Assembly: GCA_021784575.1 (NCBI GenBank) | Contig: JAJYHX010000003.1 | Coordinates: forward strand, 124,001-188,000 | Length of the DNA: 64,000 nucleotides | Direction: 5' to 3' | Origin: Nitrospirota bacterium | GTDB taxonomy: Bacteria; Nitrospirota; JACRHJ01 | The notes under the pieces: model-generated | Told to the model about the DNA's origin: nothing | Databases searched by the model: none | What the model saw: the letters and a program-made list of their open reading frames with translations, nothing else | Program-made: the position numbers and the translations under genes | In this document: positions 1-64,000 of the stretch, piece after piece | How the letters are laid out: every line of letters starts with the position of its first letter | Position numbering within the stretch: position 1 is the stretch's first letter

Positions 1-491
1 AAAACCTGCGCCGCGCCACCCACAAAACCATAAAAAAAGTTACCGACGACATGGAAGACAGGTTCCATTTCAATACCGCCATCGCCTCGATAATGGAGCT
101 TGTTAACGCGCTCTACCAGTTCGAGCCGGGCAAGGGAGACCCTGAAGACAAGGCCGCCCTGCGCGAGGCCGCGGAGGTTTTAATCCTCCTTATCTCGCCG
201 TTTGCTCCGCACATGGCAGCCGAATTATGGGAGGCGCTGGGCAAGAATACGCCGATTGAGAACGTCCCGTGGCCCGCATTCGACCCTGAGCTTATGAAAG
301 CCGCCGAAGCGCTCGTTGTCGTGCAGGTGAACGGGAAGGTGCGGGACAGGATAACGGTTCCGGCGCAGTCGGACGACGATTACGTGAAAAAGACCGCGCT
401 TTCGCTGGAGAAGGTAAGGCAGTTCCTTGGCGGCAAGGAGCCGAAGAAGGTCATATACGTGAAATCGAAGCTCGTTAATATCGTGGTGTAA
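1..491 (+). CDS. leuS: leucyl-tRNA synthetase, C-terminal part
   Basis: This is the 3' end of a gene that begins before the window. The reading frame is open from the first bases, so the ATG at 51 is internal. The visible ~160 residues match the anticodon-binding helical domain and C-terminal tail of bacterial LeuRS: the stretch HFNTAIASIMELVNAL, then ISPFAPHMAAELW, and a final small domain with VVVQVNGKVRDR, which contacts the tRNA in this family. The enzyme charges tRNA-Leu with leucine in the cytoplasm; its catalytic and editing domains lie outside the window. lptE follows 26 bases downstream on the same strand, so co-transcription is likely. The order leuS-lptE-holA is common in Gram-negative bacteria, which supports the call. 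Confidence 0.95.
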   Translation, partial: NLRRATHKTIKKVTDDMEDRFHFNTAIASIMELVNALYQFEPGKGDPEDKAALREAAEVLILLISPFAPHMAAELWEALGKNTPIENVPWPAFDPELMKAAEALVVVQVNGKVRDRITVPAQSDDDYVKKTALSLEKVRQFLGGKEPKKVIYVKSKLVNIVV

Positions 492-517
492 CTGTCGGGA
501 AAGACAAAGCATAAACC

Positions 518-1030
518 ATGAAGAAAATAATATCCATCCTTCTTCTCATCACCCTGCCCGCCTGCGGCTACCAGCTTGCAGGCAGAGGCGCGGGCACGGG
601 GAAAACCGCCGGAAAATACAAGGTCTTCGTCAGGATGTTCCGGAACGATTCGTGGGAGCCTTTGGTGGAGAAGGACGTGACGGCGGCGTTGAAAGATGAG
701 ATCGCCATCGACGGACGCTGGATGCTTACGGATAAAGACAACGCGGATATACTCGTGGACGGCAGTGTAAAGAAAGTCGAACTCGAACCTCTCTCGTACG
801 ACCAGCAGGAGAGGATACTTGAGTATCGGCTTGTAATGCACATGGACGTGGAGGTATCCAACATAAAAACAAAGAAGGTAATCTGGAAGAAAAACGACTT
901 CACTTCGTTTGCCGATTACCGGGTTACCGTGGACGTCACCAAGAGCAAGATCCGCAAGGAAGAGGCCATAAAATACGCCTCCAAACGCTTTGCGGAGGAT
1001 TTTATAATCCGGGTGCTGGATACGTTCTGA
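518..1030 (+). CDS. lptE: LPS-assembly lipoprotein LptE
   Basis: A 170-residue predicted lipoprotein. It starts with a short charged n-region and a hydrophobic segment ending in the lipobox LPAC, so Cys16 would be lipidated, followed directly by GYQLAGRG, a motif typical of LptE (old name RlpB). The rest is alternating beta and alpha segments as expected for the LptE fold. In this family the protein plugs the LptD barrel and helps place lipopolysaccharide in the outer leaflet of the outer membrane, so the host very probably makes LPS. It sits between leuS and holA, a conserved neighbourhood, and its TGA overlaps the holA ATG by one base, implying translational coupling. LptD is not in the window. 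Confidence 0.85.
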   Translation: MKKIISILLLITLPACGYQLAGRGAGTGKTAGKYKVFVRMFRNDSWEPLVEKDVTAALKDEIAIDGRWMLTDKDNADILVDGSVKKVELEPLSYDQQERILEYRLVMHMDVEVSNIKTKKVIWKKNDFTSFADYRVTVDVTKSKIRKEEAIKYASKRFAEDFIIRVLDTF

Positions 1031-2013
1031 TGAATAAGTCCATTACACATAAGGCCCTTTTCGACCACCTCGACAAGTGCCGGCCCGGCCTCTCGACCGG
1101 CGGCGGATCATTGGCCCCGGTATATCTTTTTACCGGCGAGGAACTTTATTTTGCCGACAGGGCGCTCGCCGTAATCACGGACAAGGCCCTTGCGGGCGCG
1201 CCAAGGGATTTCAATCTCGACGTCTTCTACGGCAGGGACACAAAGGCGGCGGATGTTGCGGCGCAGGCATCCACGCTCCCCATGATGGCGGACAGGCGCC
1301 TTGTCATACTCAAAGAAGCGGACAAACTCCGGGACTTCAGGGAATTAAAGGAATATCTAAAAGCGCCGTCGCAGGACTGCGTCTTAATCCTCCTCGCAAT
1401 GGGCGCGGACCGCTCTAAGGAACGGACTCTTTCGGACATGCTCCCGGATAGCGCCGTTTTCGCGCATTTCTGGCGCCCGCGGGATTACGAAATACCGGAC
1501 ATTGTCCAGAAACTTGCCCGCGCGTCCGGTTTTACCATAGACCGTGGCGCAGTGGCATACCTTTCCGAGGCCCTGTCCGGCAACATAGCCCTGACAGCGG
1601 CGGAGCTTAACAAGGTCTTCAACCTCCTTGGCGAGAGACGGCACATAACGGAGGAAGACGTCCGGGAGTCGGCTGGGGATTTCGGCCTGCCCGCGGTATT
1701 CGAGCTTTCCGATGCGGCGGCGGCAGGGAATGCGCCGAAGGCCGTCGAGACGCTGGAGAAGCTTCTACGGGACGGCGAGGAACCCCTGAAACTTCTTGCT
1801 ATACTCTCCGGGAACTGGCGGAAGATGGCGGCGGGAGAGAAGGCGGCCGGCGGCTGGAGCGGGAACAAATCTCCCGCAAGGAAACTGCCGGACGGCGAAA
1901 TCGTCCGGGCCTTCGGCTGCTTGATGAAGGCGGACCGGGAGCTTAAAGGTTCCCCCGTGCCGCCGAGACTTGTCATGGAGCGTCTTGTGCTGGAGCTTTC
2001 GGGGGCCTTCTAA
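1030..2013 (+). CDS. holA: DNA polymerase III delta subunit
   Basis: A 327-residue protein of the usual HolA length. The N-terminal region carries PVYLFTGEELYF, the degenerate nucleotide-binding segment of the delta subunit, followed by the RRLVILKEADKL-type beta strand. The C-terminal half has the helical collar domain that holds clamp-loader subunits together (segment EPLKLLAILSGNWRKM). Delta opens the beta sliding clamp during loading. The start ATG shares its A with the TGA of lptE. The gene converges with rpsT, and the two stop ends overlap by four bases, leaving no room for an intergenic terminator. Confidence 0.88.
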   Translation: MNKSITHKALFDHLDKCRPGLSTGGGSLAPVYLFTGEELYFADRALAVITDKALAGAPRDFNLDVFYGRDTKAADVAAQASTLPMMADRRLVILKEADKLRDFRELKEYLKAPSQDCVLILLAMGADRSKERTLSDMLPDSAVFAHFWRPRDYEIPDIVQKLARASGFTIDRGAVAYLSEALSGNIALTAAELNKVFNLLGERRHITEEDVRESAGDFGLPAVFELSDAAAAGNAPKAVETLEKLLRDGEEPLKLLAILSGNWRKMAAGEKAAGGWSGNKSPARKLPDGEIVRAFGCLMKADRELKGSPVPPRLVMERLVLELSGAF

Positions 2014-2282
2014 GCCCCTTGGGCGGTTGACTTATGGAGCCTTTTGGAAAGGCGGGAAATCTTGCGGGAAGCGGCGTTTTTATGTATTATGCCCTTGGAT
2101 GCGGCCTTCGCTATGGCCGGGACGACGGACACCAGCAGTTCCTTGGCCGCTTCCGGCTCTCTGGCCACGGTTTCGTTGAATTTCTTGACAACCGTCCGGA
2201 GCGCGGCTTTCGCCTGGCGGTTCTTCTCCCTGCGGACGAGGGACTGCCTGTTTCTTTTCAGAGCTGACTTATGGTTTGCCAA
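2010..2282 (-). CDS. rpsT: 30S ribosomal protein S20, TTG start
   Basis: A 90-residue, very basic protein beginning ANHKSALKRNRQS, the signature N-terminus of S20, and rich in Lys, Arg and Ala in long helices. S20 binds 16S rRNA early in 30S assembly. The start codon is TTG, not ATG: the codon before GCA-AAC-CAT is TTG, and a strong Shine-Dalgarno GGAGG lies five bases upstream. No ATG is available at the N-terminus expected for the family. The E. coli rpsT gene also starts with TTG, and there the weak start is part of translational autoregulation; similar control here is inference. A sigma-70 type promoter is visible upstream. The gene is convergent with holA and divergent from the histidine kinase. 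Confidence 0.95.
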   Translation of the reverse strand: MANHKSALKRNRQSLVRREKNRQAKAALRTVVKKFNETVAREPEAAKELLVSVVPAIAKAASKGIIHKNAASRKISRLSKRLHKSTAQGA

Positions 2283-2344
2283 ATCAACCTCCAGATTTTA
2301 AATGAGCCGCCCGGGTTTTTGCGGGAGCTGTTGTAAAGATAGAT

Positions 2345-2373
2345 TATTTAACACAACAAAACGTCCAAGTCAA
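2345..2373 (-). promoter_or_regulatory. sigma-70-type promoter of rpsT
   Basis: On the minus strand TTGACT (2373-2368) is followed by a 17-base spacer and TAAATA (2350-2345). The predicted transcript would begin near 2338 and leave a leader of about 55 bases containing GGAGG before the TTG start. The -35 box lies immediately before the start region of the divergent histidine kinase gene. Confidence 0.6.
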
Positions 2374-2382
2374 GGGTAATTT

Positions 2383-4260
2383 ATGGCAAGCAGGGTCCAA
2401 AAGAGTCTTAAGGCAAAGCTCTTCCTTATATTTTTCACCCTTGGCCTCTCGGTCATACTCCTGGTCGGGTTTATATCCTACCAGTCCAAGAAGAATGCGC
2501 TGAAGCACCAGTCCGAAAAAAGCCTTTCCATTATAGCCTCGGAGCTTGCCGACAAGGTGGACCGTTATTTGAACGACAAGCTCGAAGACACGCGCGCGAT
2601 TGCGCTGCACTACTCCCTGTACGGGCTGAAAACCACCACCAGCAGCCAGAACGCCATCCTGTCCGAATACCTCAGGATATACCCTTATTTCGACCATATC
2701 AGCGTAATAAACATAGAGGACATAAAAAAACCGGAGAAACCGACCTACAGCAATTCGTGGTATCTCCCGGCCCTGTCCGGCCAGATTACCTCCTCGGACA
2801 TGTATATCTCGCCTATAACGGACAAGCCGACGATGGCCTTCGCCGCGCCGGTATACGACAAGGCGGGGAATATCGTAAGCGTCCTGACAACCAACCTGAA
2901 GCTCTCATATCTCTGGGAGATAATCGACGCCGTTCAAAAGGAAAACATGGCGTCGGGGCACAGCGGTTACGCCTTCCTCATAAACCGCCGCGGTATGCTC
3001 ATCGGCCATCCGGACAGGAGTAAAATCTTAAACAACCACAGGCCGCCGAGACCTCCGGACATGGATAAAATGATCCGGGAGATGACAAGCGGAATGACCG
3101 GCACGGCCTATTATACCACAAGGACTACCGGCATTAAAAAACTCGCCGGGTTCGCGCCGCTCAGAGGCTTCGGAAACTACCACGGGCACGGCTGGTCGGT
3201 AGGGGTCAACGAGAACTATTCGGAACTAATAGAACCCATGAACCGCCTGCTGAAAATGTATTTCCTGCTCTTCCTCGGCGTATCTCTGGTTGCGCTTGTG
3301 GTATCCGGATACCTCGCCGAATATATTGTGAGGCCCGTCAATACCCTGCGGGAAGGCGCTTCAAAGATCGGGGCGGGCAATTTCGACATGAGGATTTCCA
3401 GGATGCACGAGGACGAGATAGGGGAGTTGGCCAATTCGTTCAACAGCATGGCCGACGCGCTTCAGGAGAGAGACCGCAAGATAAACGAGTACATGGGATC
3501 CCTTAAAGACGCCAACCGCGAGCTTGAAAGGACAAACGACGAGCTCGTGCGGCTGGAAAGAGAGAAGACCGATTTCAACGCCATGATAACGCACGACATA
3601 AAGTCTCCGCTCTCCACGATTCTCACATATGCGGAGATGATACAGGATGGCTCGCTCTCCGGACAGGAAGAAATCGAAAAAGCCATGTCAAGCGTGTATG
3701 CGAGCGGCAAGAAGATACTGACCCTTGTGGACAATTTCCTCATATCGGCGGCGATCGAAGCCGGAAAGCTGAAGCTTAACCTCCAGCCCCTCGACATAAA
3801 CAACCTCGTCGAGGATTCCATGAAATTTTTCTTAGCGCAGGCCGAGCGAAGAAACGTGAGCATATTCCTGGCAAAAGGACCCGGCCTCCTCCACGTCATG
3901 GGCGACAAGGTTCAGCTTGATCGGGTAATCTGCAATATCCTCGGCAATGCGCTCAAATACATCCCGTCCGGGGCGTCGGTTACCATAACCACGCGCATGG
4001 CCCTGGGCTCCGTCGAGATAGACATATCGGACACGGGCAAAGGCATACCGGAAAAAGACGTGGAGACCATGTTCCAGAAGTTCAGGCGCTCCAGCGAGAC
4101 CGGCAAGATAGACGGAATGGGGCTGGGCCTCTATATTGCCAAGGCCGTGACGGAGGCGCATGGCGGAGACGTTTCCCTTAAGAGCCGGCTGGGTGAAGGC
4201 GCCACATTCACCGTCCGTATTCCCGCAATAGACCACTCCGGCGGCAGCGCCGCGTCATGA
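2383..4260 (+). CDS. membrane sensor histidine kinase (Cache-type sensor, HAMP, HisKA, HATPase)
   Basis: A 625-residue two-component sensor. A membrane segment near residues 12-30 and a second near 286-310 enclose a ~255-residue extracytoplasmic region with the look of a Cache sensor domain (PTYSNSWYLPALSGQ, SPITDKPTMAFAAPVYD). A HAMP domain (IVRPVNTLREGASKIGAG) and a coiled coil follow. The H-box MITHDIKSPLSTILTYAEMI places the phospho-acceptor at His404. The ATPase domain has an N-box (NILGNALKY), G1 (DTGKGIPE) and G2 (GMGLGLYIAK). It should sense a small extracytoplasmic ligand and phosphorylate a response regulator, which is not adjacent. Its TGA overlaps the murJ ATG by four bases, an unusual pairing that may couple envelope sensing to MurJ supply. 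Confidence 0.88.
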   Translation: MASRVQKSLKAKLFLIFFTLGLSVILLVGFISYQSKKNALKHQSEKSLSIIASELADKVDRYLNDKLEDTRAIALHYSLYGLKTTTSSQNAILSEYLRIYPYFDHISVINIEDIKKPEKPTYSNSWYLPALSGQITSSDMYISPITDKPTMAFAAPVYDKAGNIVSVLTTNLKLSYLWEIIDAVQKENMASGHSGYAFLINRRGMLIGHPDRSKILNNHRPPRPPDMDKMIREMTSGMTGTAYYTTRTTGIKKLAGFAPLRGFGNYHGHGWSVGVNENYSELIEPMNRLLKMYFLLFLGVSLVALVVSGYLAEYIVRPVNTLREGASKIGAGNFDMRISRMHEDEIGELANSFNSMADALQERDRKINEYMGSLKDANRELERTNDELVRLEREKTDFNAMITHDIKSPLSTILTYAEMIQDGSLSGQEEIEKAMSSVYASGKKILTLVDNFLISAAIEAGKLKLNLQPLDINNLVEDSMKFFLAQAERRNVSIFLAKGPGLLHVMGDKVQLDRVICNILGNALKYIPSGASVTITTRMALGSVEIDISDTGKGIPEKDVETMFQKFRRSSETGKIDGMGLGLYIAKAVTEAHGGDVSLKSRLGEGATFTVRIPAIDHSGGSAAS

Positions 4261-5825
4261 GCGAGCAGGCAAGCGTCACCCGCGCCGCCTGGTCGATGAG
4301 CGTCGTAACCGCCGTCTCCCGCGTCCTCGGCTTTTTAAGGCTCATGATAATCGCCCGGATTTTCGGCGCGGGGATGGTAACAGACGCCTTTTTCCAGGCA
4401 TTCAGGATAAGCAACATCCTCCGCCAGCTGCTTGCCGAAGGCTCGATGTCCGCGGCATTCATCCCGGTCTTCACGGAATATTTCCATACAAAATCCAAAG
4501 AGGAAGCGAAGGAACTGGCAAGCACCGTCTTCTACCTTCTTCTATTAATTTGCCTGGGAGTCGTGGCGCTGGGTATTGCCTTTTCACCTCAGGTTGTAAG
4601 CGCAATCGCGCATGGCTGGATCGATAACCCTGAAAAATTCGCCCTGACCGTCCGCCTCACCAGGATAATGTTCCCGTATATCCTCTTTGTCGGTCTCTCG
4701 GCCGTAATAATGGGCGTCCTGAACTCGCTCGGCTCCTTTGCCGCTCCCGCAGCCGCTCCCATAATGCTGAACCTATCTATGATAGGATTTGCGCTCTGGG
4801 TCTCTCCGCACATGAAAACGCCCGTGGTGGCGCTGGCGCTCGGCGTGATTTTCGGCGGAATCCTTCAGATGCTGATACAGATCCCGCCGCTTATGAAAAG
4901 AGGGATGCTCTTTAAGTTCGTGATGCGCCCGCGAGACCCCGGTGTCAGGAAGATAGGCCGTCTCACGGTTCCTGTAATGGGCAGCCAGGCGGCCACGCAG
5001 ATAAACATCTTCATAAGCAGCCTGATAGCCACATACCTGCCGCAGGGAAGCGTTTCCTACCTTTTGTATGCGACACAGCTCTTTCAGTTCCCGCACGGGA
5101 TTTTCGGGATTTCAATCGCCACGGCGGTTCTTCCCAGCATGTCGCGCCAGGCCGCCGCAAAGGACCGGGACGGCCTCAAGGAAACGCTTTCCTTCGGGCT
5201 CAGGTATATACTGTTCATCATGGTACCATCGATGGTCGGGCTTATAGTCCTGCGCGTCCCGATTACAAGCCTTTTATTCCAGAGGGGCACGTTCACATAC
5301 GCCGACACGCTGAACGTCGCCTACGCCCTCATGTTCTACTCAACGGGCCTGTGGGCCTATTCCGGCGTAAGGATTCTGAACGCCGCGTTCTATTCGCTGC
5401 ACGACACAAAGACGCCTCTTGTGGGGGCGTTCGCGGCGGTATTCGTCAACGCGGGCCTCAGCCTTGCGCTGATGGGCCCGCTCAGGCAGGGCGGCCTCGC
5501 TCTCGCCACGGCAATCGCCTCGGCGGCTAATATGTTCCTGCTCCTATTCCTCTTCAGAAAAAGAATGGGCCGGATAGGGGCGCGGAAGATACTGAAGTCC
5601 GGGATGAAGACCGCGTTTGCGTCCGCCGTCATGGGAGTCGTCTGCTATTTCATCGCCAGGGGCAATCTCTGGGCCATGAGCGGCCACACGCTGCAAAAGG
5701 CCGGAGTGGTCTTCGCGGCCATAGCCGCCGGGCTTGCGGTTTATTTTCCCATACTATACCTGCTGAAAAGCGACGAGCTGTCGTTCATAATCAACACCTG
5801 TAGACGAAAGGCAAAGGCAAAATGA
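4257..5825 (+). CDS. murJ: lipid II flippase MurJ (MviN)
   Basis: A 522-residue polytopic membrane protein with about 14 predicted segments, the usual length and topology for MurJ. The N-terminus shows the family pattern SRVLGFLRLMIIARIFGAG followed by TDAFFQAFRISNILRQL and LAEGSMSAAFIPVF. MurJ moves lipid-linked peptidoglycan precursor from the inner to the outer face of the cytoplasmic membrane and is normally essential. It overlaps by ATGA at both ends: with the histidine kinase upstream and with the hydrolase gene downstream, so the three genes are probably translated from one mRNA. Confidence 0.93.
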   Translation: MSEQASVTRAAWSMSVVTAVSRVLGFLRLMIIARIFGAGMVTDAFFQAFRISNILRQLLAEGSMSAAFIPVFTEYFHTKSKEEAKELASTVFYLLLLICLGVVALGIAFSPQVVSAIAHGWIDNPEKFALTVRLTRIMFPYILFVGLSAVIMGVLNSLGSFAAPAAAPIMLNLSMIGFALWVSPHMKTPVVALALGVIFGGILQMLIQIPPLMKRGMLFKFVMRPRDPGVRKIGRLTVPVMGSQAATQINIFISSLIATYLPQGSVSYLLYATQLFQFPHGIFGISIATAVLPSMSRQAAAKDRDGLKETLSFGLRYILFIMVPSMVGLIVLRVPITSLLFQRGTFTYADTLNVAYALMFYSTGLWAYSGVRILNAAFYSLHDTKTPLVGAFAAVFVNAGLSLALMGPLRQGGLALATAIASAANMFLLLFLFRKRMGRIGARKILKSGMKTAFASAVMGVVCYFIARGNLWAMSGHTLQKAGVVFAAIAAGLAVYFPILYLLKSDELSFIINTCRRKAKAK

Positions 5826-6448
5826 TTATTGAGACTGTCGTGGTCGGCCCGCTCGCCGTAAACTGCTACGTCACGGCCTCCGAGACAACGCGCGAGGCCG
5901 CGGTAATAGACCCCGGCGGCGATGCCGGGAAGATAAGCGATGTCCTGCGAAAAGACAACCTGAAACTGAAATATATAATCCTGACCCATGCGCATTTCGA
6001 CCATGCCGGCGCCGCCGCGGAGCTTCAAGAAGAGACCGGCGCGCAGGTCTTGGCGCACGAAAAGGACGCGCTTCTCCTGAAGAATACCGACGCGCAGGCG
6101 GCGCTTTTCGGGATGCAGACGTCCAGGCCGCCCAGGCCGGATTATTTTTTAAAGGGCGGGGACAGCATAAAAATCGGCGATGTGGAGATGGAGGTTATCG
6201 AGACGCCCGGACATACGCCGGGCGGCATAAGCCTGTACGTGAAAGACGCCAAGGTTGTCTTCACCGGCGACACGCTCTTCTGGGGTTCAATCGGCAGGAC
6301 GGACCTGCCCGGCGGGGACTTCAACACTATTATTCATTCGCTGAAAGACAAACTCGGCAGGCTCCCGGACGACACGAAGGTCTATCCCGGCCACGGCGAC
6401 GATACCACTATCGGACTGGAGAAACAGCAGAACCCGTATTTCGAGTGA
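5822..6448 (+). CDS. metallo-beta-lactamase-fold hydrolase (glyoxalase II-like)
   Basis: A 208-residue cytoplasmic enzyme with the metal-binding motif THAHFDHAG near the N-terminus, GHTPGG in the middle (third metal His), FTGDTLFWGSIGRTDLPGG around the bridging Asp, and a final GHGDDTTIG. Spacing and length fit the short hydroxyacylglutathione hydrolase-like group that binds two metal ions and cleaves thioesters. The true substrate cannot be read from sequence. The gene overlaps murJ by ATGA and is the last gene before the AT-rich island. Confidence 0.88.
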   Translation: MIIETVVVGPLAVNCYVTASETTREAAVIDPGGDAGKISDVLRKDNLKLKYIILTHAHFDHAGAAAELQEETGAQVLAHEKDALLLKNTDAQAALFGMQTSRPPRPDYFLKGGDSIKIGDVEMEVIETPGHTPGGISLYVKDAKVVFTGDTLFWGSIGRTDLPGGDFNTIIHSLKDKLGRLPDDTKVYPGHGDDTTIGLEKQQNPYFE

Positions 6449-6493
6449 ATTATTTTCTATTTCCCCGTAACTTCTCAGCTTCTTAACCAGGAA

Positions 6494-6697
6494 CTATGGA
6501 GTTATAGTTTTTTTCTTGGTTCCCTCCCAAACCAGAGCATTTTCCCTGGTTTTTGCTGCGCCAACTTTGACAATATGGCCATTCGGCCATCTTTGCTGAT
6601 GTTCTTGTTCTCTCCGGTCAAGGTCATTGGTAATTCCACTATGAACGATTTTGTTGCCGATTTTGAAATCATACGTAAAAGTATCTCTCTTTTTCAT
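6494..6697 (-). CDS. small GIY-YIG-like protein
   Basis: A 67-residue protein with the core of the GIY-YIG fold: an N-terminal strand pair (TYDFKIGNKIVHSGIT, where the second half corresponds to the YIG strand) followed by a helix NDLDRREQEH that carries the conserved Arg and Glu region of UvrC or SLX4-type nucleases. The first GIY motif is degenerate. The start at 6697 is supported by AAAGGAG a few bases upstream. The gene follows, by 16 bases, the one interrupted by the insertion element, so the two were probably one transcript. Base composition is clearly more AT-rich than the flanking chromosome. Nuclease activity is not certain because the domain is minimal. Confidence 0.65.
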   Translation of the reverse strand: MKKRDTFTYDFKIGNKIVHSGITNDLDRREQEHQQRWPNGHIVKVGAAKTRENALVWEGTKKKTITP

Positions 6698-7055
6698 ATC
6701 ATCTCCTTTCAGTTTATATATTATTCCATATTGTCATAAAAGATTGCGCCTCGCCGAGTAAAAGAATATTCAAATCAGATAACGGCGCATTCGGTACAAT
6801 TAATTTGGAGTTCATCACATCTAAAATACCCATGACAGAATTTTTCTTTGCATGTGTCTTTAGTGTATTGTCCATAAGAAAGAGAACCATATCAACTCTG
6901 GATTTTGAAAGACTATCGTCTTTAAAATAAAGTTTGATTATGTGCGGAACATTATCAATCATTAATCCTAATTCCGGATTAACACTAACTTGCAAGCCTG
7001 CGTTATTCCAATGTTCATTTGGAGGATCAAACCATTTTACGTTTTTTCTTCCTAA

Positions 7056-7063
7056 AAATTTTT
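7056..7063. repeat. left 8-bp target-site duplication
   Basis: AAATTTTT immediately before the left inverted repeat, identical to 9048-9055 after the right inverted repeat. Eight bases is the duplication length known for IS1595-family elements. Confidence 0.85.
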
Positions 7064-7086
7064 CGGAATGTCCCAGTTTAAGGTAG
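7064..7086 (+). repeat. left terminal inverted repeat of the IS
   Basis: Begins CGGAATGTCC and ends AAGGTAG; pairs with 9025-9047 read on the minus strand with three mismatches, all in the inner half. Confidence 0.85.
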
Positions 7087-7131
7087 CAGGGCAAGTAAGG
7101 TAACAGAGGAACAACAGTTCCCCGCTTCCAC

Positions 7132-8100
7132 TTACATCTCTTTATCGAACATGTCTTCTGTAAAAGGTTGCCCCATCAATCGGGCATAGGCATTTTCAAA
7201 ACGCCTTTTATTCGCCGAGATTTTTAGCGTTCCTACGACCTGCCAAATCATTGCTCTAAGGGCCTTTAATCCCTTCTCTTCGTTCAAGAGCGAATGATGC
7301 CTCTCTTTTCTTCTGCCCCCCTTCGAGGGGTTTCTTTTGTCCAGTTCTTTTAAAACCAATCCTTTTTCAACGGGGTCATAGATGTATTTTCTGGTAAAAG
7401 TAGCATAATATAAAGGTCTATTGCGCGAGGTGGTCTTTTCGTTCCCGTAAATACGATCCAGTTGGGCATATAATTCATCCGGAAACTCTTTAAACCATTT
7501 TCTTACGTCGTCTGCAAAATAACTTTCAATTAACATTCTGAGAGCTTCGGGGTTTTTGTATCTTTCAAACCCCAGCCTCTCATAAATTAAAGCAACAATT
7601 CCTACCCTCGCAAAAGAACGAATCAATATTTCACACTTTTGCGCTATCGGAAGTTGATTCGGAGTCAAGGCCCTTGCTTGCCGTGCCTCCAAATAGACAT
7701 TGCAAACGAGCGGAAGAATATCGGCATGGTAACCAGAGGTTAAAACAGAACCATCATAAAATTCAATGCCTTTTAATCGTTCTAATAGTTCGGGGGATTT
7801 TTCAACAAATGGCCGCAGGTTTGCGGCCCCAATAAAAGTAGGCAACTCATCTTTCTTATATTGTCCCTTCCACGGGCGACCGATTGCCTTCATCATCTTA
7901 GCACTGTTTAAAACGGCGGTTCCATCTTCCAAGATGTAGCAATCCAATTCTATATCATAAAATTTAACAGGGCCTTTCCCCCATACTTTCAAAGGTTTTT
8001 TTGAAGATTTAATCTCTGTACCGCCTCCCTTGATTTTTGGGGGTTGATTACCAGTTTTTCCTTCATTTTCCAATGGATTATCTACTGTACCAACTTTCAT
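7132..8100 (-). CDS. P63C-domain protein, IS passenger
   Basis: A 322-residue protein inside the insertion element. Residues ~40-100 form a segment with VWGKGPVKFYDIELDCYILE and RPWKGQYKKDELPTFIGA, and the middle contains ILPLVCNVYLEARQARALTP, which resembles the P63C domain found in phage proteins and some insertion elements. The C-terminal part is helical and basic (NPSKGGRRKERHHSLL), suggesting nucleic-acid contact. Its ATG overlaps the transposase TGA (ATGA), so it is translationally coupled to the transposase. Because it lies within the inverted repeats it moves with the element. Its role in transposition, if any, is unknown; a DNA-binding accessory is inference. Confidence 0.7.
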   Translation of the reverse strand: MKVGTVDNPLENEGKTGNQPPKIKGGGTEIKSSKKPLKVWGKGPVKFYDIELDCYILEDGTAVLNSAKMMKAIGRPWKGQYKKDELPTFIGAANLRPFVEKSPELLERLKGIEFYDGSVLTSGYHADILPLVCNVYLEARQARALTPNQLPIAQKCEILIRSFARVGIVALIYERLGFERYKNPEALRMLIESYFADDVRKWFKEFPDELYAQLDRIYGNEKTTSRNRPLYYATFTRKYIYDPVEKGLVLKELDKRNPSKGGRRKERHHSLLNEEKGLKALRAMIWQVVGTLKISANKRRFENAYARLMGQPFTEDMFDKEM

Positions 8101-8960
8101 GCCATACCCCCTAACGCTCTGGTTATCGTTTCCTCGAAAACCATGTCGTTCTTGCGGTTATTGTGGCGATAGCAGAATTCGTCAACGTATTTTTGAAGAT
8201 GCCGGATGCTTACCTTGTGATACTGACCAACAAGACCGCGCTTCAACAAGGCCCAAAAACCTTCAATGTTGTTAGTGTGAATGTCCCCGTCCGAATACCA
8301 CTTGCTATGATTTATCGTCTGATGTTTGACGAACTTTGAAATGGGGAGATACCCCGTAAATTCGTCTGTGATAACCGTTGCGGTCGAAACGTCAATATTC
8401 TCTCTTATCATGGACATGAGAGTTTTTGCGGATACGTTTTTGACGACCTTTGCCCTTACCTTCCCGTCCCGCTCTATCGCGCCGACAACCGGGGTCTTGG
8501 AAGTTCCACGGCCTCTCTTGGCCGGGCCGCCGTCCTCTCCGCGCCTTTTCTTGCCGCCGACGTAGGTTTCGTCAACCTCAACAATTCCCTCTAAAAGCTC
8601 CCTATCGTCTGTCATGGCCTTTCTAATTCGCATTGCCATATACCAGGCTGTGTTCTTATTCACTTCCAAATCACGGGCAAGCTGACGGGCGGATACGCCC
8701 TTTTTCGCATTCAGTATGATAGTAATAGCCAAAAACCACTTTTGAAGGTCTATCTTTGTCTTATGGAATATCGTGCCGACGGTAACACTGAAAGAGGTAT
8801 TACAGTTATTGCAATGATGCCGGGATTCCTTCGGCATCGGGGTTACATTAGTGGACTGGCAGTATGGACATTTCGGTTGGCTTTTCCAACGGACTTCTTC
8901 AAGATATTCAAGGCAATCGACTTGACGGGGAAACCTCTTATAGACTGATACGATATTCAT
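8097..8960 (-). CDS. IS1595-family transposase (ISXO2-like DDE)
   Basis: A 287-residue transposase. The N-terminus has a zinc ribbon (CPYC near residue 32, then HHCNNC) that recognises DNA ends. It is followed by a helix-turn-helix-like segment (SARQLARDLEVNKNTAWYMA) and the ISXO2 catalytic domain: VDETYVGGKK with the first Asp, VITDEFTGYL with the second, and HTNNIEGFWALLKRG near the C-terminus with the third acidic position. All catalytic segments are present and the frame is open. AAGGGGG lies before the ATG at 8960, downstream of a good promoter at 8984-9012. It should cut and paste the surrounding element using the 23-bp inverted repeats. Confidence 0.92.
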   Translation of the reverse strand: MNIVSVYKRFPRQVDCLEYLEEVRWKSQPKCPYCQSTNVTPMPKESRHHCNNCNTSFSVTVGTIFHKTKIDLQKWFLAITIILNAKKGVSARQLARDLEVNKNTAWYMAMRIRKAMTDDRELLEGIVEVDETYVGGKKRRGEDGGPAKRGRGTSKTPVVGAIERDGKVRAKVVKNVSAKTLMSMIRENIDVSTATVITDEFTGYLPISKFVKHQTINHSKWYSDGDIHTNNIEGFWALLKRGLVGQYHKVSIRHLQKYVDEFCYRHNNRKNDMVFEETITRALGGMA

Positions 8961-8983
8961 TACTGCCCCCTTTCGTTACTACC

Positions 8984-9012
8984 AGTATATAGGGCGGTAT
9001 TTTATTTGTCAA
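8984..9012 (-). promoter_or_regulatory. transposase promoter
   Basis: Minus strand: TTGACA (9012-9007), exactly 17 bases, then TATACT (8989-8984). It is entirely inside the element, about 35 bp from the right end, and points into the transposase gene. Confidence 0.75.
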
Positions 9013-9024
9013 GAGAAAAATTGA

Positions 9025-9047
9025 CTACCTTTAAATAGGACATTCCG
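9025..9047 (-). repeat. right terminal inverted repeat of the IS
   Basis: Read on the minus strand it starts CGGAATGTCC and ends AAAGGTAG, matching the left end at 20 of 23 positions. Confidence 0.85.
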
Positions 9048-9055
9048 AAATTTTT
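9048..9055. repeat. right 8-bp target-site duplication
   Basis: AAATTTTT immediately after the right inverted repeat, identical to 7056-7063. Confidence 0.85.
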
Positions 9056-9335
9056 TATAGCCGGCTATCCTGGAAGGATAGTGCTTTGCCCTCTTCGCAT
9101 CTTTCTGTTTAGTTGCGTTATCTAATAACTTCTTATTTGAAGAATCTGCTTTATGGTAATCAACGATAGCTTCTCTCAAGTTTTTCCAAAAATCACTGGC
9201 TGGCGAATATTCTCCCCGGCCTTTAATTTGTTTTACCTTTGTTAATTTAGGAGTTCCAGATTTTATTACAAAATCTACAAAATCTGTAAGCGATATTTTG
9301 GTCATAAATTTTCCTCCTTCTAAATTAAGTTTATT

Positions 9336-9363
9336 TATATACCAATATATAGCGCTTCGTCAA
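9336..9363 (-). promoter_or_regulatory. promoter of the IS-split gene
   Basis: Minus strand TTGACG (9363-9358), 16-base spacer, TATATA (9341-9336). It precedes the AAGGAGGA ribosome-binding site and ATG at 9305. It probably also served the downstream GIY-YIG gene before the insertion. Confidence 0.5.
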
Positions 9364-9433
9364 GATAAAAATACTACATATCGCGTTGAAAAAGTATCTT
9401 CCACTCCACAGGTACTAACGGCGTTTATTTACG

Positions 9434-10243
9434 TCAGCGTCCCGCTTTTAATATTCCTTTCTTCAGCTCCCTTGCGAACCGCCCGGCCTCGCGCACGGCA
9501 TCATCGGGGCTGGCGGCCTTCTCTATCCTTCCGACAATCGCGCTGCCGACGATGACGCCGTCGGCAATCTTTGCCATCTGCCCAGCCTGCTCCGGGGTCG
9601 ATATTCCGAAACCCACGCAGACGGGCCTGCCGCTCATGCGCCTGATTTTCTTCACCGCCTTCTCAACCCCCGCGGCGATGCTCTCCCGCGCGCCCGTCAC
9701 GCCTGTAAGCGAGACGTAGTAGATGAACCCGCCGCCGCTTTTCGACACCAGCCCTATCCTGTCGTTATCAGACGTCGGCGCGAGGAGGAATATCAAATCG
9801 AGCCCGTTATTCCGGCAGTAATCCGCCAGCGCCATACCCTCCTCGGGCGGAAGGTCCGGCACGATGAAGCCGTCAACGCCCGCTTTTGCGGAGTCGCCGG
9901 CAAACCGCTCCTCGCCGTATTTGTGGATAAGGTTATAATACAGCATCAGGATGATGGGGACCCGGGACGACTCCCGGATTTTCCTTACCAGCGCGAAGAC
10001 CTCTTTCAGGTTCGTCTTCTGCCGGAGCGCGCGTATCGCCGCGCGCTGGATTGTCGGGCCGTCGGCGAGCGGGTCGGAAAAAGGGACGCCGAGCTCGATT
10101 ATGTCCGCCCCGGATTTCTCAAGCTCCAAGACAATCCTGCCGGTAGTTTCGATGTCCGGGTCTCCGGCCATCACGTATGGGATAAACGCCGCCCTGCCGT
10201 CCTCTTTAAGCCCGGCAAGCTTCGTCTCTATGCGGGACATCAC
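9434..10243 (-). CDS. trpA: tryptophan synthase alpha subunit
   Basis: A 269-residue TIM-barrel enzyme that cleaves indole-3-glycerol phosphate to indole and glyceraldehyde 3-phosphate, passing indole to the beta subunit. The family signature [14 protein letters not shown] is present and includes the catalytic Asp; the catalytic Glu lies in the ELGVP strand. The phosphate-binding loop appears as [11 protein letters not shown] and VIVGSAIV. Its ATG overlaps the trpB stop by four bases, as usual for genes whose products form an alpha2-beta2 complex. It is the last gene of a complete trpEGDCFBA operon. Confidence 0.96.
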
Positions 10244-11424
10244 AACCTTACCTCCCTCATCTCGGCAACCTGGTTTACGTCCTTGTCGCCTCGGCCGGAA
10301 AGGTTCACGATTATCACCCTGTTTTTCTTCATCTTCGGCGCGCGCTTCACGGCCTCGGCCACGGCGTGGGAGGACTCCAGCGCCGGGATTATTCCTTCCG
10401 TCTGCGAGAGCAGGTCGAACGCGGCCAGGGCCTCGTCGTCCGTGGCATAGGTATATTCTATCCTGCCGTTGTCGCGGTAGAGGCTGTGCTCCGGGCCTAC
10501 GGAGGCGTAGTCCAGCCCCGCGGACACCGAATGCGTCTCGAGTATCTGGCCCTCTTCGTCCTGGAGCAGCCAGCTCTTCGCCCCCTGCAGGACGCCCGGA
10601 GAGCCGCCCGCAAACCTCGCGGCGTGCCTGCCGGACTTTATGCCCATGCCGCCGGCCTCAACGCCGACCATCTTTATATTGTCCTTCAGGAACCTGAAGA
10701 ATAACCCCATCGCATTGCTCCCGCCGCCGACGCAGGCGATGAGCAAATCCGGAAGCTTCCCTTCGGCCTTCAGTATCTGTCTGTATGCCTCTTTGCCTAT
10801 CACCGACTGGAAATCCCGCACCATAACGGGATACGGATGCGGCCCGAAGACCGTGCCCATGATGTAGTGCGTCGTGCGGACGTTCGTCGTCCAATCGCGG
10901 AGGGCCTCCGAGATGGCGTCTTTAAGCGTACGGCTCCCGATGTCAACCGGTATGACCTCCGCGCCGAGGAGCTTCATGCGGAAGACATTGAGCGCCTGCC
11001 TGCGCACGTCCTCCGTGCCCATGTAGACCTGGCACTCAAGGCCCAGGAGCGCCGCCGCCGTGGCCGTCGCGACACCGTGCTGCCCTGCGCCGGTCTCGGC
11101 AATCACGCGCTTCTTGCCGATGCGCACCGCAAGGAGCGCCTGGGCCAGCGCGTTGTTTATCTTGTGCGCGCCGGTATGGGCCAGGTCTTCGCGCTTTAAG
11201 TATATCTTCGCTCCGCCGAGCTTTTTCGTAAGCCGGGCGGCATAAAAAAGCGGCGTCGGCCTTCCGACGAAATTTGCGAGATAGTAGTCCAGCTCCCGCC
11301 TGAAGGCCCTGTCCTTCCTGGCCTTGTTATATTCCCTTTCCAGTTCGAGCAGCACGGGCATCAGCGTCTCCGGCACATACCTCCCGCCGTAAGCCCCGAA
11401 ATGCCCGCTTTTGTCTGGCAGCAT
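10240..11424 (-). CDS. trpB: tryptophan synthase beta subunit
   Basis: A 394-residue PLP enzyme that condenses indole with serine to give tryptophan. The PLP lysine is in [11 protein letters not shown], the phosphate-binding loop is GGGSNAMG, and the N-terminus has the expected [16 protein letters not shown] start it at the ATG at 11424, where AGAGG lies about eight bases upstream and the length equals the family norm. The ORF track starts at a GTG 24 bases earlier, which falls in sequence derived from the hairpin repeat and lacks a Shine-Dalgarno. It overlaps trpA by ATGA and is separated from trpF by a hairpin repeat. Confidence 0.96.
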
Positions 11425-11439
11425 TGTATAACCTCTTTC

Positions 11440-11486
11440 TTCCTTCACCCCTCTCTTAAGATAAGAGATGGGTCAGGGGTGCGTTA
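11440..11486. repeat. hairpin repeat copy 1 (trpB-trpF gap)
   Basis: Core arms CTCTTA and TAAGAG around a 3-base loop, with the conserved outer edge read as TAACGCACCCC on the minus strand. The TAA at this edge is the trpF stop codon. Member of the dispersed family described in the findings. Confidence 0.75.
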
Positions 11487-12095
11487 TGAAATCCTCACCG
11501 CCGAAATAAATCCGCGCATCAACTCCCCGTCCTTCTTTCCCTTGCGCGCCTCGACGCCGGAGGAAACGTCCACGGCGTACGGCCTGACTTTCCGTATCGC
11601 TTCCGCCACGTTTCCCGCCGTAAGGCCGCCGGAAAGGATTATCGGGCCGAAAGGCCCGGCGGCGGCAGCCATGTCCCAATCGAACGTCAGACCCGTGCCG
11701 CCCGGCTCCTCCGCGGAATACGCGTCCAGCAGAAACGCCGACGCGTATTTATATTCCTTCAGCGCGCCCAGGCTCTCCATATCCTTTACACGGAAGGCCT
11801 TCACATACGGCATCCCGAAGGAGGCGCAGTAATCCGGGGGTTCCGAGCCGTGGAACTGCAATATCCCGACGCCGCTTTCGTTGACGGCGCGCTTCAGGAA
11901 GTTCTCGTCCGCATCGACAAACACGCCGACCGTGCTTATAAACGGCGGCAGGGCGTCTATTATTTCTCCGGCCCTGACGGGGTCAATATAGCGCGGGCTC
12001 TTCTCGAAGAAGACAAATCCCAGCGCGTCCGCCCCGGCATCGGCGGCGGCCATCGCGTCTTCCATGTTTGTGATACCGCAAATCTTGATTCGCAT
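11484..12095 (-). CDS. trpF: phosphoribosylanthranilate isomerase
   Basis: A 203-residue TIM-barrel isomerase acting between trpD and trpC products. The N-terminus is the family signature MRIKICGITNMEDA with the catalytic Cys, and the C-terminal part holds LSGGLTAGNV and VDVSSGVEA for phosphate and substrate binding. The ORF track begins 37 codons earlier, but that extension reads through a dispersed repeat unit (the codons for SRFRGNDD come from a CCCGCGAAAGCGGG palindrome) and is not part of the protein. The start at 12095 gives the usual length. Confidence 0.95.
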   Translation of the reverse strand: MRIKICGITNMEDAMAAADAGADALGFVFFEKSPRYIDPVRAGEIIDALPPFISTVGVFVDADENFLKRAVNESGVGILQFHGSEPPDYCASFGMPYVKAFRVKDMESLGALKEYKYASAFLLDAYSAEEPGGTGLTFDWDMAAAAGPFGPIILSGGLTAGNVAEAIRKVRPYAVDVSSGVEARKGKKDGELMRGFISAVRIS

Positions 12096-12133
12096 AAAAA
12101 TCCGTGTTGTTGTCCGTGTTAGTGTATTTGGGT

Positions 12134-12160
12134 CGTCATTCCCGCGAAAGCGGGAACCCG
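12134..12160. repeat. short palindromic repeat GTCATTCCCGCG-type
   Basis: Between trpF and trpC: CATTCCCGCGAAAGCGGGAA, an imperfect palindrome (TTCCCGC / GCGGGAA). A close copy is at 20288-20312 with GAAGGCG in the middle. This looks like a REP-type intergenic repeat. Confidence 0.6.
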
Positions 12161-12223
12161 GCGACTTTTGTTGTTCGTATAAAAGTCTCTGGGCCCTCGT
12201 TTCCACGGGGGGTGATAAATTTT

Positions 12224-13012
12224 TTACAGTGCCGCCTGGAGGCTCGTCAGCTCGCGCAGCTTTTTCCCGAAATCCCTCTCCCGCATGAGCGCCTCGCCTA
12301 TGAGCGCCGCATCAGCGCCGACGGATTTCAGGAACTTCAAATCATCCCTCGTCGAGATCCCGGATTCGCTTACGACAACCCTGTCCATAGGTATCTCTTC
12401 TATAAGATACTCGGTGTTTTTTATGTCCACGCCGAAGGTTTTGAGGTCTCTGTTGTTTATCCCGATTATCCTGAAAGACAGGTCGAGAACCTTGTCCAGG
12501 TCGTTTTCGTCGTGCGTCTCCGCCAGCGCCTCCATTCCAAGCTCTTTCCCAAGGAGGTAGAGGTCTTCCATCCGGTCCTGCTCAAGGATTGACGCGATGA
12601 GCAGGAATGCGTCCGCGCCGTTCGCCCGCGCCTCGTAGACCTGGTATTCGTCGAATATGAAATCCTTCCTCAGCGCCGGTATGCCCACGCTCCCCGAAAT
12701 CCACTTGAGGTATCCGATGTCGCCCCGGAAATATTTCTTCTCGGTCAGGACGGAGACGGCCCGCGCGCCGTTCTCTTCGTATATCCGGGCGATGGTGACA
12801 GGGTCGAAATCCGGGCGGATAAGACCCTTCGATGGCGAAGCCTTCTTCACCTCGGCGATTATGGAGACTGCGTCCGGATTAACCAGCGCGGAGGCGAAAT
12901 CCATCACAGGGCGCGCATCCGCCGCCATCGCCTTAATCTCGGCAAACGGCAGGCGCGCCTTAACGTCCTTAAGCTCTTCCCTCTTGTCCGCGACTATTCT
13001 CTGGAGTATCAC
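12224..13012 (-). CDS. trpC: indole-3-glycerol phosphate synthase
   Basis: A 262-residue monofunctional TIM-barrel enzyme that closes the indole ring. Signature segments are IIAEVKKASPSKG near residue 52, LRKDFIFDEYQVYEA, IGINNRDLKTF and VSESGIST, which hold the catalytic Lys and Glu residues of the family. The start codon is GTG, with GAGGCG upstream. It lies 33 bases after trpD and is followed by a ~130-base gap with a palindromic repeat before trpF. Confidence 0.96.
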   Translation of the reverse strand: MILQRIVADKREELKDVKARLPFAEIKAMAADARPVMDFASALVNPDAVSIIAEVKKASPSKGLIRPDFDPVTIARIYEENGARAVSVLTEKKYFRGDIGYLKWISGSVGIPALRKDFIFDEYQVYEARANGADAFLLIASILEQDRMEDLYLLGKELGMEALAETHDENDLDKVLDLSFRIIGINNRDLKTFGVDIKNTEYLIEEIPMDRVVVSESGISTRDDLKFLKSVGADAALIGEALMRERDFGKKLRELTSLQAAL

Positions 13013-13045
13013 CTGTACGCCTCGCGCCGGCGCCTGAGGACTGCT

Positions 13046-14113
13046 TCATGCGCTTTTTTTCTTACCGCTCGGTCCGGCGGCAAGCCGCTCGAGTTTATTC
13101 AGCGCCGCGCCGGAATCAATAGACTCCGCCGCCTTTGTCATACCGTCTCTTATCGACGACGCCATGCCGCCGATATAAATCGCCGCGCCGGAATTCAGGA
13201 TAACTATGTCGCGCCTCGGGCCTTTTTCGCCTTTCAGGACACCGAGCACAATCTCCGCGTTCTTTTTCGCGTCCCCGCCGCGAAGCTCGCCGGCCGAGGA
13301 AATATCCATTCCGTAATCGCGCGGGTCGAGGATATACGTGCGCACGGCGGCGTCCTTAACCTCCGAAATCCGGCTCTCGCGCGTTACGGTTATCTCGTCC
13401 AGGCCGTCCATGCCGTGTACGACCATCGCCCGCCTGGTTCCGAGGTTCAAGAGCACGTGCGCGAGCTTGTCCGTCAGGTCGGCCTCGTAGACGCCCATTA
13501 CCTGCGCGTTCGCGCCCGCCGGGTTGGAAAGCGGGCCGAGCAGGTTGAATACCGTCCTGATGCCTATCTCGCGCCGTGGGATGAGCGCGTGCTTCATGGC
13601 GGAGTGCAGAAGCGGGGCGTAAAGAAAACCGATTCCTATCTCGTCCACGCACCGCCCGACTTCTTCGGGCGTCATATCGAGGTTCACGCCAAGTTCGCTT
13701 AAGACGTCCGCGCTCCCGCAGCAGGACGATACGGCGCGGTTCCCGTGTTTGGCCACCTTTATCCCCGCGCCCGCCGCGACAAACGCGCACGTGGTGGAGA
13801 TATTAAACGTGCCGGTAGAGTCTCCGCCAGTGCCGCAGGTGTCGAGTATCGTTTCAAGGTCGAGGTTTATGTCGTCGTGGTCGATTGACACGGGGCGCGA
13901 CTTGATGGGTATTCGGGTGGCCTTCCTGCGTATGACGCGCGCCGCGCCGGTTATCTCGTCTATCGTCTCGCCCTTCATCCTGAGCGCGGTGATAAAAGAC
14001 GCAATGAGCGCCTGCGAGGCATCTCCGTCCATTATCTCGCGCATCGCCGCTTCCATCTCTTCCTGCGAGAGGTTCCGGCGCTCGACGACTTTTAGAATGG
14101 CGTCTTTAATCAT
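13046..14113 (-). CDS. trpD: anthranilate phosphoribosyltransferase
   Basis: A 355-residue enzyme that transfers phosphoribose from PRPP to anthranilate. The PRPP-binding loop [17 protein letters not shown] and the KHGNRAVSS motif are intact, and the Mg-binding segment is present as [10 protein letters not shown]. The N-terminal helical domain shows the usual [13 protein letters not shown]. It is a stand-alone protein, not fused to TrpG, with trpG immediately upstream across a hairpin repeat. Confidence 0.96.
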
Positions 14114-14114
14114 T

Positions 14115-14164
14115 TTTCCTTCATCCCCCTCTTAAGATAAGAGGGGGAGCGAGAGGGCGTTATG
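14115..14164. repeat. hairpin repeat copy 2 (trpD-trpG gap)
   Basis: Perfect 10-base arms CCCCCTCTTA and TAAGAGGGGG around a 3-base loop, flanked by TTCATC on one side and GGGCGTTATGAAA on the other. It fills most of the gap between two co-transcribed genes. Confidence 0.85.
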
Positions 14165-14169
14165 AAATT

Positions 14170-14745
14170 CTACCTCTCCCTCATCAGCCTCAGGAAGTTA
14201 CGAAGTATATCCTTACCCGGCTTTGTAAGTATTGACTCCGGGTGGAACTGCACGCCCTCCACGAAAAATTCCTTGTGCCGAAACGCCATGATCTCGCCCC
14301 GGTCCGTCCATGCCGAGACCTCGAGGCAACCCGGGAGCGTCTCGCGCTTCACGATTAGCGAGTGGTAGCGCGTGGCCTCGAAGGGATTCGGGATGTCCCT
14401 GAATATCGTCCTGCCGTCGTGGCTTAGCATGGACGTCTTGCCGTGCATGAGCCTCGCGGCGCGGACTACGTCCCCGCCGAACGCCTCGCCTATGGACTGG
14501 TGCCCAAGGCACACGCCGAGGATTGGAATCTTCCCGGCGAAGCGCTTTATGGCGTCTACGGAAATGCCCGCCTCCTTCGGCGTGCAGGGCCCCGGCGATA
14601 TGACAATCCCCTCCGGCTTAAGGCGCTCCATCTCGTCCAGCGTAATCTTGTCGTTCCTGTATACCTTCAGCTCCTCGCCCAGCTCGCCGAAATACTGCAC
14701 GAGGTTATACGTGAATGAGTCGTAGTTGTCGATCATCAAAAGCAT
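14170..14745 (-). CDS. trpG: anthranilate synthase glutamine amidotransferase component
   Basis: A 191-residue class I glutamine amidotransferase supplying ammonia to TrpE. The nucleophile is in [15 protein letters not shown], the His-Glu pair in VQFHPESI, and the N-terminus [14 protein letters not shown] is typical. I place the start at the ATG at 14745, two bases after the trpE stop, with AGGGA upstream. The track start at 14772 would lie inside trpE. Such a protein often also serves 4-amino-4-deoxychorismate synthesis; no pabB is in the window. Confidence 0.95.
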
Positions 14746-14746
14746 A

Positions 14747-16240
14747 TTATAATCCCTGCTCCACCATCTCAAGCGCCTTCATCATCGCGGCGGCCTTGTT
14801 CACGGATTCCATATACTCGGTTTCCGGCACGGAGTCCGCGACCAGCCCGGCGCCGGCCTGCACGTAGACCTTGCCGTCCTTGAAAAGCAAAGTCCTTATC
14901 GTAATGCAGGTGTCCATGTTGCCCGTGAAGCTGAAATATCCCACAGCGCCGGCATACGGCCCGCGCCTCGTCGGCTCAAGGTCATCGATTATCTGCATGG
15001 CGCGTATCTTCGGCGCTCCGGAGACCGTGCCCGCCGGGAAACAAGCCTTCATTACGTCATATGCGTCCATGCCGCTGCCCAGATCGCCCCGTATGTTAGA
15101 GACTATGTGCATGACGTGGGAGTATTTCTCGATGACCATAAGCTCGTTCACGGCGACCTTGCCCGGTTTCGATACCCTGCCCACGTCGTTTCTCCCCAGG
15201 TCAACGAGCATTATATGCTCGGCGCACTCCTTCGGGTCGGCAAGGAGATCCTTCATCAGGGATTCGTCTTCCTCATCGCTCGCGCCCCTTTTCCTGGTCC
15301 CGGCGATGGGCCGCAGGTCGATGCGCGAGCCTTCCAGTCTGACCATGACCTCCGGCGACGACCCGGAGAGGACGAACCCGCCGCAGTTCAGGTAGAACAT
15401 ATAGGGCGAGGGATTTACCACCCGGAGCGCGCGGTAGACGTCGAACGGGTCGAGCCTTGCCCTTTCCTCGAACCTCTGCGAGAGGACGACCTGGAATATG
15501 TCGCCCGCCCTGATGTATTCCTTCGCCTTCCTTACGGCCTTCTCGAAATTAGCTTTAGTGAAGTTGCTCTTGAGCCGGCCGGAAACCCTTGCCTTCGGCT
15601 TCTTCCGTTTCGGCGGCTTTGCCTTCAGGGTCTCGACGAGGGCGTCAATCCTGGCCACCGCCTTCGCGTACGCCGCCTCGACGCCGTCGTCGTCGATATG
15701 CGCGTTTGCCACAACCTTTATCTTCTGGGCGATATTGTCGAAGATGAGCAGCGTGTCCGTCAGCATGAAGAGGATGTCCGGGCAGCCGAGGCCGGGTTTT
15801 TCTCTTGCGCCGGTATCCTCAAGGAAACCTACAATGTCGTAACCGGAATATCCGACAGCCCCGCCGAAAAACCTCGGCAGGCCTTCCACGGGAACGGGAC
15901 GGTAATGCCTCATGGCCTGCTTCAGGAACTCCATCGGGTCGCCTGAAAGCTCGCTCTCTTCCGTCTCGCCGTCTTTTTCTATAAAGCCCCTTTTCCCCTC
16001 CGTCCGGATTATAACGGAAGGGTTCGCGCCGAGAAAGGAATACCTGGCCCATTTCTCGCCGCCTTCGACGCTTTCAAGCAGGAAGGAGTATTTCCCGGTG
16101 TCGATTTTGAGGAACGCCGAGACCGGGGTAAGCATGTCCGCGAGCAGCTCGCGGTAGACCGGTATCAGGTTCCCCAGCCTGGCTTTTTCCCTGAATTCTT
16201 CGATGCCGGGATAATCCGGCTTGACAAATTTATTTTCCAT
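14747..16240 (-). CDS. trpE: anthranilate synthase component I
   Basis: A 497-residue chorismate-using enzyme. The tryptophan feedback site is visible as FLLES near residue 52, suggesting allosteric inhibition is kept. The catalytic C-terminal domain has [35 protein letters not shown] and YAGAVGYFS. It heads the operon trpEGDCFBA. No Shine-Dalgarno is visible before the ATG; a TATAGT hexamer lies six bases upstream, which would fit a leaderless message. I saw no leader peptide, T-box or TRAP-type attenuator in the ~125 bases upstream, so repression may be at initiation by an unlinked regulator. Confidence 0.96.
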
Positions 16241-16246
16241 TGCTTA

Positions 16247-16277
16247 ACTATAAAATATAAAACTTATCTTAATGCAA
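16247..16277 (-). promoter_or_regulatory. trpE: candidate trp operon promoter
   Basis: Minus strand TTGCAT (16277-16272), 19-base spacer, TATAGT (16252-16247), six bases before the trpE ATG. The spacer is long, so the -35 assignment is weak; the -10 placement suggests a leaderless transcript. Confidence 0.35.
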
Positions 16278-16365
16278 CAGGCGCCCCGACTGTCTGGCAA
16301 GGTAACACGTTTGAGTTTAAGTGTCAAGGAGTTAAAGCTTTTTACCGCATAGAGGGAGGGCTTGA

Positions 16366-16932
16366 GTGAGATCAAATTATATCGGCAAGGCGTTTCAGGC
16401 GAAGACGGCGCTTAACACCGCTGTTGTGATTATGGCCTCAGCCGCGTTTTTGAGCGCCGCAATATACATATTCCTCAAGGAAAACATAAGCGGCGGATTC
16501 CCGGAAGCCCTCCAGACCATCAGGATACTGAGGTTCAGCCTGCCTTACGCAATCGGCCTGTCCGAGGCCGCCGCCATGAGCCTTTTCGCAATGGGGATAA
16601 TCGTCCTGGAGCTTTTAATGTCCCACAGGCTCGCGGGGCCGTTATGGAAGATGGAAAAAACGGCGCTTCGGGTTGCCGGGGGCGACCTGTCTTTCGAGGT
16701 TAATCTCAGGGAGAAGGACGAGGCCGGGGAACTCGCCGTCCAGGTAAATTCCATGATACTCGGACTGCGCGAAAAAGTGTCCGGCATACGCGAGGCGTAC
16801 GCCGTGCTCGATGACTGCGCCCGGAGGTTAAAAGACGCCTCCGGGGCGGAACAAGGCGCGATTCTAAGCGAAACACATGCGGCGGCAGGCGAGCTTTCAA
16901 GGAGGCTTGAGTTGATAAGGACTTCAAACTGA
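16366..16932 (+). CDS. HAMP-domain membrane protein without output domain
   Basis: A 188-residue inner-membrane protein starting with GTG after a good GAGGGAGGG site. Two membrane segments (about residues 16-37 and 62-86) enclose a short ~25-residue loop rather than a sensor domain. A HAMP domain (SHRLAGPLWKMEKTALRVAGGDL) and a terminal helical coil follow, and the protein then ends. There is no kinase, cyclase or methyl-accepting domain. It is a paralogue of the protein two genes downstream, with a heptaheme cytochrome between them. A structural or signalling role linked to periplasmic electron transfer is inference. Confidence 0.8.
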   Translation: MRSNYIGKAFQAKTALNTAVVIMASAAFLSAAIYIFLKENISGGFPEALQTIRILRFSLPYAIGLSEAAAMSLFAMGIIVLELLMSHRLAGPLWKMEKTALRVAGGDLSFEVNLREKDEAGELAVQVNSMILGLREKVSGIREAYAVLDDCARRLKDASGAEQGAILSETHAAAGELSRRLELIRTSN

Positions 16933-16941
16933 GAGGGAAAA

Positions 16942-17817
16942 ATGCGCCTGACATATCTGCTCGCAATCCTGGCGGCCTCCGTTGCGGCCGCCGCCTTCGC
17001 CGCGCAATACGGCGGCAATCCGAACCCGCACGCCTTCAGCCAGTCCGATTGCTTCTCGTGCCATTTCACGCTCCCCGCGGAAGGCAGCGGCGAGCCGCTC
17101 CGCTTTACCGATACCATCACCAACCTGTGCGCGCGCTGCCACGACATGTCGGGAACAATATCGCACCAGGTGGACGTGGCGCCGTCGAACCGCGTGAACA
17201 TACCTCCCGACATGCCGCTCGACTCCCGGGGAAGGATAACCTGCGTGACCTGCCACGAAATCCATGAGGCATACATCAACCCCCTGACGGGCCGGAGGAC
17301 GTATTTCCTGAGGCGCGGCGTCATCGGCAAGAGCTTCTGCATCTCGTGCCACAACACGGCGGAAGGCATCAGCCGGATACGGATGGGATCGCCCGCGGCG
17401 GATGTAAACGAAAACAGCACGTCCGTTCAGTTCCACTGGACGGTTATGGACAAGGGCCACGGGTTCGCCAATTTCGACGTAATAGACCATATCTCCGCCA
17501 TCGACCCGCTCTCTCTTGCCTGCCTCGACTGCCACGGCGGCAATACGGAGCAGAAAACCACACTGAATATCGGCGTCTTCAATCATGCCGACGCCGACAT
17601 AGGCCGGTCTCACCCGATAGGCATGGACTACGAGGAGGCATCGGACGGGAAGGACGATTATGTCCAGGTGGAGGACCTCGACAAGAGGCTCAAGCTGTTC
17701 GACGGTAAAATCGGCTGCTGCACCTGCCACGACCCTTACGGCAGCCAGGGCGACGCCCTTGTAATCGGCGCGTCGGACAGCTATCAGGACCTATGCCTCG
17801 CCTGCCATATAAAATAG
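16942..17817 (+). CDS. periplasmic heptaheme cytochrome c
   Basis: A 291-residue exported protein: an N-terminal hydrophobic signal (LTYLLAILAASVAAAAFA) and seven CxxCH heme-binding motifs in order CFSCH, CARCH, CVTCH, CISCH, CLDCH, CCTCH and CLACH. Additional His residues (for example SHQVD, NHADADIGRSHP) can be distal ligands. The CxxCHxxH form in CVTCHEIH is typical of stacked multiheme cytochromes with bis-His hemes. The last motif is three residues from the C-terminus. It is probably an electron-transfer protein; a catalytic role in nitrite, sulfite or other reduction cannot be assigned. It lies between two HAMP membrane proteins in one probable operon, with GAGAGGG before the ATG. Confidence 0.9.
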   Translation: MRLTYLLAILAASVAAAAFAAQYGGNPNPHAFSQSDCFSCHFTLPAEGSGEPLRFTDTITNLCARCHDMSGTISHQVDVAPSNRVNIPPDMPLDSRGRITCVTCHEIHEAYINPLTGRRTYFLRRGVIGKSFCISCHNTAEGISRIRMGSPAADVNENSTSVQFHWTVMDKGHGFANFDVIDHISAIDPLSLACLDCHGGNTEQKTTLNIGVFNHADADIGRSHPIGMDYEEASDGKDDYVQVEDLDKRLKLFDGKIGCCTCHDPYGSQGDALVIGASDSYQDLCLACHIK

Positions 17818-17826
17818 GAGAAACCC

Positions 17827-18420
17827 ATGAAAAACATTTCCGGCAAAAGACACTGGAGGAGACGGAACTATTTCATCAAGAAAGGCTTTCAGGCCAGGTT
17901 CGCCGCAAGGTTCCTGCTCCTGGGCGCGGCCTGTTTCGCTGCGGCGGGGTTTTTCGTTTACCGTTCCGTAAGCCGGAAGGCTGAGAGTCTCTTCTACATG
18001 AGTCATATCCGCGTAACCAGCACCTCGGCCCTTGTCGTCCCGGCCCTCCTGAAGGTCAACTTCTGGATATTGCTCCTGGTCCTGGCGGCGGTGACGGCGG
18101 CGGTGCTGATTATATCGCACAGGCTTACAGGGCCGATATTCAGGCTCGGCAAGGCGGCCGAGAGTATCGGCGGGGGAGACCTGACCGGCGGTTTTGAGTT
18201 CCGCGCGGGAGACGAGCTGAGAAGCCTGGCCGATTCGTTCAACACGATGAGCGGCAGACTGCGACAGCAGTTCACGGACATGAAACGCGAGGCATCCGCG
18301 ATAGAATCGTATTCCGGCAAAATGCTTGAAGCGGGAAGCGCGACAAAAGAAGAAGCGGAGGATTTCCACCGCCTTTTGTCCGTATTCGGCAGAAGGCTCG
18401 ATAATTTTAAAATCGAGTAG
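17827..18420 (+). CDS. HAMP-domain membrane protein, paralogue of 16366-16932
   Basis: A 197-residue protein with two membrane segments (about 26-47 and 73-94), a short periplasmic loop, a HAMP domain (SHRLTGPIFRLGKAAESIGGGDL) and a C-terminal amphipathic coil, again with no output domain. The HAMP segment matches that of the upstream paralogue (SHRL-GP pattern, GGGDL). GGAG precedes the ATG nine bases after the cytochrome gene. The N-terminal cytoplasmic stretch is very basic. The gene converges with the DUF4142 gene with only nine bases between stops. Confidence 0.8.
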   Translation: MKNISGKRHWRRRNYFIKKGFQARFAARFLLLGAACFAAAGFFVYRSVSRKAESLFYMSHIRVTSTSALVVPALLKVNFWILLLVLAAVTAAVLIISHRLTGPIFRLGKAAESIGGGDLTGGFEFRAGDELRSLADSFNTMSGRLRQQFTDMKREASAIESYSGKMLEAGSATKEEAEDFHRLLSVFGRRLDNFKIE

Positions 18421-18429
18421 CGGCGGCGC

Positions 18430-18948
18430 TTATTTTTTCATTGTCCGCTCTATGTCTTCGGCCATCTTCAGGTGGTCCTCCACGACAGGCAGCGTGTTCG
18501 CCGCAAAGTTCTTCACGTCCGCGTCCTTAACGTTATGCGCCGCCCATTTGAACGCAGCCTCGTCGTGCCTGTGGGCCTTCACAACCTCCGAGATGTAGGC
18601 CCTGTCGAATCTTGCGCCCGAAAGCTTCGAGAGCCTGTACACGATTTTCCGGTCTTTCGGGTCCAGCTTCGCGGGAAGCGTTACGCCCTTCCGCTTTGCA
18701 ATCCGCCTCAGTTCGCCGTTCGCCTTCCCGTGCTCGGCTGCCATGCGGGCGCCGAAATCCTTTACGTCCTTCGACTCCGCCTTCCGCTCGGCCAGCTTGC
18801 CGAGCCGGACTTCCAGAAGCCCGCCGATAGCCGCATTATGCATAAATTTCATGTCCTTCGGCGCAAGCTTTGCATGCGCGGCATATGCGGACATGACCGT
18901 AACGAGCAAAAAACCGATTACGGATACCGATATAAAAATCTTCTTCAT
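18430..18948 (-). CDS. secreted DUF4142-family protein
   Basis: A 172-residue protein with an N-terminal signal sequence (KKIFISVSVIGFLLVTVMSAYA) and a mature helical, Lys/His/Met-rich domain matching the DUF4142 pattern: FMHNAAIGGLLEVRLGKLAERKA, DFGARMAAEHGKAN, YISEVVKAHRHDEAAF and LPVVEDHLKMAEDI. The family has a ferritin-like four-helix fold of unknown function and is often periplasmic. I start it at 18948, with GAGG before the ATG, because the track start twelve codons earlier would put charged residues before the signal. Confidence 0.85.
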   Translation of the reverse strand: MKKIFISVSVIGFLLVTVMSAYAAHAKLAPKDMKFMHNAAIGGLLEVRLGKLAERKAESKDVKDFGARMAAEHGKANGELRRIAKRKGVTLPAKLDPKDRKIVYRLSKLSGARFDRAYISEVVKAHRHDEAAFKWAAHNVKDADVKNFAANTLPVVEDHLKMAEDIERTMKK

Positions 18949-19024
18949 GTCAACCTCGCTCCTGGCGCATTTGATATTTTTCATATGAATAAATATAACA
19001 CATGTCCCTAAACCCGCAAGCCGG

Positions 19025-19756
19025 TCAATATCCCCTTACAACCCATGCCGGATATCCTTCGCGCGCCAGGCGCCCGGCCAGCCCCAGGGCCTGATTAAGC
19101 CTTGCGAATTCCCCAACCCGCACCCTGCTGTATGCCACACCCCTGACCACGGCCTTCGACACACTCACGTCCCGATAGCCCAGCTTAAGCCCTTTGCTGA
19201 GATGTTCCGCGTTTTCCGGGGCCGTGAAGGCTCCCACCTGCACGGCATAGAACCCGTTTCCGGAGATGTTCCCGATCCTTGCCTGCCTGATATACGAGGC
19301 GTCCCTGCCAATCTCCCGGACGATTACAGGCCCGGTATCAAGCCGCCCTATCGCGCGCGAAGCCCCGCGCGAGATGTCCAGATCGACTCCCTTGACAAAA
19401 GGCCCTCGGTCGTTTACCGTCACGACGCATTCCTTCCCCGTCTGCGGGTTTTCTATCTCAAGCCTCGTGCCGAACGGGTACGACCTGTGCGCGCACGTCA
19501 GGGCGTCCTCGTCGAAAATATCCCCGGAGGCCGTGCGATGGCCCTGGAACCCCGGCCCGTACCACGACGCGATTGCCCGGTACGCCGTCCCCGGCGGCGG
19601 AACCGGCTTCGGCGGCCCGGTATCCGTAAGGGGCATGCCGTTTCTGTCGTAAAGGACGTGGTTCGTGTTCGCTGTTCGTGTCCGTGGGGACGCGCAGGCG
19701 GAGAGAATAAAGAGGCAGAGCAGGGCCATGGAAACTCTGACCGGAAAGCTGCGCAT
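19025..19756 (-). CDS. rlpA: septal ring lytic transglycosylase RlpA-like lipoprotein with SPOR domain
   Basis: A ~243-residue lipoprotein with lipobox LSAC, then a double-psi beta-barrel domain (ASWYGPGFQGHRTASGDIFD, HRSYPFGTRLEI, VNDRGPFVKG, LDISRGASRAIG) holding the residues of RlpA transglycosylases. A C-terminal SPOR domain (YAVQVGAFTAPENAEHL ... VRVGEFA) binds denuded glycan at the septum. The start at 19756 has AAGGA eight bases upstream. The longer frame to 19849 includes codons made from a dispersed GGCATTCGGGAGTGACGGG repeat, so I exclude it. The enzyme acts on peptidoglycan at division. Confidence 0.88.
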   Translation of the reverse strand: MRSFPVRVSMALLCLFILSACASPRTRTANTNHVLYDRNGMPLTDTGPPKPVPPPGTAYRAIASWYGPGFQGHRTASGDIFDEDALTCAHRSYPFGTRLEIENPQTGKECVVTVNDRGPFVKGVDLDISRGASRAIGRLDTGPVIVREIGRDASYIRQARIGNISGNGFYAVQVGAFTAPENAEHLSKGLKLGYRDVSVSKAVVRGVAYSRVRVGEFARLNQALGLAGRLAREGYPAWVVRGY

Positions 19757-19889
19757 AAGACCGATCCTTCGCTCCGGGGCATTCACAGACGCGCCAGGCC
19801 CGTCACTCCCGAATGCCTTATCGGGAACCGGGGTTTTATCCGTCTTCATCTCATCCTTAAATGCAGGCGTGATGATAAAACGAGGCGTT

Positions 19890-20105
19890 TTACAGATCCG
19901 ACTCCCAGATGTTCAGGCGGCATTTCTTGCAGAACCATTTCGGGACTTCGACGGAAAGCACGCAGCCCGCGAGTATCGCCTCGCCCTTCTTTTCGAGCTC
20001 GCGGTATCTCTCATAGTCCGCCGTCGAACACCGGTATATGATAGGGATTATCTTCTCGGAGGAGCCGCACTTGGGGCAGAGGACTTTCTCGGTAGTATTA
20101 TTCAT
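19890..20105 (-). CDS. small zinc-ribbon protein
   Basis: A 71-residue protein with two Cys pairs, CPKCGSSEKIIPI near the N-terminus and WFCKKCRLN near the C-terminus, which would bind one zinc ion. There is no signal peptide. The start is ambiguous: ATG at 20105 or GTG at 20123, and neither has a clear Shine-Dalgarno. The family is unknown to me. It lies between rlpA and a long repeat-filled spacer. Confidence 0.6.
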   Translation of the reverse strand: MNNTTEKVLCPKCGSSEKIIPIIYRCSTADYERYRELEKKGEAILAGCVLSVEVPKWFCKKCRLNIWESDL

Positions 20106-20149
20106 GGGCCAACATTTACTCACAATCGAAAGTCATAGTCAACGAATTT

Positions 20150-20725
20150 CTCAATGCCGCCGCCTTTGCGCCCGTCATTCCCGCCCCGGCTTTATTCACA
20201 CCGGGGCAGACTCCGCGAAGAATCCACAGTTGTCATAACGCCCCCTCGATCCCCCTCTTATCTTAAGAGGGGGATGAAGGTAGCCCGTCATTCCCGCGAA
20301 GGCGGGAATCCAGGAATTTTCAGGATATTCGGCTCATCCCAAATACCCCGGCTTTGTCAGGATGTTCGGACTCGCTCCACGAGATTCGGCAGGGCATCTC
20401 TACAGGCTTGCTCGCTATGCGGCAAAAACTCCTCGCTGCGTTCGTCAGACAGGTTTGCCGCATGGCCGCTCACTTCGCCGAGAGTTGCCGATGCCTCATC
20501 CCAAATTGCGCTCGCCCCGAATATCCTTGCCGCCGCCACGCCTGTCATTCTGAGCTCCGCGAAGAATCCACCCTTCGCAGGTCATCCCTGCTCCGTCTGC
20601 TCATCGTAGGGGCACAATTCATTGCGCCCGGCTTTACTCATAAAACGGATGGACTGAGAGAGTTCCGGCGGGGTGATTATACGGCACAATTCATTGCGCC
20701 CGGCTTTACTCATAAAACGCCCGGA
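20150..20725. repeat. composite intergenic repeat, locus A
   Basis: Part of the 780-base gene-free stretch between the zinc-ribbon gene and ftsX. It holds, in order, a CATTCCCGCCCCGGCTTTAT / ACCGGGGC palindromic unit, hairpin repeat copy 3, a GTCATTCCCGCGAAGGCGGG unit, a stretch with a 10-bp inverted pair ATGCGGCAAA (20417-20426) and TTTGCCGCAT (20454-20463), and a 37-bp perfect direct repeat at 20611-20647 and 20683-20719 containing ACAATTCATTGCGCCC. ORFs in the track here (for example 20354-20734) are artefacts of repeats. No gene seen. Confidence 0.75.
20234..20282. repeat. hairpin repeat copy 3
   Basis: TAACGCCCCCTC, then arms CCCCCTCTTA and TAAGAGGGGG with loop TCT, then ATGAAGG. Nearly identical to copies at 37636 and 45901. 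Confidence 0.85.
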
Positions 20726-20729
20726 TTCC

Positions 20730-20812
20730 CGTGAGCAATCCTCATCGGTCGGCGAAGCCCGTTGTCAATAGCAGTTCCGGACTGGTTCTGCAACCCACGG
20801 ATTATTAAAATA
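20730..20812. repeat. ~80-bp conserved element, copy A
   Basis: Starts GAGCAATCCTCATCGGTCGG and ends GATTATTAAAA. It aligns along its length with 37718-37798 and 46098-46180. The inner stem seen in the other copies is replaced here by CAGTTCCGGACTG. Confidence 0.65.
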
Positions 20813-20885
20813 AATTTATAGAAAAACCGTAAATTTCCCCCGGTATCGAAAACGGGCGGTTTTTATGGCGGCGGGTGCGGTTTCG

Positions 20886-21755
20886 CTACATTTTGAGGCT
20901 TCGGAAGAAAGCGAAAAAACTGCCCGTAAACCCAAGCAGCGTCCCGGCAAACATAAGCCCGATCCACACGCCGGCCGGCAGGAAATGCACATCGCCCGAC
21001 AGGGTCGGCAGGGCCTTCGACGTCTCGACCCAGCGAACCGTAACATAAAGAAATCCCACGGAAATTCCCGACGCGACGAACCCCTGGAGCGCCCCTTCGG
21101 CAAGGAACGGCCCCATGATAAACGGCCTTGTAGATCCGAGAAATTTCATAACCTCTATCTCCGAGGCGTGCCGAAGCACTGCGAGCCTCAGGGTGCTGTA
21201 GCTTATGAAAACCACTCCAATCAATACGGCCAGACCCAGGCCAAGCCCCACTAACTCAAAGGAATTAAAGAGATTTTTGAGCCTCCCGGCCTCCGCCTGG
21301 AGGTACTGCACATCCTCCACGCCGGGCATGGATTTAAGGCCCTGGACAAGTTCCTCGGCGCTCCCGGGCGTGCCCCCCGCCTTGAGGCCAATATCGAAAG
21401 AGGCCGGCAGAGGGTTCATCCCCATACTGTTTATAAGGTCGCCCTCTTCCTGGTCGCTCCCGGAAAAATCCTTTAAAGCCTGGGACTTGGACGTGTAACC
21501 AACCGAAGCCACGAGCGGGTAGGAACCGAGGCGGCTTTTTATGGCGTCCATCTGCGCCGCAGTAACGCCGTCCTTGAGGTACACGGTCAAGGGAAACTTC
21601 TCGTTTGCGGCGGAAAAGGCGCCTTCAAGATTAAGAAAAACAATAAGATACGCGCCAAGGAAGCCGAATGCCACCGCCAGCGTAACAGCGGTGAAAAAGC
21701 TCGTTATCCTGCTCTCCCATAGGTTCCTTAGCGCGGTCAGGAGGAAATATTTCAT
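20886..21755 (-). CDS. ftsX: cell-division permease FtsX
   Basis: A 289-residue membrane protein with the FtsX layout: a cytoplasmic N-terminus, one membrane segment (about 17-38), a ~130-residue periplasmic domain, then three further segments. The periplasmic part starts FSAANEKFPLTVYLKDGVT, the FtsX extracellular domain pattern, and the C-terminal part has EIEVMKFLGSTRPFIMGPFLAEG. FtsX with FtsE activates periplasmic amidases at the septum. No ftsE is adjacent, which is unusual because ftsEX is normally an operon. A TATAAT box lies seven bases before the ATG and no Shine-Dalgarno is seen. Confidence 0.9.
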   Translation of the reverse strand: MKYFLLTALRNLWESRITSFFTAVTLAVAFGFLGAYLIVFLNLEGAFSAANEKFPLTVYLKDGVTAAQMDAIKSRLGSYPLVASVGYTSKSQALKDFSGSDQEEGDLINSMGMNPLPASFDIGLKAGGTPGSAEELVQGLKSMPGVEDVQYLQAEAGRLKNLFNSFELVGLGLGLAVLIGVVFISYSTLRLAVLRHASEIEVMKFLGSTRPFIMGPFLAEGALQGFVASGISVGFLYVTVRWVETSKALPTLSGDVHFLPAGVWIGLMFAGTLLGFTGSFFAFFRSLKM

Positions 21756-21762
21756 GGGCGGG

Positions 21763-21791
21763 ATTATATCCGAAAAAGAAAGGTTTTTAAA
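21763..21791 (-). promoter_or_regulatory. ftsX: ftsX promoter, probably leaderless
   Basis: Minus strand TTTAAA (21791-21786), 17-base spacer, perfect TATAAT (21768-21763), then seven bases to the ATG at 21755. Confidence 0.55.
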
Positions 21792-21810
21792 GAGGAGTTT
21801 TTATTGTCCG

Positions 21811-21819
21811 TGATATAAT
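21811..21819 (+). promoter_or_regulatory. extended -10 promoter of the DUF2784 gene
   Basis: TGATATAAT: an extended -10 element whose hexamer ends six bases before the ATG at 21826. There is no clear -35 and no Shine-Dalgarno. It is divergent from the ftsX promoter. Confidence 0.5.
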
Positions 21820-21825
21820 GGCCTT

Positions 21826-22233
21826 ATGAAAATCTACGTCTATTCCGCCGATTTCGTTGTATTTATTCATCTGCTCTGGATACTGTTCTTAATATCCGGG
21901 GCATACTGGGGCGTGCGGCACAAGGCCGTAAGAATCATCCATATCCTGGGCCTGGGATACGCCTTCATCGTAAATCTCTTCGATTTCTACTGTCCCCTAA
22001 CCCGCCTTGAGACCTGGCTCGAATACAAATATTCGCCATCCGGGGCATACGCAGGCTCGTTTATCACCCATTACATGGATAAAATAATCTACATCGACCT
22101 GCCTGACTGGGCGATATTCCTTCTGACCGCCGCCCTGTGCGCGTTCAACGCGTGGGTATATCTCAAGCGATGGCGGCGGGGCGGCGCGGGTAGAGGGCTG
22201 TCTCGCAGAAAAAATATCTTGAACGCAAAATAG
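21826..22233 (+). CDS. DUF2784-family membrane protein
   Basis: A 135-residue protein with about four membrane segments. It matches DUF2784 in the segments FVVFIHLLWILFLISGAYWG, then DFYCPLTRLETWLE followed by GSFITHYMDKIIY, and a C-terminal membrane helix. The conserved CPLT..E and HY positions are intact. The function of the family is unknown. It is divergently transcribed from ftsX with start codons about 70 bases apart. Confidence 0.82.
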   Translation: MKIYVYSADFVVFIHLLWILFLISGAYWGVRHKAVRIIHILGLGYAFIVNLFDFYCPLTRLETWLEYKYSPSGAYAGSFITHYMDKIIYIDLPDWAIFLLTAALCAFNAWVYLKRWRRGGAGRGLSRRKNILNAK

Positions 22234-22295
22234 AACTATAGCCGCCTTGGCGTTATTTTGAATAATATTTTTCGCATAGAATGCCCTCTCCACTT

Positions 22296-23615
22296 TTATT
22301 TCTTCAGCCTTCCCTGCCGAACGAAGCTTTCCACCCACCTGTCCTCCGGGCTGTAACGCTCGTCTATCATGCGGTCGAAAACGCCGGGGTCTATCGGGAA
22401 CTGCGACATCGTCTTCACGACCAGCCCCCCGTCCGTCTCTTCGATGACGTCTTTCGAATAGAACTCCTTCCACGCCCGGATATAGCCCTCATAAAGCTCA
22501 TCAGGCGTCATAAGGGCCGGCCTGTAGACGACGTTCGTGGTGGTATAACGGGAGAGGTCGCGGTCGATAATCCGTCCCTCGGCTTCGAGCTTTTCGTGCA
22601 GGCGCGTCTTCGGATACGGCGTGAGTATCAGGAATTCGCACTCCTCTATCCCGGTCTTTTTTGCGAACTCCACCGTCCTGTCGAATACGCCCTTGTCGTC
22701 GTAATCGTATCCGAAAACGAACGAGGCGATAAGCTTTATCCCGGCGTCATGGAAACGCTTGATGTTCTCCAGGTGCTTCCCGGCGGTGGTAAAACCAGCG
22801 CGCTTCTCTCCGAAAGAGGCCGACATCCACGGGCCGACGTCCACATACAGGAGCCAGCAGCCGGACTTCACGAGCCTTCCCACATATTCCCCGTCCTGCG
22901 CGGCGGCAAGCGGGGCAAGGCCCGTCCATTTCTTTCCCATACCCGCCATGCCGTCAAAAAGCTCGTAGCTCCTGCGCTTTGCGAGGTGGAAGTTGTCGTC
23001 CACGAAGAAGATATATTCACCCATCTTCTCGAGCTCGGCAAGGGCCTCCTTTATCGGCCTGCCGCGATAGGACGTCCCGAATAGGCCGGGGACGGAGCAG
23101 AACTCGCAGTTCACCGGGCATCCGCGCGATACCTGCATGGACTGCATCGGGATATATCCCTTTCCCGAAAGAAGGTCCCGCCGGGGCCAGGAGACGTTCT
23201 CCATCTGGGGCCGCTCGATGCATTTATAAAACTTCTTCATGGAGCCGCTTATAAAATCTTTTACAAGACCCTCCCACGTCCCTTCCGCCTCGCCGACAAC
23301 CACCGCGTCGGCATGAAGGGCCGATTCCTCCGGCATAAGCGATGGGTGAAGCCCTCCCAGGACGACGGGGATGTTCTTCGCCCGGAAGCGGTCGGCTATG
23401 TCGTACGCGCGTTTTGCCTGGCATGTCATGGCGGAGATCGCCACCATGTCCGCAGGCTCGTCGAAATCGACAGGCTCGATGCGCTCGTCCGTGAAGGAAA
23501 GCTCAATCTCCGGCGGCGTAAGCGCGGCGACGGTTATCATCCCGAGCGTGTGGATGTACCGCCGGTATTTCAAAGGGAAGTTGCCCCATTCGGGGTAGAT
23601 CAATTTAATTTTCAT
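22296..23615 (-). CDS. B12-binding-domain radical SAM protein
   Basis: A 439-residue enzyme. The N-terminal ~140 residues form a cobalamin-binding type Rossmann domain (DMVAISAMTCQAKRAYDIA, VVLGGLHPSLMPEE, VVVGEAEGTW). The radical SAM core follows with the [4Fe-4S] motif CPVNCEFC (Cys166, 170, 173) and a TIM-barrel continuation (EYIFFVDDNFHLAK, FVFGYDYDDKGVFDRT). The C-terminal part holds LTPYPKTRLHEKLE, usual for this class. Such proteins often methylate or rearrange lipids and other unreactive carbons. Its ATG overlaps the stop of the acyltransferase gene by ATGA, suggesting a lipid substrate, but that is inference. The start at 23615 is preferred over the track start, which lies inside the upstream gene. 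Confidence 0.88.
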   Translation of the reverse strand: MKIKLIYPEWGNFPLKYRRYIHTLGMITVAALTPPEIELSFTDERIEPVDFDEPADMVAISAMTCQAKRAYDIADRFRAKNIPVVLGGLHPSLMPEESALHADAVVVGEAEGTWEGLVKDFISGSMKKFYKCIERPQMENVSWPRRDLLSGKGYIPMQSMQVSRGCPVNCEFCSVPGLFGTSYRGRPIKEALAELEKMGEYIFFVDDNFHLAKRRSYELFDGMAGMGKKWTGLAPLAAAQDGEYVGRLVKSGCWLLYVDVGPWMSASFGEKRAGFTTAGKHLENIKRFHDAGIKLIASFVFGYDYDDKGVFDRTVEFAKKTGIEECEFLILTPYPKTRLHEKLEAEGRIIDRDLSRYTTTNVVYRPALMTPDELYEGYIRAWKEFYSKDVIEETDGGLVVKTMSQFPIDPGVFDRMIDERYSPEDRWVESFVRQGRLKK

Positions 23616-24541
23616 TTCCAGAACCTCGTGAAGCAGTACCACTGGTCGTAATACCGCCCGATATATTTCTCGAATACCGCCACGACCTTCTCCAGGTTCT
23701 CCCGCACGTCCTTTTCCCTGTCCCCGGTGGTCTTTGCGTAAATCGGCTCCTCGACGATTATCCTGTAGCGGGCGTCCTTGTCAAGGAGGATGAAAGACGG
23801 CAGTATCGGCGCGCCGGAGAGCATCGAGAGCAGGATCGGCCCGCGCGGGAAATATGCCTCGGCGTCGAAGAACTTGGTTTTGACTCCGCTGTCGTGGAAC
23901 AGCTTGTCCCCCTGCATGGCGACAAGCTCGCCCTTCTGGAGCACCCGGAGCATCTCGAGCGGCGAGATCTTGTCCGGGTCCAGCCGTATCTCCTTCACGC
24001 CGCGCATCATGCGCTTCCTCGTCCTCTCCCGCTCTATCTCCTCGTGCCCGTCCGGGAAATAGACTATGTTGACCGGATGGCCGAGCTTGGAGAGCACTAT
24101 GCCGCCCATCTCCCAGTTCCCCAGGTGTGCGGTAAGGAGAATCGCGCCCTTGCCCCTGGCGATGACGTCCTTGAGATTATCATACCCTTCGGCATGGGAA
24201 AGGATTTCCGAGAGCTCGCTCTCCCGGCGGTGGTTATACCGGAACAGGTCTATCAGGTAATAGCCGTAGTTCACGCACATGCGGAAGGTCGCGGTAAACA
24301 ACTTCCATCTCGAAGCGTCCTTGCCAAGTATGTGCTTCAGGTTATCCTGGTAGTTGTGCCGCCGGTTGACGAAGAACGGGTAGTATATGGCCGTTATAAT
24401 CCAGGAAAATGCGCGAGAGAGCCACAGCGGCCAGTTGCGTATGGCCCAGAAAAATAGCGGCATGAACGTTATTGCGGCGAAATGATACGGCAGGGTTTCC
24501 TGGCGGTTTCTTTTAAGCCTCTGGACATCTTGAAAAGCCAT
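23612..24541 (-). CDS. LpxL/HtrB-family lipid acyltransferase
   Basis: A ~309-residue membrane-associated acyltransferase. The catalytic HX4E motif is HLGNWE, followed by later family blocks (LDPDKISPLEMLRVLQKGELVAMQGDK, YFPRGPILLSMLSGAPILPSF). The N-terminal hydrophobic segment would anchor it to the inner membrane. In lipid A synthesis such enzymes add secondary acyl chains; related members act on other glycolipids, so the precise acceptor is open. I start at ATG 24541, where TATTAT sits six bases upstream with TTGAAT 17 bases before it; the track TTG at 24592 falls upstream of this promoter. It overlaps the radical SAM gene by ATGA. Confidence 0.82.
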   Translation of the reverse strand: MAFQDVQRLKRNRQETLPYHFAAITFMPLFFWAIRNWPLWLSRAFSWIITAIYYPFFVNRRHNYQDNLKHILGKDASRWKLFTATFRMCVNYGYYLIDLFRYNHRRESELSEILSHAEGYDNLKDVIARGKGAILLTAHLGNWEMGGIVLSKLGHPVNIVYFPDGHEEIERERTRKRMMRGVKEIRLDPDKISPLEMLRVLQKGELVAMQGDKLFHDSGVKTKFFDAEAYFPRGPILLSMLSGAPILPSFILLDKDARYRIIVEEPIYAKTTGDREKDVRENLEKVVAVFEKYIGRYYDQWYCFTRFWK

Positions 24542-24547
24542 GAGAAA

Positions 24548-24576
24548 ATAATAACCAAAAAAAAGAGGAGATTCAA
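24548..24576 (-). promoter_or_regulatory. acyltransferase promoter, probably leaderless
   Basis: Minus strand TTGAAT (24576-24571), 17-base spacer, TATTAT (24553-24548), then six bases to ATG 24541. Confidence 0.45.
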
Positions 24577-24617
24577 GGCTTATTGTTGACAAGCGCGGGA
24601 TAATCTATTTAAATAAG

Positions 24618-24670
24618 TAACGCCCCCTCCCCTCTGTCATTCTCTTAACTCAAGAGGGGGAAGAAGGAAG
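24618..24670. repeat. hairpin repeat copy 4
   Basis: TAACGCCCCCTC edge and a partly decayed hairpin with arms TCTTAA-type and AAGAGGGGGAAGAAGG. It lies between the divergent acyltransferase and phosphohexomutase genes. Confidence 0.7.
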
Positions 24671-24701
24671 ACGCCATTCCGAGGAGCGAATAATCTGCCC
24701 T

Positions 24702-26054
24702 ATGAAACTATCCTGCTTTAAAGCCTACGATGTCCGGGGCAAGGTCCCGGAAGAACTGGACGAGCTTCTCGCATATCACATAGGCCGGGCGCTGGCGGAA
24801 GTCCTGAAGCCGGGCGCGGTCGTCGTCGGTCGGGACGTGCGGCCGTCAAGCCCCGCGCTGGCAAAGTCCGTCTCCGAAGGTCTTCTCGATTCCGGCATGG
24901 ACGTGCTGGACATCGGGCTTTGCGGGACGGAGCAGGTATATTTCTCGACCGCCCGCCTTCGCGCCTCCGGCGGGGTAATGATAACCGCGAGCCACAACCC
25001 GAAAGGCTACAACGGGATAAAGTTCGTCCGGGAGGAATCGAAACCCATAAGCGGAGACACCGGCCTGAAGGAGATAGAGGCCCTGGCCGCGAGGGGCGGG
25101 TTCGGCGAGGCGGCCGGGCGCGGAGAGATAACCGGCGCGGACACATCCGACGCATACATAAATCACCTTTTATCATATATAAAACCGTCGTCTCTCCCGA
25201 AATTCAGGATACTGGCAAACCCCGGCAACGGTTGCGCCGGGCCTGTGATAGACATGCTGGAGAGGCGGCTGCCCCTCAGGTTCACGAAGATATTCTCGGA
25301 ACCCGACGGCGATTTCCCGAACGGCGTTCCGAACCCGCTCCTGCCGGAGAACCGGGATATGACGGCAAAGGCCGTCGTCGAGTCCGGCGCGGACATCGGC
25401 CTTGCCTGGGACGGGGACTTCGACCGCTGTTTCTTTTTCGACGAAAAGGGGAACTTCATCGAGGGATATTATATCGTCGGGCTGCTCGCGGAGGCCATGC
25501 TGGCAAAGCATCCTGGGGCGAAGATTATCCACGACCCGCGCCTGACATGGAACACCCGTGAGATAGTCCGGGCCGCCGGAGGGATCCCGGTGCTGAGCAA
25601 GGCGGGACATGCGTTCATGAAGGAGCGTCTGCGCGCCGAGAACGCGGTATACGGCGGCGAGATGTCCGCGCATCACTACTTCCGCGAGTTCTCATACTGC
25701 GACAGCGGGATGATCCCGTGGCTCCTCGTCCTTTCCGTCATGGCGCGCAAAGGGAAAACACTCTCCGAGCTTGTCGAGGAGCGCGAGAGGCTTTACCCTG
25801 TTAGCGGCGAGATAAACAGGGAGATTTCAGACCCTGCGGCGGCGATAATGAAAGTGGAAGAGCGTTACTCCCCCGGCGCAGTTTCCATCGACCGCACCGA
25901 CGGCGTAAGCATCGAGTATCCGGACTGGCGCTTCAACCTCCGCATGTCCAACACAGAGCCGCTCGTGCGGCTGAACGTCGAGGCGCGGGGGGACAGGGAA
26001 CTGATGGAGCGGAAGACGGAAGAGCTGCTGGAGATGATGGACAAGGCGTCATAG
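24702..26054 (+). CDS. phosphomannomutase/phosphoglucomutase
   Basis: A 450-residue alpha-D-phosphohexomutase with the four expected domains. The phosphoserine loop is TASHNPKGYNGIKF, the Mg-binding loop is DGDFDRCFFF, the sugar-binding loop is GGEMSAHHYF, and the C-terminal phosphate-binding segment is RMSNTEPLVRLNVEA. The GEMSAH form is typical of bifunctional PMM/PGM enzymes that supply mannose 1-phosphate and glucose 1-phosphate for LPS and exopolysaccharide. It converges with cardiolipin synthase; the ends overlap by six bases. No Shine-Dalgarno at the usual distance; AATAAT lies seven bases before the ATG. Confidence 0.9.
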   Translation: MKLSCFKAYDVRGKVPEELDELLAYHIGRALAEVLKPGAVVVGRDVRPSSPALAKSVSEGLLDSGMDVLDIGLCGTEQVYFSTARLRASGGVMITASHNPKGYNGIKFVREESKPISGDTGLKEIEALAARGGFGEAAGRGEITGADTSDAYINHLLSYIKPSSLPKFRILANPGNGCAGPVIDMLERRLPLRFTKIFSEPDGDFPNGVPNPLLPENRDMTAKAVVESGADIGLAWDGDFDRCFFFDEKGNFIEGYYIVGLLAEAMLAKHPGAKIIHDPRLTWNTREIVRAAGGIPVLSKAGHAFMKERLRAENAVYGGEMSAHHYFREFSYCDSGMIPWLLVLSVMARKGKTLSELVEERERLYPVSGEINREISDPAAAIMKVEERYSPGAVSIDRTDGVSIEYPDWRFNLRMSNTEPLVRLNVEARGDRELMERKTEELLEMMDKAS

Positions 26055-27482
26055 CACCGCGCTCGTCAGTCTTGCCATGTTCTCAAGGAACCTGTCTCTC
26101 CTGCGGCGTTTCCGGAAGCGTTTTATGTCGAGTTCCATCGAGTCTTCCAGGTCTTCGTAGAAATGCCTTTCGAGGTTCTCCGCGACGGCCTTTGAGTAGC
26201 AGACGGCGCAGACCTCGAAGTTCAGCCGGAAGCTCCTGATGTCCATGTTCGCCGTGCCCACGATGCCCAGTTCCCCGTCCACGCTCATGGTCTTGGAATG
26301 TATAAATCCCTTTTTATATTGGTATATCCTGCATCCGACCTCGAGCAGCTCCTTGAAATACGCCTGGCTTGCGTATTTTATTATGCCCCTGTCGAACTTC
26401 CTTGGAATCAGCAGCCGCACGTCCACGCCCCTGAGCGCGGCGGTTATAAGCGCCGTCTGCACGGACTCGTCCGGAATGAAATACGGAGTCGTGATGCAAA
26501 GCCTCTTCTGGGCCGACGTAATGGCCGTGAAATAGAGCTTCGCCACCTGGTCTATCTGCCTGTCCGGCCCGCTCGGCACAACCTGGACAATCTCGCCCGC
26601 AGCGTCCTCCGGCCAGCCCTCCGCGAGGTATTTCGCCCCGAGCATCTCGCCCGTGACATAGAACCAGTCCTCGGCGAATATCAGCTGGAGGTGGTTTGCC
26701 GCTGGGCCCGTGAGCTTTATGTTCGTGTCCCGCCAATAGCCGAATTCCCTGTCCTTGCCGAGGTATTCGTCCCCGATGTTTATCCCGCCGGTGTATGCCG
26801 TCCTGCCGTCCACGACGAGTATCTTCCGGTGGTTCCGGAAGTTCGCGTAGGCGCCCCGGAAGCGGGAGAAATATCCCGGCCTGTATTCCCTGACCTGCCC
26901 CCCCGCCTTTATAAGCGGCTCGAAGAACTTGAGCTTCGTCGACCAGGAGCCTATGTCGTCGTACATCAGCCGGACTTCCGCCCCCGCCCTTGCCCGCTCG
27001 GTTAAAATGTCCCTGAGCCTTGTGCCCGTCCCGTCCGGTTTAAGGATATAATACATCGCGTGTATGTAGCTTTTGGCGCCCGCTATGGCCTCGAACATGT
27101 CGGGATAGGACTCCTCGGCGTCTTTCTGCACCAGGGCTATATTCCCGGTTGTCGGAGGGGGGCCGGGGAAGCTGTAAGCGAGGCGCATAAGGTCCCTGTG
27201 CCGACGGACAATCGCGGCAAGAGACCTGTTTAACGTCTTGTCGAACTCGAGCTTCTGGCGGACGTCCCCGAATGCGTTCCGGATGGCCTGGAGGAGCCGG
27301 ATGCGCATTTTTACCTTTCTTCTTCCGAAGACGAAATATGCGCCAAGGCCGATGAACGGGAGCAGTATCATCGCCAGGAGCCATGCCATCGTAGCCGCCG
27401 GACTCTGGTGTTCGTAGATTATGAACATGCAGGACAGGACGATGCTCAATGCCAGGACAGCCAGGATAAGAATGGTCCACAT
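26049..27482 (-). CDS. cls: cardiolipin synthase, phospholipase D family
   Basis: A 477-residue inner-membrane enzyme. Two N-terminal membrane helices are followed by two phospholipase D domains with HKD motifs HRKILVVDGRTAYTGGINIGD and IHSKTMSVDGELGIVGTANMD. It joins two phosphatidylglycerol molecules into cardiolipin. Length and N-terminus (ILAVLALSIVLSCMFIIYEHQ, AATMAWLLAMILLPFIGLGAY) match the ClsA group. It ends convergently with the phosphohexomutase gene. Confidence 0.92.
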   Translation of the reverse strand: MWTILILAVLALSIVLSCMFIIYEHQSPAATMAWLLAMILLPFIGLGAYFVFGRRKVKMRIRLLQAIRNAFGDVRQKLEFDKTLNRSLAAIVRRHRDLMRLAYSFPGPPPTTGNIALVQKDAEESYPDMFEAIAGAKSYIHAMYYILKPDGTGTRLRDILTERARAGAEVRLMYDDIGSWSTKLKFFEPLIKAGGQVREYRPGYFSRFRGAYANFRNHRKILVVDGRTAYTGGINIGDEYLGKDREFGYWRDTNIKLTGPAANHLQLIFAEDWFYVTGEMLGAKYLAEGWPEDAAGEIVQVVPSGPDRQIDQVAKLYFTAITSAQKRLCITTPYFIPDESVQTALITAALRGVDVRLLIPRKFDRGIIKYASQAYFKELLEVGCRIYQYKKGFIHSKTMSVDGELGIVGTANMDIRSFRLNFEVCAVCYSKAVAENLERHFYEDLEDSMELDIKRFRKRRRRDRFLENMARLTSAVL

Positions 27483-27527
27483 GACTTTTTTTTAGCCGAA
27501 ACTCGCCCGGATGTCAATCTATTACTC

Positions 27528-27557
27528 TTGACGCCGGGCTTTTTTTCAGTGTAAGAT
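27528..27557 (+). promoter_or_regulatory. promoter of the RACo-like gene, probably leaderless
   Basis: TTGACG (27528-27533), 18-base spacer, TAAGAT (27552-27557), then eight bases to the ATG at 27566. No Shine-Dalgarno is present in those eight bases. Confidence 0.55.
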
Positions 27558-27565
27558 TTACGGCT

Positions 27566-29500
27566 ATGCGCAAGATAACTTTTTATCCGGGCGGCAGGAC
27601 AGTGGATGCGAGAGACGGCCAGTCCATACTCCGGGCCGCCGGTTCCCACGGCATACACATCAACGCCACCTGCGGGGGGAAGGGCAACTGCGGCAAGTGC
27701 CGGATAATCCTGAGGGAGGGAAACGCAGCCTCAAAGGAGAGCGGCTTCTTGACCGAAAAAGAACTCTCGCAGGGAGTGCGCCTGGCCTGCCAGAGCTTCC
27801 CGGAGACCGACATTGTCGTGGAGATCCCCCTCTCCTCGCAGATGCGGCGCGGCGGCAAAATCGCCCAGGGGTCCAGGCTTGACGATCTCCAGAAGACAAT
27901 CAGCAGCGTCTGCGGCGGGGAGTTCAAACCGGTAACGCGAAAGATATTCCTGAAGCTCCCGCCGCCCGACCTCGACGACAATATCTCGGATGCCGAAAGG
28001 ATAAAACGGGAGCTTGCAAAACGCGGATACGAGGCCCAGGAGATAAGGTTCAACCTCCATATCCTGAGAAAAATGGCCGGGGCGCTGCGCGCCCGCGGCT
28101 GGGCCGTTACGCTCACGCTCCTGAGCGTCGGCAACGTCATCGAGATAATGGACGTCCAGCCGGGAGACACCGTAAAGCCCAGGCACGGCGCAGCGGTGGA
28201 CATCGGCACGACATCAATCGTCGTCTACCTTGTCGATATTTCCACCGGGAAGATACTCGACATCGCCTCGACGTACAACCCTCAGGTTCGCTGCGGCGAG
28301 GACGTAATATCCCGGATGGTATACGCCTCGGAGAAGAACGGCCTGGACGAGCTCCAGAGGCTTGCCGTCGGCGCGGTTAACGACATGCTCACGGCGATGA
28401 CAAGGAGGAAGGGGATAGACCCGGAGGGCATCGACACCATCATAGTCTCCGGCAACACGACGATGACGCACCTTTTCTACGGCATCGACCCCTCCCACAT
28501 CCGCGAGGAGCCGTATATCCCCACGGCGACATTCTTTCCGCTTATGCGCGCGCGGGCCCTGGGACTGGAGATAAACGATTTCGGCGTGATATACGCCATG
28601 CCGTGCGTCGCCTCGTATGTCGGCGGCGACATCACCTCCGGCATACTCGCCTCGAAGCTCTACAAGCGGCCGGGACTTACGCTTTTCATAGACATCGGCA
28701 CGAACGGCGAGATCGTCCTGGGCAATTCGGACTGGATGGTCACGGCCGCGTGCTCCGCGGGGCCGGCGTTCGAGGGCGGAGGCGTGAAGTTCGGAATGCG
28801 CGCTATGGAAGGGGCCATCGAAAAGGTATCGATAGACCCCGAGACGTTCGACGTGAAGATCGCCGTCATAGGGAACTGCCCGCCGCTCGGCAGCTGCGCG
28901 CCGATAGGCATCTGCGGCTCCGGGATGATCGACGCCGTCGCGGAGATGTTCCTCACGGGCGTAATCGACCTGCGCGGCAGGATTAACATGGACACGAAGA
29001 GCGACAGGGCGCGTGTCGGCGAGGACGGCCCGGAGTTCGTCCTGGTGCGGGCCGGGGAATCCGGCTCCGGCAGGGACATTTCGCTCACCGAGCCGGACAT
29101 AAACAACATCGTCCGCACGAAGGGCGCGATATACGCGGGCTTCTCCACGCTCCTGAAAGAAGTCGGCTATGCCTTCTCCGACGTGGACAAGGTATACATC
29201 GCGGGCGGGTTCGGAAACTACCTCGACGTGGAACGCGCCATAACCATCGGACTCCTGCCGGACCTGCCAGTGTCGAAGTTCGAGTTCCTGGGCAACACCT
29301 CCATAATGGGCGCTTACATGGCGCTCCTCTCCAGGGCTATGCGGAAGGACGCGGAAGACATAGCGCGGAAGATGACATATCTTGAGCTTTCCGTATCCCG
29401 CTCGTTCATGGACGAATACGTCTCATCCCTCTTCCTCCCGCACACGAACGCGGAACAGTTCCCTACGGTGCAGCACATGCTGGAATCCAAAAGGAAGTAA
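27566..29500 (+). CDS. RACo-like ASKHA-family ferredoxin protein (corrinoid activation/DUF4445)
   Basis: A 644-residue protein. The N-terminal ferredoxin domain binds a [2Fe-2S] cluster through Cys36, Cys42, Cys45 and Cys75 (CGGKGNCGKC). A linker domain follows, then the ASKHA ATPase part with phosphate loops AAVDIGTTSIVVYLVD and LFIDIGTNGEIVLGN, and later GICGSGMIDAVAEMF and YIAGGFGNYLD. Known relatives use ATP to reduce inactive Co(II) corrinoid proteins, for example in the acetyl-CoA pathway or methyltransferase systems. No corrinoid protein or methyltransferase gene is adjacent, so its partner is unknown. It ends with a TAA that is also the edge of hairpin repeat copy 5. Confidence 0.85.
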   Translation: MRKITFYPGGRTVDARDGQSILRAAGSHGIHINATCGGKGNCGKCRIILREGNAASKESGFLTEKELSQGVRLACQSFPETDIVVEIPLSSQMRRGGKIAQGSRLDDLQKTISSVCGGEFKPVTRKIFLKLPPPDLDDNISDAERIKRELAKRGYEAQEIRFNLHILRKMAGALRARGWAVTLTLLSVGNVIEIMDVQPGDTVKPRHGAAVDIGTTSIVVYLVDISTGKILDIASTYNPQVRCGEDVISRMVYASEKNGLDELQRLAVGAVNDMLTAMTRRKGIDPEGIDTIIVSGNTTMTHLFYGIDPSHIREEPYIPTATFFPLMRARALGLEINDFGVIYAMPCVASYVGGDITSGILASKLYKRPGLTLFIDIGTNGEIVLGNSDWMVTAACSAGPAFEGGGVKFGMRAMEGAIEKVSIDPETFDVKIAVIGNCPPLGSCAPIGICGSGMIDAVAEMFLTGVIDLRGRINMDTKSDRARVGEDGPEFVLVRAGESGSGRDISLTEPDINNIVRTKGAIYAGFSTLLKEVGYAFSDVDKVYIAGGFGNYLDVERAITIGLLPDLPVSKFEFLGNTSIMGAYMALLSRAMRKDAEDIARKMTYLELSVSRSFMDEYVSSLFLPHTNAEQFPTVQHMLESKRK

Positions 29501-29548
29501 CGCCCCTGTAATCCCTCTCTTAAGATTAAGGGGGGATGGGAGTTATGA
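29498..29548. repeat. hairpin repeat copy 5, supplies a stop codon
   Basis: TAACGCCCC begins with the stop codon of the RACo-like gene, followed by CCCTCTCTTA / TTAAGGGGGG arms and GGAGTTATGAGATTT. As a GC-rich hairpin after the stop it may also help terminate transcription. Confidence 0.75.
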
Positions 29549-29556
29549 GATTTCGC

Positions 29557-29586
29557 TTGTCATTATTCATCCGCCCCTGATATAAT
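29557..29586 (+). promoter_or_regulatory. promoter of the marR-emrAB operon
   Basis: TTGTCA (29557-29562), 18-base spacer, perfect TATAAT (29581-29586). The predicted start near 29593 falls inside the palindromic operator. Confidence 0.65.
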
Positions 29587-29597
29587 TTGTATACAAA
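29586..29597. promoter_or_regulatory. palindromic operator TTTGTATACAAA
   Basis: A perfect 12-bp palindrome starting at the last base of the -10 box and spanning the predicted transcription start. MarR-family dimers commonly bind such inverted repeats near the promoter, so autorepression of this operon is likely. Confidence 0.65.
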
Positions 29598-29625
29598 CTA
29601 TCAGCTTTTAAATAAAATACGGCAC

Positions 29626-30054
29626 ATGGACAAAACCGCTGAATACGACATAGAAGAGACCGTCGGTTTCCTGCTCGCCAAGGCATACCGGAGGGGCTAC
29701 GCCATTTTCCGGGACCGGCTCCAGGGCTACGGCATTACGCCGCCGCAGTTCTCGCTCCTGGCGTTCCTCTGGAAGGAGGACGGCCTGTCCCAGGCGGAAA
29801 TCTCCGAGAAGAGCCAGATAGACCGCGCGACGATGGTCGGGCTTGTGGACAGGCTGGAGAAGGAGGGCCTGGTAAGGCGGCTGAAAGACGCCTCCGACCG
29901 GCGCACCTGGCGCATCTGCCTGACAGAAAAGGGCAGGTCTGTCAAGGGCGAGCTTTGCTCCATCGCGGAAGAGGTTACGAAGGCATTTACATCCAGATTA
30001 AGCGAACGTGAAATACGGAACCTGAAAAACATTCTTTTGAAGATCAGGCGTTAA
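29626..30054 (+). CDS. MarR-family transcriptional regulator
   Basis: A 142-residue winged-helix protein. The DNA-binding part is LSQAEISEKSQIDRATMVGLVDRLEKEGLVRR followed by the wing DASDRRTWRICLT, the standard MarR arrangement, with dimerisation helices at both ends. I start at the ATG at 29626 (DKTAEYDIEE); the track start at 29587 is a TTG inside the operator. It is first in an operon with an EmrA-type and an EmrB-type gene and probably represses them, being released by a small toxic ligand. Confidence 0.88.
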   Translation: MDKTAEYDIEETVGFLLAKAYRRGYAIFRDRLQGYGITPPQFSLLAFLWKEDGLSQAEISEKSQIDRATMVGLVDRLEKEGLVRRLKDASDRRTWRICLTEKGRSVKGELCSIAEEVTKAFTSRLSEREIRNLKNILLKIRR

Positions 30055-30067
30055 CGGAGGAATTGCA

Positions 30068-31165
30068 ATGTCCGAGGAAGAAAGGGCCGAAACCGTGAGA
30101 GAGCCAAAGGCCGATGTCGGCAAAAAAGAAAAGAAAAACAACAAGAAAAGACGCGCGGCTTTCATCCTTATAGCCCTGATTGCCATCGGGGCCATAGTAG
30201 GAATCAGGGTATACGCAATGTCGAAAATCGACGTCTCCACGGACGATGCGTTCATCAACGCGCACATATACGAAATCTCCGCACGCGTGCCGGGGCATGT
30301 AAAAGACGTGACGGTTCACGAAAACCAGCCGGTGAAAAAAGGAACCGTCCTCGTGGAGCTCGACCGCGCCGATTACCTTACTGCCGTCGAAAACGCGGCG
30401 GCGGCTCTCGACATCGCAAGGAACGAGACGCATGGCGACGTCGCAAGCGTGGGTTCCGCAAAGGCGGCTGTCGCCCTGGCGAGGTCGCGTCTCGACCTCG
30501 CGGAAAAGAACCTTGCGCGCGGGGAACTGTTGTTCAAGAAAGGTATCATCGCAAGGCAGAACCTCGATACCCTGAGGACCGGCAAAAGAGTCGCGGCATC
30601 CGCCCTGAAGGACGCCCAGGACGCCAGGAAGAAGGCCGAGGCGAACGCGGGTTTCCTTGTTCCCGGCGGCGCCGGGGCCAAGATCGCGCAGAAGGCGGCC
30701 ATGCTCGCGCGGGCGAGGCTGAACCTCAAATACACCACCGTATTCTCTCCCGCCGACGGCTATGTCACGAAAAAAACCATCGAGCCGGGGGACAATATCC
30801 AGGCGGGCCAGCCGCTCATGGCCGTTGTCGAGCTTGGCGACACCTGGGTTACGGCGAACTACAAGGAGAGCCAGCTCACTTACGTCCGTCCCGGCCAGCC
30901 GGTGGAGTTTACCGTGGACGCATATCCGAACATGAAATTCAGGGGCAGGATAAACAGCATAATGGCCGGCACCGGGGCGGCCTTCTCGCTCCTTCCGCCC
31001 GAGAACGCCACGGGAAACTACGTGAAAATCGTCCAGAGGATACCTGTGAAGATAATTATCGACCAGACGAGCGACCCGAACCGCCTCCTGCGCGTGGGCA
31101 TGAGCGTCGTGCCGACGATACATACCGGAGAGAACTTCTGGAATGTCCTCAGGAACGTAATTTGA
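30068..31165 (+). CDS. HlyD/EmrA-family membrane fusion protein
   Basis: A 365-residue periplasmic adaptor with a Lys-rich cytoplasmic N-terminus, one membrane helix (AAFILIALIAIGAIVGIRVYA), then beta-barrel, lipoyl (ISARVPGHVKDVTVHENQPVKKG) and alpha-helical hairpin regions, and a second lipoyl half (SPADGYVTKKTIEPGDNIQAGQ). It links the DHA2 pump to an outer-membrane channel. GGAGG precedes the ATG 13 bases after marR. A TolC-family gene is elsewhere in the window at 44191-45636, but partnership is unproven. Confidence 0.9.
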   Translation: MSEEERAETVREPKADVGKKEKKNNKKRRAAFILIALIAIGAIVGIRVYAMSKIDVSTDDAFINAHIYEISARVPGHVKDVTVHENQPVKKGTVLVELDRADYLTAVENAAAALDIARNETHGDVASVGSAKAAVALARSRLDLAEKNLARGELLFKKGIIARQNLDTLRTGKRVAASALKDAQDARKKAEANAGFLVPGGAGAKIAQKAAMLARARLNLKYTTVFSPADGYVTKKTIEPGDNIQAGQPLMAVVELGDTWVTANYKESQLTYVRPGQPVEFTVDAYPNMKFRGRINSIMAGTGAAFSLLPPENATGNYVKIVQRIPVKIIIDQTSDPNRLLRVGMSVVPTIHTGENFWNVLRNVI

Positions 31166-31206
31166 CCTTCTTCCCCCTTTATTAAGATAAGAGTAGGAGT
31201 TGGGGG
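31165..31206. repeat. hairpin repeat copy 6, degenerate
   Basis: Follows the emrA-type stop: TTCCCCCTTTATTAAGATAAGAG-like, with only the centre of the hairpin conserved. Confidence 0.5.
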
Positions 31207-31223
31207 AGTTGGGAAAGATTATA

Positions 31224-31272
31224 GTAACGCCCCATCCTGTCCCCCTCTTAACCCAGGAGGGGGATGAAAGGA
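31224..31272. repeat. hairpin repeat copy 7
   Basis: TAACGCCCCATCC, then CCCCCTCTTA and AGGAGGGGGATGAAAGGAA. It lies between two genes of the efflux operon. Confidence 0.75.
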
Positions 31273-31288
31273 ATGAAGCTTCTTCGAT

Positions 31289-32836
31289 ATGCCTGAGCAG
31301 ATAACGGTAAACAAGTGGCTCGTGACGATCTCCGTCATGCTGCCGACCATGATGGAGATTATAGACACCTCCGTCGCGAACGTCGCCCTGCCGCACATGC
31401 AGGGCAGCTTCAGCGCGGGGGCGGACGAAGTGACGTGGGTGCTTACAAGCTACCTTGTCAGCAACGCCGTCGTGCTCCCCATGACCGGCTGGCTTGGCGG
31501 CCTATTCGGGAGGAAGCGTTTCCTTATTTCATGCATCACTCTCTTCACCATCGCGTCCTTCCTCTGCGGCTCCGCGCCGAACCTCGGCATGATGATATTC
31601 TTCCGCGTGCTCCAGGGCGCCGCCGGAGGCGCTCTTCAGCCCATGAGCCAGGCGATACTCCTCGAGACGTTCCCGAAAGAGGAACACGGCACCGCAATGG
31701 CGGTATTCGGCGTGGGCGCCATGTTCGGCCCGATAATCGGCCCGGCGCTCGGCGGCTGGATTACGGACAATATCAGCTGGCGCTGGATTTTCTACATAAA
31801 CATACCGACCGGCGTGATAGCCGTCATAATGGTTAAATATTTCGTGTTCGACCCGCCGTACATAAAAAAGAAAATCCGCAGCATAGACTACATCGGCCTG
31901 GGGCTTCTCGTCGCCAGCATGGGAGCGATCCAGGTCGTGCTGGACAAGGGCCAGAGAGACGACTGGTTCGGCTCCCCGTTCATAGTGATTATGACAGGCA
32001 TTGCGGCTTTCGCGCTCGTAAGCCTGATATACTACGAGCTCCACCAAGAAAACCCCATAGTCCATCTGAGGCTTTTCAAGGACAAGTCTTTCTCCGCCGG
32101 GAATTTCCTGATATTCACGTTCGGGTTTTCGCTTTACGGCGCAATCACCATGATAGCCCTGATGCTTCAGACGCTCATGGGATACGACGCGACTCTGGCG
32201 GGGATGGTGCTCGCTCCCGGAGGCATGGCGACACTCGTCACAATGCCCATGGTGGGCGTTTCTCTCAAGAAATACGACGGGCGGAAGATTGCCTTTTTCG
32301 GGCTTGTACTCGGCTCCGTCGCGCTTTACCTGATGAGCCGCTTTACGCTCCAGGCGTCCTACTGGACGTTCGTCTGGCCGCGCGTAATCCTCGGCGTCGG
32401 GCTTGCCATGATATTCGTGCCGCTTACAACCCTGACATTCGGGACAATACCGAAAGAAGAGATGGGAAACGCCACGGGGCTTTACAACCTGCTCCGCAAC
32501 ATGGGAGGCGGCGTGGGCATATCGATGGCGGCCACGATGCTCCAGAGATATTCGCAGTTCTACCAGAACGTGCTGGCGGCCAACATCAACCCCTACAACC
32601 CGGTTTTCCAGGAGAGGTTCTCAAAGATAAGCTCGGGGCTGGCGGCGAAGGGGATGGCCCCAACGGTTGCGAAAAGCAGGGCGCTGGCAATGCTCTACGC
32701 GGAGGTCCAGAGCCAGGCGGCGATGCTGGCGTATAACCGCATCTTCTTCATCCTCTGCATCGCGTTCGCCTCCGTCATCCCGTTTCTTTTCATACTCAAG
32801 CGCGCAAAGGGAAGCGCCCCCGCCGGAGCGCATTAA
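31289..32836 (+). CDS. DHA2-family drug efflux permease (EmrB/QacA type)
   Basis: A 515-residue MFS transporter with about 14 membrane helices. Motif C-like and family blocks include MMEIIDTSVANVALPHMQGS, the loop GRKRFLISCITLF, and MFGPIIGPALGGWITD. It exports hydrophobic compounds with proton import, together with the EmrA-like adaptor upstream. The two genes are separated by 123 bases carrying two hairpin repeats. No good Shine-Dalgarno lies near the ATG. It ends immediately next to the stop of the convergent OB-fold-like gene. Confidence 0.9.
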   Translation: MPEQITVNKWLVTISVMLPTMMEIIDTSVANVALPHMQGSFSAGADEVTWVLTSYLVSNAVVLPMTGWLGGLFGRKRFLISCITLFTIASFLCGSAPNLGMMIFFRVLQGAAGGALQPMSQAILLETFPKEEHGTAMAVFGVGAMFGPIIGPALGGWITDNISWRWIFYINIPTGVIAVIMVKYFVFDPPYIKKKIRSIDYIGLGLLVASMGAIQVVLDKGQRDDWFGSPFIVIMTGIAAFALVSLIYYELHQENPIVHLRLFKDKSFSAGNFLIFTFGFSLYGAITMIALMLQTLMGYDATLAGMVLAPGGMATLVTMPMVGVSLKKYDGRKIAFFGLVLGSVALYLMSRFTLQASYWTFVWPRVILGVGLAMIFVPLTTLTFGTIPKEEMGNATGLYNLLRNMGGGVGISMAATMLQRYSQFYQNVLAANINPYNPVFQERFSKISSGLAAKGMAPTVAKSRALAMLYAEVQSQAAMLAYNRIFFILCIAFASVIPFLFILKRAKGSAPAGAH

Positions 32837-33163
32837 CTATTCGGCCTTTCTTATCGACTTGACCGTCAGCACGGTATACCCTCCGCGCCCGGCGACGGTC
32901 TTCCTGGTCAATGTCCCGGTTATCTCGACATGCCGGTCCTTATACTTGTTAATGTCCTTGTTGCCGGGGTCGAGCTCTATCACCTTGAATATCTTCCCGT
33001 CAAGGGCCGTCTCGAAATCGAGAACCAGCGCCCATACCCGTTTCTCGCCGCCGGAGGCCATCGCGCGCCTCACGGCGCCGGTCAGCCTCAGCTCTCCACG
33101 GCCGTCCGCATAGGCCGCCGATACAACCAGAAGACAAAGCATAAGCGAAACTATATATTTCAT
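32837..33163 (-). CDS. small secreted OB-fold-like protein
   Basis: A 108-residue protein with an N-terminal signal (KYIVSLMLCLLVVSAAYA) and a mature beta-rich domain: RLTGAVRRAMASGG, WALVLDFETALDGKIFKVIELD, YKDRHVEITGTLTRKT and YTVLTVKSIRKAE, which resembles a periplasmic OB-fold protein. The function is unknown. It overlaps the radA stop by ATGA, so it is probably co-transcribed with radA. The track start inside radA is too long. Confidence 0.7.
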   Translation of the reverse strand: MKYIVSLMLCLLVVSAAYADGRGELRLTGAVRRAMASGGEKRVWALVLDFETALDGKIFKVIELDPGNKDINKYKDRHVEITGTLTRKTVAGRGGYTVLTVKSIRKAE

Positions 33164-34527
33164 CCAAGCACCGCCTCCAGGGCCTCGTCGGCCTGCGAAA
33201 CGCCGACAAGCTCCATGCCCTTCACCTTGTGCATTTTCGAGAGGTTGGAAGCCGGCAGGATGCACCTGGCAAAGCCGAGCTTTGCCGCCTCGTGGACGCG
33301 CATCTCCGCCTGCGCAATCGCCCGCACCTCGCCTCCCAGGCCCACCTCGCCCATAACGACGACATTCGCCGGGACCGGCACGTCCTTGAACGCCGACGCC
33401 GCGGCCGCCATCAGCCCCAGGTCTACGGACGGCTCGTCCACCTTCAGGCCGCCGACCACGTTCACATACACGTCCTGCCCCATGAGGTGAAGCCCGACCC
33501 TCTTCTCCAGCACGGCGAGCAGGAGCGTGAACCTCCCGAAATCGACTCCGATGGCCGTGCGGCGCGGGTTCCCGAACGTCGTCGGCGTAACAAGCGCCTG
33601 AAGCTCCGCCATGATGGGGCGCGTCCCCTCGACGGTCGATACCGCGACGGAGCCTGTCACGTCGGCGCGCCGCTCGGCAAGGAAAATCTCCGACGGGTTC
33701 TTTACTTCCTTAAGCCCCGCGCCCTTCATCTCGAAAACGCCTATCTCGTTTGTAGAACCGAAGCGGTTTTTTACCGCGCGCAGGATCCTGAAGGCGTGCC
33801 CCCGGTCGCCCTCAAAATACAGCACCGTGTCCACCATGTGCTCCAGGACCCTCGGCCCGGCGATGGAGCCGTCCTTCGTCACGTGCCCGACGATGAACAC
33901 GGGCGTCCCGGTCTTCTTTGCGAACGCGACCAATTGCCCGGCGCCCTCGCGCACCTGCGATATGCTCCCCGGCGCGGAGGAAATGCTTGCCGTGTAGAGC
34001 GTCTGGACGGAATCGACGACGAAGGCGTCCGGCTTCACGTCCGCCGCGTGCCGTAGGATGTCCTCAAGCTGGTTTTCCGCAAGGACGTACAGGCCGTCCG
34101 AGCCGGCGCCGAGCCGCTCTCCGCGGAGCTTTATCTGACGCGCGGACTCTTCTCCGGAGACATACAGGACGCGCTTGCCGCGGCGCCCGAGCTCGTCCAT
34201 CGCCTGGAGCATCAAAGTGGATTTGCCGATGCCGGGGTCTCCGCCGACAAGCACGGCCGAGCCTTTCACGATGCCGCCGCCAAGCACGCGGTCGAGCTCT
34301 CCGATGCCGATGATGTCCCTGTGTTCGCCTTCGCTTTTTATCTCGGCAATCGGCGTCGGGCGGCCCTTGGCGGAGTCGATATACTGCGCCGCGGCGCCGC
34401 GTTCGGGCGGGGCTTCACGCTCCTCGACCATCGTGTTCCATCCGCCGCACTCAGGACACTTCCCCATCCACTTCGGCGCAATCGACCCGCACGCCTGACA
34501 CGCGAAAAAGGTTTTTCCCCTGGACAT
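33160..34527 (-). CDS. radA: DNA repair protein RadA
   Basis: A 455-residue RecA-like protein that helps process recombination intermediates. The N-terminal zinc finger is FACQACGS and CPECGGWN. The ATPase core has Walker A GGDPGIGKST, the RadA-specific KNRFG motif (KNRFGSTNEIGVFEM) and SVDLGLMAAAASAFKD in the Lon-like C-terminal domain. The start at 34527 has AAAGGA five bases upstream and gives the expected length; the track start ten codons earlier lacks a site. Confidence 0.95.
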   Translation of the reverse strand: MSRGKTFFACQACGSIAPKWMGKCPECGGWNTMVEEREAPPERGAAAQYIDSAKGRPTPIAEIKSEGEHRDIIGIGELDRVLGGGIVKGSAVLVGGDPGIGKSTLMLQAMDELGRRGKRVLYVSGEESARQIKLRGERLGAGSDGLYVLAENQLEDILRHAADVKPDAFVVDSVQTLYTASISSAPGSISQVREGAGQLVAFAKKTGTPVFIVGHVTKDGSIAGPRVLEHMVDTVLYFEGDRGHAFRILRAVKNRFGSTNEIGVFEMKGAGLKEVKNPSEIFLAERRADVTGSVAVSTVEGTRPIMAELQALVTPTTFGNPRRTAIGVDFGRFTLLLAVLEKRVGLHLMGQDVYVNVVGGLKVDEPSVDLGLMAAAASAFKDVPVPANVVVMGEVGLGGEVRAIAQAEMRVHEAAKLGFARCILPASNLSKMHKVKGMELVGVSQADEALEAVLG

Positions 34528-34855
34528 TCGATTCCTTTTTATTTCCCCGGAGCGCAAACGCCTCTTTTGCCGACAAAAGTATCTCCGGGAGACGGCATGG
34601 AGTTAGCAAGAGGCGCGCCTGGCCTGTATGGCGCGGCTGACAGGCAAAGAAGTTGAAAGCGAATCATGGTGTTTTGCCCTTTTTTGAATTATCCGGCAAA
34701 AGAACCGCGATTGTCAAGCTATTTGCCGATAAGCAGCCGGCCCTGTTTCCTCCAGGGACCGAGCGTGGCCGGACATTCCCGTCTCCTCGAACCGGCCCGC
34801 CGCCGACATCCGTATTTTATTGACTTTCCGCGCGATTTCCTGTTAAATTTAAGCT
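34528..34855. other. 328-base gap between radA and mobA-like gene
   Basis: Contains the radA start region and, at its right end, the mobA-like promoter. The middle has inverted GC-rich segments but no recognisable RNA, repeat-family member or ORF with coding character. Confidence 0.5.
34820..34848 (+). promoter_or_regulatory. promoter of the mobA-like gene, probably leaderless
   Basis: TTGACT (34820-34825), 17-base spacer, TTAAAT (34843-34848), then seven bases to the GTG at 34856. Confidence 0.55.
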
Positions 34856-35533
34856 GTGCCTGAAAGCCCTGTCGCCGTTAGCGCCGTGATACTCGCGGGC
34901 GGTGAAAACCGCCGCATGAACCGCCCGAAGGCCTTTATAAAAATCGGCGGTGTCCCGATAATCGAGCGGCAGGCGGCGGTCCTCCTGGGCGGCGGGCCGA
35001 AGAAGGGCGCGGGCGCAAACGGTGAGGCCGGGGCGGGAGTTTTCGACGAGCTTCTTGTAATAGCCAAAGACCCGGCCCCTTACGAAGCGCTGGGGTTCAA
35101 GACCCTGCCGGACGACCCTGAGTTCTCGCGGCTGAGTGTCCCGCTAGTCGGCATCTACACCGGGCTTAAGGCGGCGGTAAACGGCCATATTCTTGCCGTC
35201 GCCTGCGACATGCCGTTTATATCCGGGAAGCTGGCCCTAAGGCTGGCGGAGCTTGGGCTTGGGCATGACGCGGTCGTCCCGGTGACAGGCGGATACAAGG
35301 AGCCGCTTTTCACGGTATATTCAAAGACGGCGCTCGCGCGGATGCGGGATGCGCTCAAGGGCGGCAGGCTTGGGCTTCACAGGCTCTTTAATGACCTGGA
35401 CGTCCTTTACGTATACGAGGAGGAACTGAAGCGTTACGACCCCGGGCTTCTCTCCTTCGTCAATGTGAACACCCCGGAAGAACTGGATATTGCCGAAAGC
35501 CTGGCGAGGCGGCGGCAGGAAAGAAGGTTTTAA
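34856..35533 (+). CDS. mobA: MobA-like nucleotidyltransferase
   Basis: A 225-residue protein with the signature AVILAGGENRRMNRPKAFIKIGG: nucleotide-binding loop plus the Lys of molybdenum cofactor guanylyltransferases. VACDMPFISGKLA carries the metal-binding Asp. It probably attaches GMP or CMP to molybdopterin, which fits an organism with Mo or W enzymes, although none is in the window. The start is GTG, with a -10 box seven bases before it and no Shine-Dalgarno. The TPR lipoprotein gene begins five bases after its stop. Confidence 0.82.
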   Translation: MPESPVAVSAVILAGGENRRMNRPKAFIKIGGVPIIERQAAVLLGGGPKKGAGANGEAGAGVFDELLVIAKDPAPYEALGFKTLPDDPEFSRLSVPLVGIYTGLKAAVNGHILAVACDMPFISGKLALRLAELGLGHDAVVPVTGGYKEPLFTVYSKTALARMRDALKGGRLGLHRLFNDLDVLYVYEEELKRYDPGLLSFVNVNTPEELDIAESLARRRQERRF

Positions 35534-35538
35534 GAGAG

Positions 35539-37353
35539 ATGTATGCGAACAGAGTATTAAAGGCCGTCGTTGTCCCGCTCGCGCTTTTTGTCCTCACGTC
35601 CTGCGCGGCGGTAAACTCCTCCGTAAGGAACTCCCCGGAAAACACAAACGCCGCCAAAAAGGAAAGGCCGCTCCCCGCGCACATAGGCGAGGCCTACCTG
35701 CACTTCCTTAACGGCTACACGGCCGACGGAAAAGGGGATTACGAGACGGCCCTGAACGAGTATGAGGCGGCCCTGACGTACGACCCGGACTCCGCCCCGC
35801 TTTATGTCGCAATGGCCAAGACGCTCATGAAGCTCGGCAGGCTTTCCGAGGCCCGGACGGACGCCCAAAAGGCCGCGCGGAAAGACCCCGGATACCAGCC
35901 CGCATACCTCTTCCTCGGCGCGCTCTATTCCTCTTCCGGAGATAACGCCAATGCCCTGGCTCAATATAAAAAGGCCTTGGCCGTGAACCCGAAAAAGGAA
36001 GACCCGTACGTCTACATTGCCATTATCTACGCTACCGAGGGAAAAACCGGCAAGGCCATCGCCACGCTCGAAGCCCTCGTGAAGGTGAAGCCGGCCTCGG
36101 CAATGGCATACTTCTACATGGGCAGGATCTATTCAAACGCGAAGGAATACGACAATGCCATAGCCGCGTTCAAAAAGGCTGCGTTCCTGAAGCCGGGCAT
36201 GGAGGCGGCCCTCACGAGCATAGCCGTAGTGGACGAGATAAAGGGAGATACGGCCTCGGCCCGGAAGGAATACGAGAAGATACTGAAGCATGACCCGGAC
36301 AACCAGGAAGTCCGGACGCGCCTCGCGCAGCTGTACATACACAACAAGTCATACAAGAACGCCATCGAGCAGTACAAGAACCTGCTCAAGACAAATCCCG
36401 GCAACTCCGACGCCATAACCAACATGGCGTACATATACATCGAGCAGAAGAACTACAAAAAGGCGATCGAGCAGTTCGAGCTCCTGGCCGCGAGGCGCCC
36501 GAACGACCCGAAGCCGAGGTTCTTTATCGCCCAGGTCTACGAAGAACAGGGCAAGTATAAAAAAGCCGCCGCGCAGTACAAGCAGGTGCTTAAGAAGAAC
36601 CCGAAGGACATAGACTCGATAATGCACCTCGCCTACCTGAAGGAAAAAATCGGCGGCCTGAAGCCGGCCATGAAATACCTCGGTGCCGCCATGAAGGAAA
36701 ACCCCGGACGCTACGAGCTGTATCTCTATACCGGCATAACGCTCGATTCCGCGAACAAGCCCAAACAGGCGCTCCCATACCTCGAAAAGGCCCTGAAGCT
36801 GGAATCCGGCAACGACGAGGTGTATTTCAATCTCGGCGTCACATACGACAAGCTGAAAGAATGGGACAAGATGGTCTCCATGATAAAAAAGGCCGTCTCC
36901 ATAAACCCGCACAACTCCGAGGCGCTGAACTACCTCGCATACAGCTTCGCGGATAAGGGAATAAACCTCGGCGAGGCGCTGAAGCTTGCACGCAAGGCGG
37001 TAAACTTAAGGCCGGACAACGGCTTCTATCTCGACAGCCTCGGCTGGGTGTATTACAAACAGGGCAAGATGCCGCAGGCGGAGAAGTGGTGCAAAAAGGC
37101 CGTGGACGCCACGCCGGACGACGCCGTGCTCCGCGAGCACCTGGGAGACGTGTATTTCAAGGCGGGCAGGAAGGGCGCGGCAAGGAAAGAGTGGAATAAA
37201 TCCCTTGAGATCGACCCGAAAAATACCGGCCTGGCGAAGAAGTTCAGGGCTGCCGGTTTCGGCAAGCCGCCATCCGCCGGAGCAGCTTCCGCGGGCGCGG
37301 CTCACAAAGTAAAATCCTCCGCCCCGAAAGTCATCCACGACACCGGGAAGTAA
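35539..37353 (+). CDS. TPR-repeat lipoprotein
   Basis: A 604-residue predicted outer-membrane or periplasmic lipoprotein with signal LKAVVVPLALFVLTSC (lipobox LTSC) followed by about 14-15 tetratricopeptide repeats from residue ~50 to ~570. Repeat examples are YETALNEYEAALTYDPDSA, YDNAIAAFKKAAFLKPG and YKKAIEQFELLAARRPNDP. The C-terminus is a short Ala/Gly/Lys-rich tail. TPR lipoproteins of this kind serve as scaffolds, for example in pilus assembly or polysaccharide export; no partner is adjacent beyond mobA. GAGAG before the ATG and the 5-base gap imply coupling to mobA. Confidence 0.85.
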   Translation: MYANRVLKAVVVPLALFVLTSCAAVNSSVRNSPENTNAAKKERPLPAHIGEAYLHFLNGYTADGKGDYETALNEYEAALTYDPDSAPLYVAMAKTLMKLGRLSEARTDAQKAARKDPGYQPAYLFLGALYSSSGDNANALAQYKKALAVNPKKEDPYVYIAIIYATEGKTGKAIATLEALVKVKPASAMAYFYMGRIYSNAKEYDNAIAAFKKAAFLKPGMEAALTSIAVVDEIKGDTASARKEYEKILKHDPDNQEVRTRLAQLYIHNKSYKNAIEQYKNLLKTNPGNSDAITNMAYIYIEQKNYKKAIEQFELLAARRPNDPKPRFFIAQVYEEQGKYKKAAAQYKQVLKKNPKDIDSIMHLAYLKEKIGGLKPAMKYLGAAMKENPGRYELYLYTGITLDSANKPKQALPYLEKALKLESGNDEVYFNLGVTYDKLKEWDKMVSMIKKAVSINPHNSEALNYLAYSFADKGINLGEALKLARKAVNLRPDNGFYLDSLGWVYYKQGKMPQAEKWCKKAVDATPDDAVLREHLGDVYFKAGRKGAARKEWNKSLEIDPKNTGLAKKFRAAGFGKPPSAGAASAGAAHKVKSSAPKVIHDTGK

Positions 37354-37717
37354 TACTCACAGGACTCACCACCTCCCGCGCGGATTTATGCCTGGCCCAG
37401 GTCAGGCTCCGCGCCGGGCAATGGTTCGCTCCGCCTCTACGCCAGTCATCCCTGCCACTGCTGCTCATCGTAGGGGCGCGAGTTCACTTGCGCCCGAAAG
37501 TCAGCCCTCTCCCACCGGCGGGAGCCGGTTCCCCCTCCTCCAGCGGCGGGGGAGGGTAAGAGTTTACCCCTCTCCCTTTCATGGGAGAGGGTGGCCTAAG
37601 GCCGGGAGAGGGTTCGCCGCCATCCACGGTTGTCATAACGCCCCCTCGTTCCCCCTCTTATCTTAAGAGGGGGATGAATGGCGATGCTATTTACTAATAC
37701 TTCGACCTGAACGCCAT
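37354..37717. repeat. composite intergenic repeat, locus B
   Basis: Gene-free stretch after the TPR gene. It holds a GTAGGGGCGCGAGTTCACTTG-type hairpin unit near 37469, two CCCTCTCCC / GGGAGAGGG inverted units, and hairpin repeat copy 8. The order of units resembles loci A and C. Confidence 0.7.
37636..37680. repeat. hairpin repeat copy 8
   Basis: TAACGCCCCCTC, arms CCCCCTCTTA and TAAGAGGGGG with loop TCT, then ATGAATGG. Preceded by TTGTCA as in copy 3. Confidence 0.85.
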
Positions 37718-37798
37718 TGAGCAATCCTCATCGGTAGGCGAAATTCATTGTTAGTGGTTATTCCGGATTAACTACACAACAAACTGATTATTAAAGAA
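37718..37798. repeat. ~80-bp conserved element, copy B
   Basis: GAGCAATCCTCATCGGTAGG through GATTATTAAAG. It can fold as an outer stem ATCGGT/ACTGAT (one G-U pair) and an inner stem GTGGTTA/TAACTAC around TTCCGGAT. One inner pair differs from copy C by a compensatory change. Confidence 0.65.
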
Positions 37799-37945
37799 AA
37801 AATAAGTTAAAATAGAGTTTTTCGGGCGGCATCGAAAGCGGCTCGAAAACGGGCCGTTTTGGGGCAATTTCTGGCCAAAAACGGGGTGCGGGGACGGCGC
37901 TATTTTGGGCAAAAAGTGTGCGCCGGGCCAGCGCGGTTTCGGGGC

Positions 37946-37998
37946 AAAAAAAAGCCGGCGTCTGTCGGGGGGGAGGAATACAGCGCGCCGGCCTTTTT
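37946..37998. terminator. bidirectional rho-independent terminator
   Basis: Arms GCCGGCG-(T)-CTGT and ACAG-(CG)-CGCCGGC around a short loop, with an eight-base A tract on the left (a U tail on the minus strand) and CTTTTT on the right. It lies just downstream of the minus-strand secreted-protein gene and would end that transcript. Confidence 0.8.
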
Positions 37999-38016
37999 AT
38001 GAATATTTTTGCCGTC

Positions 38017-38295
38017 TTAGCAGCCGACGGGGACTTTCGTAATCATCCTGCGGACCATCTTCACGGTGCCGTTCCCGTAGGTGAGGATGACGTGGTCGCC
38101 AGGCTTGAAACCCTTCATCATCGCTGCGGTGGCTTTTAGCGTTATGTTTTTATTGGTGTTTTTCGGGCAGAAGACAACCGTGCCCTTTGCCGCGTTCACA
38201 GCCTTGAGCGTGCCCTGCGAACCCATGGCAAACGCGGAAGCCGCCATGCCGCAAACAAAAAATACCGCTATCAACGATAATAAAACCTTTCTCAT
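38017..38295 (-). CDS. small secreted protein
   Basis: A 92-residue protein with a clear signal sequence (KVLLSLIAVFFVCGMAASAFA) and a short mature beta-rich domain with two Cys (VVFCPKN near the middle and VPVGC at the C-terminus) that could form a disulfide. It resembles small periplasmic proteins of unknown function. GGAGG lies five bases before the ATG at 38295; a GTG two codons earlier is less likely. A strong terminator follows its stop. Confidence 0.7.
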   Translation of the reverse strand: MRKVLLSLIAVFFVCGMAASAFAMGSQGTLKAVNAAKGTVVFCPKNTNKNITLKATAAMMKGFKPGDHVILTYGNGTVKMVRRMITKVPVGC

Positions 38296-38410
38296 ATCCA
38301 CCTCCCTTAAAAATTCGCCCCCCGGTTAATTATAACCTGCGCTTCTGTAACAAAAATCACAAAAAGAATAACAGACGGCTCCTGATTTTTCAAGAAAAAT
38401 AAAACTGTAT

Positions 38411-38440
38411 TTGACTATAAAAAAGGAGTGATGATAAAGT
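38411..38440 (+). promoter_or_regulatory. gcvPB: candidate gcvPB promoter
   Basis: TTGACT (38411-38416), 18-base spacer, TAAAGT (38435-38440). The predicted transcript would start near 38447 and include AGGAG before the TTG start at 38466. Confidence 0.45.
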
Positions 38441-38465
38441 ATATGAAAATCAGGAGACTACGGCA

Positions 38466-39923
38466 TTGGATAACCTGCTGATTTTCGAGAAAAGTTCTCC
38501 GGGAAGGCGTGGATATTCCCTGCCGGATGCGGACGTGCCTGTTCGCCCGCTTAACGAGCTTGTCCCGCCTGAGTTTATCCGCGGCGCCCCGCCCATGCTC
38601 CCGGAGCTTTCCGAGCCGGAAGTTGTGCGGCATTTCATAAACCTCTCGCGGGAAAACTTCAGCGTTGACGGCAGCTTCTACCCGCTCGGCTCCTGCACGA
38701 TGAAGTATAACCCGAAGGTAAACGAAGAGGCGGCGGGAATACCGGGTTTCGACCTGATACACCCGTTGCAGCCCGTGGAAAATTCCCAGGGCGCGCTTAA
38801 GCTTATGCGCGAGCTGGAGCGGATGCTCTGCGAGATTGGCGGGATGGACAGGGTATCGCTTCAGCCGGCGGCGGGCGCGCAGGGCGAGCTTGCGGGCATG
38901 CTTATGGTGCGCGCATACCACGAGGCGGGCGGCGGCGCCGGTGCGCGCGACAAGGTGATAATCCCGGATTCCGCGCACGGCACAAACCCCGCGTCCGCGC
39001 GGCTTGCCGGTTTCAGCGTAGTCGAGGTGAAGTCCACTCCGGAAGGGCTTGTGGACACCGCACACCTGCGGGAGGTTGCCGGGCCGGATACGGCGGGCTT
39101 CATGCTCACGGTGCCGAATACGCTGGGATTATTCGAGAAGGACATCCTTGAAATTTCCGGCATAATCCACGACGCGGGCGGGCTGATGTACATGGACGGC
39201 GCGAACCTAAACGCGCTCGTCGGCCTGGTGCGGCCCGGAGACATGGGGTTCGACGTCGTGCACTTCAATCTCCACAAGACCTTTTCCACGCCGCACGGCG
39301 GCGGCGGGCCCGGCGCGGGGCCTGTGGGCGTGAAGGCGCTATTAGCGCCTTATCTTCCCACGCCTACCGTCGAAATAGAGGGCGGCAGATATTTCCTCGA
39401 TTACGACAGGCCCTTGTCCATCGGGCGTTTGCAGGCGTTCGGCGGGAACTTCGGCGTCCTTTTGCGCGCGTGGGCGTATATCAGGACGATGGGCGCGGAG
39501 GGGCTTCGTGAGGTCTCCGAGAACGCGATAATCAACGCAAATTACCTACTGGCGCGGCTTAAGGGACGATACGCGCCCGCGCACGACAGGTTCTGCATGC
39601 ACGAGTGCGTCTTCTCGGCCAGGAGGCAGAAGGAGCGCGGGATACACGCCTCGGACATCGCCAAGCGGCTCCTGGACTACGGCTTCCACGCGCCGACGGT
39701 ATATTTCCCGCTCGTCGTGGACGAGGCGATAATGATGGAGCCGACGGAGACGGAGTCGAGAGAGACGCTGGACGCCTTTATCGACGCGATGATAAAGATA
39801 GACGACGAGGCCGCCGCAGCCCCGGAACTCCTTAAAAACGCCCCGCACACGACATATCTCTCCCGCCTCGACGAGACCGGGGCCGCCAGACACCCGGTAA
39901 TCCGCTACACCGGGAAGCAGTGA
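38466..39923 (+). CDS. gcvPB: glycine dehydrogenase (decarboxylating) subunit 2
   Basis: A 485-residue PLP enzyme, one half of the split P-protein. The PLP lysine lies in [20 protein letters not shown]. Other family blocks are [14 protein letters not shown] and [13 protein letters not shown]. With subunit 1 (gcvPA), GcvH and GcvT it cleaves or makes glycine. None of those partners is adjacent, whereas gcvPA usually lies directly upstream. The start appears to be TTG at 38466 with AGGAG about ten bases upstream; no in-frame ATG gives the full N-terminus. Confidence 0.92.
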
Positions 39924-39960
39924 AGACAGCCCCATCCGGACCGGCCCCGCGACCAGGCCG

Positions 39961-40806
39961 TCAAAGGAGCCTTAGCCTCGGCGTCCCGGCAACTTCGCCA
40001 AGCTCCCTCGCATACCCGTAGAACTTCATAAGCCCCGCGATATGCTCTTCCGTCAGGTCGTAGGACATGGTCTCCCAGTAGTCCACAAGACCGGGCACGC
40101 CCATCCACGCTGATTCCGGGGAGCCGGAAGCTATCTCTTCGTACCTCGGCGCCGCAGCCTCTTTGGCGGCGATTATCCCGGCCTTGAAGCGCGCGGCAAG
40201 CGAAGGCTCGCGCTTTGAGGAGTCCTCGCGCATCATCCAAAGCGCGTATACGAACGGAAGCCCCGTGAACTCCTGCCAGAGCGTCCCAAGGTCGTAAACC
40301 TTAAGGCCCAGGGTGGAATCGAGCGCCAGGTTCTCCTTCAGGGCCTCGTCCCCGATAATCAGCGCCGCCTGACGCCCTTCGAGCATATCCCTTAGGACAG
40401 GCTTCTCCGGGATGAGCTTCGCCTGAAGGCCGTATCTGAATTTCAGAAGCGACTTAAGCAAAACGACGGACGTCGCCGAAGCGGAGGACACGGAGATGAG
40501 GGCGCCCGAGAGTTCCTCGACAGGCTTTCTGGAGAACAGCAGTATGCTCCCCACCCTGCCGCGCGAGCTTATGGATACGCCGGGCACGGCTATATACTCC
40601 CGCCAGTGCCTCGCGTATTCGATGGAGGAAGACGAGCTTGCGTCAATCTCGCCCCTTGCGAGAAGCGCGTTGAGCTTCGCCGGCTCTCCGGGGACGAACT
40701 CGAATGCGGAGCAGTCCGAGAGCCTCTTCAGCATCGCGTAGAGCGGCGTGCAGTTCGCGTATCTTATCTCGCCTATCCTAAGTTTATGGTCCATCGGCTT
40801 ACTCAT
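39961..40806 (-). CDS. mqnA: chorismate dehydratase MqnA
   Basis: A 281-residue periplasmic-binding-protein-fold enzyme of the futalosine menaquinone pathway. The N-terminus RIGEIRYANCTPLYAML and segments GEIDASSSSSIEYA, ISVSSASATSVVLLKSLL, ALIIGDEALKE and DLGTLWQEFTGLPFVYALW match MqnA/MqnD proteins, and the YANCTPLY form points to MqnA. It converts chorismate to 3-enolpyruvylbenzoate. The gene overlaps the MacB-type permease stop by eight bases, placing it last in the export operon. A second in-frame ATG at 40794 is possible. No other mqn gene is in the window. Confidence 0.88.
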   Translation of the reverse strand: MSKPMDHKLRIGEIRYANCTPLYAMLKRLSDCSAFEFVPGEPAKLNALLARGEIDASSSSSIEYARHWREYIAVPGVSISSRGRVGSILLFSRKPVEELSGALISVSSASATSVVLLKSLLKFRYGLQAKLIPEKPVLRDMLEGRQAALIIGDEALKENLALDSTLGLKVYDLGTLWQEFTGLPFVYALWMMREDSSKREPSLAARFKAGIIAAKEAAAPRYEEIASGSPESAWMGVPGLVDYWETMSYDLTEEHIAGLMKFYGYARELGEVAGTPRLRLL

Positions 40807-42013
40807 ACCTCAGCGCGGAAATCGGGTCCATCCCCGCCGCCTTCCTTGCGGGATAGAAACCGAAGAATATCCCCACGGCCGCGGAGAAGGCAAACGACAA
40901 AAGCACGCTGAAGAGCGACACGCTGGGGGTGAAGCGCGTGAACGCCGATATGGCCGTCGAGAAACCAACCCCGATGATTATGCCTATGACGCCGCCGGTA
41001 ACGGAGAGCACCACCGCCTCCACGAGGAACTGGAGCAGTATGTCCCTCTCTTTCGCCCCAACGGCCATCCGTATGCCGATCTCCCTCGTCCTCTCCGTCA
41101 CGGAGACGAGCATGATGTTCATAATGCCTATGCCGCCGACAAGGAGCGACACCGAGGCCACGGCACCAAGGAGTATCGTCATAATCTTCGTCTGCGTCTC
41201 GGCGGCGGCGAGCATCTCGGAGAGGTTCATCACGGAGAAGTCGTCGTCCCCGCCTTCCGGTATCCTGTGCCTCTGCCGAAGGAGCGTCTTCACCTGCTCC
41301 ACGGCATGGTTCATAAGGCTGTCGCTTCTGCCTTTCACCATTATGGCGTTAACGGAGGTCTTCCCGAAAAGCCTCGACATCGCCGTGGAAAGCGGCGTTA
41401 TTATGGTATCGTCCTGGTCCTGGCCCATCAGGGACTGCCCCTTTTTCTTAAGAACGCCGACGACCGTGAACGGCACCTCGTTTATGCGTATTATCCTGCC
41501 GAGCGGGTCTTCCTCCCCGAACAGCTCGTCTACGACCGTCCGGCCCAAAAGACACACTTTCGTCATGCCGTCCACGTCCTGCCTGTTTATGAACCTGCCC
41601 TCGGACACGGGCCAGTCCCTTATCCTCTCGTAGGCGCCGGTCGTGCCCATTACGGCCGTGTTCCAGTTCCTGTCCTGGAACACCACCTGCCCGACTCCGC
41701 GCACGATTGGCGCGGCTGCGTCTATGGCGCTCTCGCCGTTCAGAGCCTGCGCGTCGGAGGGCACAAGGGTATTGGTGTTCCCCGTGCCCATGCGGGCGCC
41801 GCCCGATGTCGTGCTGCCCGGTATGACGAGTATCAGGTTGCTGCCGAGCGAGGCTATGGACTTCGCCAGATACTCCCTCGCCCCGTTGCCGACGGCGAGC
41901 ATGGTTATGACCGCGGCCACGCCGATTATTATGCCGAGCATGGTAAGCCCGGAGCGCATCTTGTTTACCCTGAGGCCCCGGAAGGCGATTTTTATTGTGG
42001 GCAAAATAAACAT
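40799..42013 (-). CDS. MacB-type ABC transporter permease
   Basis: A 404-residue membrane protein with one N-terminal helix (SGLTMLGIIIGVAAVITMLAVG), a large periplasmic MacB-core domain, and three C-terminal FtsX-type helices (GAVASVSLLVGGIGIMNIMLVSVTERTREIGIRMAVGA). In MacB systems such permeases drive export by moving substrate through the adaptor and TolC from the periplasm. It pairs with the ATPase gene upstream across an 88-base gap filled by two hairpin repeats. Substrates include peptides, macrolides and lipoproteins in relatives; not assignable here. Confidence 0.92.
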   Translation of the reverse strand: MFILPTIKIAFRGLRVNKMRSGLTMLGIIIGVAAVITMLAVGNGAREYLAKSIASLGSNLILVIPGSTTSGGARMGTGNTNTLVPSDAQALNGESAIDAAAPIVRGVGQVVFQDRNWNTAVMGTTGAYERIRDWPVSEGRFINRQDVDGMTKVCLLGRTVVDELFGEEDPLGRIIRINEVPFTVVGVLKKKGQSLMGQDQDDTIITPLSTAMSRLFGKTSVNAIMVKGRSDSLMNHAVEQVKTLLRQRHRIPEGGDDDFSVMNLSEMLAAAETQTKIMTILLGAVASVSLLVGGIGIMNIMLVSVTERTREIGIRMAVGAKERDILLQFLVEAVVLSVTGGVIGIIIGVGFSTAISAFTRFTPSVSLFSVLLSFAFSAAVGIFFGFYPARKAAGMDPISALRYE

Positions 42014-42019
42014 TATATC

Positions 42020-42064
42020 TTTCCATCCCCCTCTTAGGTTAAGAGGGTGGATGAGGGGGCGTTA
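42020..42064. repeat. hairpin repeat copy 9
   Basis: CCATCCCCCTCTTA, GG, TTAAGAGGGTGGATG, then GAGGGGGCGTTA. In reverse orientation relative to the + strand consensus; upstream of the permease start inside the operon. Confidence 0.75.
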
Positions 42065-42076
42065 CTATATTCTTCA

Positions 42077-42112
42077 TAACTCCACCAAATCCCCTCTTAT
42101 TTTAAGAGCGGG
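42077..42112. repeat. hairpin repeat copy 10, encodes the ATPase C-terminus
   Basis: ATCCCCTCTTA and TAAGAGCGGG arms. The right arm overlaps the end of the ATPase gene: its last codons (TRS and TAA) are read from the repeat. Confidence 0.7.
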
Positions 42113-42788
42113 TTTTTGTCATCTCGTCCGAGACGATCTTCCCGTCCTTAAAATGTATTCTTCTATTTGCGAACTCCGCTATGTCAGGCTCGTGCGTGAC
42201 GAGGACAATCGTGATGCCTTTCTCCGCATTAAGCTTCGTGAATATGTCCATTATCTCGACGCTCGTCTTGCTGTCGAGGTTGCCCGTCGGCTCGTCCGCG
42301 AGTATGACGGACGGGTTGTTTATGAGCGCGCGCGCGATGGCCACCCTCTGCTGCTGGCCGCCGGAGAGCTGGCTTGAGAAGTGTCTCTCGCGGCCCGCGA
42401 GACCGACGGACTTGAGAGCCGCGTACGCCCTCTCCTCCATGTCCTCGTCCTGGCCGTTATAATACATCGGCAGCTCGACGTTCTCAAGCGCCGTCGTGCG
42501 CGGAAGGAGGTTGAAGCCCTGGAATACGAAGCCGAGCATCCTGTTCCTGATGTCCGCGAGGGCGTCCCTGGAGAGCGTCTCGACCGGCTTTCCGTCGAGC
42601 ACATAGCTCCCGGAGGTGGGGCGGTCGAGGCAGCCGGCGATGTTCATGAAGGTGGACTTCCCGGAGCCGGACGGCCCCATGACGGCAGCGAATTCCCCGC
42701 GCCCTATGCGCACGTTTACGCCGTCCAGCGCGCGGAGAGTCGTGTCCCCGATGACATATTCCTTTACGAGATCCCTGGCCTCTATCAT
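42102..42788 (-). CDS. MacB-type ABC transporter ATP-binding protein
   Basis: A 228-residue ATPase of the LolD/MacB group. Walker A is GPSGSGKST, the signature is LSGGQQQRVAIARAL, Walker B is VILADEPTGNLDS and the switch His is in VTHEPDIAE. The start at 42788 lies directly after the adaptor stop; the track start overlaps that gene. The stop codon falls in a hairpin repeat. Confidence 0.94.
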   Translation of the reverse strand: MIEARDLVKEYVIGDTTLRALDGVNVRIGRGEFAAVMGPSGSGKSTFMNIAGCLDRPTSGSYVLDGKPVETLSRDALADIRNRMLGFVFQGFNLLPRTTALENVELPMYYNGQDEDMEERAYAALKSVGLAGRERHFSSQLSGGQQQRVAIARALINNPSVILADEPTGNLDSKTSVEIMDIFTKLNAEKGITIVLVTHEPDIAEFANRRIHFKDGKIVSDEMTKTRS

Positions 42789-42789
42789 G

Positions 42790-44100
42790 CTACATCCTGA
42801 AGAAGCCGTGCGGGCCGTGGGCCGCGCCGGACGCTCCCTTGCCGGCATAGTCCGTAATCACGGTCTCGCCCGCCCTGAGGCCGGAGGTGATCTCCGTGTT
42901 CACGAGGTCGGTAAGCCCGGTCTTCACGCGCACGGGATGAGGGCCGTCCCTGCGCATCACCCAGACGGTATGCCGTTCTCCGCCCTTCCCGCGCTTCCCG
43001 CCCTTTTCCTTTTCAACCTCCGCCTTCATGCCCGGAATCCTCACCCGAAGCGCGGAAGAAGGTATCAGGAGGACGCGCTTTTTCTGCCCGGTGATTATCG
43101 TTATATTCGCCGTCATGCCGGGGCGCAGGAGCCCCTCTTCGTTCTTCACCTCGATTATGCCGGTATACGTGACTACGTTCTGCGTCGTAACGGGGCTGTA
43201 GTATATCTTCGACAGTATTCCCCTGAAGACATGATACGGGAATGCGTCCACGGTGAACTCGGCCTTCTGCCCGACCTTCGTCCGGCCCACGTCCGCCTCG
43301 TCTATCGAGACCGCCACCTGCATGACGGAGAGGTCGCCGATGGTAAGGAGGTTCGGCGTGGCGAAGCTCGCGGCGACGGTCTGGCCCACCTCGACCTCCT
43401 TGTCGATGACGACGCCGGCCATAGGGGATTTGATTATGGACTTGGAGAGGTTCGTCTCGGCGGTGTCAAGATTCGCCTTCGCCTGGCTGACCTGCGCTCT
43501 CGCCTCTTCTATCTGCGCGCCGAGAACGAGGTTCTTGTCCGTATTCGCATTCGCGTCCGCATACTGCGCGCGGGCGTTTCGATACGCCTCCCGCGCGGCG
43601 TCGAGGTCGGAACGCGCGACGGAGCCGGTCTTTATGAGTATCTCGTCGCGTTTATAGTCCGCGTCCGTCTTGTCGAGCGCGGCCTTTGCCTGGTCGATGG
43701 ATGTCTGCACTCCGCTCTTCGTCATGCCGCGGTTGGACTCCATCTCGTCCAGCTTCGCCCGGGCGTTGTCCAGGTTCGCGCGCGCCTGGGCCACCTGCGC
43801 CCGGAAAAGCTCCTGGTCGAGCTTCAAGAGCACCTCTCCCTTTTTTACCGGAGAGTTGTAGTCCACCGTTATTTTCCGTATCGTCCCGGACACCTCCGTG
43901 CCCACGAGGACGGTAGTCTTGGCCTGGAGCTTGCCGGTCGCGGATACGGATGACGTCACGTCTCCGATGCGCACCTTCGCAACGGTGTAGTCTTTGGGGT
44001 TGAACGTCTTTTTCTTTTTGTATATAAACCCGAATACAACAAGACATGCCGCTATTACGGCCAGGGTAAGTATGATTTTCTTCTTACTGCTCTTTTTCAT
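42790..44100 (-). CDS. MacA-type membrane fusion protein
   Basis: A 436-residue periplasmic adaptor: an N-terminal membrane anchor (IILTLAVIAACLVVFGFIY), lipoyl halves (VSGTIRKITVDYNSPVKKGEVLLKLD and SPMAGVVIDKEVEVGQTVA), a long alpha-helical hairpin between them and beta-barrel regions. A Lys/Gly-rich insert (EKEKGGKRGKGGERH) precedes the last barrel strand, and the C-terminus is HGPHGFFRM. It bridges the MacB-type ABC exporter and the TolC-family protein encoded upstream. Confidence 0.92.
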   Translation of the reverse strand: MKKSSKKKIILTLAVIAACLVVFGFIYKKKKTFNPKDYTVAKVRIGDVTSSVSATGKLQAKTTVLVGTEVSGTIRKITVDYNSPVKKGEVLLKLDQELFRAQVAQARANLDNARAKLDEMESNRGMTKSGVQTSIDQAKAALDKTDADYKRDEILIKTGSVARSDLDAAREAYRNARAQYADANANTDKNLVLGAQIEEARAQVSQAKANLDTAETNLSKSIIKSPMAGVVIDKEVEVGQTVAASFATPNLLTIGDLSVMQVAVSIDEADVGRTKVGQKAEFTVDAFPYHVFRGILSKIYYSPVTTQNVVTYTGIIEVKNEEGLLRPGMTANITIITGQKKRVLLIPSSALRVRIPGMKAEVEKEKGGKRGKGGERHTVWVMRRDGPHPVRVKTGLTDLVNTEITSGLRAGETVITDYAGKGASGAAHGPHGFFRM

Positions 44101-44190
44101 CGTGATGCCATTTCATCCAAAGTATGCCGCCAAAAACCGCGGGGGCTCGATTTATCGAACCCGAGGGCGCAATAAACTGCGCCCCTGCAA

Positions 44191-45636
44191 CTACCTGACT
44201 CCCGCGCCCGTGCTCCGCAAGAGCCTTGAATATGCGAGGTGATAGTCGTAATACGCCTGGGCCTCGTCCGTCCTGGCCTGCGTAAGCTGCACCTGCGCGT
44301 CGGTTACGTCTATGATGTTCCCCACCCCGGCCTCATACCGGCCCTGGGCGATGCCCAGGTTCTCGCGAGCCTTCCTGACGGAGACCTTGAGCGCCGCCAC
44401 GCGCGCGCTTGCGTCCTGCACGGCAAGGTATGCCGAGGCCACGTCGTTTTCCACGCCGAGCCTTGCGTCCTCCACCCTGTATTCCGCGGAGAGCGCAGCC
44501 GCCCGCGCCTGCCCGACCTGCGCGACCGTCGCAAAGCCCGAAAATAGCGGAAACGTAATGCCAACCTGGTAGCTCGACGTGTCGGTTATGCCGGGGCTGT
44601 CGAAGTTGTTCCAGTCGTATGCGCCGCTTGCGCTGATTACCGGCATGAACCCGGCGAGCGCCCCCTTCACGGCCAGCCCGTAGGCGTCCTTTTGGGACTG
44701 AAGCGCCTGTATGTCCGGACGGTCCTTTATTGCCATGGCCATATACTGCCCAAGGGTCTTGTCGAGCGGCTCCAGCTCCGGCCTGTCCACGACGACCGTC
44801 GGGGTCATCGGGTCAACAGTCATCCTCGTGTTCAGGTTTATCCTCGCCTGCGTTACGGCGTCGTAGGCCCGTATGACCTGGACCTTCGCGTTATTCACGC
44901 CGACCTCCGCCTGCGTTACGTCGTACCGAGGCTTTACCCCTGTATCGAAGAACCCTTTGGCCTCCCGCAGGTGCTCGTCCGCCTGGGCAAGCGTGTCCTC
45001 GGCCACCTTCACAAGCGTCTGCGCGCGGAGAAGGCCGAAGTATGCGTCCCGGACGTCATAGACGACATTCTGCCGGACGGAGCTCAAGGTCTTGCCGAGG
45101 GCCTTTACGAGCTTCTCGTCGCTCCTGACGGAGTAATACGTCCGCCCGAAGTCGAAGATGTTCCAGTTCCCCGTGAAGCCCCAGAAGGTGGAGTTGTAGC
45201 TGTATGTCGTGTTCGTCATGCCGCCGAACGGTATGAACGACGTTATGCCGTCCCTGTATACGCCGAAACTTATCTGCGGGAGGTAGTTCGAGAACGCCCC
45301 CATAGTCCTGAAACGCCCGGCAATAACGTCCTGCCGCGCGCCTTTTATCCGCGGGTGCTTCCCTAAGGCCGTGGCGATGCAGTCCTCAAGCGTCAGGGCC
45401 GTTTTGGGGACGGCCTTGCCGGCGGGCGCGACGGCCTCCGGCGCGGACGGCAATATAATAAGATTCGGCGAGCCTGAGGCCGGTCGACCGGCCGCCGAGG
45501 ACGCATTGGCAAACGTGAAGCCCGAGACCGGGCTTAAGGCCGGTTTTGCGGCTGCCGGGCTGCCGGCGTCCGCATACGCGGGGACAGCGGCAAGCGCCGC
45601 AATGATTATCAGAACGAATCTTGAGGCTGACGACAT
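44191..45636 (-). CDS. TolC-family outer-membrane efflux protein
   Basis: A 481-residue exported protein with a signal peptide ending AYA and two OEP repeats. Family segments are LTLEDCIATALGKHPRI near residue 80, QNVVYDVRDAYFGLLRAQTLV, and in the second half GVENDVASAYLAVQDASARV and YEAGVGNIIDVTDAQVQLTQA. It forms a trimeric channel across the outer membrane and periplasm. GGAGG precedes the ATG. It is first in the operon tolC-macA-macB(ATPase)-macB(permease)-mqnA. Confidence 0.93.
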   Translation of the reverse strand: MSSASRFVLIIIAALAAVPAYADAGSPAAAKPALSPVSGFTFANASSAAGRPASGSPNLIILPSAPEAVAPAGKAVPKTALTLEDCIATALGKHPRIKGARQDVIAGRFRTMGAFSNYLPQISFGVYRDGITSFIPFGGMTNTTYSYNSTFWGFTGNWNIFDFGRTYYSVRSDEKLVKALGKTLSSVRQNVVYDVRDAYFGLLRAQTLVKVAEDTLAQADEHLREAKGFFDTGVKPRYDVTQAEVGVNNAKVQVIRAYDAVTQARINLNTRMTVDPMTPTVVVDRPELEPLDKTLGQYMAMAIKDRPDIQALQSQKDAYGLAVKGALAGFMPVISASGAYDWNNFDSPGITDTSSYQVGITFPLFSGFATVAQVGQARAAALSAEYRVEDARLGVENDVASAYLAVQDASARVAALKVSVRKARENLGIAQGRYEAGVGNIIDVTDAQVQLTQARTDEAQAYYDYHLAYSRLLRSTGAGVR

Positions 45637-45687
45637 GTTTAAATCCCTCCGGTTATCCCCGATTTATAAATTCACGACATCCATAAG

Positions 45688-45717
45688 AATATGCCGGGGA
45701 CAACCGGTCTATGTCAA
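45688..45717 (-). promoter_or_regulatory. candidate promoter of the tolC-macAB operon
   Basis: Minus strand TTGACA (45717-45712), 18-base spacer, CATATT (45693-45688), giving a leader of about 45 bases with GGAGG. Confidence 0.5.
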
Positions 45718-45879
45718 CAGAAAAGTTACTTTCTTTTCGAGAAAAGAAAGCAGAGGCCCCCACCGCTCATCGAGGGTGGTTTCCGAAATTAGCGCGGGGC
45801 GGCACAAAGAAAAGCCGGACAGTTCTCGCTCTCTATGTAAAAGACAGACGGCGTGGCGGAAAGGTTACATGCGGATTAA

Positions 45880-46097
45880 AATTTACCCCCGCCGCTGTCA
45901 TAACGCCCCCTCGTTCCCCCTCTTATCTTAAGAGGGGGAACGAAGGTAGCCTGCCATTCCCGCCCCGGCTTTATGAACACCGGGGCAGGCTCCGCGAAGA
46001 ATCCACCTTTCGCATGTCATCCCAGCGCCCCCTGCTCATCGTAGGGGCGCGAGTTCACTTGCGCCCGGCTTTACTCATAAAGCAGCCCGGACTCCCG
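45880..46097. repeat. composite intergenic repeat, locus C
   Basis: Holds hairpin copy 11, a CATTCCCGCCCCGGCTTTAT / ACCGGGGCAGGCTCCGCG unit, and a CTCATCGTAGGGGCGCGAG / CTTGCGCCC hairpin followed by GGCTTTACTCATAAA, the same series of units as in locus A. No gene seen between the TolC-family gene and the REC-kinase gene (45637-46445). Confidence 0.75.
45901..45948. repeat. hairpin repeat copy 11
   Basis: TAACGCCCCCTCGTT, arms CCCCCTCTTA and TAAGAGGGGG with loop TCT, then AACGAAGGTAGC. Closest to copies 3 and 8. Confidence 0.85.
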
Positions 46098-46180
46098 TGA
46101 GTAATCCTAATCGGTCGGCGAAGTCAATTGTCAGTGGCTATTCTGAATTAGCTACGCAACCCACCGATTATTAAAGTAAA
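46098..46180. repeat. ~80-bp conserved element, copy C
   Basis: GTGAGTAATCCTAATCGGTC through GATTATTAAAG. Outer stem AATCGGT (46110-46116) pairs perfectly with ACCGATT (46164-46170); inner stem GTGGCTA (46135-46141) pairs with TAGCTAC (46150-46156) with one G-U. Confidence 0.65.
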
Positions 46181-46420
46181 ATTTAGTAAAAACCGCCTCT
46201 TTCCGCCGGTTTTGGAAACTTGGCGGAAAATACCCTCGCGGGCGGGTTTCAGGGCAAAAACCGGGTGCGGGGAAGGTGGCGCGTTTTTACTGGGAAATGG
46301 GAATTCCGCTTGATTCGCAATGAGTTGCGTGTCACATAAACAATCGTTTATTTACAAAGGGTAATTTTATAACTCCTTGAAATTAAATAATATTTCCCCG
46401 GCGGGAACGGAGGCTTCCGG

Positions 46421-46436
46421 TGTTCCACGTGGAACT
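46421..46436. promoter_or_regulatory. parS-like centromere site
   Basis: TGTTCCACGTGGAACT contains the perfect 14-bp palindrome GTTCCACGTGGAAC. It matches the bacterial parS consensus TGTTNCACGTGNAACA at nearly every position and equals, apart from the last base, the form used in Pseudomonas. It lies 10 bases past the REC-kinase stop. ParB-type proteins would bind it to segregate the chromosome origin region. No parA or parB gene is in the window. Confidence 0.65.
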
Positions 46437-46445
46437 TCAAGGGGG

Positions 46446-47669
46446 TCATGCGGCGGAGAACTGCGCACCGCTCTCCAGCGCGGGAAGGCGGATGATGAAG
46501 GTTGCGCCCTTGCCCGGCTCGCTCTCAACATTTATTATGCCGCCGTGGTCGTTAATAACCCTGTCCACGACGGAAAGCCCAAGCCCCGTGCCCTCCCAGT
46601 CGGACTTGGTCGTGTAGAACGGGATAAAAATCTTCTTCAGGGCGTCCTTTTCGATTCCCACGCCCGAATCCTTCAGGCTTATCTCGACGTATTCCCTCTG
46701 CGCTGGCGGCGCGTCCCGGAGAAAGTCCGCCTTTGAATTCCCCTTCATTTTCCTTAGCCGGATGGCAATGTCGCCGCCCTGCGGCATGGCATGGACGGCA
46801 TTCACGAGGAGGTGCGAGAACACCTCCTCCATCTCCTCCGCCGAGGCCAGCACTTCGGGTATCTCCGGCTCCATGTCGAGTTCCACGTTTATGTTGTTCT
46901 TCATGAACTGTGTGGACAGTGTCCGAAGCGACGTCTTTATGGTAGAGAGCAGGTCTATGGGCCTTTTTTCGCGCCTTATCCTGCGCGAGAAGAGGTTCAA
47001 GTTCGTGACAATCGCGTTTATCCTGTCCACGTCAGACATTATCTTCGTCAAGTATTCGCGCTTCGGGTCTTCCTCGGTAATCTCGTCCATCATAATCTGG
47101 GAATAAAGCGCAATGGAATTGAGGGGGTTTCTTATCTCGTGGGCCATGCCGCCGGACATCTCGCCCAGGGACGCAAGGTTGGTCTGCTGGATAAGTTTGT
47201 CCTGGGTCTCGATCAAGTCCTTTGTCCTCTCCTCGACCTTGTGCTCAAGGTCTCGGTTAAGCTCCTGCACCTCCTGCTGGAGATTCCGGGCCGTTATCTC
47301 GGCGCCCCTTATCCTCAGGGTGTCCTTCACAACCTTTATTATCTGCTCCCGGACGAACGGCTTTATGACATAATCACTCGCCCCGGCCTTCATAACCGAC
47401 GCGGCCACTTCCTCGCTACCGCGCCCGGTTACCATAACCACGTAAGTCTCTTCGGAATATTCCTTTATTTTCTTCAGGACTTCAAGGCCGGTCATGTCCG
47501 GCATCATATAGTCGAGGAGAACCAGATGGGGGTTCCCCGCCCTGACCGACTGCATGGCTTCGGAGCCGCTTGTGGCGGAAATCACTTCATACCCGGCGAG
47601 CTCGAGTATCTTGGAGAGGACTTTTACAATGTCCTGCTCATCGTCCACAACGAGTATTTTCTCAGGCAT
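46446..47669 (-). CDS. soluble response-regulator/histidine kinase hybrid
   Basis: A 407-residue cytoplasmic protein with a REC domain first: VVDDE, phospho-acceptor Asp53 in LLDYMMPD, then VTGRGS and the Lys in DYVIKPF. A coiled coil (residues ~125-160) follows, then a HisKA H-box with His177 in MAHEIRNPLNSIALYSQ, and a HATPase domain with N-box HLLVNAVHAM, DSGVGIE and GTGLGLSVV. A kinase controlled by its own receiver is typical of branched phosphorelays. Start at 47669, with AGGGAG about 11 bases upstream. It lies downstream of the surface-protein operon but has its own promoter. Confidence 0.9.
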   Translation of the reverse strand: MPEKILVVDDEQDIVKVLSKILELAGYEVISATSGSEAMQSVRAGNPHLVLLDYMMPDMTGLEVLKKIKEYSEETYVVMVTGRGSEEVAASVMKAGASDYVIKPFVREQIIKVVKDTLRIRGAEITARNLQQEVQELNRDLEHKVEERTKDLIETQDKLIQQTNLASLGEMSGGMAHEIRNPLNSIALYSQIMMDEITEEDPKREYLTKIMSDVDRINAIVTNLNLFSRRIRREKRPIDLLSTIKTSLRTLSTQFMKNNINVELDMEPEIPEVLASAEEMEEVFSHLLVNAVHAMPQGGDIAIRLRKMKGNSKADFLRDAPPAQREYVEISLKDSGVGIEKDALKKIFIPFYTTKSDWEGTGLGLSVVDRVINDHGGIINVESEPGKGATFIIRLPALESGAQFSAA

Positions 47670-47703
47670 TCTGTACTGAACTCCCTTGTAATAATAATCG
47701 TGA

Positions 47704-47732
47704 GCTATATCACAAACATGCAGCAATGTCAA
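47704..47732 (-). promoter_or_regulatory. promoter of the REC-kinase gene
   Basis: Minus strand TTGACA (47732-47727), 17-base spacer, TATAGC (47709-47704) preceded by TG. Leader of about 28 bases. Confidence 0.65.
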
Positions 47733-47846
47733 CAAAATCAATAAAACCGCTCAGAAAACAATGCGCATAATCACTCTTTGGCCCTACCTTAATTAATTCG
47801 ATAACCGTTATTATATCATAAAACCAGTTTTTTTACTTTCCATTAA

Positions 47847-50800
47847 TTACAGGCGGCCCGGCAGGCCCTTCAGGCTTTTTTCGTCCATCTTGACCCTGAG
47901 CTTCAGGTAAGGGCCGCAGCCCCGGAAATCCTCCTGGGCAAGGTCGGAATCGAACTTGTCGAAGGAATAGCCCGCGGAAAGCCATATGTTCTTTATCACC
48001 CTGTAACCGGCCTCCGCCGCGCCTCCGAAAAGGCGGCTTGCGGAATGGTGGTCGGTAAACATCCGGGCGGTGCCGCCTATGTCTACGCGATTGGTCAGGT
48101 CATAGAAGGCCTTTAAGGAGACAAGGTCCGTAAATACGGAAATACCGCCGGCTGCCGAATACTTGCAGGCGTATTTTCCGGTAATCTGCGTCCGGGACGA
48201 TGGCGAGAGCACGCCGTCAGCCGAGAAGATATAGGCGTTGCCGTCCAGCCCCAAAGCCGCCGGGTTCTTCTCGTATTTGTATTCAAACTTAGCAAGGGCG
48301 TTGAATATGTCCGTCCATGCCGGGCGGTATGCTGCTCCCGCCGCCGCCCTGGAGAGTATCCGCGAGCCGGAGACGCCCTGGTCGTCGAAATAGCGCCCGC
48401 TTGCAAGAAGGAAGAAGTCGCTGTTCATTTTGTATGCGCATCCGAGTTCCGCAAGGCATGACGTGTCTCCCGTGGCGTGCCTGTACTCGAAGCGGGAGGT
48501 TGCCTTAATGTCCTTTCCTTCGAGGTATGCAAGCCCCAGGGACGAGGCGAAGGCGTCCGGCTCGGCAAGTTTCTCCTGGCCGGAGAGGGTTTTCAAATCC
48601 TCGACCGAGACGTTGCCCGTAACGCCATAGCCCATGTCGAACCTGTTCCTTATGCCTATGCTCTGCTCGTTCCTGGAACCGTCCGCCCCGCCGACAAGCC
48701 TGTATTCGTCGAACGCCACCGTGTTCCTGGCGATGGTGGATTCCGCGCCCGCGACGGTCCTCGCCTGGGAGCGGTTGTCGAGCTGCAGATACTGCTCGCG
48801 GATGTAAAGGCGGGTGGATTGGGTATACTGGTATGCGACCCCGGCCTCGGTCATGTTGTCCCGGTTGCGCAGTATGTCCTGCGTGCGGTCCGCGCTCACG
48901 GTGACGTCCTTCCAGGGCTTCGCCGAGATGAAAAGCTTCAGCGCGGTAAGCCTGCCCGGTATCTCCTCGCTGTTGTCGAACGGGAAGCGGGTCGTCGGGA
49001 GATTGGCCGGGACGAACTGCTCCGTGGACTGCTGGTACTGGAAGTCCAGTCCGGCCTTGAACATCTTAAGGAAGGCCGTCTTAAGCCCGGCCGAGGCGAA
49101 GTCGTCGTGCATGTGGTTCAGGCGGTCTTTCTCCACGAAGACCTTCCCGTATGCCTCGGTATCCTTCGTTATCCTGTAATCCGCGTCCGCGCCGTAGCTC
49201 TCCTTCCCGGCCTGATAGTTTGTCGCGGACGGGTTCTGGAAAAAATCGCCGATGTTATAATAATACGCGGTTGCCTTCAGGTTTTTTATCGGGTTCGTGA
49301 AGAGCTTCAGCGACCACGCCGAACCAACCTTCGGCGTGAAGATGCTGTCCATGTTGAAGAGCGAATCCGTCTGCGCCCACTCGCCCTTGACGGTAGTCTT
49401 AAACGGCAGGCGGGCCGTAACGTCCGAGCCGAGCATCCTGTTGTCCGACACGCCGTTCTGCTCCACGATGCCGGTGAAGCCCGTCTCAAGCCAGGAGAAC
49501 GGGTCTACCGCCGCGCGGCCCCCGTATACGTAATGCTTCTCGGCGCCCTGGTTCTCGTAGCTCACGATTATATACACGGGGTTGAAGTTGTCGTCCCTTA
49601 CCGGAACCGGGGACCTGAAGAGTATCGAACCCATCTCGTAGTCTATGGTATAGTCCGTCCACCTCGTCATGGGCGCCCTGCTTATGACGCGCTCAGGCTG
49701 GCGCCAGTCCCGCGTCTCGATGACGACCATCTCGCTCCCTACGACAATCGGCGCCTGCGAGAGGAAGTAGTAGCCCGCGATGCCCTTTCCGGGGATCGCG
49801 TCAACCACCTGCTCGTTCTCGGTATGGCTGGCGAAAGAGCGCATCTTGAAATATTTTGTATCCACATCCGTCACAAGGCCGGTGAACGTCCTGCTGTATG
49901 CCGCAAGGCCGCCCTGGTTCAGGCCGGTCTGGAAATCCCCGTAGGTTACGGACGACTTGTCCTTTTCGGCTTTCAGGTAAAGCCTGTCGCTCGACAGCGC
50001 CTCATAGCCCGTCTTGCTGTCGTCGCCAAGAATGGGATACTGGCTCTCGGACTCGACGTTGCTTACGGCGGTCTTGAAAAGCCCCACGTCCTGCTTCTGC
50101 TTCGCGGAATCGTACGCGGCGGTGAGGAGCGTGCCCCAGCCTATGTCGCCCTTGGCGAAGAACGCGCCCCGGCCTCCGAGGAAGAAGTTGCTGCCGAGCC
50201 AGTTGTCGCTCGCAAACGTCCTGTCCCGGGCGTTCCTTGTAGAGCCGCAGCCAATGGCGGCTTCGCCGTCGCCCACGGCAATCATCCTGCGCAGATACGG
50301 GGAGAAGAACACGGGGACGGCGGCCGTCACGCCGTTGCACGATACGGTTATCTTGTCCTTGCCCGTCCGCCACGGGGACTTCAGGTGGAATTTCACGCTG
50401 CCGTCCGCAGGCTCGAACTGCGTCCCAGGCTCTGTTTTGTCCATGTCCCTGTCGAGGATCCTGCCCTTCGGCGAAAGAACCGTTACCGTGCCGGGATAGC
50501 CCACAACCGCGCCTTTTTCGTCGAGTATCTTCACGCTGAATTCCGTAACGGTCTTCCCGTCGGCGGGGATCTCCGCCTTTGCCGGTGTTACGATTATCTT
50601 CGCCGGCCTGCCGGAGGCGCGAAGGGTTATGGCCGCCGCGGTAATCTTCCCGGAGGCGTCCTTAGTCTCGGCCTTTATTATATTGTCCTCGCCCGGCGTA
50701 ACCCCGACGCTTATGAATTCGTATACGGCGACGCCCGTGGCCTGGTCTTTCATCGTCCTGCCGAGATGGCCTTTTACCTCTTCTCCGTTTACATAAAGCG

Positions 50801-52673
50801 ACAGCGCGTCGTTTACCGGTGCCTTCACGACCACCTTCACCTTCTTTATGTAGGCCGTAGCGCCGTCTTTGGGCGAGAGGATTTCGAGCGCCGGCGACAT
50901 ATGTTTTATCCGCTCCCTGAGGGGCTGCCCGGCCCGGGACTGGCCGGCCGGTTCCTTCGCGCCGCTTTGCGGCGGCTTCGGGCCGGCGCTTGTCTTGACC
51001 GGGCCGATGTTTCCCGTTACGGCAAAGTCCGCCTTGAAAAGACCGCCCGAAGGCATGTCCACGAACTGCGACGCGTCGTCCCCCATGAACCTGTTTGAAA
51101 GCGCCTCAAGCTTCGCGCCCCTCGGCAACGATGTCTCGTCAACGCGCAGGACGTGCGTCCCCGGCGTTACTCCGACTATCGAGAACTTCCCGTCCGTGCC
51201 GGTAACAACCCGCGTGCCGTCTTCCATGTATATCACCACGCCGGGTATGCCTCTCTCGCCCTTGTCCTGTATCCTGTTTTTGTTTTTGTCCTGGAATATT
51301 TTTCCGATGATTACTCCCCTGGACGTAAACACGCCGCCGTTTATAATCAGGCTGAACTGCGCCTTGTTGGACATGAGGACGCCGCCCGCCGTGGAACCCG
51401 CCGCAAACGCCGTGTTCACGGCATCGGTTCCCTCCCGGCTGTCCGGGCCTACGGACGCGCTGTAGGAGAGTGTGGCCGTCCCTCCGGCGGGAAGCGCGCC
51501 CGCGCCAAAGACAAGCGCCGCCCCCGAAATCGCCGGGTCCGGCGACTTCCTTCCGCTTACCGCAGCGGAGCCTTTCAGATAGTGCAGCCCGAGCGGCAAT
51601 AAATCGGTAACCGTGAGGGCCGAAACGTCCGTCTTCCCGGTATTCACGACGGTAACGACATACCGGACTATGTCGCCTATAGACGCGGAGTTCCTGTCCG
51701 CGGTCTTGGCGACCTGGAGGTAGCTCACGGGCGGGTCTGCGGGGATGTCGATGTTGAGCGGCTGCGTCCCCGTCTTAATCGTGAAACTGCCGCCGTAGGA
51801 ACCCGGAGCGACGACATTGTGTCCCGCCGGGAACTCCGCCGCCGGGACGGACGACGGGAATATATAGCCGCCGCCGGGAGATACCGCGACGTGATAACTG
51901 CCGGGGTTTATGTATTTGAAGCTGAACTGTCCGTCCGCGCCCGTAACGACCGGGTTCTGCTGCGCTATCGGAACCTGGGGAGGCTGTGGAAGCGCCGCCG
52001 GAGCGCCGGTGGAGTTGTCGATGAGTGTAACGGCAGCCCCGCCTATCGGCTGGCCGTCCGACGAGTCGAAGACCGTGCCGTACGGGTCCACGAGCGCGGT
52101 ATCGTCCACGCTGGACATCCGGCTCACCTGGTCTGTATATACGACCTTGAGCGCCGAATCGTCGTCGAGCGATAGGACGCTGTTGCCCGGCACGGGCGGG
52201 CCGCCGTTGGACGTTATGCTGCCCCGGTATATCCCGGTTCCCGCGCCGGTCTCGGCGAGGGTGACGGTAACGCTGTCGAATATGCCCGATGAACCCGCCC
52301 CGTCGTAGCTGTAAATCACGGCGGTGACGCTCCCTGTCGCACCGATGAGGCCCGTCTCGAGGTTATTGTCCGTAACCTGCACGTATATCGTATCTCCGAC
52401 ATTATACTGGTATACTTTGTTCCAGGACGAATCGCAGAACTGCACCTCTATGGGAAGGGGCGCGCTCACAACCGTATCGGCGGAGGCCGAAATCCGCGGC
52501 AGCGGGTTCCCGCCGCCGTTATTGAAGCTTGCATAGGCGGTGTTAGTGATCCGGGTGCCGGGCGCGGGGTCGGCGGCATATGCCTGCGGGAGAGCAAAAA
52601 GCGCCCCCAGTAGGCACAGGATTACCGCCGCCCCTGTCCGGAATCTCATCCGCATGTCACGCTGCGCGCCCAT
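47847..52673 (-). CDS. 1,608-residue DUF11/SdrD-type surface protein with C-terminal beta-barrel
   Basis: A giant exported protein. After a signal peptide (ending PQAYA) comes a region shared with the neighbouring DUF11 proteins (TRITNTAYASFNNGGGN). Later modules, in order, are a Cna_B or carboxypeptidase-regulatory-like unit (DGQFSFKYINPGSYHVAV), a DUF11 repeat near residues 320-440 (VRYVVTVVNTGKTDVSALTV), an SdrD-B-like unit (FQDKNKNRIQDKGERGIPGV), and Ig-like units to about residue 840. The remaining ~750 residues are amphipathic strands rich in aromatic ends, consistent with an outer-membrane beta-barrel. It is the last gene of the sigma-54-driven surface operon. Barrel topology is inferred from pattern, not computed. 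An exporter or anchor role for the smaller DUF11 proteins is speculation. Confidence 0.8.
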   Translation of the reverse strand: MGAQRDMRMRFRTGAAVILCLLGALFALPQAYAADPAPGTRITNTAYASFNNGGGNPLPRISASADTVVSAPLPIEVQFCDSSWNKVYQYNVGDTIYVQVTDNNLETGLIGATGSVTAVIYSYDGAGSSGIFDSVTVTLAETGAGTGIYRGSITSNGGPPVPGNSVLSLDDDSALKVVYTDQVSRMSSVDDTALVDPYGTVFDSSDGQPIGGAAVTLIDNSTGAPAALPQPPQVPIAQQNPVVTGADGQFSFKYINPGSYHVAVSPGGGYIFPSSVPAAEFPAGHNVVAPGSYGGSFTIKTGTQPLNIDIPADPPVSYLQVAKTADRNSASIGDIVRYVVTVVNTGKTDVSALTVTDLLPLGLHYLKGSAAVSGRKSPDPAISGAALVFGAGALPAGGTATLSYSASVGPDSREGTDAVNTAFAAGSTAGGVLMSNKAQFSLIINGGVFTSRGVIIGKIFQDKNKNRIQDKGERGIPGVVIYMEDGTRVVTGTDGKFSIVGVTPGTHVLRVDETSLPRGAKLEALSNRFMGDDASQFVDMPSGGLFKADFAVTGNIGPVKTSAGPKPPQSGAKEPAGQSRAGQPLRERIKHMSPALEILSPKDGATAYIKKVKVVVKAPVNDALSLYVNGEEVKGHLGRTMKDQATGVAVYEFISVGVTPGEDNIIKAETKDASGKITAAAITLRASGRPAKIIVTPAKAEIPADGKTVTEFSVKILDEKGAVVGYPGTVTVLSPKGRILDRDMDKTEPGTQFEPADGSVKFHLKSPWRTGKDKITVSCNGVTAAVPVFFSPYLRRMIAVGDGEAAIGCGSTRNARDRTFASDNWLGSNFFLGGRGAFFAKGDIGWGTLLTAAYDSAKQKQDVGLFKTAVSNVESESQYPILGDDSKTGYEALSSDRLYLKAEKDKSSVTYGDFQTGLNQGGLAAYSRTFTGLVTDVDTKYFKMRSFASHTENEQVVDAIPGKGIAGYYFLSQAPIVVGSEMVVIETRDWRQPERVISRAPMTRWTDYTIDYEMGSILFRSPVPVRDDNFNPVYIIVSYENQGAEKHYVYGGRAAVDPFSWLETGFTGIVEQNGVSDNRMLGSDVTARLPFKTTVKGEWAQTDSLFNMDSIFTPKVGSAWSLKLFTNPIKNLKATAYYYNIGDFFQNPSATNYQAGKESYGADADYRITKDTEAYGKVFVEKDRLNHMHDDFASAGLKTAFLKMFKAGLDFQYQQSTEQFVPANLPTTRFPFDNSEEIPGRLTALKLFISAKPWKDVTVSADRTQDILRNRDNMTEAGVAYQYTQSTRLYIREQYLQLDNRSQARTVAGAESTIARNTVAFDEYRLVGGADGSRNEQSIGIRNRFDMGYGVTGNVSVEDLKTLSGQEKLAEPDAFASSLGLAYLEGKDIKATSRFEYRHATGDTSCLAELGCAYKMNSDFFLLASGRYFDDQGVSGSRILSRAAAGAAYRPAWTDIFNALAKFEYKYEKNPAALGLDGNAYIFSADGVLSPSSRTQITGKYACKYSAAGGISVFTDLVSLKAFYDLTNRVDIGGTARMFTDHHSASRLFGGAAEAGYRVIKNIWLSAGYSFDKFDSDLAQEDFRGCGPYLKLRVKMDEKSLKGLPGRL

Positions 52674-52694
52674 ACCGGCCTGCGTCCGGACGGC

Positions 52695-53999
52695 CTACTT
52701 TATCTGCACCTGGAACTCGAGTATCAATGTCCCGCCGGGCGCGATGGTCGCGGCGGTCGTGGATACCGTGTTCGTGCCGCTGTTGTAGGACGCGTTGCCG
52801 GTGGACAGGCTGCCGGACGGCCCCGCCTCCGCCGAGCCGGTCACATAAGTCGTGTTGGCCGGAACCGGGTCGGATATGACAACGCCGTCTGCCGGGCCTG
52901 CGGAAGCGCTGTTAGTCGCGGTGATGGTGTAGGTCAGGGTGGCTCCGGGCGCGGCGCTGGCCTTATCCACCACCTTGCTGAGAGAGAGCGCGGGCGCCGC
53001 CAGCGCGGGCGTTACGGCAACGAAGGGGCTTACTTTCGAACTCGTGTCGAACTGTATATTCGCCGTATTCGTGATGGGGCTGCCCTGGGTGTTCGCGTTG
53101 GCGGTAGCCTGGAATGTCAGCGTGTCGGTCGCGCCGGCGCCAAGCGTCCCGGCGTCGATGGTTATCGTGCCGCCGGCATAGGCCGTCGTGCTGCCGCCGC
53201 CCCACGGGGTCTCGGCCGTGGTGTCAGGCACGTTTGTTCCGTTTAAGTAGATAGTCCCGGCGACATATGTAACCCCCGCCGGGAGCGCGTCCGTTACCGT
53301 CACGCCGGTCGCGGCTATGTTGCCGGTATTGGGCACGGCTATGGTGTAGGTGAACGGAACGCCTATCGACGGAGTGGCCGTGGAGGCCGTCTTTGTGGAT
53401 GTCGAGAGGTTGTCCGCGTTGGCGGTGGTCGTGGCGATATCCGTGTCGGACGCGCCTGCCCCGCCCTTGCACGTCGCTACGGCGTTAGTCACTTCCGTGG
53501 TCCCGCTCGGCGCGCCGGCCGGGATCGAAACCACCATATAAACAGTCGTGGACGCATTCTGGTTGACGCTTCCAGTAGTAAGGGTGTTGGTCGCGCCGCT
53601 CCCGTTGGACTGTGTGCTGAACTGCACGGATGACGGCGTCCAGCTGGCCGTGTTCGTGTTGTTCGAGGTAAGCGCGAAGGTATCCGGGCCGTTGCCGTTA
53701 TTGTAAACGGTAACGGTGTAGATAACGCTCGTGCCGTCCACGCCAGGCTTGGCGTCCGTCCCCGGCACGACCGTTACCCCGTATACCTGCGTTACCGTTG
53801 TTGTAACGGTATTGGAGTTTACAGCCGACTGCGCCACGCCGTTCGCGTTATTGTAGTTTACCGTCGCCTGGTTGCTGATGGACGTCCCGGCGGGCGTGTA
53901 GGTGTTGTCCGTGAAGGACGTCTGTCCCGCCATCGCAACCGATGCGATAAGCATCATTGCGGATAGTGTTAATAAAACCTGCAGGGTTAGTCTTGTCAT
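52695..53999 (-). CDS. secreted DUF11-repeat protein (434 aa)
   Basis: Signal peptide (RLTLQVLLTLSAMMLIASVAMA) followed by Thr/Asn/Ala-rich beta domains. DUF11-type units include YTVTVYNNGNGPDTFAL, FTYTIAVPNTGNIAATGVTV and LTYTITATNSASAGPADGVV. There are no Cys residues in the repeats apart from one (ATCKGGAG) and no membrane anchor at the C-terminus, which ends LILEFQVQIK. AAAGGAG lies seven bases before the ATG at 53999, so the track start eight codons earlier is rejected. It is probably a cell-surface or outer-layer protein, third of four related proteins in the operon. Confidence 0.85.
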   Translation of the reverse strand: MTRLTLQVLLTLSAMMLIASVAMAGQTSFTDNTYTPAGTSISNQATVNYNNANGVAQSAVNSNTVTTTVTQVYGVTVVPGTDAKPGVDGTSVIYTVTVYNNGNGPDTFALTSNNTNTASWTPSSVQFSTQSNGSGATNTLTTGSVNQNASTTVYMVVSIPAGAPSGTTEVTNAVATCKGGAGASDTDIATTTANADNLSTSTKTASTATPSIGVPFTYTIAVPNTGNIAATGVTVTDALPAGVTYVAGTIYLNGTNVPDTTAETPWGGGSTTAYAGGTITIDAGTLGAGATDTLTFQATANANTQGSPITNTANIQFDTSSKVSPFVAVTPALAAPALSLSKVVDKASAAPGATLTYTITATNSASAGPADGVVISDPVPANTTYVTGSAEAGPSGSLSTGNASYNSGTNTVSTTAATIAPGGTLILEFQVQIK

Positions 54000-54103
54000 C
54001 TTAAAGCTCCTTTCATGGTTCATAGAACTGCGTTACCGATACAAACCGCTATAAAAAAGTTTTGCCCGCATCTCACCTCCATTTCTTTTTTTTAAAAGTG
54101 TCG

Positions 54104-54595
54104 TTATTTAACTCTTGCCTTGAAACTCACGCTGCCGGACCTCCCGGGCAGGATATTCCTTATCGTCCACTTTATGTTCGTATACATCCGCGGGGGCGCG
54201 GCCTTTCTTGCGCCGTCCACGGTCAGCGTCGGGGCCTTGTGAAATGTCTTGCCTCCGTCTACGCTGAACGAAACGACCGCATCGGCGCCCTTCGCGCTTC
54301 CGCCCATATAGGCCATCCCATGCGGCACCGGGTCCGAGATTACAGCATCCGTCGCCTCGGAATCCCCGTAGTTGGCGCAGGCTATCGTGTATAAGATCAC
54401 GTCGCCCTTCGTCGTCAGCTCCGCCGGCGCCAGGACTATGGTCTCCTTGCCGTTCCTTACGACCTTCACCTCCTTTTCGGCCTTAATCTTCAGTGTCAGC
54501 TTCGGGGCCTGCGCCATCGCTGAGGCCGCAAACGCCGCCACTGCAAAGACCGAGACCGCCATGACAAAAAACCTTCCTGCAAACCTCCCGTTCAT
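54104..54595 (-). CDS. small secreted DUF11-like protein (163 aa)
   Basis: Signal peptide (AGRFFVMAVSVFAVAAFAASAMA) followed by one DUF11-like domain: KAEKEVKVVRNGKETIVL, then DVILYTIACANYGDSEATDAV and DPVPHGMAYMGGSAKGAD, ending RSGSVSFKARVK. AGGAGGT six bases before the ATG fixes the start at 54595. The domain resembles the last repeat of the neighbouring proteins, so it may be a free single-domain version. It lies between the 610- and 434-residue proteins. Confidence 0.82.
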   Translation of the reverse strand: MNGRFAGRFFVMAVSVFAVAAFAASAMAQAPKLTLKIKAEKEVKVVRNGKETIVLAPAELTTKGDVILYTIACANYGDSEATDAVISDPVPHGMAYMGGSAKGADAVVSFSVDGGKTFHKAPTLTVDGARKAAPPRMYTNIKWTIRNILPGRSGSVSFKARVK

Positions 54596-54622
54596 ACCTT
54601 TACCTCCTGTCTTCATGGTTAA

Positions 54623-56455
54623 TCAATTAACCGTCGTCTTATAGCCAAGCGTCCCGCCAGCGCCTGCCGCCAGCGGCGAGAGAGTCCATTTGACACCCGT
54701 TACAGGGGCCGCGTCGGAGCCGTTCCATGTAACCCCTCCGTCGTGGCTGTATTGAATCGTCGTGCCGGCGCCCTGCGCGCTGCCCGTTACGTAAGTCGTG
54801 CCGGCGGGGACGTTGTCGAGGAATACGAGCGTATATGCGGGCGCGTCCCCGATGTTCTGGTATGTTATCGTGTAGGTAATCGCGGCTCCGGGCGGCGCGG
54901 AAGACTTGTCCGCGCTCTTGCTCAGGCTTATTATCGGGCTTAGAACAAGGAGCGATGCCGTATTACCCGTCGAGACCGGGCCGAAGTTCGTCCCGGCTGC
55001 CGTGGCCCTGTTCGTGAACGTCCCGCGAGTGTTAGGCGTTATGGCCTGGAAGCTTAAGGTCTCCGTCCCGCCGACGGCGAGCGTCCAGGCGCCGGACCAT
55101 GTGAGCGTCTGTCCGGATATCGCCGGGTCGGAAGCCGTAAGGCCGGCGGTCGAGCCGGGCTTGTACGTGAACCCCGCCGGGAGCGTGTCCGTGAGGGTCG
55201 TCATCGCGCCGGGCAGGGTCCCGGCGGGAGTCGCGGGGTTCGTCAGTGTAATGGTGTATGTAACTGGGGATGCGGCGATTGTCTGCGCCGGAGAGACCGT
55301 CTTCGTAATGCCCGCGTTCGGCGAGCTGACAGTAAAGCTGTCGTAGTAGTTGGATACCCCCGTGACGGGGTCTACGACGTTTATCCTGTAGACGCCGGGC
55401 GTCCAGGATATCGGTATCGTAAGGAGCGAGGCGCCGGGCGCCTCTCCGCTCCCGTTCGTGGTAATCGTCCCGCTCCAGAGCTTTGTCGCGCCGGCCGGGT
55501 CATACACCTGCACGGTAAGGGCCGCGTTCCAGGGAAAGCCGTAGGCGTTGACAGTAAGCGTATCGCCGCCGTGCCATGTGCCGCCGCTGCCGGGCGGGTT
55601 GGTGTCCCTCGTGTCGAACAGGAACCCGTTCACGCCGGGGTTCCCGAAGGTGAAGAGCGCGGTCTCCGTGAAGTCCAGGGCGGACCTGCCCGAAACGGGG
55701 TCTATGAAGTAGTCCTTGTTTATGGTGTTCGGCTCCGTGGAGGTGCCGCAGAATGCCCGTACCGGGGTATTGAGCGTGATGGGCGCGTTTGCGCCGAGAT
55801 ACGGAGAGCCGGCCTCGAACCACGAAAACGGCACCGTGATGTCAACGGTGAAGATATCCGCGCCGGTCGTCTGGTTTACCGCGCCAGTGTCCGTAACGGT
55901 CATGTAGCCAGTGCTGTCCGTCCAGGTCGTCCCGGCGCCGCCCGTCCCGTTCTCGGTAATGGCGCCCAGGAGGACGTTGAGGGGATTGTCGGCCGAGGCG
56001 GATGTCCCGTTGAAGATCATCAGCGTGCCGGGGGTGCCGGTCTTGCCTATCTGTATGCACCAGTTCTGCACGGAGGCTGAGGTCGGAGCCAGCGCGTCGG
56101 ATGTGTCGAGGAACACGGCCACGCCGGTATTGTTGTTCACCTCCCACACGCCCTGGCTGTTCTGGCTTAAGGGGTTGTTGTTCAGGAGAATGCGGAAATA
56201 GACGTTCCCGGTGGTTGTCCCGTCGCTCCCGACGTTGGCGGAGGCCCATGTCCCGTAGCCGCCAGTGGGGCCGTCGGAGGATATGTCCTGGTAATCCTTT
56301 AAGCTGTTTTCGCCGTTGTCGTCGTATATCGGGTTCCAGTTGTCGGCGCGGTTTATCGTCGCCCAGTTTGCGAATACGGCAAGGGCCGTATGCGGCAGCA
56401 CGGAGAGAACGGCCAGCAGGCATAAGCCGGAGATAACCAGACCTTTCGGCTTCAT
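54623..56455 (-). CDS. secreted DUF11-repeat protein (610 aa)
   Basis: Signal peptide (GLVISGLCLLAVLSVLPHTALA) and a first half (about residues 27-280) without DUF11 character: ANWATINRADNWNPIYDDNGE, WEVNNNTGVAVFLDTSDA and WFEAGSPYLGANAPI suggest a carbohydrate-binding-like beta-sandwich. An Ig-like unit follows, then two DUF11 repeats (VTYTITLTNPATPAGTL; ITYTITYQNIGDAPAYTLVF) ending LGYKTTVN. Its C-terminal domain resembles the 163-residue protein next door. It is second in the operon, 15 bases after the NHLP-like gene. Confidence 0.85.
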   Translation of the reverse strand: MKPKGLVISGLCLLAVLSVLPHTALAVFANWATINRADNWNPIYDDNGENSLKDYQDISSDGPTGGYGTWASANVGSDGTTTGNVYFRILLNNNPLSQNSQGVWEVNNNTGVAVFLDTSDALAPTSASVQNWCIQIGKTGTPGTLMIFNGTSASADNPLNVLLGAITENGTGGAGTTWTDSTGYMTVTDTGAVNQTTGADIFTVDITVPFSWFEAGSPYLGANAPITLNTPVRAFCGTSTEPNTINKDYFIDPVSGRSALDFTETALFTFGNPGVNGFLFDTRDTNPPGSGGTWHGGDTLTVNAYGFPWNAALTVQVYDPAGATKLWSGTITTNGSGEAPGASLLTIPISWTPGVYRINVVDPVTGVSNYYDSFTVSSPNAGITKTVSPAQTIAASPVTYTITLTNPATPAGTLPGAMTTLTDTLPAGFTYKPGSTAGLTASDPAISGQTLTWSGAWTLAVGGTETLSFQAITPNTRGTFTNRATAAGTNFGPVSTGNTASLLVLSPIISLSKSADKSSAPPGAAITYTITYQNIGDAPAYTLVFLDNVPAGTTYVTGSAQGAGTTIQYSHDGGVTWNGSDAAPVTGVKWTLSPLAAGAGGTLGYKTTVN

Positions 56456-56470
56456 ATCTTAACTCTCTGT

Positions 56471-56692
56471 TCAGGCGTTAAAACCGAACCGCCTGAACTG
56501 GTCGTCCAGCCAGAAATTCTCGACCTGCTCAAGCTTCTTCATGTCCATGGAGGACACAATCCGGCGCTCCATGTCCGTCAGGTCGTACCCCTCCTCGAAA
56601 CAGGCGACGTCAAGTTCGCGTCCGGCCCTTTCGCGGAAACGGGCATCGGTAATCAGCCGCCCTATCAACTGTTCCACGGCTTTCTGTGACAT
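56471..56692 (-). CDS. 73-residue NHLP/Os1348-like small protein
   Basis: A small helical protein: AVEQLIGRLITDARFRERAG, a charged linker, then YDLTDMERRIVSSMDMKKLEQV and a tail ending FRRFGFNA. The pattern (ligR-ltDxxFReraG ... ydLTxxErxxv) resembles the nitrile-hydratase-leader-like (NHLP, Os1348-type) small proteins known as RiPP leaders. It has one Cys near the middle and no Ser/Thr/Cys-rich core, and no modification enzyme is nearby, so a classical RiPP precursor is unlikely. It is the first gene after the sigma-54 promoter. It may be a regulator or chaperone of the exported proteins; this is inference. Confidence 0.65.
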   Translation of the reverse strand: MSQKAVEQLIGRLITDARFRERAGRELDVACFEEGYDLTDMERRIVSSMDMKKLEQVENFWLDDQFRRFGFNA

Positions 56693-56744
56693 TGGTTTCT
56701 TCCTTTCAAAAGAGCGGTCATCGCTTCAATTTAGCCGGAAATAT

Positions 56745-56760
56745 TGCAAAGGACGTGCCA
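56745..56760 (-). promoter_or_regulatory. sigma-54 promoter of the surface operon
   Basis: TGGCACGTCCTTTGCA on the minus strand is a perfect match to the -24/-12 consensus TGGCACG-N4-TTGCA. The expected start is near 56735, about 43 bases before the NHLP-like ATG. Confidence 0.88.
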
Positions 56761-56815
56761 TGCAAAATAACCCAATAAATTAAATATGTTATGTGTAAAT
56801 TAACTAATTTTGTCA

Positions 56816-56832
56816 TGGCCCAATAAGGGCCA
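56816..56832. promoter_or_regulatory. enhancer-like palindrome UAS1
   Basis: TGGCCCAATAAGGGCCA: six-base arms around AATAA, about 55 bases upstream of the -24 element. Very similar to UAS2. Confidence 0.65.
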
Positions 56833-56941
56833 AGTTAAAGCGATTTACTCAGGATTAGCAAAACCGAGGCGTGGATATTTGCAGATATTTTCTTTTAGAA
56901 TCAGGGAGTTAGGTAAAGGTGGGGGATTTTGCGGAAGGCTC

Positions 56942-56958
56942 CGGCCCAATTTGGGCCG
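56942..56958. promoter_or_regulatory. enhancer-like palindrome UAS2
   Basis: CGGCCCAATTTGGGCCG, a palindrome with the same GGCCCAAT core as UAS1, about 180 bases upstream of the sigma-54 promoter. Confidence 0.65.
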
Positions 56959-56963
56959 AGGTT

Positions 56964-56977
56964 AGCCCAAAAGGGTT
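56964..56977. promoter_or_regulatory. weaker enhancer-like palindrome UAS3
   Basis: AGCCCAAAAGGGTT, a degenerate version of UAS1 and UAS2 centred two helical turns from UAS2. It touches the stop codon of the NtrC-type gene. Confidence 0.45.
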
Positions 56978-58349
56978 ATTCTTTTTCCGCCGCAGAGAGT
57001 TTCTTCCTGTTGAACATCTTCCGGTTGATTTTAAGGCGCTGTGCGGCGAGGGTCTTGTTGCCGCCGCAACACTTCAATGTCTCCTCCAGGACACTGTTCA
57101 CAACGGCATCGAGCGAGAAGTTCCCGTCGTCGAATTTAAGCTGTATGCCCGCGCCGCAGACGGAGAGCGCATCGGGGTTCCTGTTTATCACCAGGTGTTC
57201 CGGGCGGATAAGTTCGTCGTTTACGAGAATGGCGGCCCGCTCCAGGCAGTTCCGGAGCTCGCGCACGTTCCCCGGCCAGTCGTACGCCATAAGCGCCTCT
57301 ATGGCCTTGTGGGATATTCCGGGAAGCGGTTTGCCGAGATGGTGCCGGAAAATGGGAAGGAAGTAATCGACAAAAAGCATGATGTCTTCCTTGCGCTCCC
57401 GGAGCGGCGGTATGACAATCGGGAAGACGTTCAGGCGGTGGAACAGGTCTTCCCTGAATTTTTCCCGCCGGACGAGTTCCTTCAAGTCCCGGTGCGTCGC
57501 CGCAATTACGCGGAAATTTACCGGCAGCTCCCTGTCCGAACCGATCTTGTAATAAGTCCTCTCCTCAAGCACCCGGAGTAGCTTGGCCTGGAGCGGAAGC
57601 GGCATGTCGCCGATTTCGTCGAACAGCAGCGTGCCGCCCGAAGCCAGCGAGAACTTGCCCACCCTGTCCCTGTCGGCGCCGGTGAAGGCCCCCTTGACAT
57701 GGCCGAAAAGCTCGCTTTCGAGGAGCGTATCCGGGACGGACGCGCAGTTGACCCCGACGAAATTGGACGGCAGGCCCCCGCTCACGAAATGAACGGCCCT
57801 TGCCAGCACCTCCTTGCCCACGCCGCTTTCCCCAAGTATGAGGACCGTCGTCTGCGGCAGCGCAGTGACTCTTTCGGCAAGGACAAGCGCCTGGCGCATC
57901 CTGGGAGACTGGGTGGTGATGGTCTGGAAACTGTATTTCGAGGCGAGGTGTTTTCTGAACCCGGAGTTCTCTCTTGCCAGGCAGCCGTAGTCGAGCGCCC
58001 GTTTTATTACCATCGTCAGCTCGTACTGCGGGGAGGTCTTCTCAAGGTAATCGAACGCGCCGCTCTTCATCGCCGTAACGGCCGTATCTATGCCGCCCTG
58101 GGCGGTAAGGATAATAAACGGCGTGTTGTCGCCCCTGCCCCGCAGGAAACGCAGAAACCCGATTCCGTCCATCCCCGGCATTACCAGGTCCGAGACGATA
58201 AGCTCGAAGTCCTCGTCATCGAGTAACTTGATGGCCTCTTCGGCGGATTCCGCTACGGAAACCTCATAACCCATGCCGCCCATTATATCCTTCAACATCC
58301 GGGCGCAACTGTCGCTGTCTTCCACAACCAGAATGCGTTCGTTCGACAT
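56976..58349 (-). CDS. NtrC-family sigma-54-dependent response regulator
   Basis: A 457-residue activator. REC domain with Asp54 in IVSDLVMPG, then the AAA+ domain with Walker A GESGVGKE, the sigma-54-contact loop GAFTGA, Walker [12 protein letters not shown] and [12 protein letters not shown], and a C-terminal Fis-type helix-turn-helix ([23 protein letters not shown]). It should bind the nearby GGCCCAAT palindromes and activate the sigma-54 promoter of the surface operon, which lies directly downstream. The cognate kinase is not adjacent; the REC-kinase at 46446-47669 on the far side of the operon is a candidate. Confidence 0.93.
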
Positions 58350-58666
58350 GATAAACGCTCGCTTTGATTCACCTGCTCGAGTTCTATTCTAATTTCTTAC
58401 AGCAAAACGGTCAAGAATAAAAAAATTCCATTTCCTAAACCAATCATAATACCTGTGCGCAAAATTTACAAATCATAATAATCAATAATCTTATTAGCGA
58501 TAGCTATCGGGGCTGATGAAAACTCATTAATACTTGCAGGGGCGCAATTCACTGCGCCCGGCATTTGCGCGTCGCCCACGGCGCTCGCCATTCCCGCCCC
58601 GGCTTTATACGTACCGGGGCAGGCTCCGGCGGGAATCCAGGAATTTGCCTGTCATTCTCCGGCGGA
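58350..58666. repeat. 317-base gap with promoter and repeat units
   Basis: Contains the NtrC-type promoter at its left end. At 58537-58562 there is GGGGCGCAATTCACTGCGCCC-type hairpin sequence, and at about 58590-58646 a CATTCCCGCCCCGG...CCGGGGC...GGCGGGAAT nested palindrome, both of which also occur in loci A and C. No gene seen. Confidence 0.65.
58386..58414 (-). promoter_or_regulatory. sigma-70-type promoter of the NtrC-family gene
   Basis: Minus strand TTGACC (58414-58409), 17-base spacer, TAGAAT (58391-58386). Leader of about 30 bases. Confidence 0.65.
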
Positions 58667-60199
58667 TTATATCAGCTTCCTGTCGAGGCTTCTGTATTGT
58701 ATGGCTTCGGAGACGTCCCGTGCCTGGATGCTCTCGCGGTTTGCGAGGTCGGCAATTGTGCGGGCGACCTTGATGATGCGGTTGTATGCGCGGGCGGAGA
58801 GGCCGAGCCGCTCCACGGCGTTTTCGAGGAGGGAATGCGTCTTGTCGTCGAGGGCGCAGAAGCGTTTTAAGTGCCGGGGCTTCATCTGGGAGTTGCAGTA
58901 AATGCCGTCCTCGTTAAGTCTTTTAACCTGTGCGGCCCGCGCCTTGTTCACCCGCTCGCGCACCTTTTCGGAGCTTTCTCCCGGGCGGTCGTCGGAGAGC
59001 TCGCGATACTTCACGGACGGCACCTCCACGTGCAGGTCTATCCTGTCGAGGAGCGGTCCGGACACCCGCGCACGGTACCTTTGTATCTGGTGCGGCGTGC
59101 AGGCGCACCGGTGAGAGCTGTCCGCGTGGAAACCACAGGGGCAGGGGTTCATGGCCGCGACGAGCATGAACGAAGCCGGGAAGGTTATGGAGGCCGTGGC
59201 GCGGGATATGGTCACCTGCCTGTCCTCCAGCGGCTGGCGCAGCACTTCAAGGGCGTTTCTGTGGAATTCCGGCAGTTCGTCGAGGAACAAGACCCCGTTG
59301 TGCGAGAGGCTGACCTCGCCCGGCCTCGGGTATGCGCCTCCGCCGATAAGCCCGGCGTCGGAAATGGTATGGTGCGGGCTTCTGAAAGGCCGGGTGGCCA
59401 CGAGCGGCCTGTCCGGCGGGATAAGCCCGGCGACGCTGTGAACCTTCGTCGTCTCGATGGCTTCGTCGAAACCCATGTCCGGGAGCACGGTTACAAGCCT
59501 CCTGGCGAGCATGGTCTTGCCGGAGCCGGGCGGCCCTATCATCAGGACATTGTGTCCGCCGGCGGCGGCGATCTCAAGCGCGCGCTTCACGTGCTCCTGG
59601 CCCTTGACCTCGGAGAAGTCCTCCAGGTACCGGGAATTTTCCAGGAACAGGCGGGATACGTCCATGCTGAATTTCTGAAGGATTCCCTCGCCCCGGAAGA
59701 ACTCCACCACGGATGCGAGGTCATCGGCCCCGTAAACGTCCACTCCGCCGACAACAGCCGCCTCTTCCGCGTTCCCGCGCGGCAGTATAAGCCCCCTGAA
59801 CCCCTCCGCGGACGCCTTTACGGCCATCGGGAGCGCGCCCCGCACGGGCTTTATGCGCCCGTCGAGGGAGAGCTCCCCGACAATCATATATCCGGACAGG
59901 GCCTCCTGCCGAAGGATGCCTTCCGAGGCGATAATGCCGAGGGCTATAGGAAGGTCGAAGGCCGAGCCCTCCTTTTTTATGTTCGCGGGGGCAAGGTTTA
60001 TGACAATCTGCTTGAGCGGGAAGTCGAATCCGTTGTTCTTGAGCGCGGAACGGACACGGTCCTTGCTCTCCTTTATCGCGGCGTCCGGAAGCCCCACCGT
60101 AGCAAAATAAGGGAGGCCGCGCGCCGTGACATCGACCTCCACCTCCACCACATACGCGTCTATCCCAAGCACGGCGCCTGAAGTTATTTTTGAAAGCAA
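58667..60199 (-). CDS. comM: YifB/ComM-family Mg-chelatase-like AAA+ protein
   Basis: A 510-residue protein with an N-terminal Lon-substrate-like domain (VDVTARGLPYFATVGLPDAAIKESKDR), an AAA+ core with Walker A GPPGSGKTM and Walker B GVLFLDELPEF, Mg-chelatase blocks (PFRSPHHTISDAGLIGGG, CPCGFHAD) and a C-terminal helical domain (SARAYNRIIKVARTIADL). In naturally competent bacteria ComM is a branch-migration helicase for integrating donor DNA. The start is TTG at 60199, fixed by AAGGAG seven bases upstream; the track start 21 codons earlier precedes the -10 box. Confidence 0.92.
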   Translation of the reverse strand: MLSKITSGAVLGIDAYVVEVEVDVTARGLPYFATVGLPDAAIKESKDRVRSALKNNGFDFPLKQIVINLAPANIKKEGSAFDLPIALGIIASEGILRQEALSGYMIVGELSLDGRIKPVRGALPMAVKASAEGFRGLILPRGNAEEAAVVGGVDVYGADDLASVVEFFRGEGILQKFSMDVSRLFLENSRYLEDFSEVKGQEHVKRALEIAAAGGHNVLMIGPPGSGKTMLARRLVTVLPDMGFDEAIETTKVHSVAGLIPPDRPLVATRPFRSPHHTISDAGLIGGGAYPRPGEVSLSHNGVLFLDELPEFHRNALEVLRQPLEDRQVTISRATASITFPASFMLVAAMNPCPCGFHADSSHRCACTPHQIQRYRARVSGPLLDRIDLHVEVPSVKYRELSDDRPGESSEKVRERVNKARAAQVKRLNEDGIYCNSQMKPRHLKRFCALDDKTHSLLENAVERLGLSARAYNRIIKVARTIADLANRESIQARDVSEAIQYRSLDRKLI

Positions 60200-60227
60200 A
60201 TCAGCGCTCCTTATTAAAAATTGAGGG

Positions 60228-60257
60228 ATTATAACCGCAAGAGAGGTCACACCGCAA
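60228..60257 (-). promoter_or_regulatory. comM: comM promoter
   Basis: Minus strand TTGCGG (60257-60252), 18-base spacer, TATAAT (60233-60228), leader of about 22 bases with AAGGAG. Confidence 0.55.
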
Positions 60258-60277
60258 GCCATTTATGGATAAATAAT

Positions 60278-60306
60278 TTGACTTGTATTTTTTAATTTTA
60301 TAAAAT
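60278..60306 (+). promoter_or_regulatory. promoter of the HEAT/HD-GYP operon
   Basis: TTGACT (60278-60283), 17-base spacer, TAAAAT (60301-60306). Divergent from the comM promoter. Confidence 0.6.
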
Positions 60307-60365
60307 TACAGTGTTGCATTCTCTTTCCTGAGCCCGCAGCCAATAATCCTTAGAGAGACAGGGTA

Positions 60366-62144
60366 ATGGACGAGTTGTTCCAGAAAAACCCGGAGCAGTC
60401 CTTGAAACAGCCTGAAGAAGAGGCGTCTTCTGTCCCGGATACCGAGCTCAAGGCGGTGCGCGAGCTTCTACAGTCCCTCCTTAAAACCAAGCGCGCCTTC
60501 GAGATGTACCCGGCGAACAACCCCATCCTCGCCAGGTTCCAGGACGACATATGCCGCAGGTTCGACGATTTCTTCCAGGACGCCGACAAGCTGCACCTGC
60601 TCGTGCGCCAGCAGGAGATACTCTACAAGGGACAGAACGTATACAAGAACGCGGAAAAGGACGATAACCTGGCCCTTCTGTTCTACAAGGACGGCCTGCG
60701 CGACCTCACCTTCCTCGAAGGATTATCCCACCAAGAGATCATGGATTTTATCGAGGTTATAAGGACGAAGCCTGACACCCTGAGCGAGAACTGGGACGAC
60801 GACATCGTCACGCTCCTGTGGGAGAAGGACTTCGCGCATCTCAGGTATTATGTCGTCGAGGAGTTCTCCGACGGAGAGGCCCTGTCCGAGGAAGAGGCTC
60901 AGAAGCTCCTTGCCGGAGAGAGCAGCGACGACCTCTCTGAGGCGTACAAAGACGCGGACGAGGGCAACAAGGAAATATTCTCGCCGCTCGAAACCATCTC
61001 CATGGGGTTCAAGGGCGTCTTCAGCCTTGGCGAGGAGGAGGTAAAGACCCTGAAGGACGAGATAGAGGGCCTGACGGACGATAAGTTCCTCGACGAAGCG
61101 ATATACTGCCTCTTCGAGAGCCTCTTCATGGAAAAAGGCGCTCCGGACTTCGAGCTTGTCGCGGGAAGCCTTGAGTCTGCGCTCTCGTATCTCGTGCATA
61201 CCGGCGGCTTCAGGACGGCCTCCAATATCCTGAAAAGGTTCAGGGAGCTTTCAGGCGGCGCGGAGGGGTTCAGCCAGGGCGAGACCGACAGGCTGAAGAC
61301 CGCGATAACCCGCGCCGGCAGCGAGAGCAGGGCAAAGATAATAGCCGAGGTGTTGAACAGCGGCCGGGAGATAAATATCGACGACTTCCGGAAATACCTG
61401 GGGCAGCTCGACCGCGCCTCCATAATCCCGCTGTCTAACCTCATGGGCGAGGTGCAGGACATAAAATACAGGAAGACCCTCATAGACGCCCTCGTCTCCC
61501 TCGGCAAGGACAATATCGAAGTCCTGGCCGCCGGGCTTAAAAGCGGACAATGGTATATCGTCCGGAACGTCGCCGCGATACTCGGCAGGATAGGCGACAA
61601 AAAGGCCCTGGAATACTTGAAACAGGCCGTGAAACACCCGGAGCCGAAGGTGCGGCGGGAGGTCGTGCGCGCGCTCGGCATGGTCGGCGGGCCGAAGGCG
61701 GGAGAGATACTCCTCGAAGTGCTGGACGATACCGACCCGCAGATAAGAATGGCGGCGCTCAGATACCTGCCGCAGGCCCAGAACTACTCCGTCCTCGACG
61801 TGCTCGTGGAGGTCATAACGCGCCCGGACTTCGAGGAAAAGGCGCTCTCCGAGAAGCGCGTGTTCCTTGAGGTGCTGGCCGAGATAGGCCAGGAAAAGGT
61901 CATGCCGTTTATGATAAAGCTCCTGAAGAGAAAGGGCTTCCTCTTCGGCAGCGCAAAGAACGAGGAGATGCGCGTCTCGGCGGCGTACGGCCTCGGCAAC
62001 ATCCGCCACAAGGACTCGCTTCACGCCCTCGAGTCCGTATCGTCTCATGCAAAGAAGGGGAGCGCGCTCCACGAGGCCGTGTCCTATTCCGTCCACAAGC
62101 TCGCAGGGCCGGACGGCGCCGCCCTGGAGGTAAAGGATGCCTGA
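60366..62144 (+). CDS. HEAT-repeat protein
   Basis: A 592-residue cytoplasmic protein. The N-terminal ~130 residues (HLLVRQQEILYKGQNVYKN, then FYKDGLRDLTFLEGLSHQEIMDFIE) form a module that looks related to the start of the HD-GYP protein next door. An acidic middle (residues ~165-240) follows. From about residue 370 on there are HEAT-like repeats, for example WYIVRNVAAILGRIGDKKALEYL and PKVRREVVRALGMVGGPKAGEI. It is likely a protein-interaction scaffold. Its stop overlaps the HD-GYP start by eight bases, so the two are made together. Confidence 0.82.
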   Translation: MDELFQKNPEQSLKQPEEEASSVPDTELKAVRELLQSLLKTKRAFEMYPANNPILARFQDDICRRFDDFFQDADKLHLLVRQQEILYKGQNVYKNAEKDDNLALLFYKDGLRDLTFLEGLSHQEIMDFIEVIRTKPDTLSENWDDDIVTLLWEKDFAHLRYYVVEEFSDGEALSEEEAQKLLAGESSDDLSEAYKDADEGNKEIFSPLETISMGFKGVFSLGEEEVKTLKDEIEGLTDDKFLDEAIYCLFESLFMEKGAPDFELVAGSLESALSYLVHTGGFRTASNILKRFRELSGGAEGFSQGETDRLKTAITRAGSESRAKIIAEVLNSGREINIDDFRKYLGQLDRASIIPLSNLMGEVQDIKYRKTLIDALVSLGKDNIEVLAAGLKSGQWYIVRNVAAILGRIGDKKALEYLKQAVKHPEPKVRREVVRALGMVGGPKAGEILLEVLDDTDPQIRMAALRYLPQAQNYSVLDVLVEVITRPDFEEKALSEKRVFLEVLAEIGQEKVMPFMIKLLKRKGFLFGSAKNEEMRVSAAYGLGNIRHKDSLHALESVSSHAKKGSALHEAVSYSVHKLAGPDGAALEVKDA

Positions 62145-63591
62145 CGTCACATCCCCGTTCAAGACCGAAGGAAGCGGCGCAATCGCCAGGAGCTCCCGCG
62201 TATTCATAAACCAGATACAGGTGCTCATCCGCACCAGCCAGATACACGACATCGGCAACGTCGCGCTTGACCGCCCGGTAACGAACCTCATGGGCGCGCT
62301 CGAAGGGCTTTTCAGGGCGGATACGGAGTTCGCCCTGAAATGCCGCGGCGAATACCTCTACATCGACGATACCCGCGTCCGCTACGACATCGAGGACATG
62401 GCAAGCTACGAGTTCGTGTCGGGCGTTATGAAGGAAAAGAAGATAGGCTCGTTCAACTTCCAGAAGCCGGTATCTCAGGACGACCTGAAAAAATTCGCCT
62501 TCGCCCTGAACTCCTTCGTCCCTCCGGGACAGGACGACCAGCCCGAGGAGGAGTTCAACGACCTCCTCAAGGAAAGAGGCATCTACTCCATCTGGGCCGG
62601 GCCGTTCGAGGAGTCGGAGCAGATAAAACTGGACGACCTTGCCGACCGGCGCAAGATGGCCAAGAAGACATACTTCAAGGCAGTCTCCGTCACCAAGGGC
62701 GTGATGAACAGCATCAAGAGCGAGCAGCCCACGCACTTAAAGAAGGTAAAGCGCGTCATCCAGGGCATTGTGGACATAATACTCGGCGAGGAGGCCTCGC
62801 TCCTGGGCCTTACGGCAATAAAGGACTTCGACGAATACACCTACAACCACTGCGTGAACGTAAGCATCCTCGCCATGACCATAGGCCAGAAGCTCGGGCT
62901 GGACAAGAACATGCTCACGAAACTGGGCATAGCGGCGCTCTTCCACGACATAGGCAAGGTGGACGTGCCTATCGAGATTCTGAACAAGCCCGCGTCGTTT
63001 ACGGAAGACGAATGGACCGTCGTCCGCAGGCACCCGGAGATGGGCGTCAAGGCAATATCGAAGATCCGCGGCCTCAACGAACTCGCCGCAAGCTCGATGG
63101 CCGTCGCCTTCGAGCACCACATCTTTTACGACCTGACCGGCTATCCCGCGACAAGGGAAAAGAAGATGCCGAACTTCTTCTCCCGGATCGTCTCCATATC
63201 CGACCAGTACGACTCCATGACCTCCGCCAGGGTCTACTCGAGGATACCTTATTCGCCGGACAAGGCCCTTTCACTGATGATGGAGCGAAGCGGCGTGCAG
63301 CTCGACCCCCTGCTCTTTAAAATTTTCGCAAACATCATAGGCGTTTATCCCATCGGGACGCTCGTCATGCTGGATACGAGGGAACTGGGGCTTGTGTTTG
63401 AATCGAACCCCAACCTCGAAAAACTCGACAGGCCGAAGGTCATACTGATAACCGACTCCTCCGGGAAGCGCGTCGCCGGCAATACTGTGGATTTAAGCGA
63501 AACCGGGCCCGCGGGGGGCTACAGGCGCAGCATAATAAAGGCCCTCGACCCCAAAAAATACCGCATAAACCTCGCCGAATATTTTCTTTAA
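62137..63591 (+). CDS. HD-GYP domain protein (cyclic-di-GMP phosphodiesterase type)
   Basis: A 484-residue protein. The N-terminal ~170 residues (RGEYLYIDDTRVRYD, IGSFNFQKPVSQDDLKKFAF) match the module style of the HEAT protein. The HD-GYP domain (about residues 225-400) has NHCVNVSILAMTIGQKLGLD, the catalytic HD in ALFHDIGK, RRHPEMGV, a second metal-binding pair in AFEHHIFYDLTGYP, and then SISDQYDSMTSARVYS. The GYP segment reads TGYP, which fits the family. It probably hydrolyses cyclic di-GMP or a related dinucleotide. It is coupled to the HEAT protein by an eight-base overlap. Confidence 0.88.
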   Translation: MPDVTSPFKTEGSGAIARSSRVFINQIQVLIRTSQIHDIGNVALDRPVTNLMGALEGLFRADTEFALKCRGEYLYIDDTRVRYDIEDMASYEFVSGVMKEKKIGSFNFQKPVSQDDLKKFAFALNSFVPPGQDDQPEEEFNDLLKERGIYSIWAGPFEESEQIKLDDLADRRKMAKKTYFKAVSVTKGVMNSIKSEQPTHLKKVKRVIQGIVDIILGEEASLLGLTAIKDFDEYTYNHCVNVSILAMTIGQKLGLDKNMLTKLGIAALFHDIGKVDVPIEILNKPASFTEDEWTVVRRHPEMGVKAISKIRGLNELAASSMAVAFEHHIFYDLTGYPATREKKMPNFFSRIVSISDQYDSMTSARVYSRIPYSPDKALSLMMERSGVQLDPLLFKIFANIIGVYPIGTLVMLDTRELGLVFESNPNLEKLDRPKVILITDSSGKRVAGNTVDLSETGPAGGYRRSIIKALDPKKYRINLAEYFL

Positions 63592-63608
63592 ATCTTATTT
63601 TTTTCTGA

Positions 63609-63614
63609 TAGAAT
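63609..63614 (+). promoter_or_regulatory. extended -10 before the YgjP-type gene
   Basis: TAGAAT preceded by TGA (extended -10 form), six bases before the ATG at 63621, with no Shine-Dalgarno between. Confidence 0.4.
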
Positions 63615-63620
63615 TAAACA

Positions 63621-64000
63621 ATGCAACTCGACCTCTTTGGCCGGAAGGCCGCCAACTCGTCCGTCTGGACTGTAAAAATAGACGGCAAAACAATAAGTTA
63701 CACCCTGCGCAAGTCCGCGCGGGCAAGGCATGTCTGGCTTCGGCTCGGCATCGGCACGGGCCTGGAGGTCGTCGCCCCGGAGAGGATGCCGCTTAAGGAG
63801 CTCGACCAGATACTTGCGAACAAAAGGGCCTGGATTGAGCGACACGTGGCCCTGCCGAGGACGGAGAAGCCCCTGCGCTTAAAACCCCTCGGAAACGGCT
63901 CTAAAATCAAGTACTTGGGCGAGGACCGCCTGCTGAGGGTGCGCATAAACGGGAGCGCCGGAAGCGTCCGGATGGCCGGCGAGGAGGTACTCATGGAGGC
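63621..64000 (+). CDS. YgjP/DUF45-like metallopeptidase, N-terminal part
   Basis: The first ~126 codons of a gene that runs off the window and is missing from the ORF track. The protein begins QLDLFGRKAANSSVWTVK, followed by ISYTLRKSARARHVWLRL, VVAPERMPLKELDQILANKRAWIERH and IKYLGEDRLLRV. This matches the N-terminal beta domain of YgjP-like M48-related peptidases (vxvRrsxrarxxxLrv..gxvxVxaP, followed by Wi.kh). The zinc motif HELAH expected further on is outside the window. Confidence 0.75.
   Translation, partial: MQLDLFGRKAANSSVWTVKIDGKTISYTLRKSARARHVWLRLGIGTGLEVVAPERMPLKELDQILANKRAWIERHVALPRTEKPLRLKPLGNGSKIKYLGEDRLLRVRINGSAGSVRMAGEEVLME

What the first reader, a model, noticed from the sequence alone, without database searches (positions are those of the whole stretch)
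7056..9055. Complete IS1595-type element splitting a gene, with restorable reading frame
The 8-bp duplication AAATTTTT, 23-bp inverted repeats and an in-frame join (GYKKF-LGRKNV) on removal were all read directly. The element carries an intact transposase and promoter, so the interruption may be recent and possibly reversible.
Basis: seen in the sequence. Interest (0 to 1): 0.68.

Follow-up and report, generated by a model that had tools for sequence, protein, structure and literature searches.

The report
Two-gene IS1595 transposon with P63C partner
A complete jumping gene sits inside a small accessory gene of this bacterium, and it belongs to an apparently undescribed group of IS1595 elements that pair the transposase with a phage-type protein (P63C) which is kept in the same slot but repeatedly swapped for a different version.

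Summary
A 1,984-bp IS1595-family element lies at 7064-9047, with 8-bp repeats AAATTTTT and 18/23 matching ends; the flanking frame joins to 199 residues.

This pair is not a one-off. In one supported clade 11 of 12 sampled transposases carry P63C in the same place, against none of 43 others. Four more complete elements have perfect 8-bp duplications; some carry restriction-modification or antitoxin-type cargo beyond P63C.

Transposase and P63C trees conflict strongly (p-AU about 1e-6 both ways), and the ends follow the transposase: the slot is kept, its occupant exchanged. A third copy of the end overlaps the -10 of the transposase promoter, suggesting self-repression.

The split gene has no homologue found and lies in about 1 kb of extra DNA absent from three congeners, where the flanking genes abut, so the damage is probably minor. 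Reversibility is unsupported.

P63C function is inferred only: weak structural resemblance to Bro-N-type DNA-binding proteins; outward-facing (exclusion/defence) or a transposition regulator. Novelty: new variant of a known kind.

The parts
7064..9047 (-). complete IS1595-family element, 1,984 bp, genes on the - strand
7056..7063 (.). 8-bp target duplication AAATTTTT, copy 1
9048..9055 (.). 8-bp target duplication AAATTTTT, copy 2
7064..7086 (+). inverted repeat at the P63C-side end, CGGAATGTCCCAGTTTAAGGTAG
9025..9047 (-). inverted repeat at the transposase-side end, CGGAATGTCCTATTTAAAGGTAG
8984..9012 (-). promoter TTGACA-N17-TATACT for the transposase gene
   Evidence: consensus match only
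8978..8998 (-). third, internal copy of the end sequence (15/21), overlapping the -10 hexamer, 17 nt before the transposase ATG; candidate operator
   Evidence: 2 of 2,000 shuffles as good; same feature in L005, L026, L052, L053, L032
8097..8960 (-). transposase, 287 aa, IS1595 family; conserved D130, D199, N230 (E233 present)
7132..8100 (-). P63C-domain protein, 322 aa, ATG overlaps the transposase stop (ATGA)
9048..9305 (-). 5' part (86 codons) of the interrupted accessory gene, with ribosome site AAGGAGG
6714..7063 (-). 3' part of the interrupted accessory gene
6449..9433 (.). stretch absent from three congeners (interrupted gene, a 67-aa ORF and the element), between an MBL-fold hydrolase and trpA

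Best explanation
SHOWN: 7064-9047 is a complete IS1595-family transposon that inserted with an 8-bp duplication into an accessory gene of unknown function. It belongs to a transposase clade whose second gene is almost always a P63C-domain protein, mostly joined to the transposase by a 4-nt stop-start overlap. The P63C occupant of that slot has been exchanged between elements, while transposase and ends stayed together. INFERRED MECHANISM: the transposase is made from the TTGACA-N17-TATACT promoter just inside its end, and binding of transposase to the internal end copy over the -10 limits its own synthesis. P63C is translated by coupling from the same message. It most likely acts as a small DNA-binding protein facing outward (against phages, rival elements or host regulation) and not as an obligate part of the transposition machine. 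Some relatives add more defence-type genes behind it.
For: Element and family. Second copy in kind: L026 (Chlorobiota) is also 1,984 bp, with duplication ATAATTAA and 23/24 ends. Further complete elements with perfect duplications: L052 TTAAAAAT, L053 TTCATCTT, L060 AAGGAGAT; L057 6/8 and L058 5/8. Clade: 11 of 12 transposases with P63C, 0 of 43 others, starred branch, 2 changes against 10.3 in shuffles. ATGA overlap in window, L005, L006, L032, L035, L036, L052, L055. Exchange: window transposase is nearest L005 (68%) whose P63C is 37%; window P63C is nearest L026 (68%), whose transposase is nearest L055 (74%) with P63C 34%. AU tests reject window+L005 in P63C (1.7e-6), window+L026 in transposase (1.2e-6) and L026+L055 in P63C. 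Ends follow the transposase. Internal end copy. Outward role: P63C lies directly 3' of cI in phage ST104, the rex position, and beside an Abi family gene on two plasmids; related elements carry BsaWI-type R-M, HsdR_N-methylase, ThsB-like TIR, Panacea. DNA-binding: best fold matches beyond P63 itself are Bro-N/KilA/repressor-domain proteins and DdrC. Purifying selection: L006-L036 P63C dN 0.13, dS about 2.6.
Against: P63C function is untested. The fold matches are weak (PDB best E=0.36; model pTM 0.52). No PADLOC model matches P63C. A conserved slot with translational coupling could equally mean a transposition role. Only 12 transposases define the clade, and L112 in it lacks P63C. Sampling was by sequence search from this element, so clade frequencies are not population estimates. 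The operator idea rests on sequence similarity alone; L055, L035 and L036 lack a clear internal copy.
Confidence: 0.7

Rival explanations
1. P63C is a transposition accessory or regulator: it binds the ends or the transposase, or controls the shared message, and so sets transposition frequency or target choice.
For: Constant slot beside the transposase, frequent 4-nt overlap, Bro-N-like fold suggesting DNA binding, 1,984-bp elements holding nothing else.
Against: Occupants are swapped between elements with different ends and transposases, unexpected for an intimate partner. Sister elements (L105, L106, L109-L111, L113) have no P63C. P63C also occurs without a transposase in phages and plasmids.
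Confidence: 0.3
2. P63C is a neutral hitch-hiker acquired like any passenger gene, with no role in the element's life.
For: IS1595-family elements and IS elements in general can carry passenger genes (established knowledge; cargo).
Against: 11 of 12 in the clade keep it, in the same place, under purifying selection, and when replaced it is replaced by another P63C, while the cargo behind it varies freely.
Confidence: 0.1
3. Ordinary reading: just one more IS1595 insertion that inactivated a gene, of interest for that gene only.
For: All hallmarks of an IS insertion are present.
Against: The split gene is accessory and orphan, and the reading omits the second gene and its clade-wide pattern.
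Confidence: 0.15

Closest known systems
IS1595 family of insertion sequences (seven groups named in PMC8101967)
   Same: DDE_Tnp_IS1595 domain, N-terminal zinc ribbon, 8-bp duplications, short inverted ends
   Different: PMC8101967 describes members as usually having a single transposase gene; here a second gene of constant type follows. Which of the seven groups it falls in was not tested (ISfinder not available).
P63C proteins of phages (named after Myxococcus phage Mx8 p63; phage ST104 orf23)
   Same: P63C domain over its full length; fold match to Mx8 p63
   Different: IS-borne versions lack the N-terminal KGG-ARA-LS-ER-EIA-AARW stretch or HTH seen in most free ones, and follow a transposase instead of a repressor gene.
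Bro-N / KilA-N phage antirepressor-type proteins
   Same: N-terminal strand-rich domain; several of the top 50 viral fold matches are Bro-N, KilA or repressor-domain proteins
   Different: No Pfam Bro-N or KilA-N match in any of 32 members; matches are weak, so this is likeness, not membership.
Transposons with defence cargo (for example Tn7-like, PMC8649781)
   Same: Related elements carry restriction-modification, TIR and antitoxin-type genes between their ends
   Different: Small single-transposase IS1595 elements, 2-4 kb; the window's own element carries only transposase and P63C.

Membership tests
IS1595 family | transposase with DDE_Tnp_IS1595 domain | tested here: met
   PF12762 E=2e-39, NF033547 222 bits over cut-off 75
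IS1595 family | N-terminal zinc ribbon | tested here: met
   PF12760 E=4e-9
IS1595 family | 8-bp target duplication | tested here: met
   AAATTTTT on both sides; 8 bp in four relatives
IS1595 family | terminal inverted repeats | tested here: met
   18/23
IS1595 family | usually a single gene | tested here: not met
   two genes; this is a usual, not an obligatory, feature, so membership stands
P63C protein family | P63C domain above Pfam cut-off | tested here: met
   72.5 bits against 26.1
Bro-N/KilA-N antirepressors | Bro-N or KilA-N domain by sequence | tested here: not met
   no match in 32 members at E<=1
known anti-phage defence systems | match of P63C to a PADLOC model | tested here: not met
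   none
transposition accessory protein | alters transposition rate or target | not testable with these tools
   needs an experiment

The most novel reading that the evidence does not exclude
A clade of IS1595 transposons spread over several bacterial phyla and phages keeps a dedicated, translationally coupled slot for interchangeable P63C proteins, which act as element-borne exclusion or anti-phage factors and make these small elements movers of defence genes, also into phage genomes.
Probability: 0.3. Interest if true: 0.75.

Novelty: new variant of a known kind. Interest (0 to 1): 0.5.

Why it matters
P63C is a widespread domain of unknown function in phages, plasmids and genomes. Its repeated, swapped pairing with a transposase gives a small natural test system: a 2-kb element with two genes, in which the role of P63C can be measured by deleting one. 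The swap pattern (slot kept, occupant changed) is the sort usually seen for genes under conflict. No paper in the held library mentions IS1595 together with P63C.

Tried and rejected
Homologues of the joined host protein: none in 148 relatives, plasmids or viral contigs, and no Pfam match for either half. Looking for the right end directly behind P63C in relatives failed because of further cargo; a longer search with the left end as probe found it. Close relatives of the window's P63C in viral contigs: none. PDB sequence search for P63C and transposase: nothing. Solo ends or MITEs in the genome: none. The two papers read on P63C only list it in prophage or insertion gene lists. The idea that P63C is plain passenger cargo was dropped. 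That the insertion is reversible was not adopted: nothing supports it.

Full report
OBSERVATION. The element lies at 7064-9047 with AAATTTTT at 7056-7063 and 9048-9055. Its ends match at 18 of 23 positions and are the longest inverted pair of the region. It is single-copy in the 2.1-Mb genome, without solo ends. The two flanks join in frame to a 199-residue protein with a strong ribosome site; element plus duplication is 1,992 bp, a multiple of three.

Between transposase (8097-8960) and far end lies a full gene, 7132-8100, with a P63C domain. Its ATG overlaps the transposase stop.

THE HOST SITE. In three species of the same genus the MBL-fold hydrolase and trpA that flank this stretch directly abut. 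So about 1 kb with the interrupted gene and a small ORF came in first, or was lost in the relatives, and the element sits inside it. The interrupted gene has no detectable homologue. That the flanks were one gene is inferred from frame, ribosome site and duplication. A date cannot be given; perfect duplications and open halves fit a recent event.

RELATIVES. The two nearest P63C genes in 84,980 species genomes (Chlorobiota L026, Bacteroidetes L027, 67 and 64%) both follow an IS1595 transposase, whole in L026 and broken in L027. L026 is a complete element of the same length with its own 8-bp duplication. Searches of the window's phylum and of viral contigs gave more pairs. A profile scan of all loci found P63C directly behind the transposase in one part of the set only. 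On the tree these form a starred clade of 12 with one exception (L112), and none of the 43 other transposases has P63C. A few of those 43 had little flank to look in (for example L108, 351 bases).

STRUCTURE OF THE ELEMENTS. With the left end as probe, right ends were found for L052, L053, L060 (perfect duplications) and for L057 and L058 (6/8 and 5/8, so less sure). Behind P63C the cargo varies: nothing (window, L026), small membrane proteins (L052), a BsaWI-type endonuclease and a DNA methylase (L053), a Panacea-domain protein with a small membrane protein (L057), a lipoprotein with a TbpB-type barrel (L060). Sister elements without P63C carry an HsdR_N-methylase protein (L111) or a ThsB-like TIR protein (L113). 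Several of the viral-contig copies sit next to phage head or tail genes.

EXCHANGE OF THE SLOT. The window's transposase is nearest to L005 (68%), but their P63Cs share 37%; its P63C is nearest to L026 (68%), whose transposase shares 57% and is itself nearest to L055 (74%) with P63C at 34%. AU tests reject the shared histories. The ends go with the transposase: CGGAATGTCC in window, L005, L052, L053; AATGTCATAG in L026 and L055.

CONTROL. The promoter begins 12 bases inside the end. A third copy of the end overlaps its -10 hexamer (15/21 in the window, 2 of 2,000 shuffles; 17/21 in L026, 0 of 2,000), close before the ATG. The simplest reading is self-repression by the transposase; this is inferred. 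Not all members show it (L055, L035, L036 do not).

ROLE OF P63C. A model from 32 sequences (mean pLDDT 76, pTM 0.52) matches phage P63 and, weakly, Bro-N, KilA and repressor-domain proteins and the DNA-binding protein DdrC (not significant). Free P63C genes lie directly behind cI in phage ST104, where lambda has rexA (established knowledge), and beside Abi genes on plasmids. The swap pattern, these places and the company of defence genes favour an outward-facing role; the fixed slot and coupling favour a role in transposition. I put the outward role somewhat ahead and call it inference.

KNOWN OR NEW. Membership in IS1595 is tested and met. A constant and exchangeable P63C partner is, as far as the held papers show, not described; passenger genes as such are known in IS families, and ISfinder could not be consulted.

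Noticed in passing
window 6449-9433: Whole stretch absent from three congeners, where MBL hydrolase and trpA abut; the element is nested in an older accessory insertion (or the relatives lost it).
   Followed up: yes
window 6494-6697 (-): 67-residue ORF beside the split gene inside the extra stretch; no Pfam match.
   Followed up: partly
L053:3905-7651: IS1595-P63C element in a viral contig next to a terminase gene, carrying a BsaWI-type restriction enzyme and a DNA methylase.
   Followed up: partly
L111:5001-8175 and L113:5001-6835: Sister IS1595 transposases followed by an HsdR_N-methylase protein and by a membrane protein plus ThsB-like TIR protein (PADLOC PDC-M50).
   Followed up: partly
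L057:504-3339: Element carrying a Panacea-domain (SocA-like) protein and a small membrane protein, looking like a toxin-antitoxin pair.
   Followed up: partly
L033, L034, L041, L050 and other free P63C loci: Free P63C proteins mostly begin with a KGG-ARA-LS-ER-EIA-AARW stretch, one (L013) with a YdaS/Cro-type HTH; IS-borne ones lack it.
   Followed up: partly
L138:3845-4924: Phage ST104 orf23 is a P63C gene directly 3' of cI, the position of rexA in lambda.
   Followed up: no
G000:C6:471128-471958: A second, distant IS1595-family transposase in the same genome, outside the P63C clade by score.
   Followed up: no
G000:C10:21120-21142: Lone site resembling the element's end (3 mismatches), without a partner found by the same search.
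   Followed up: no
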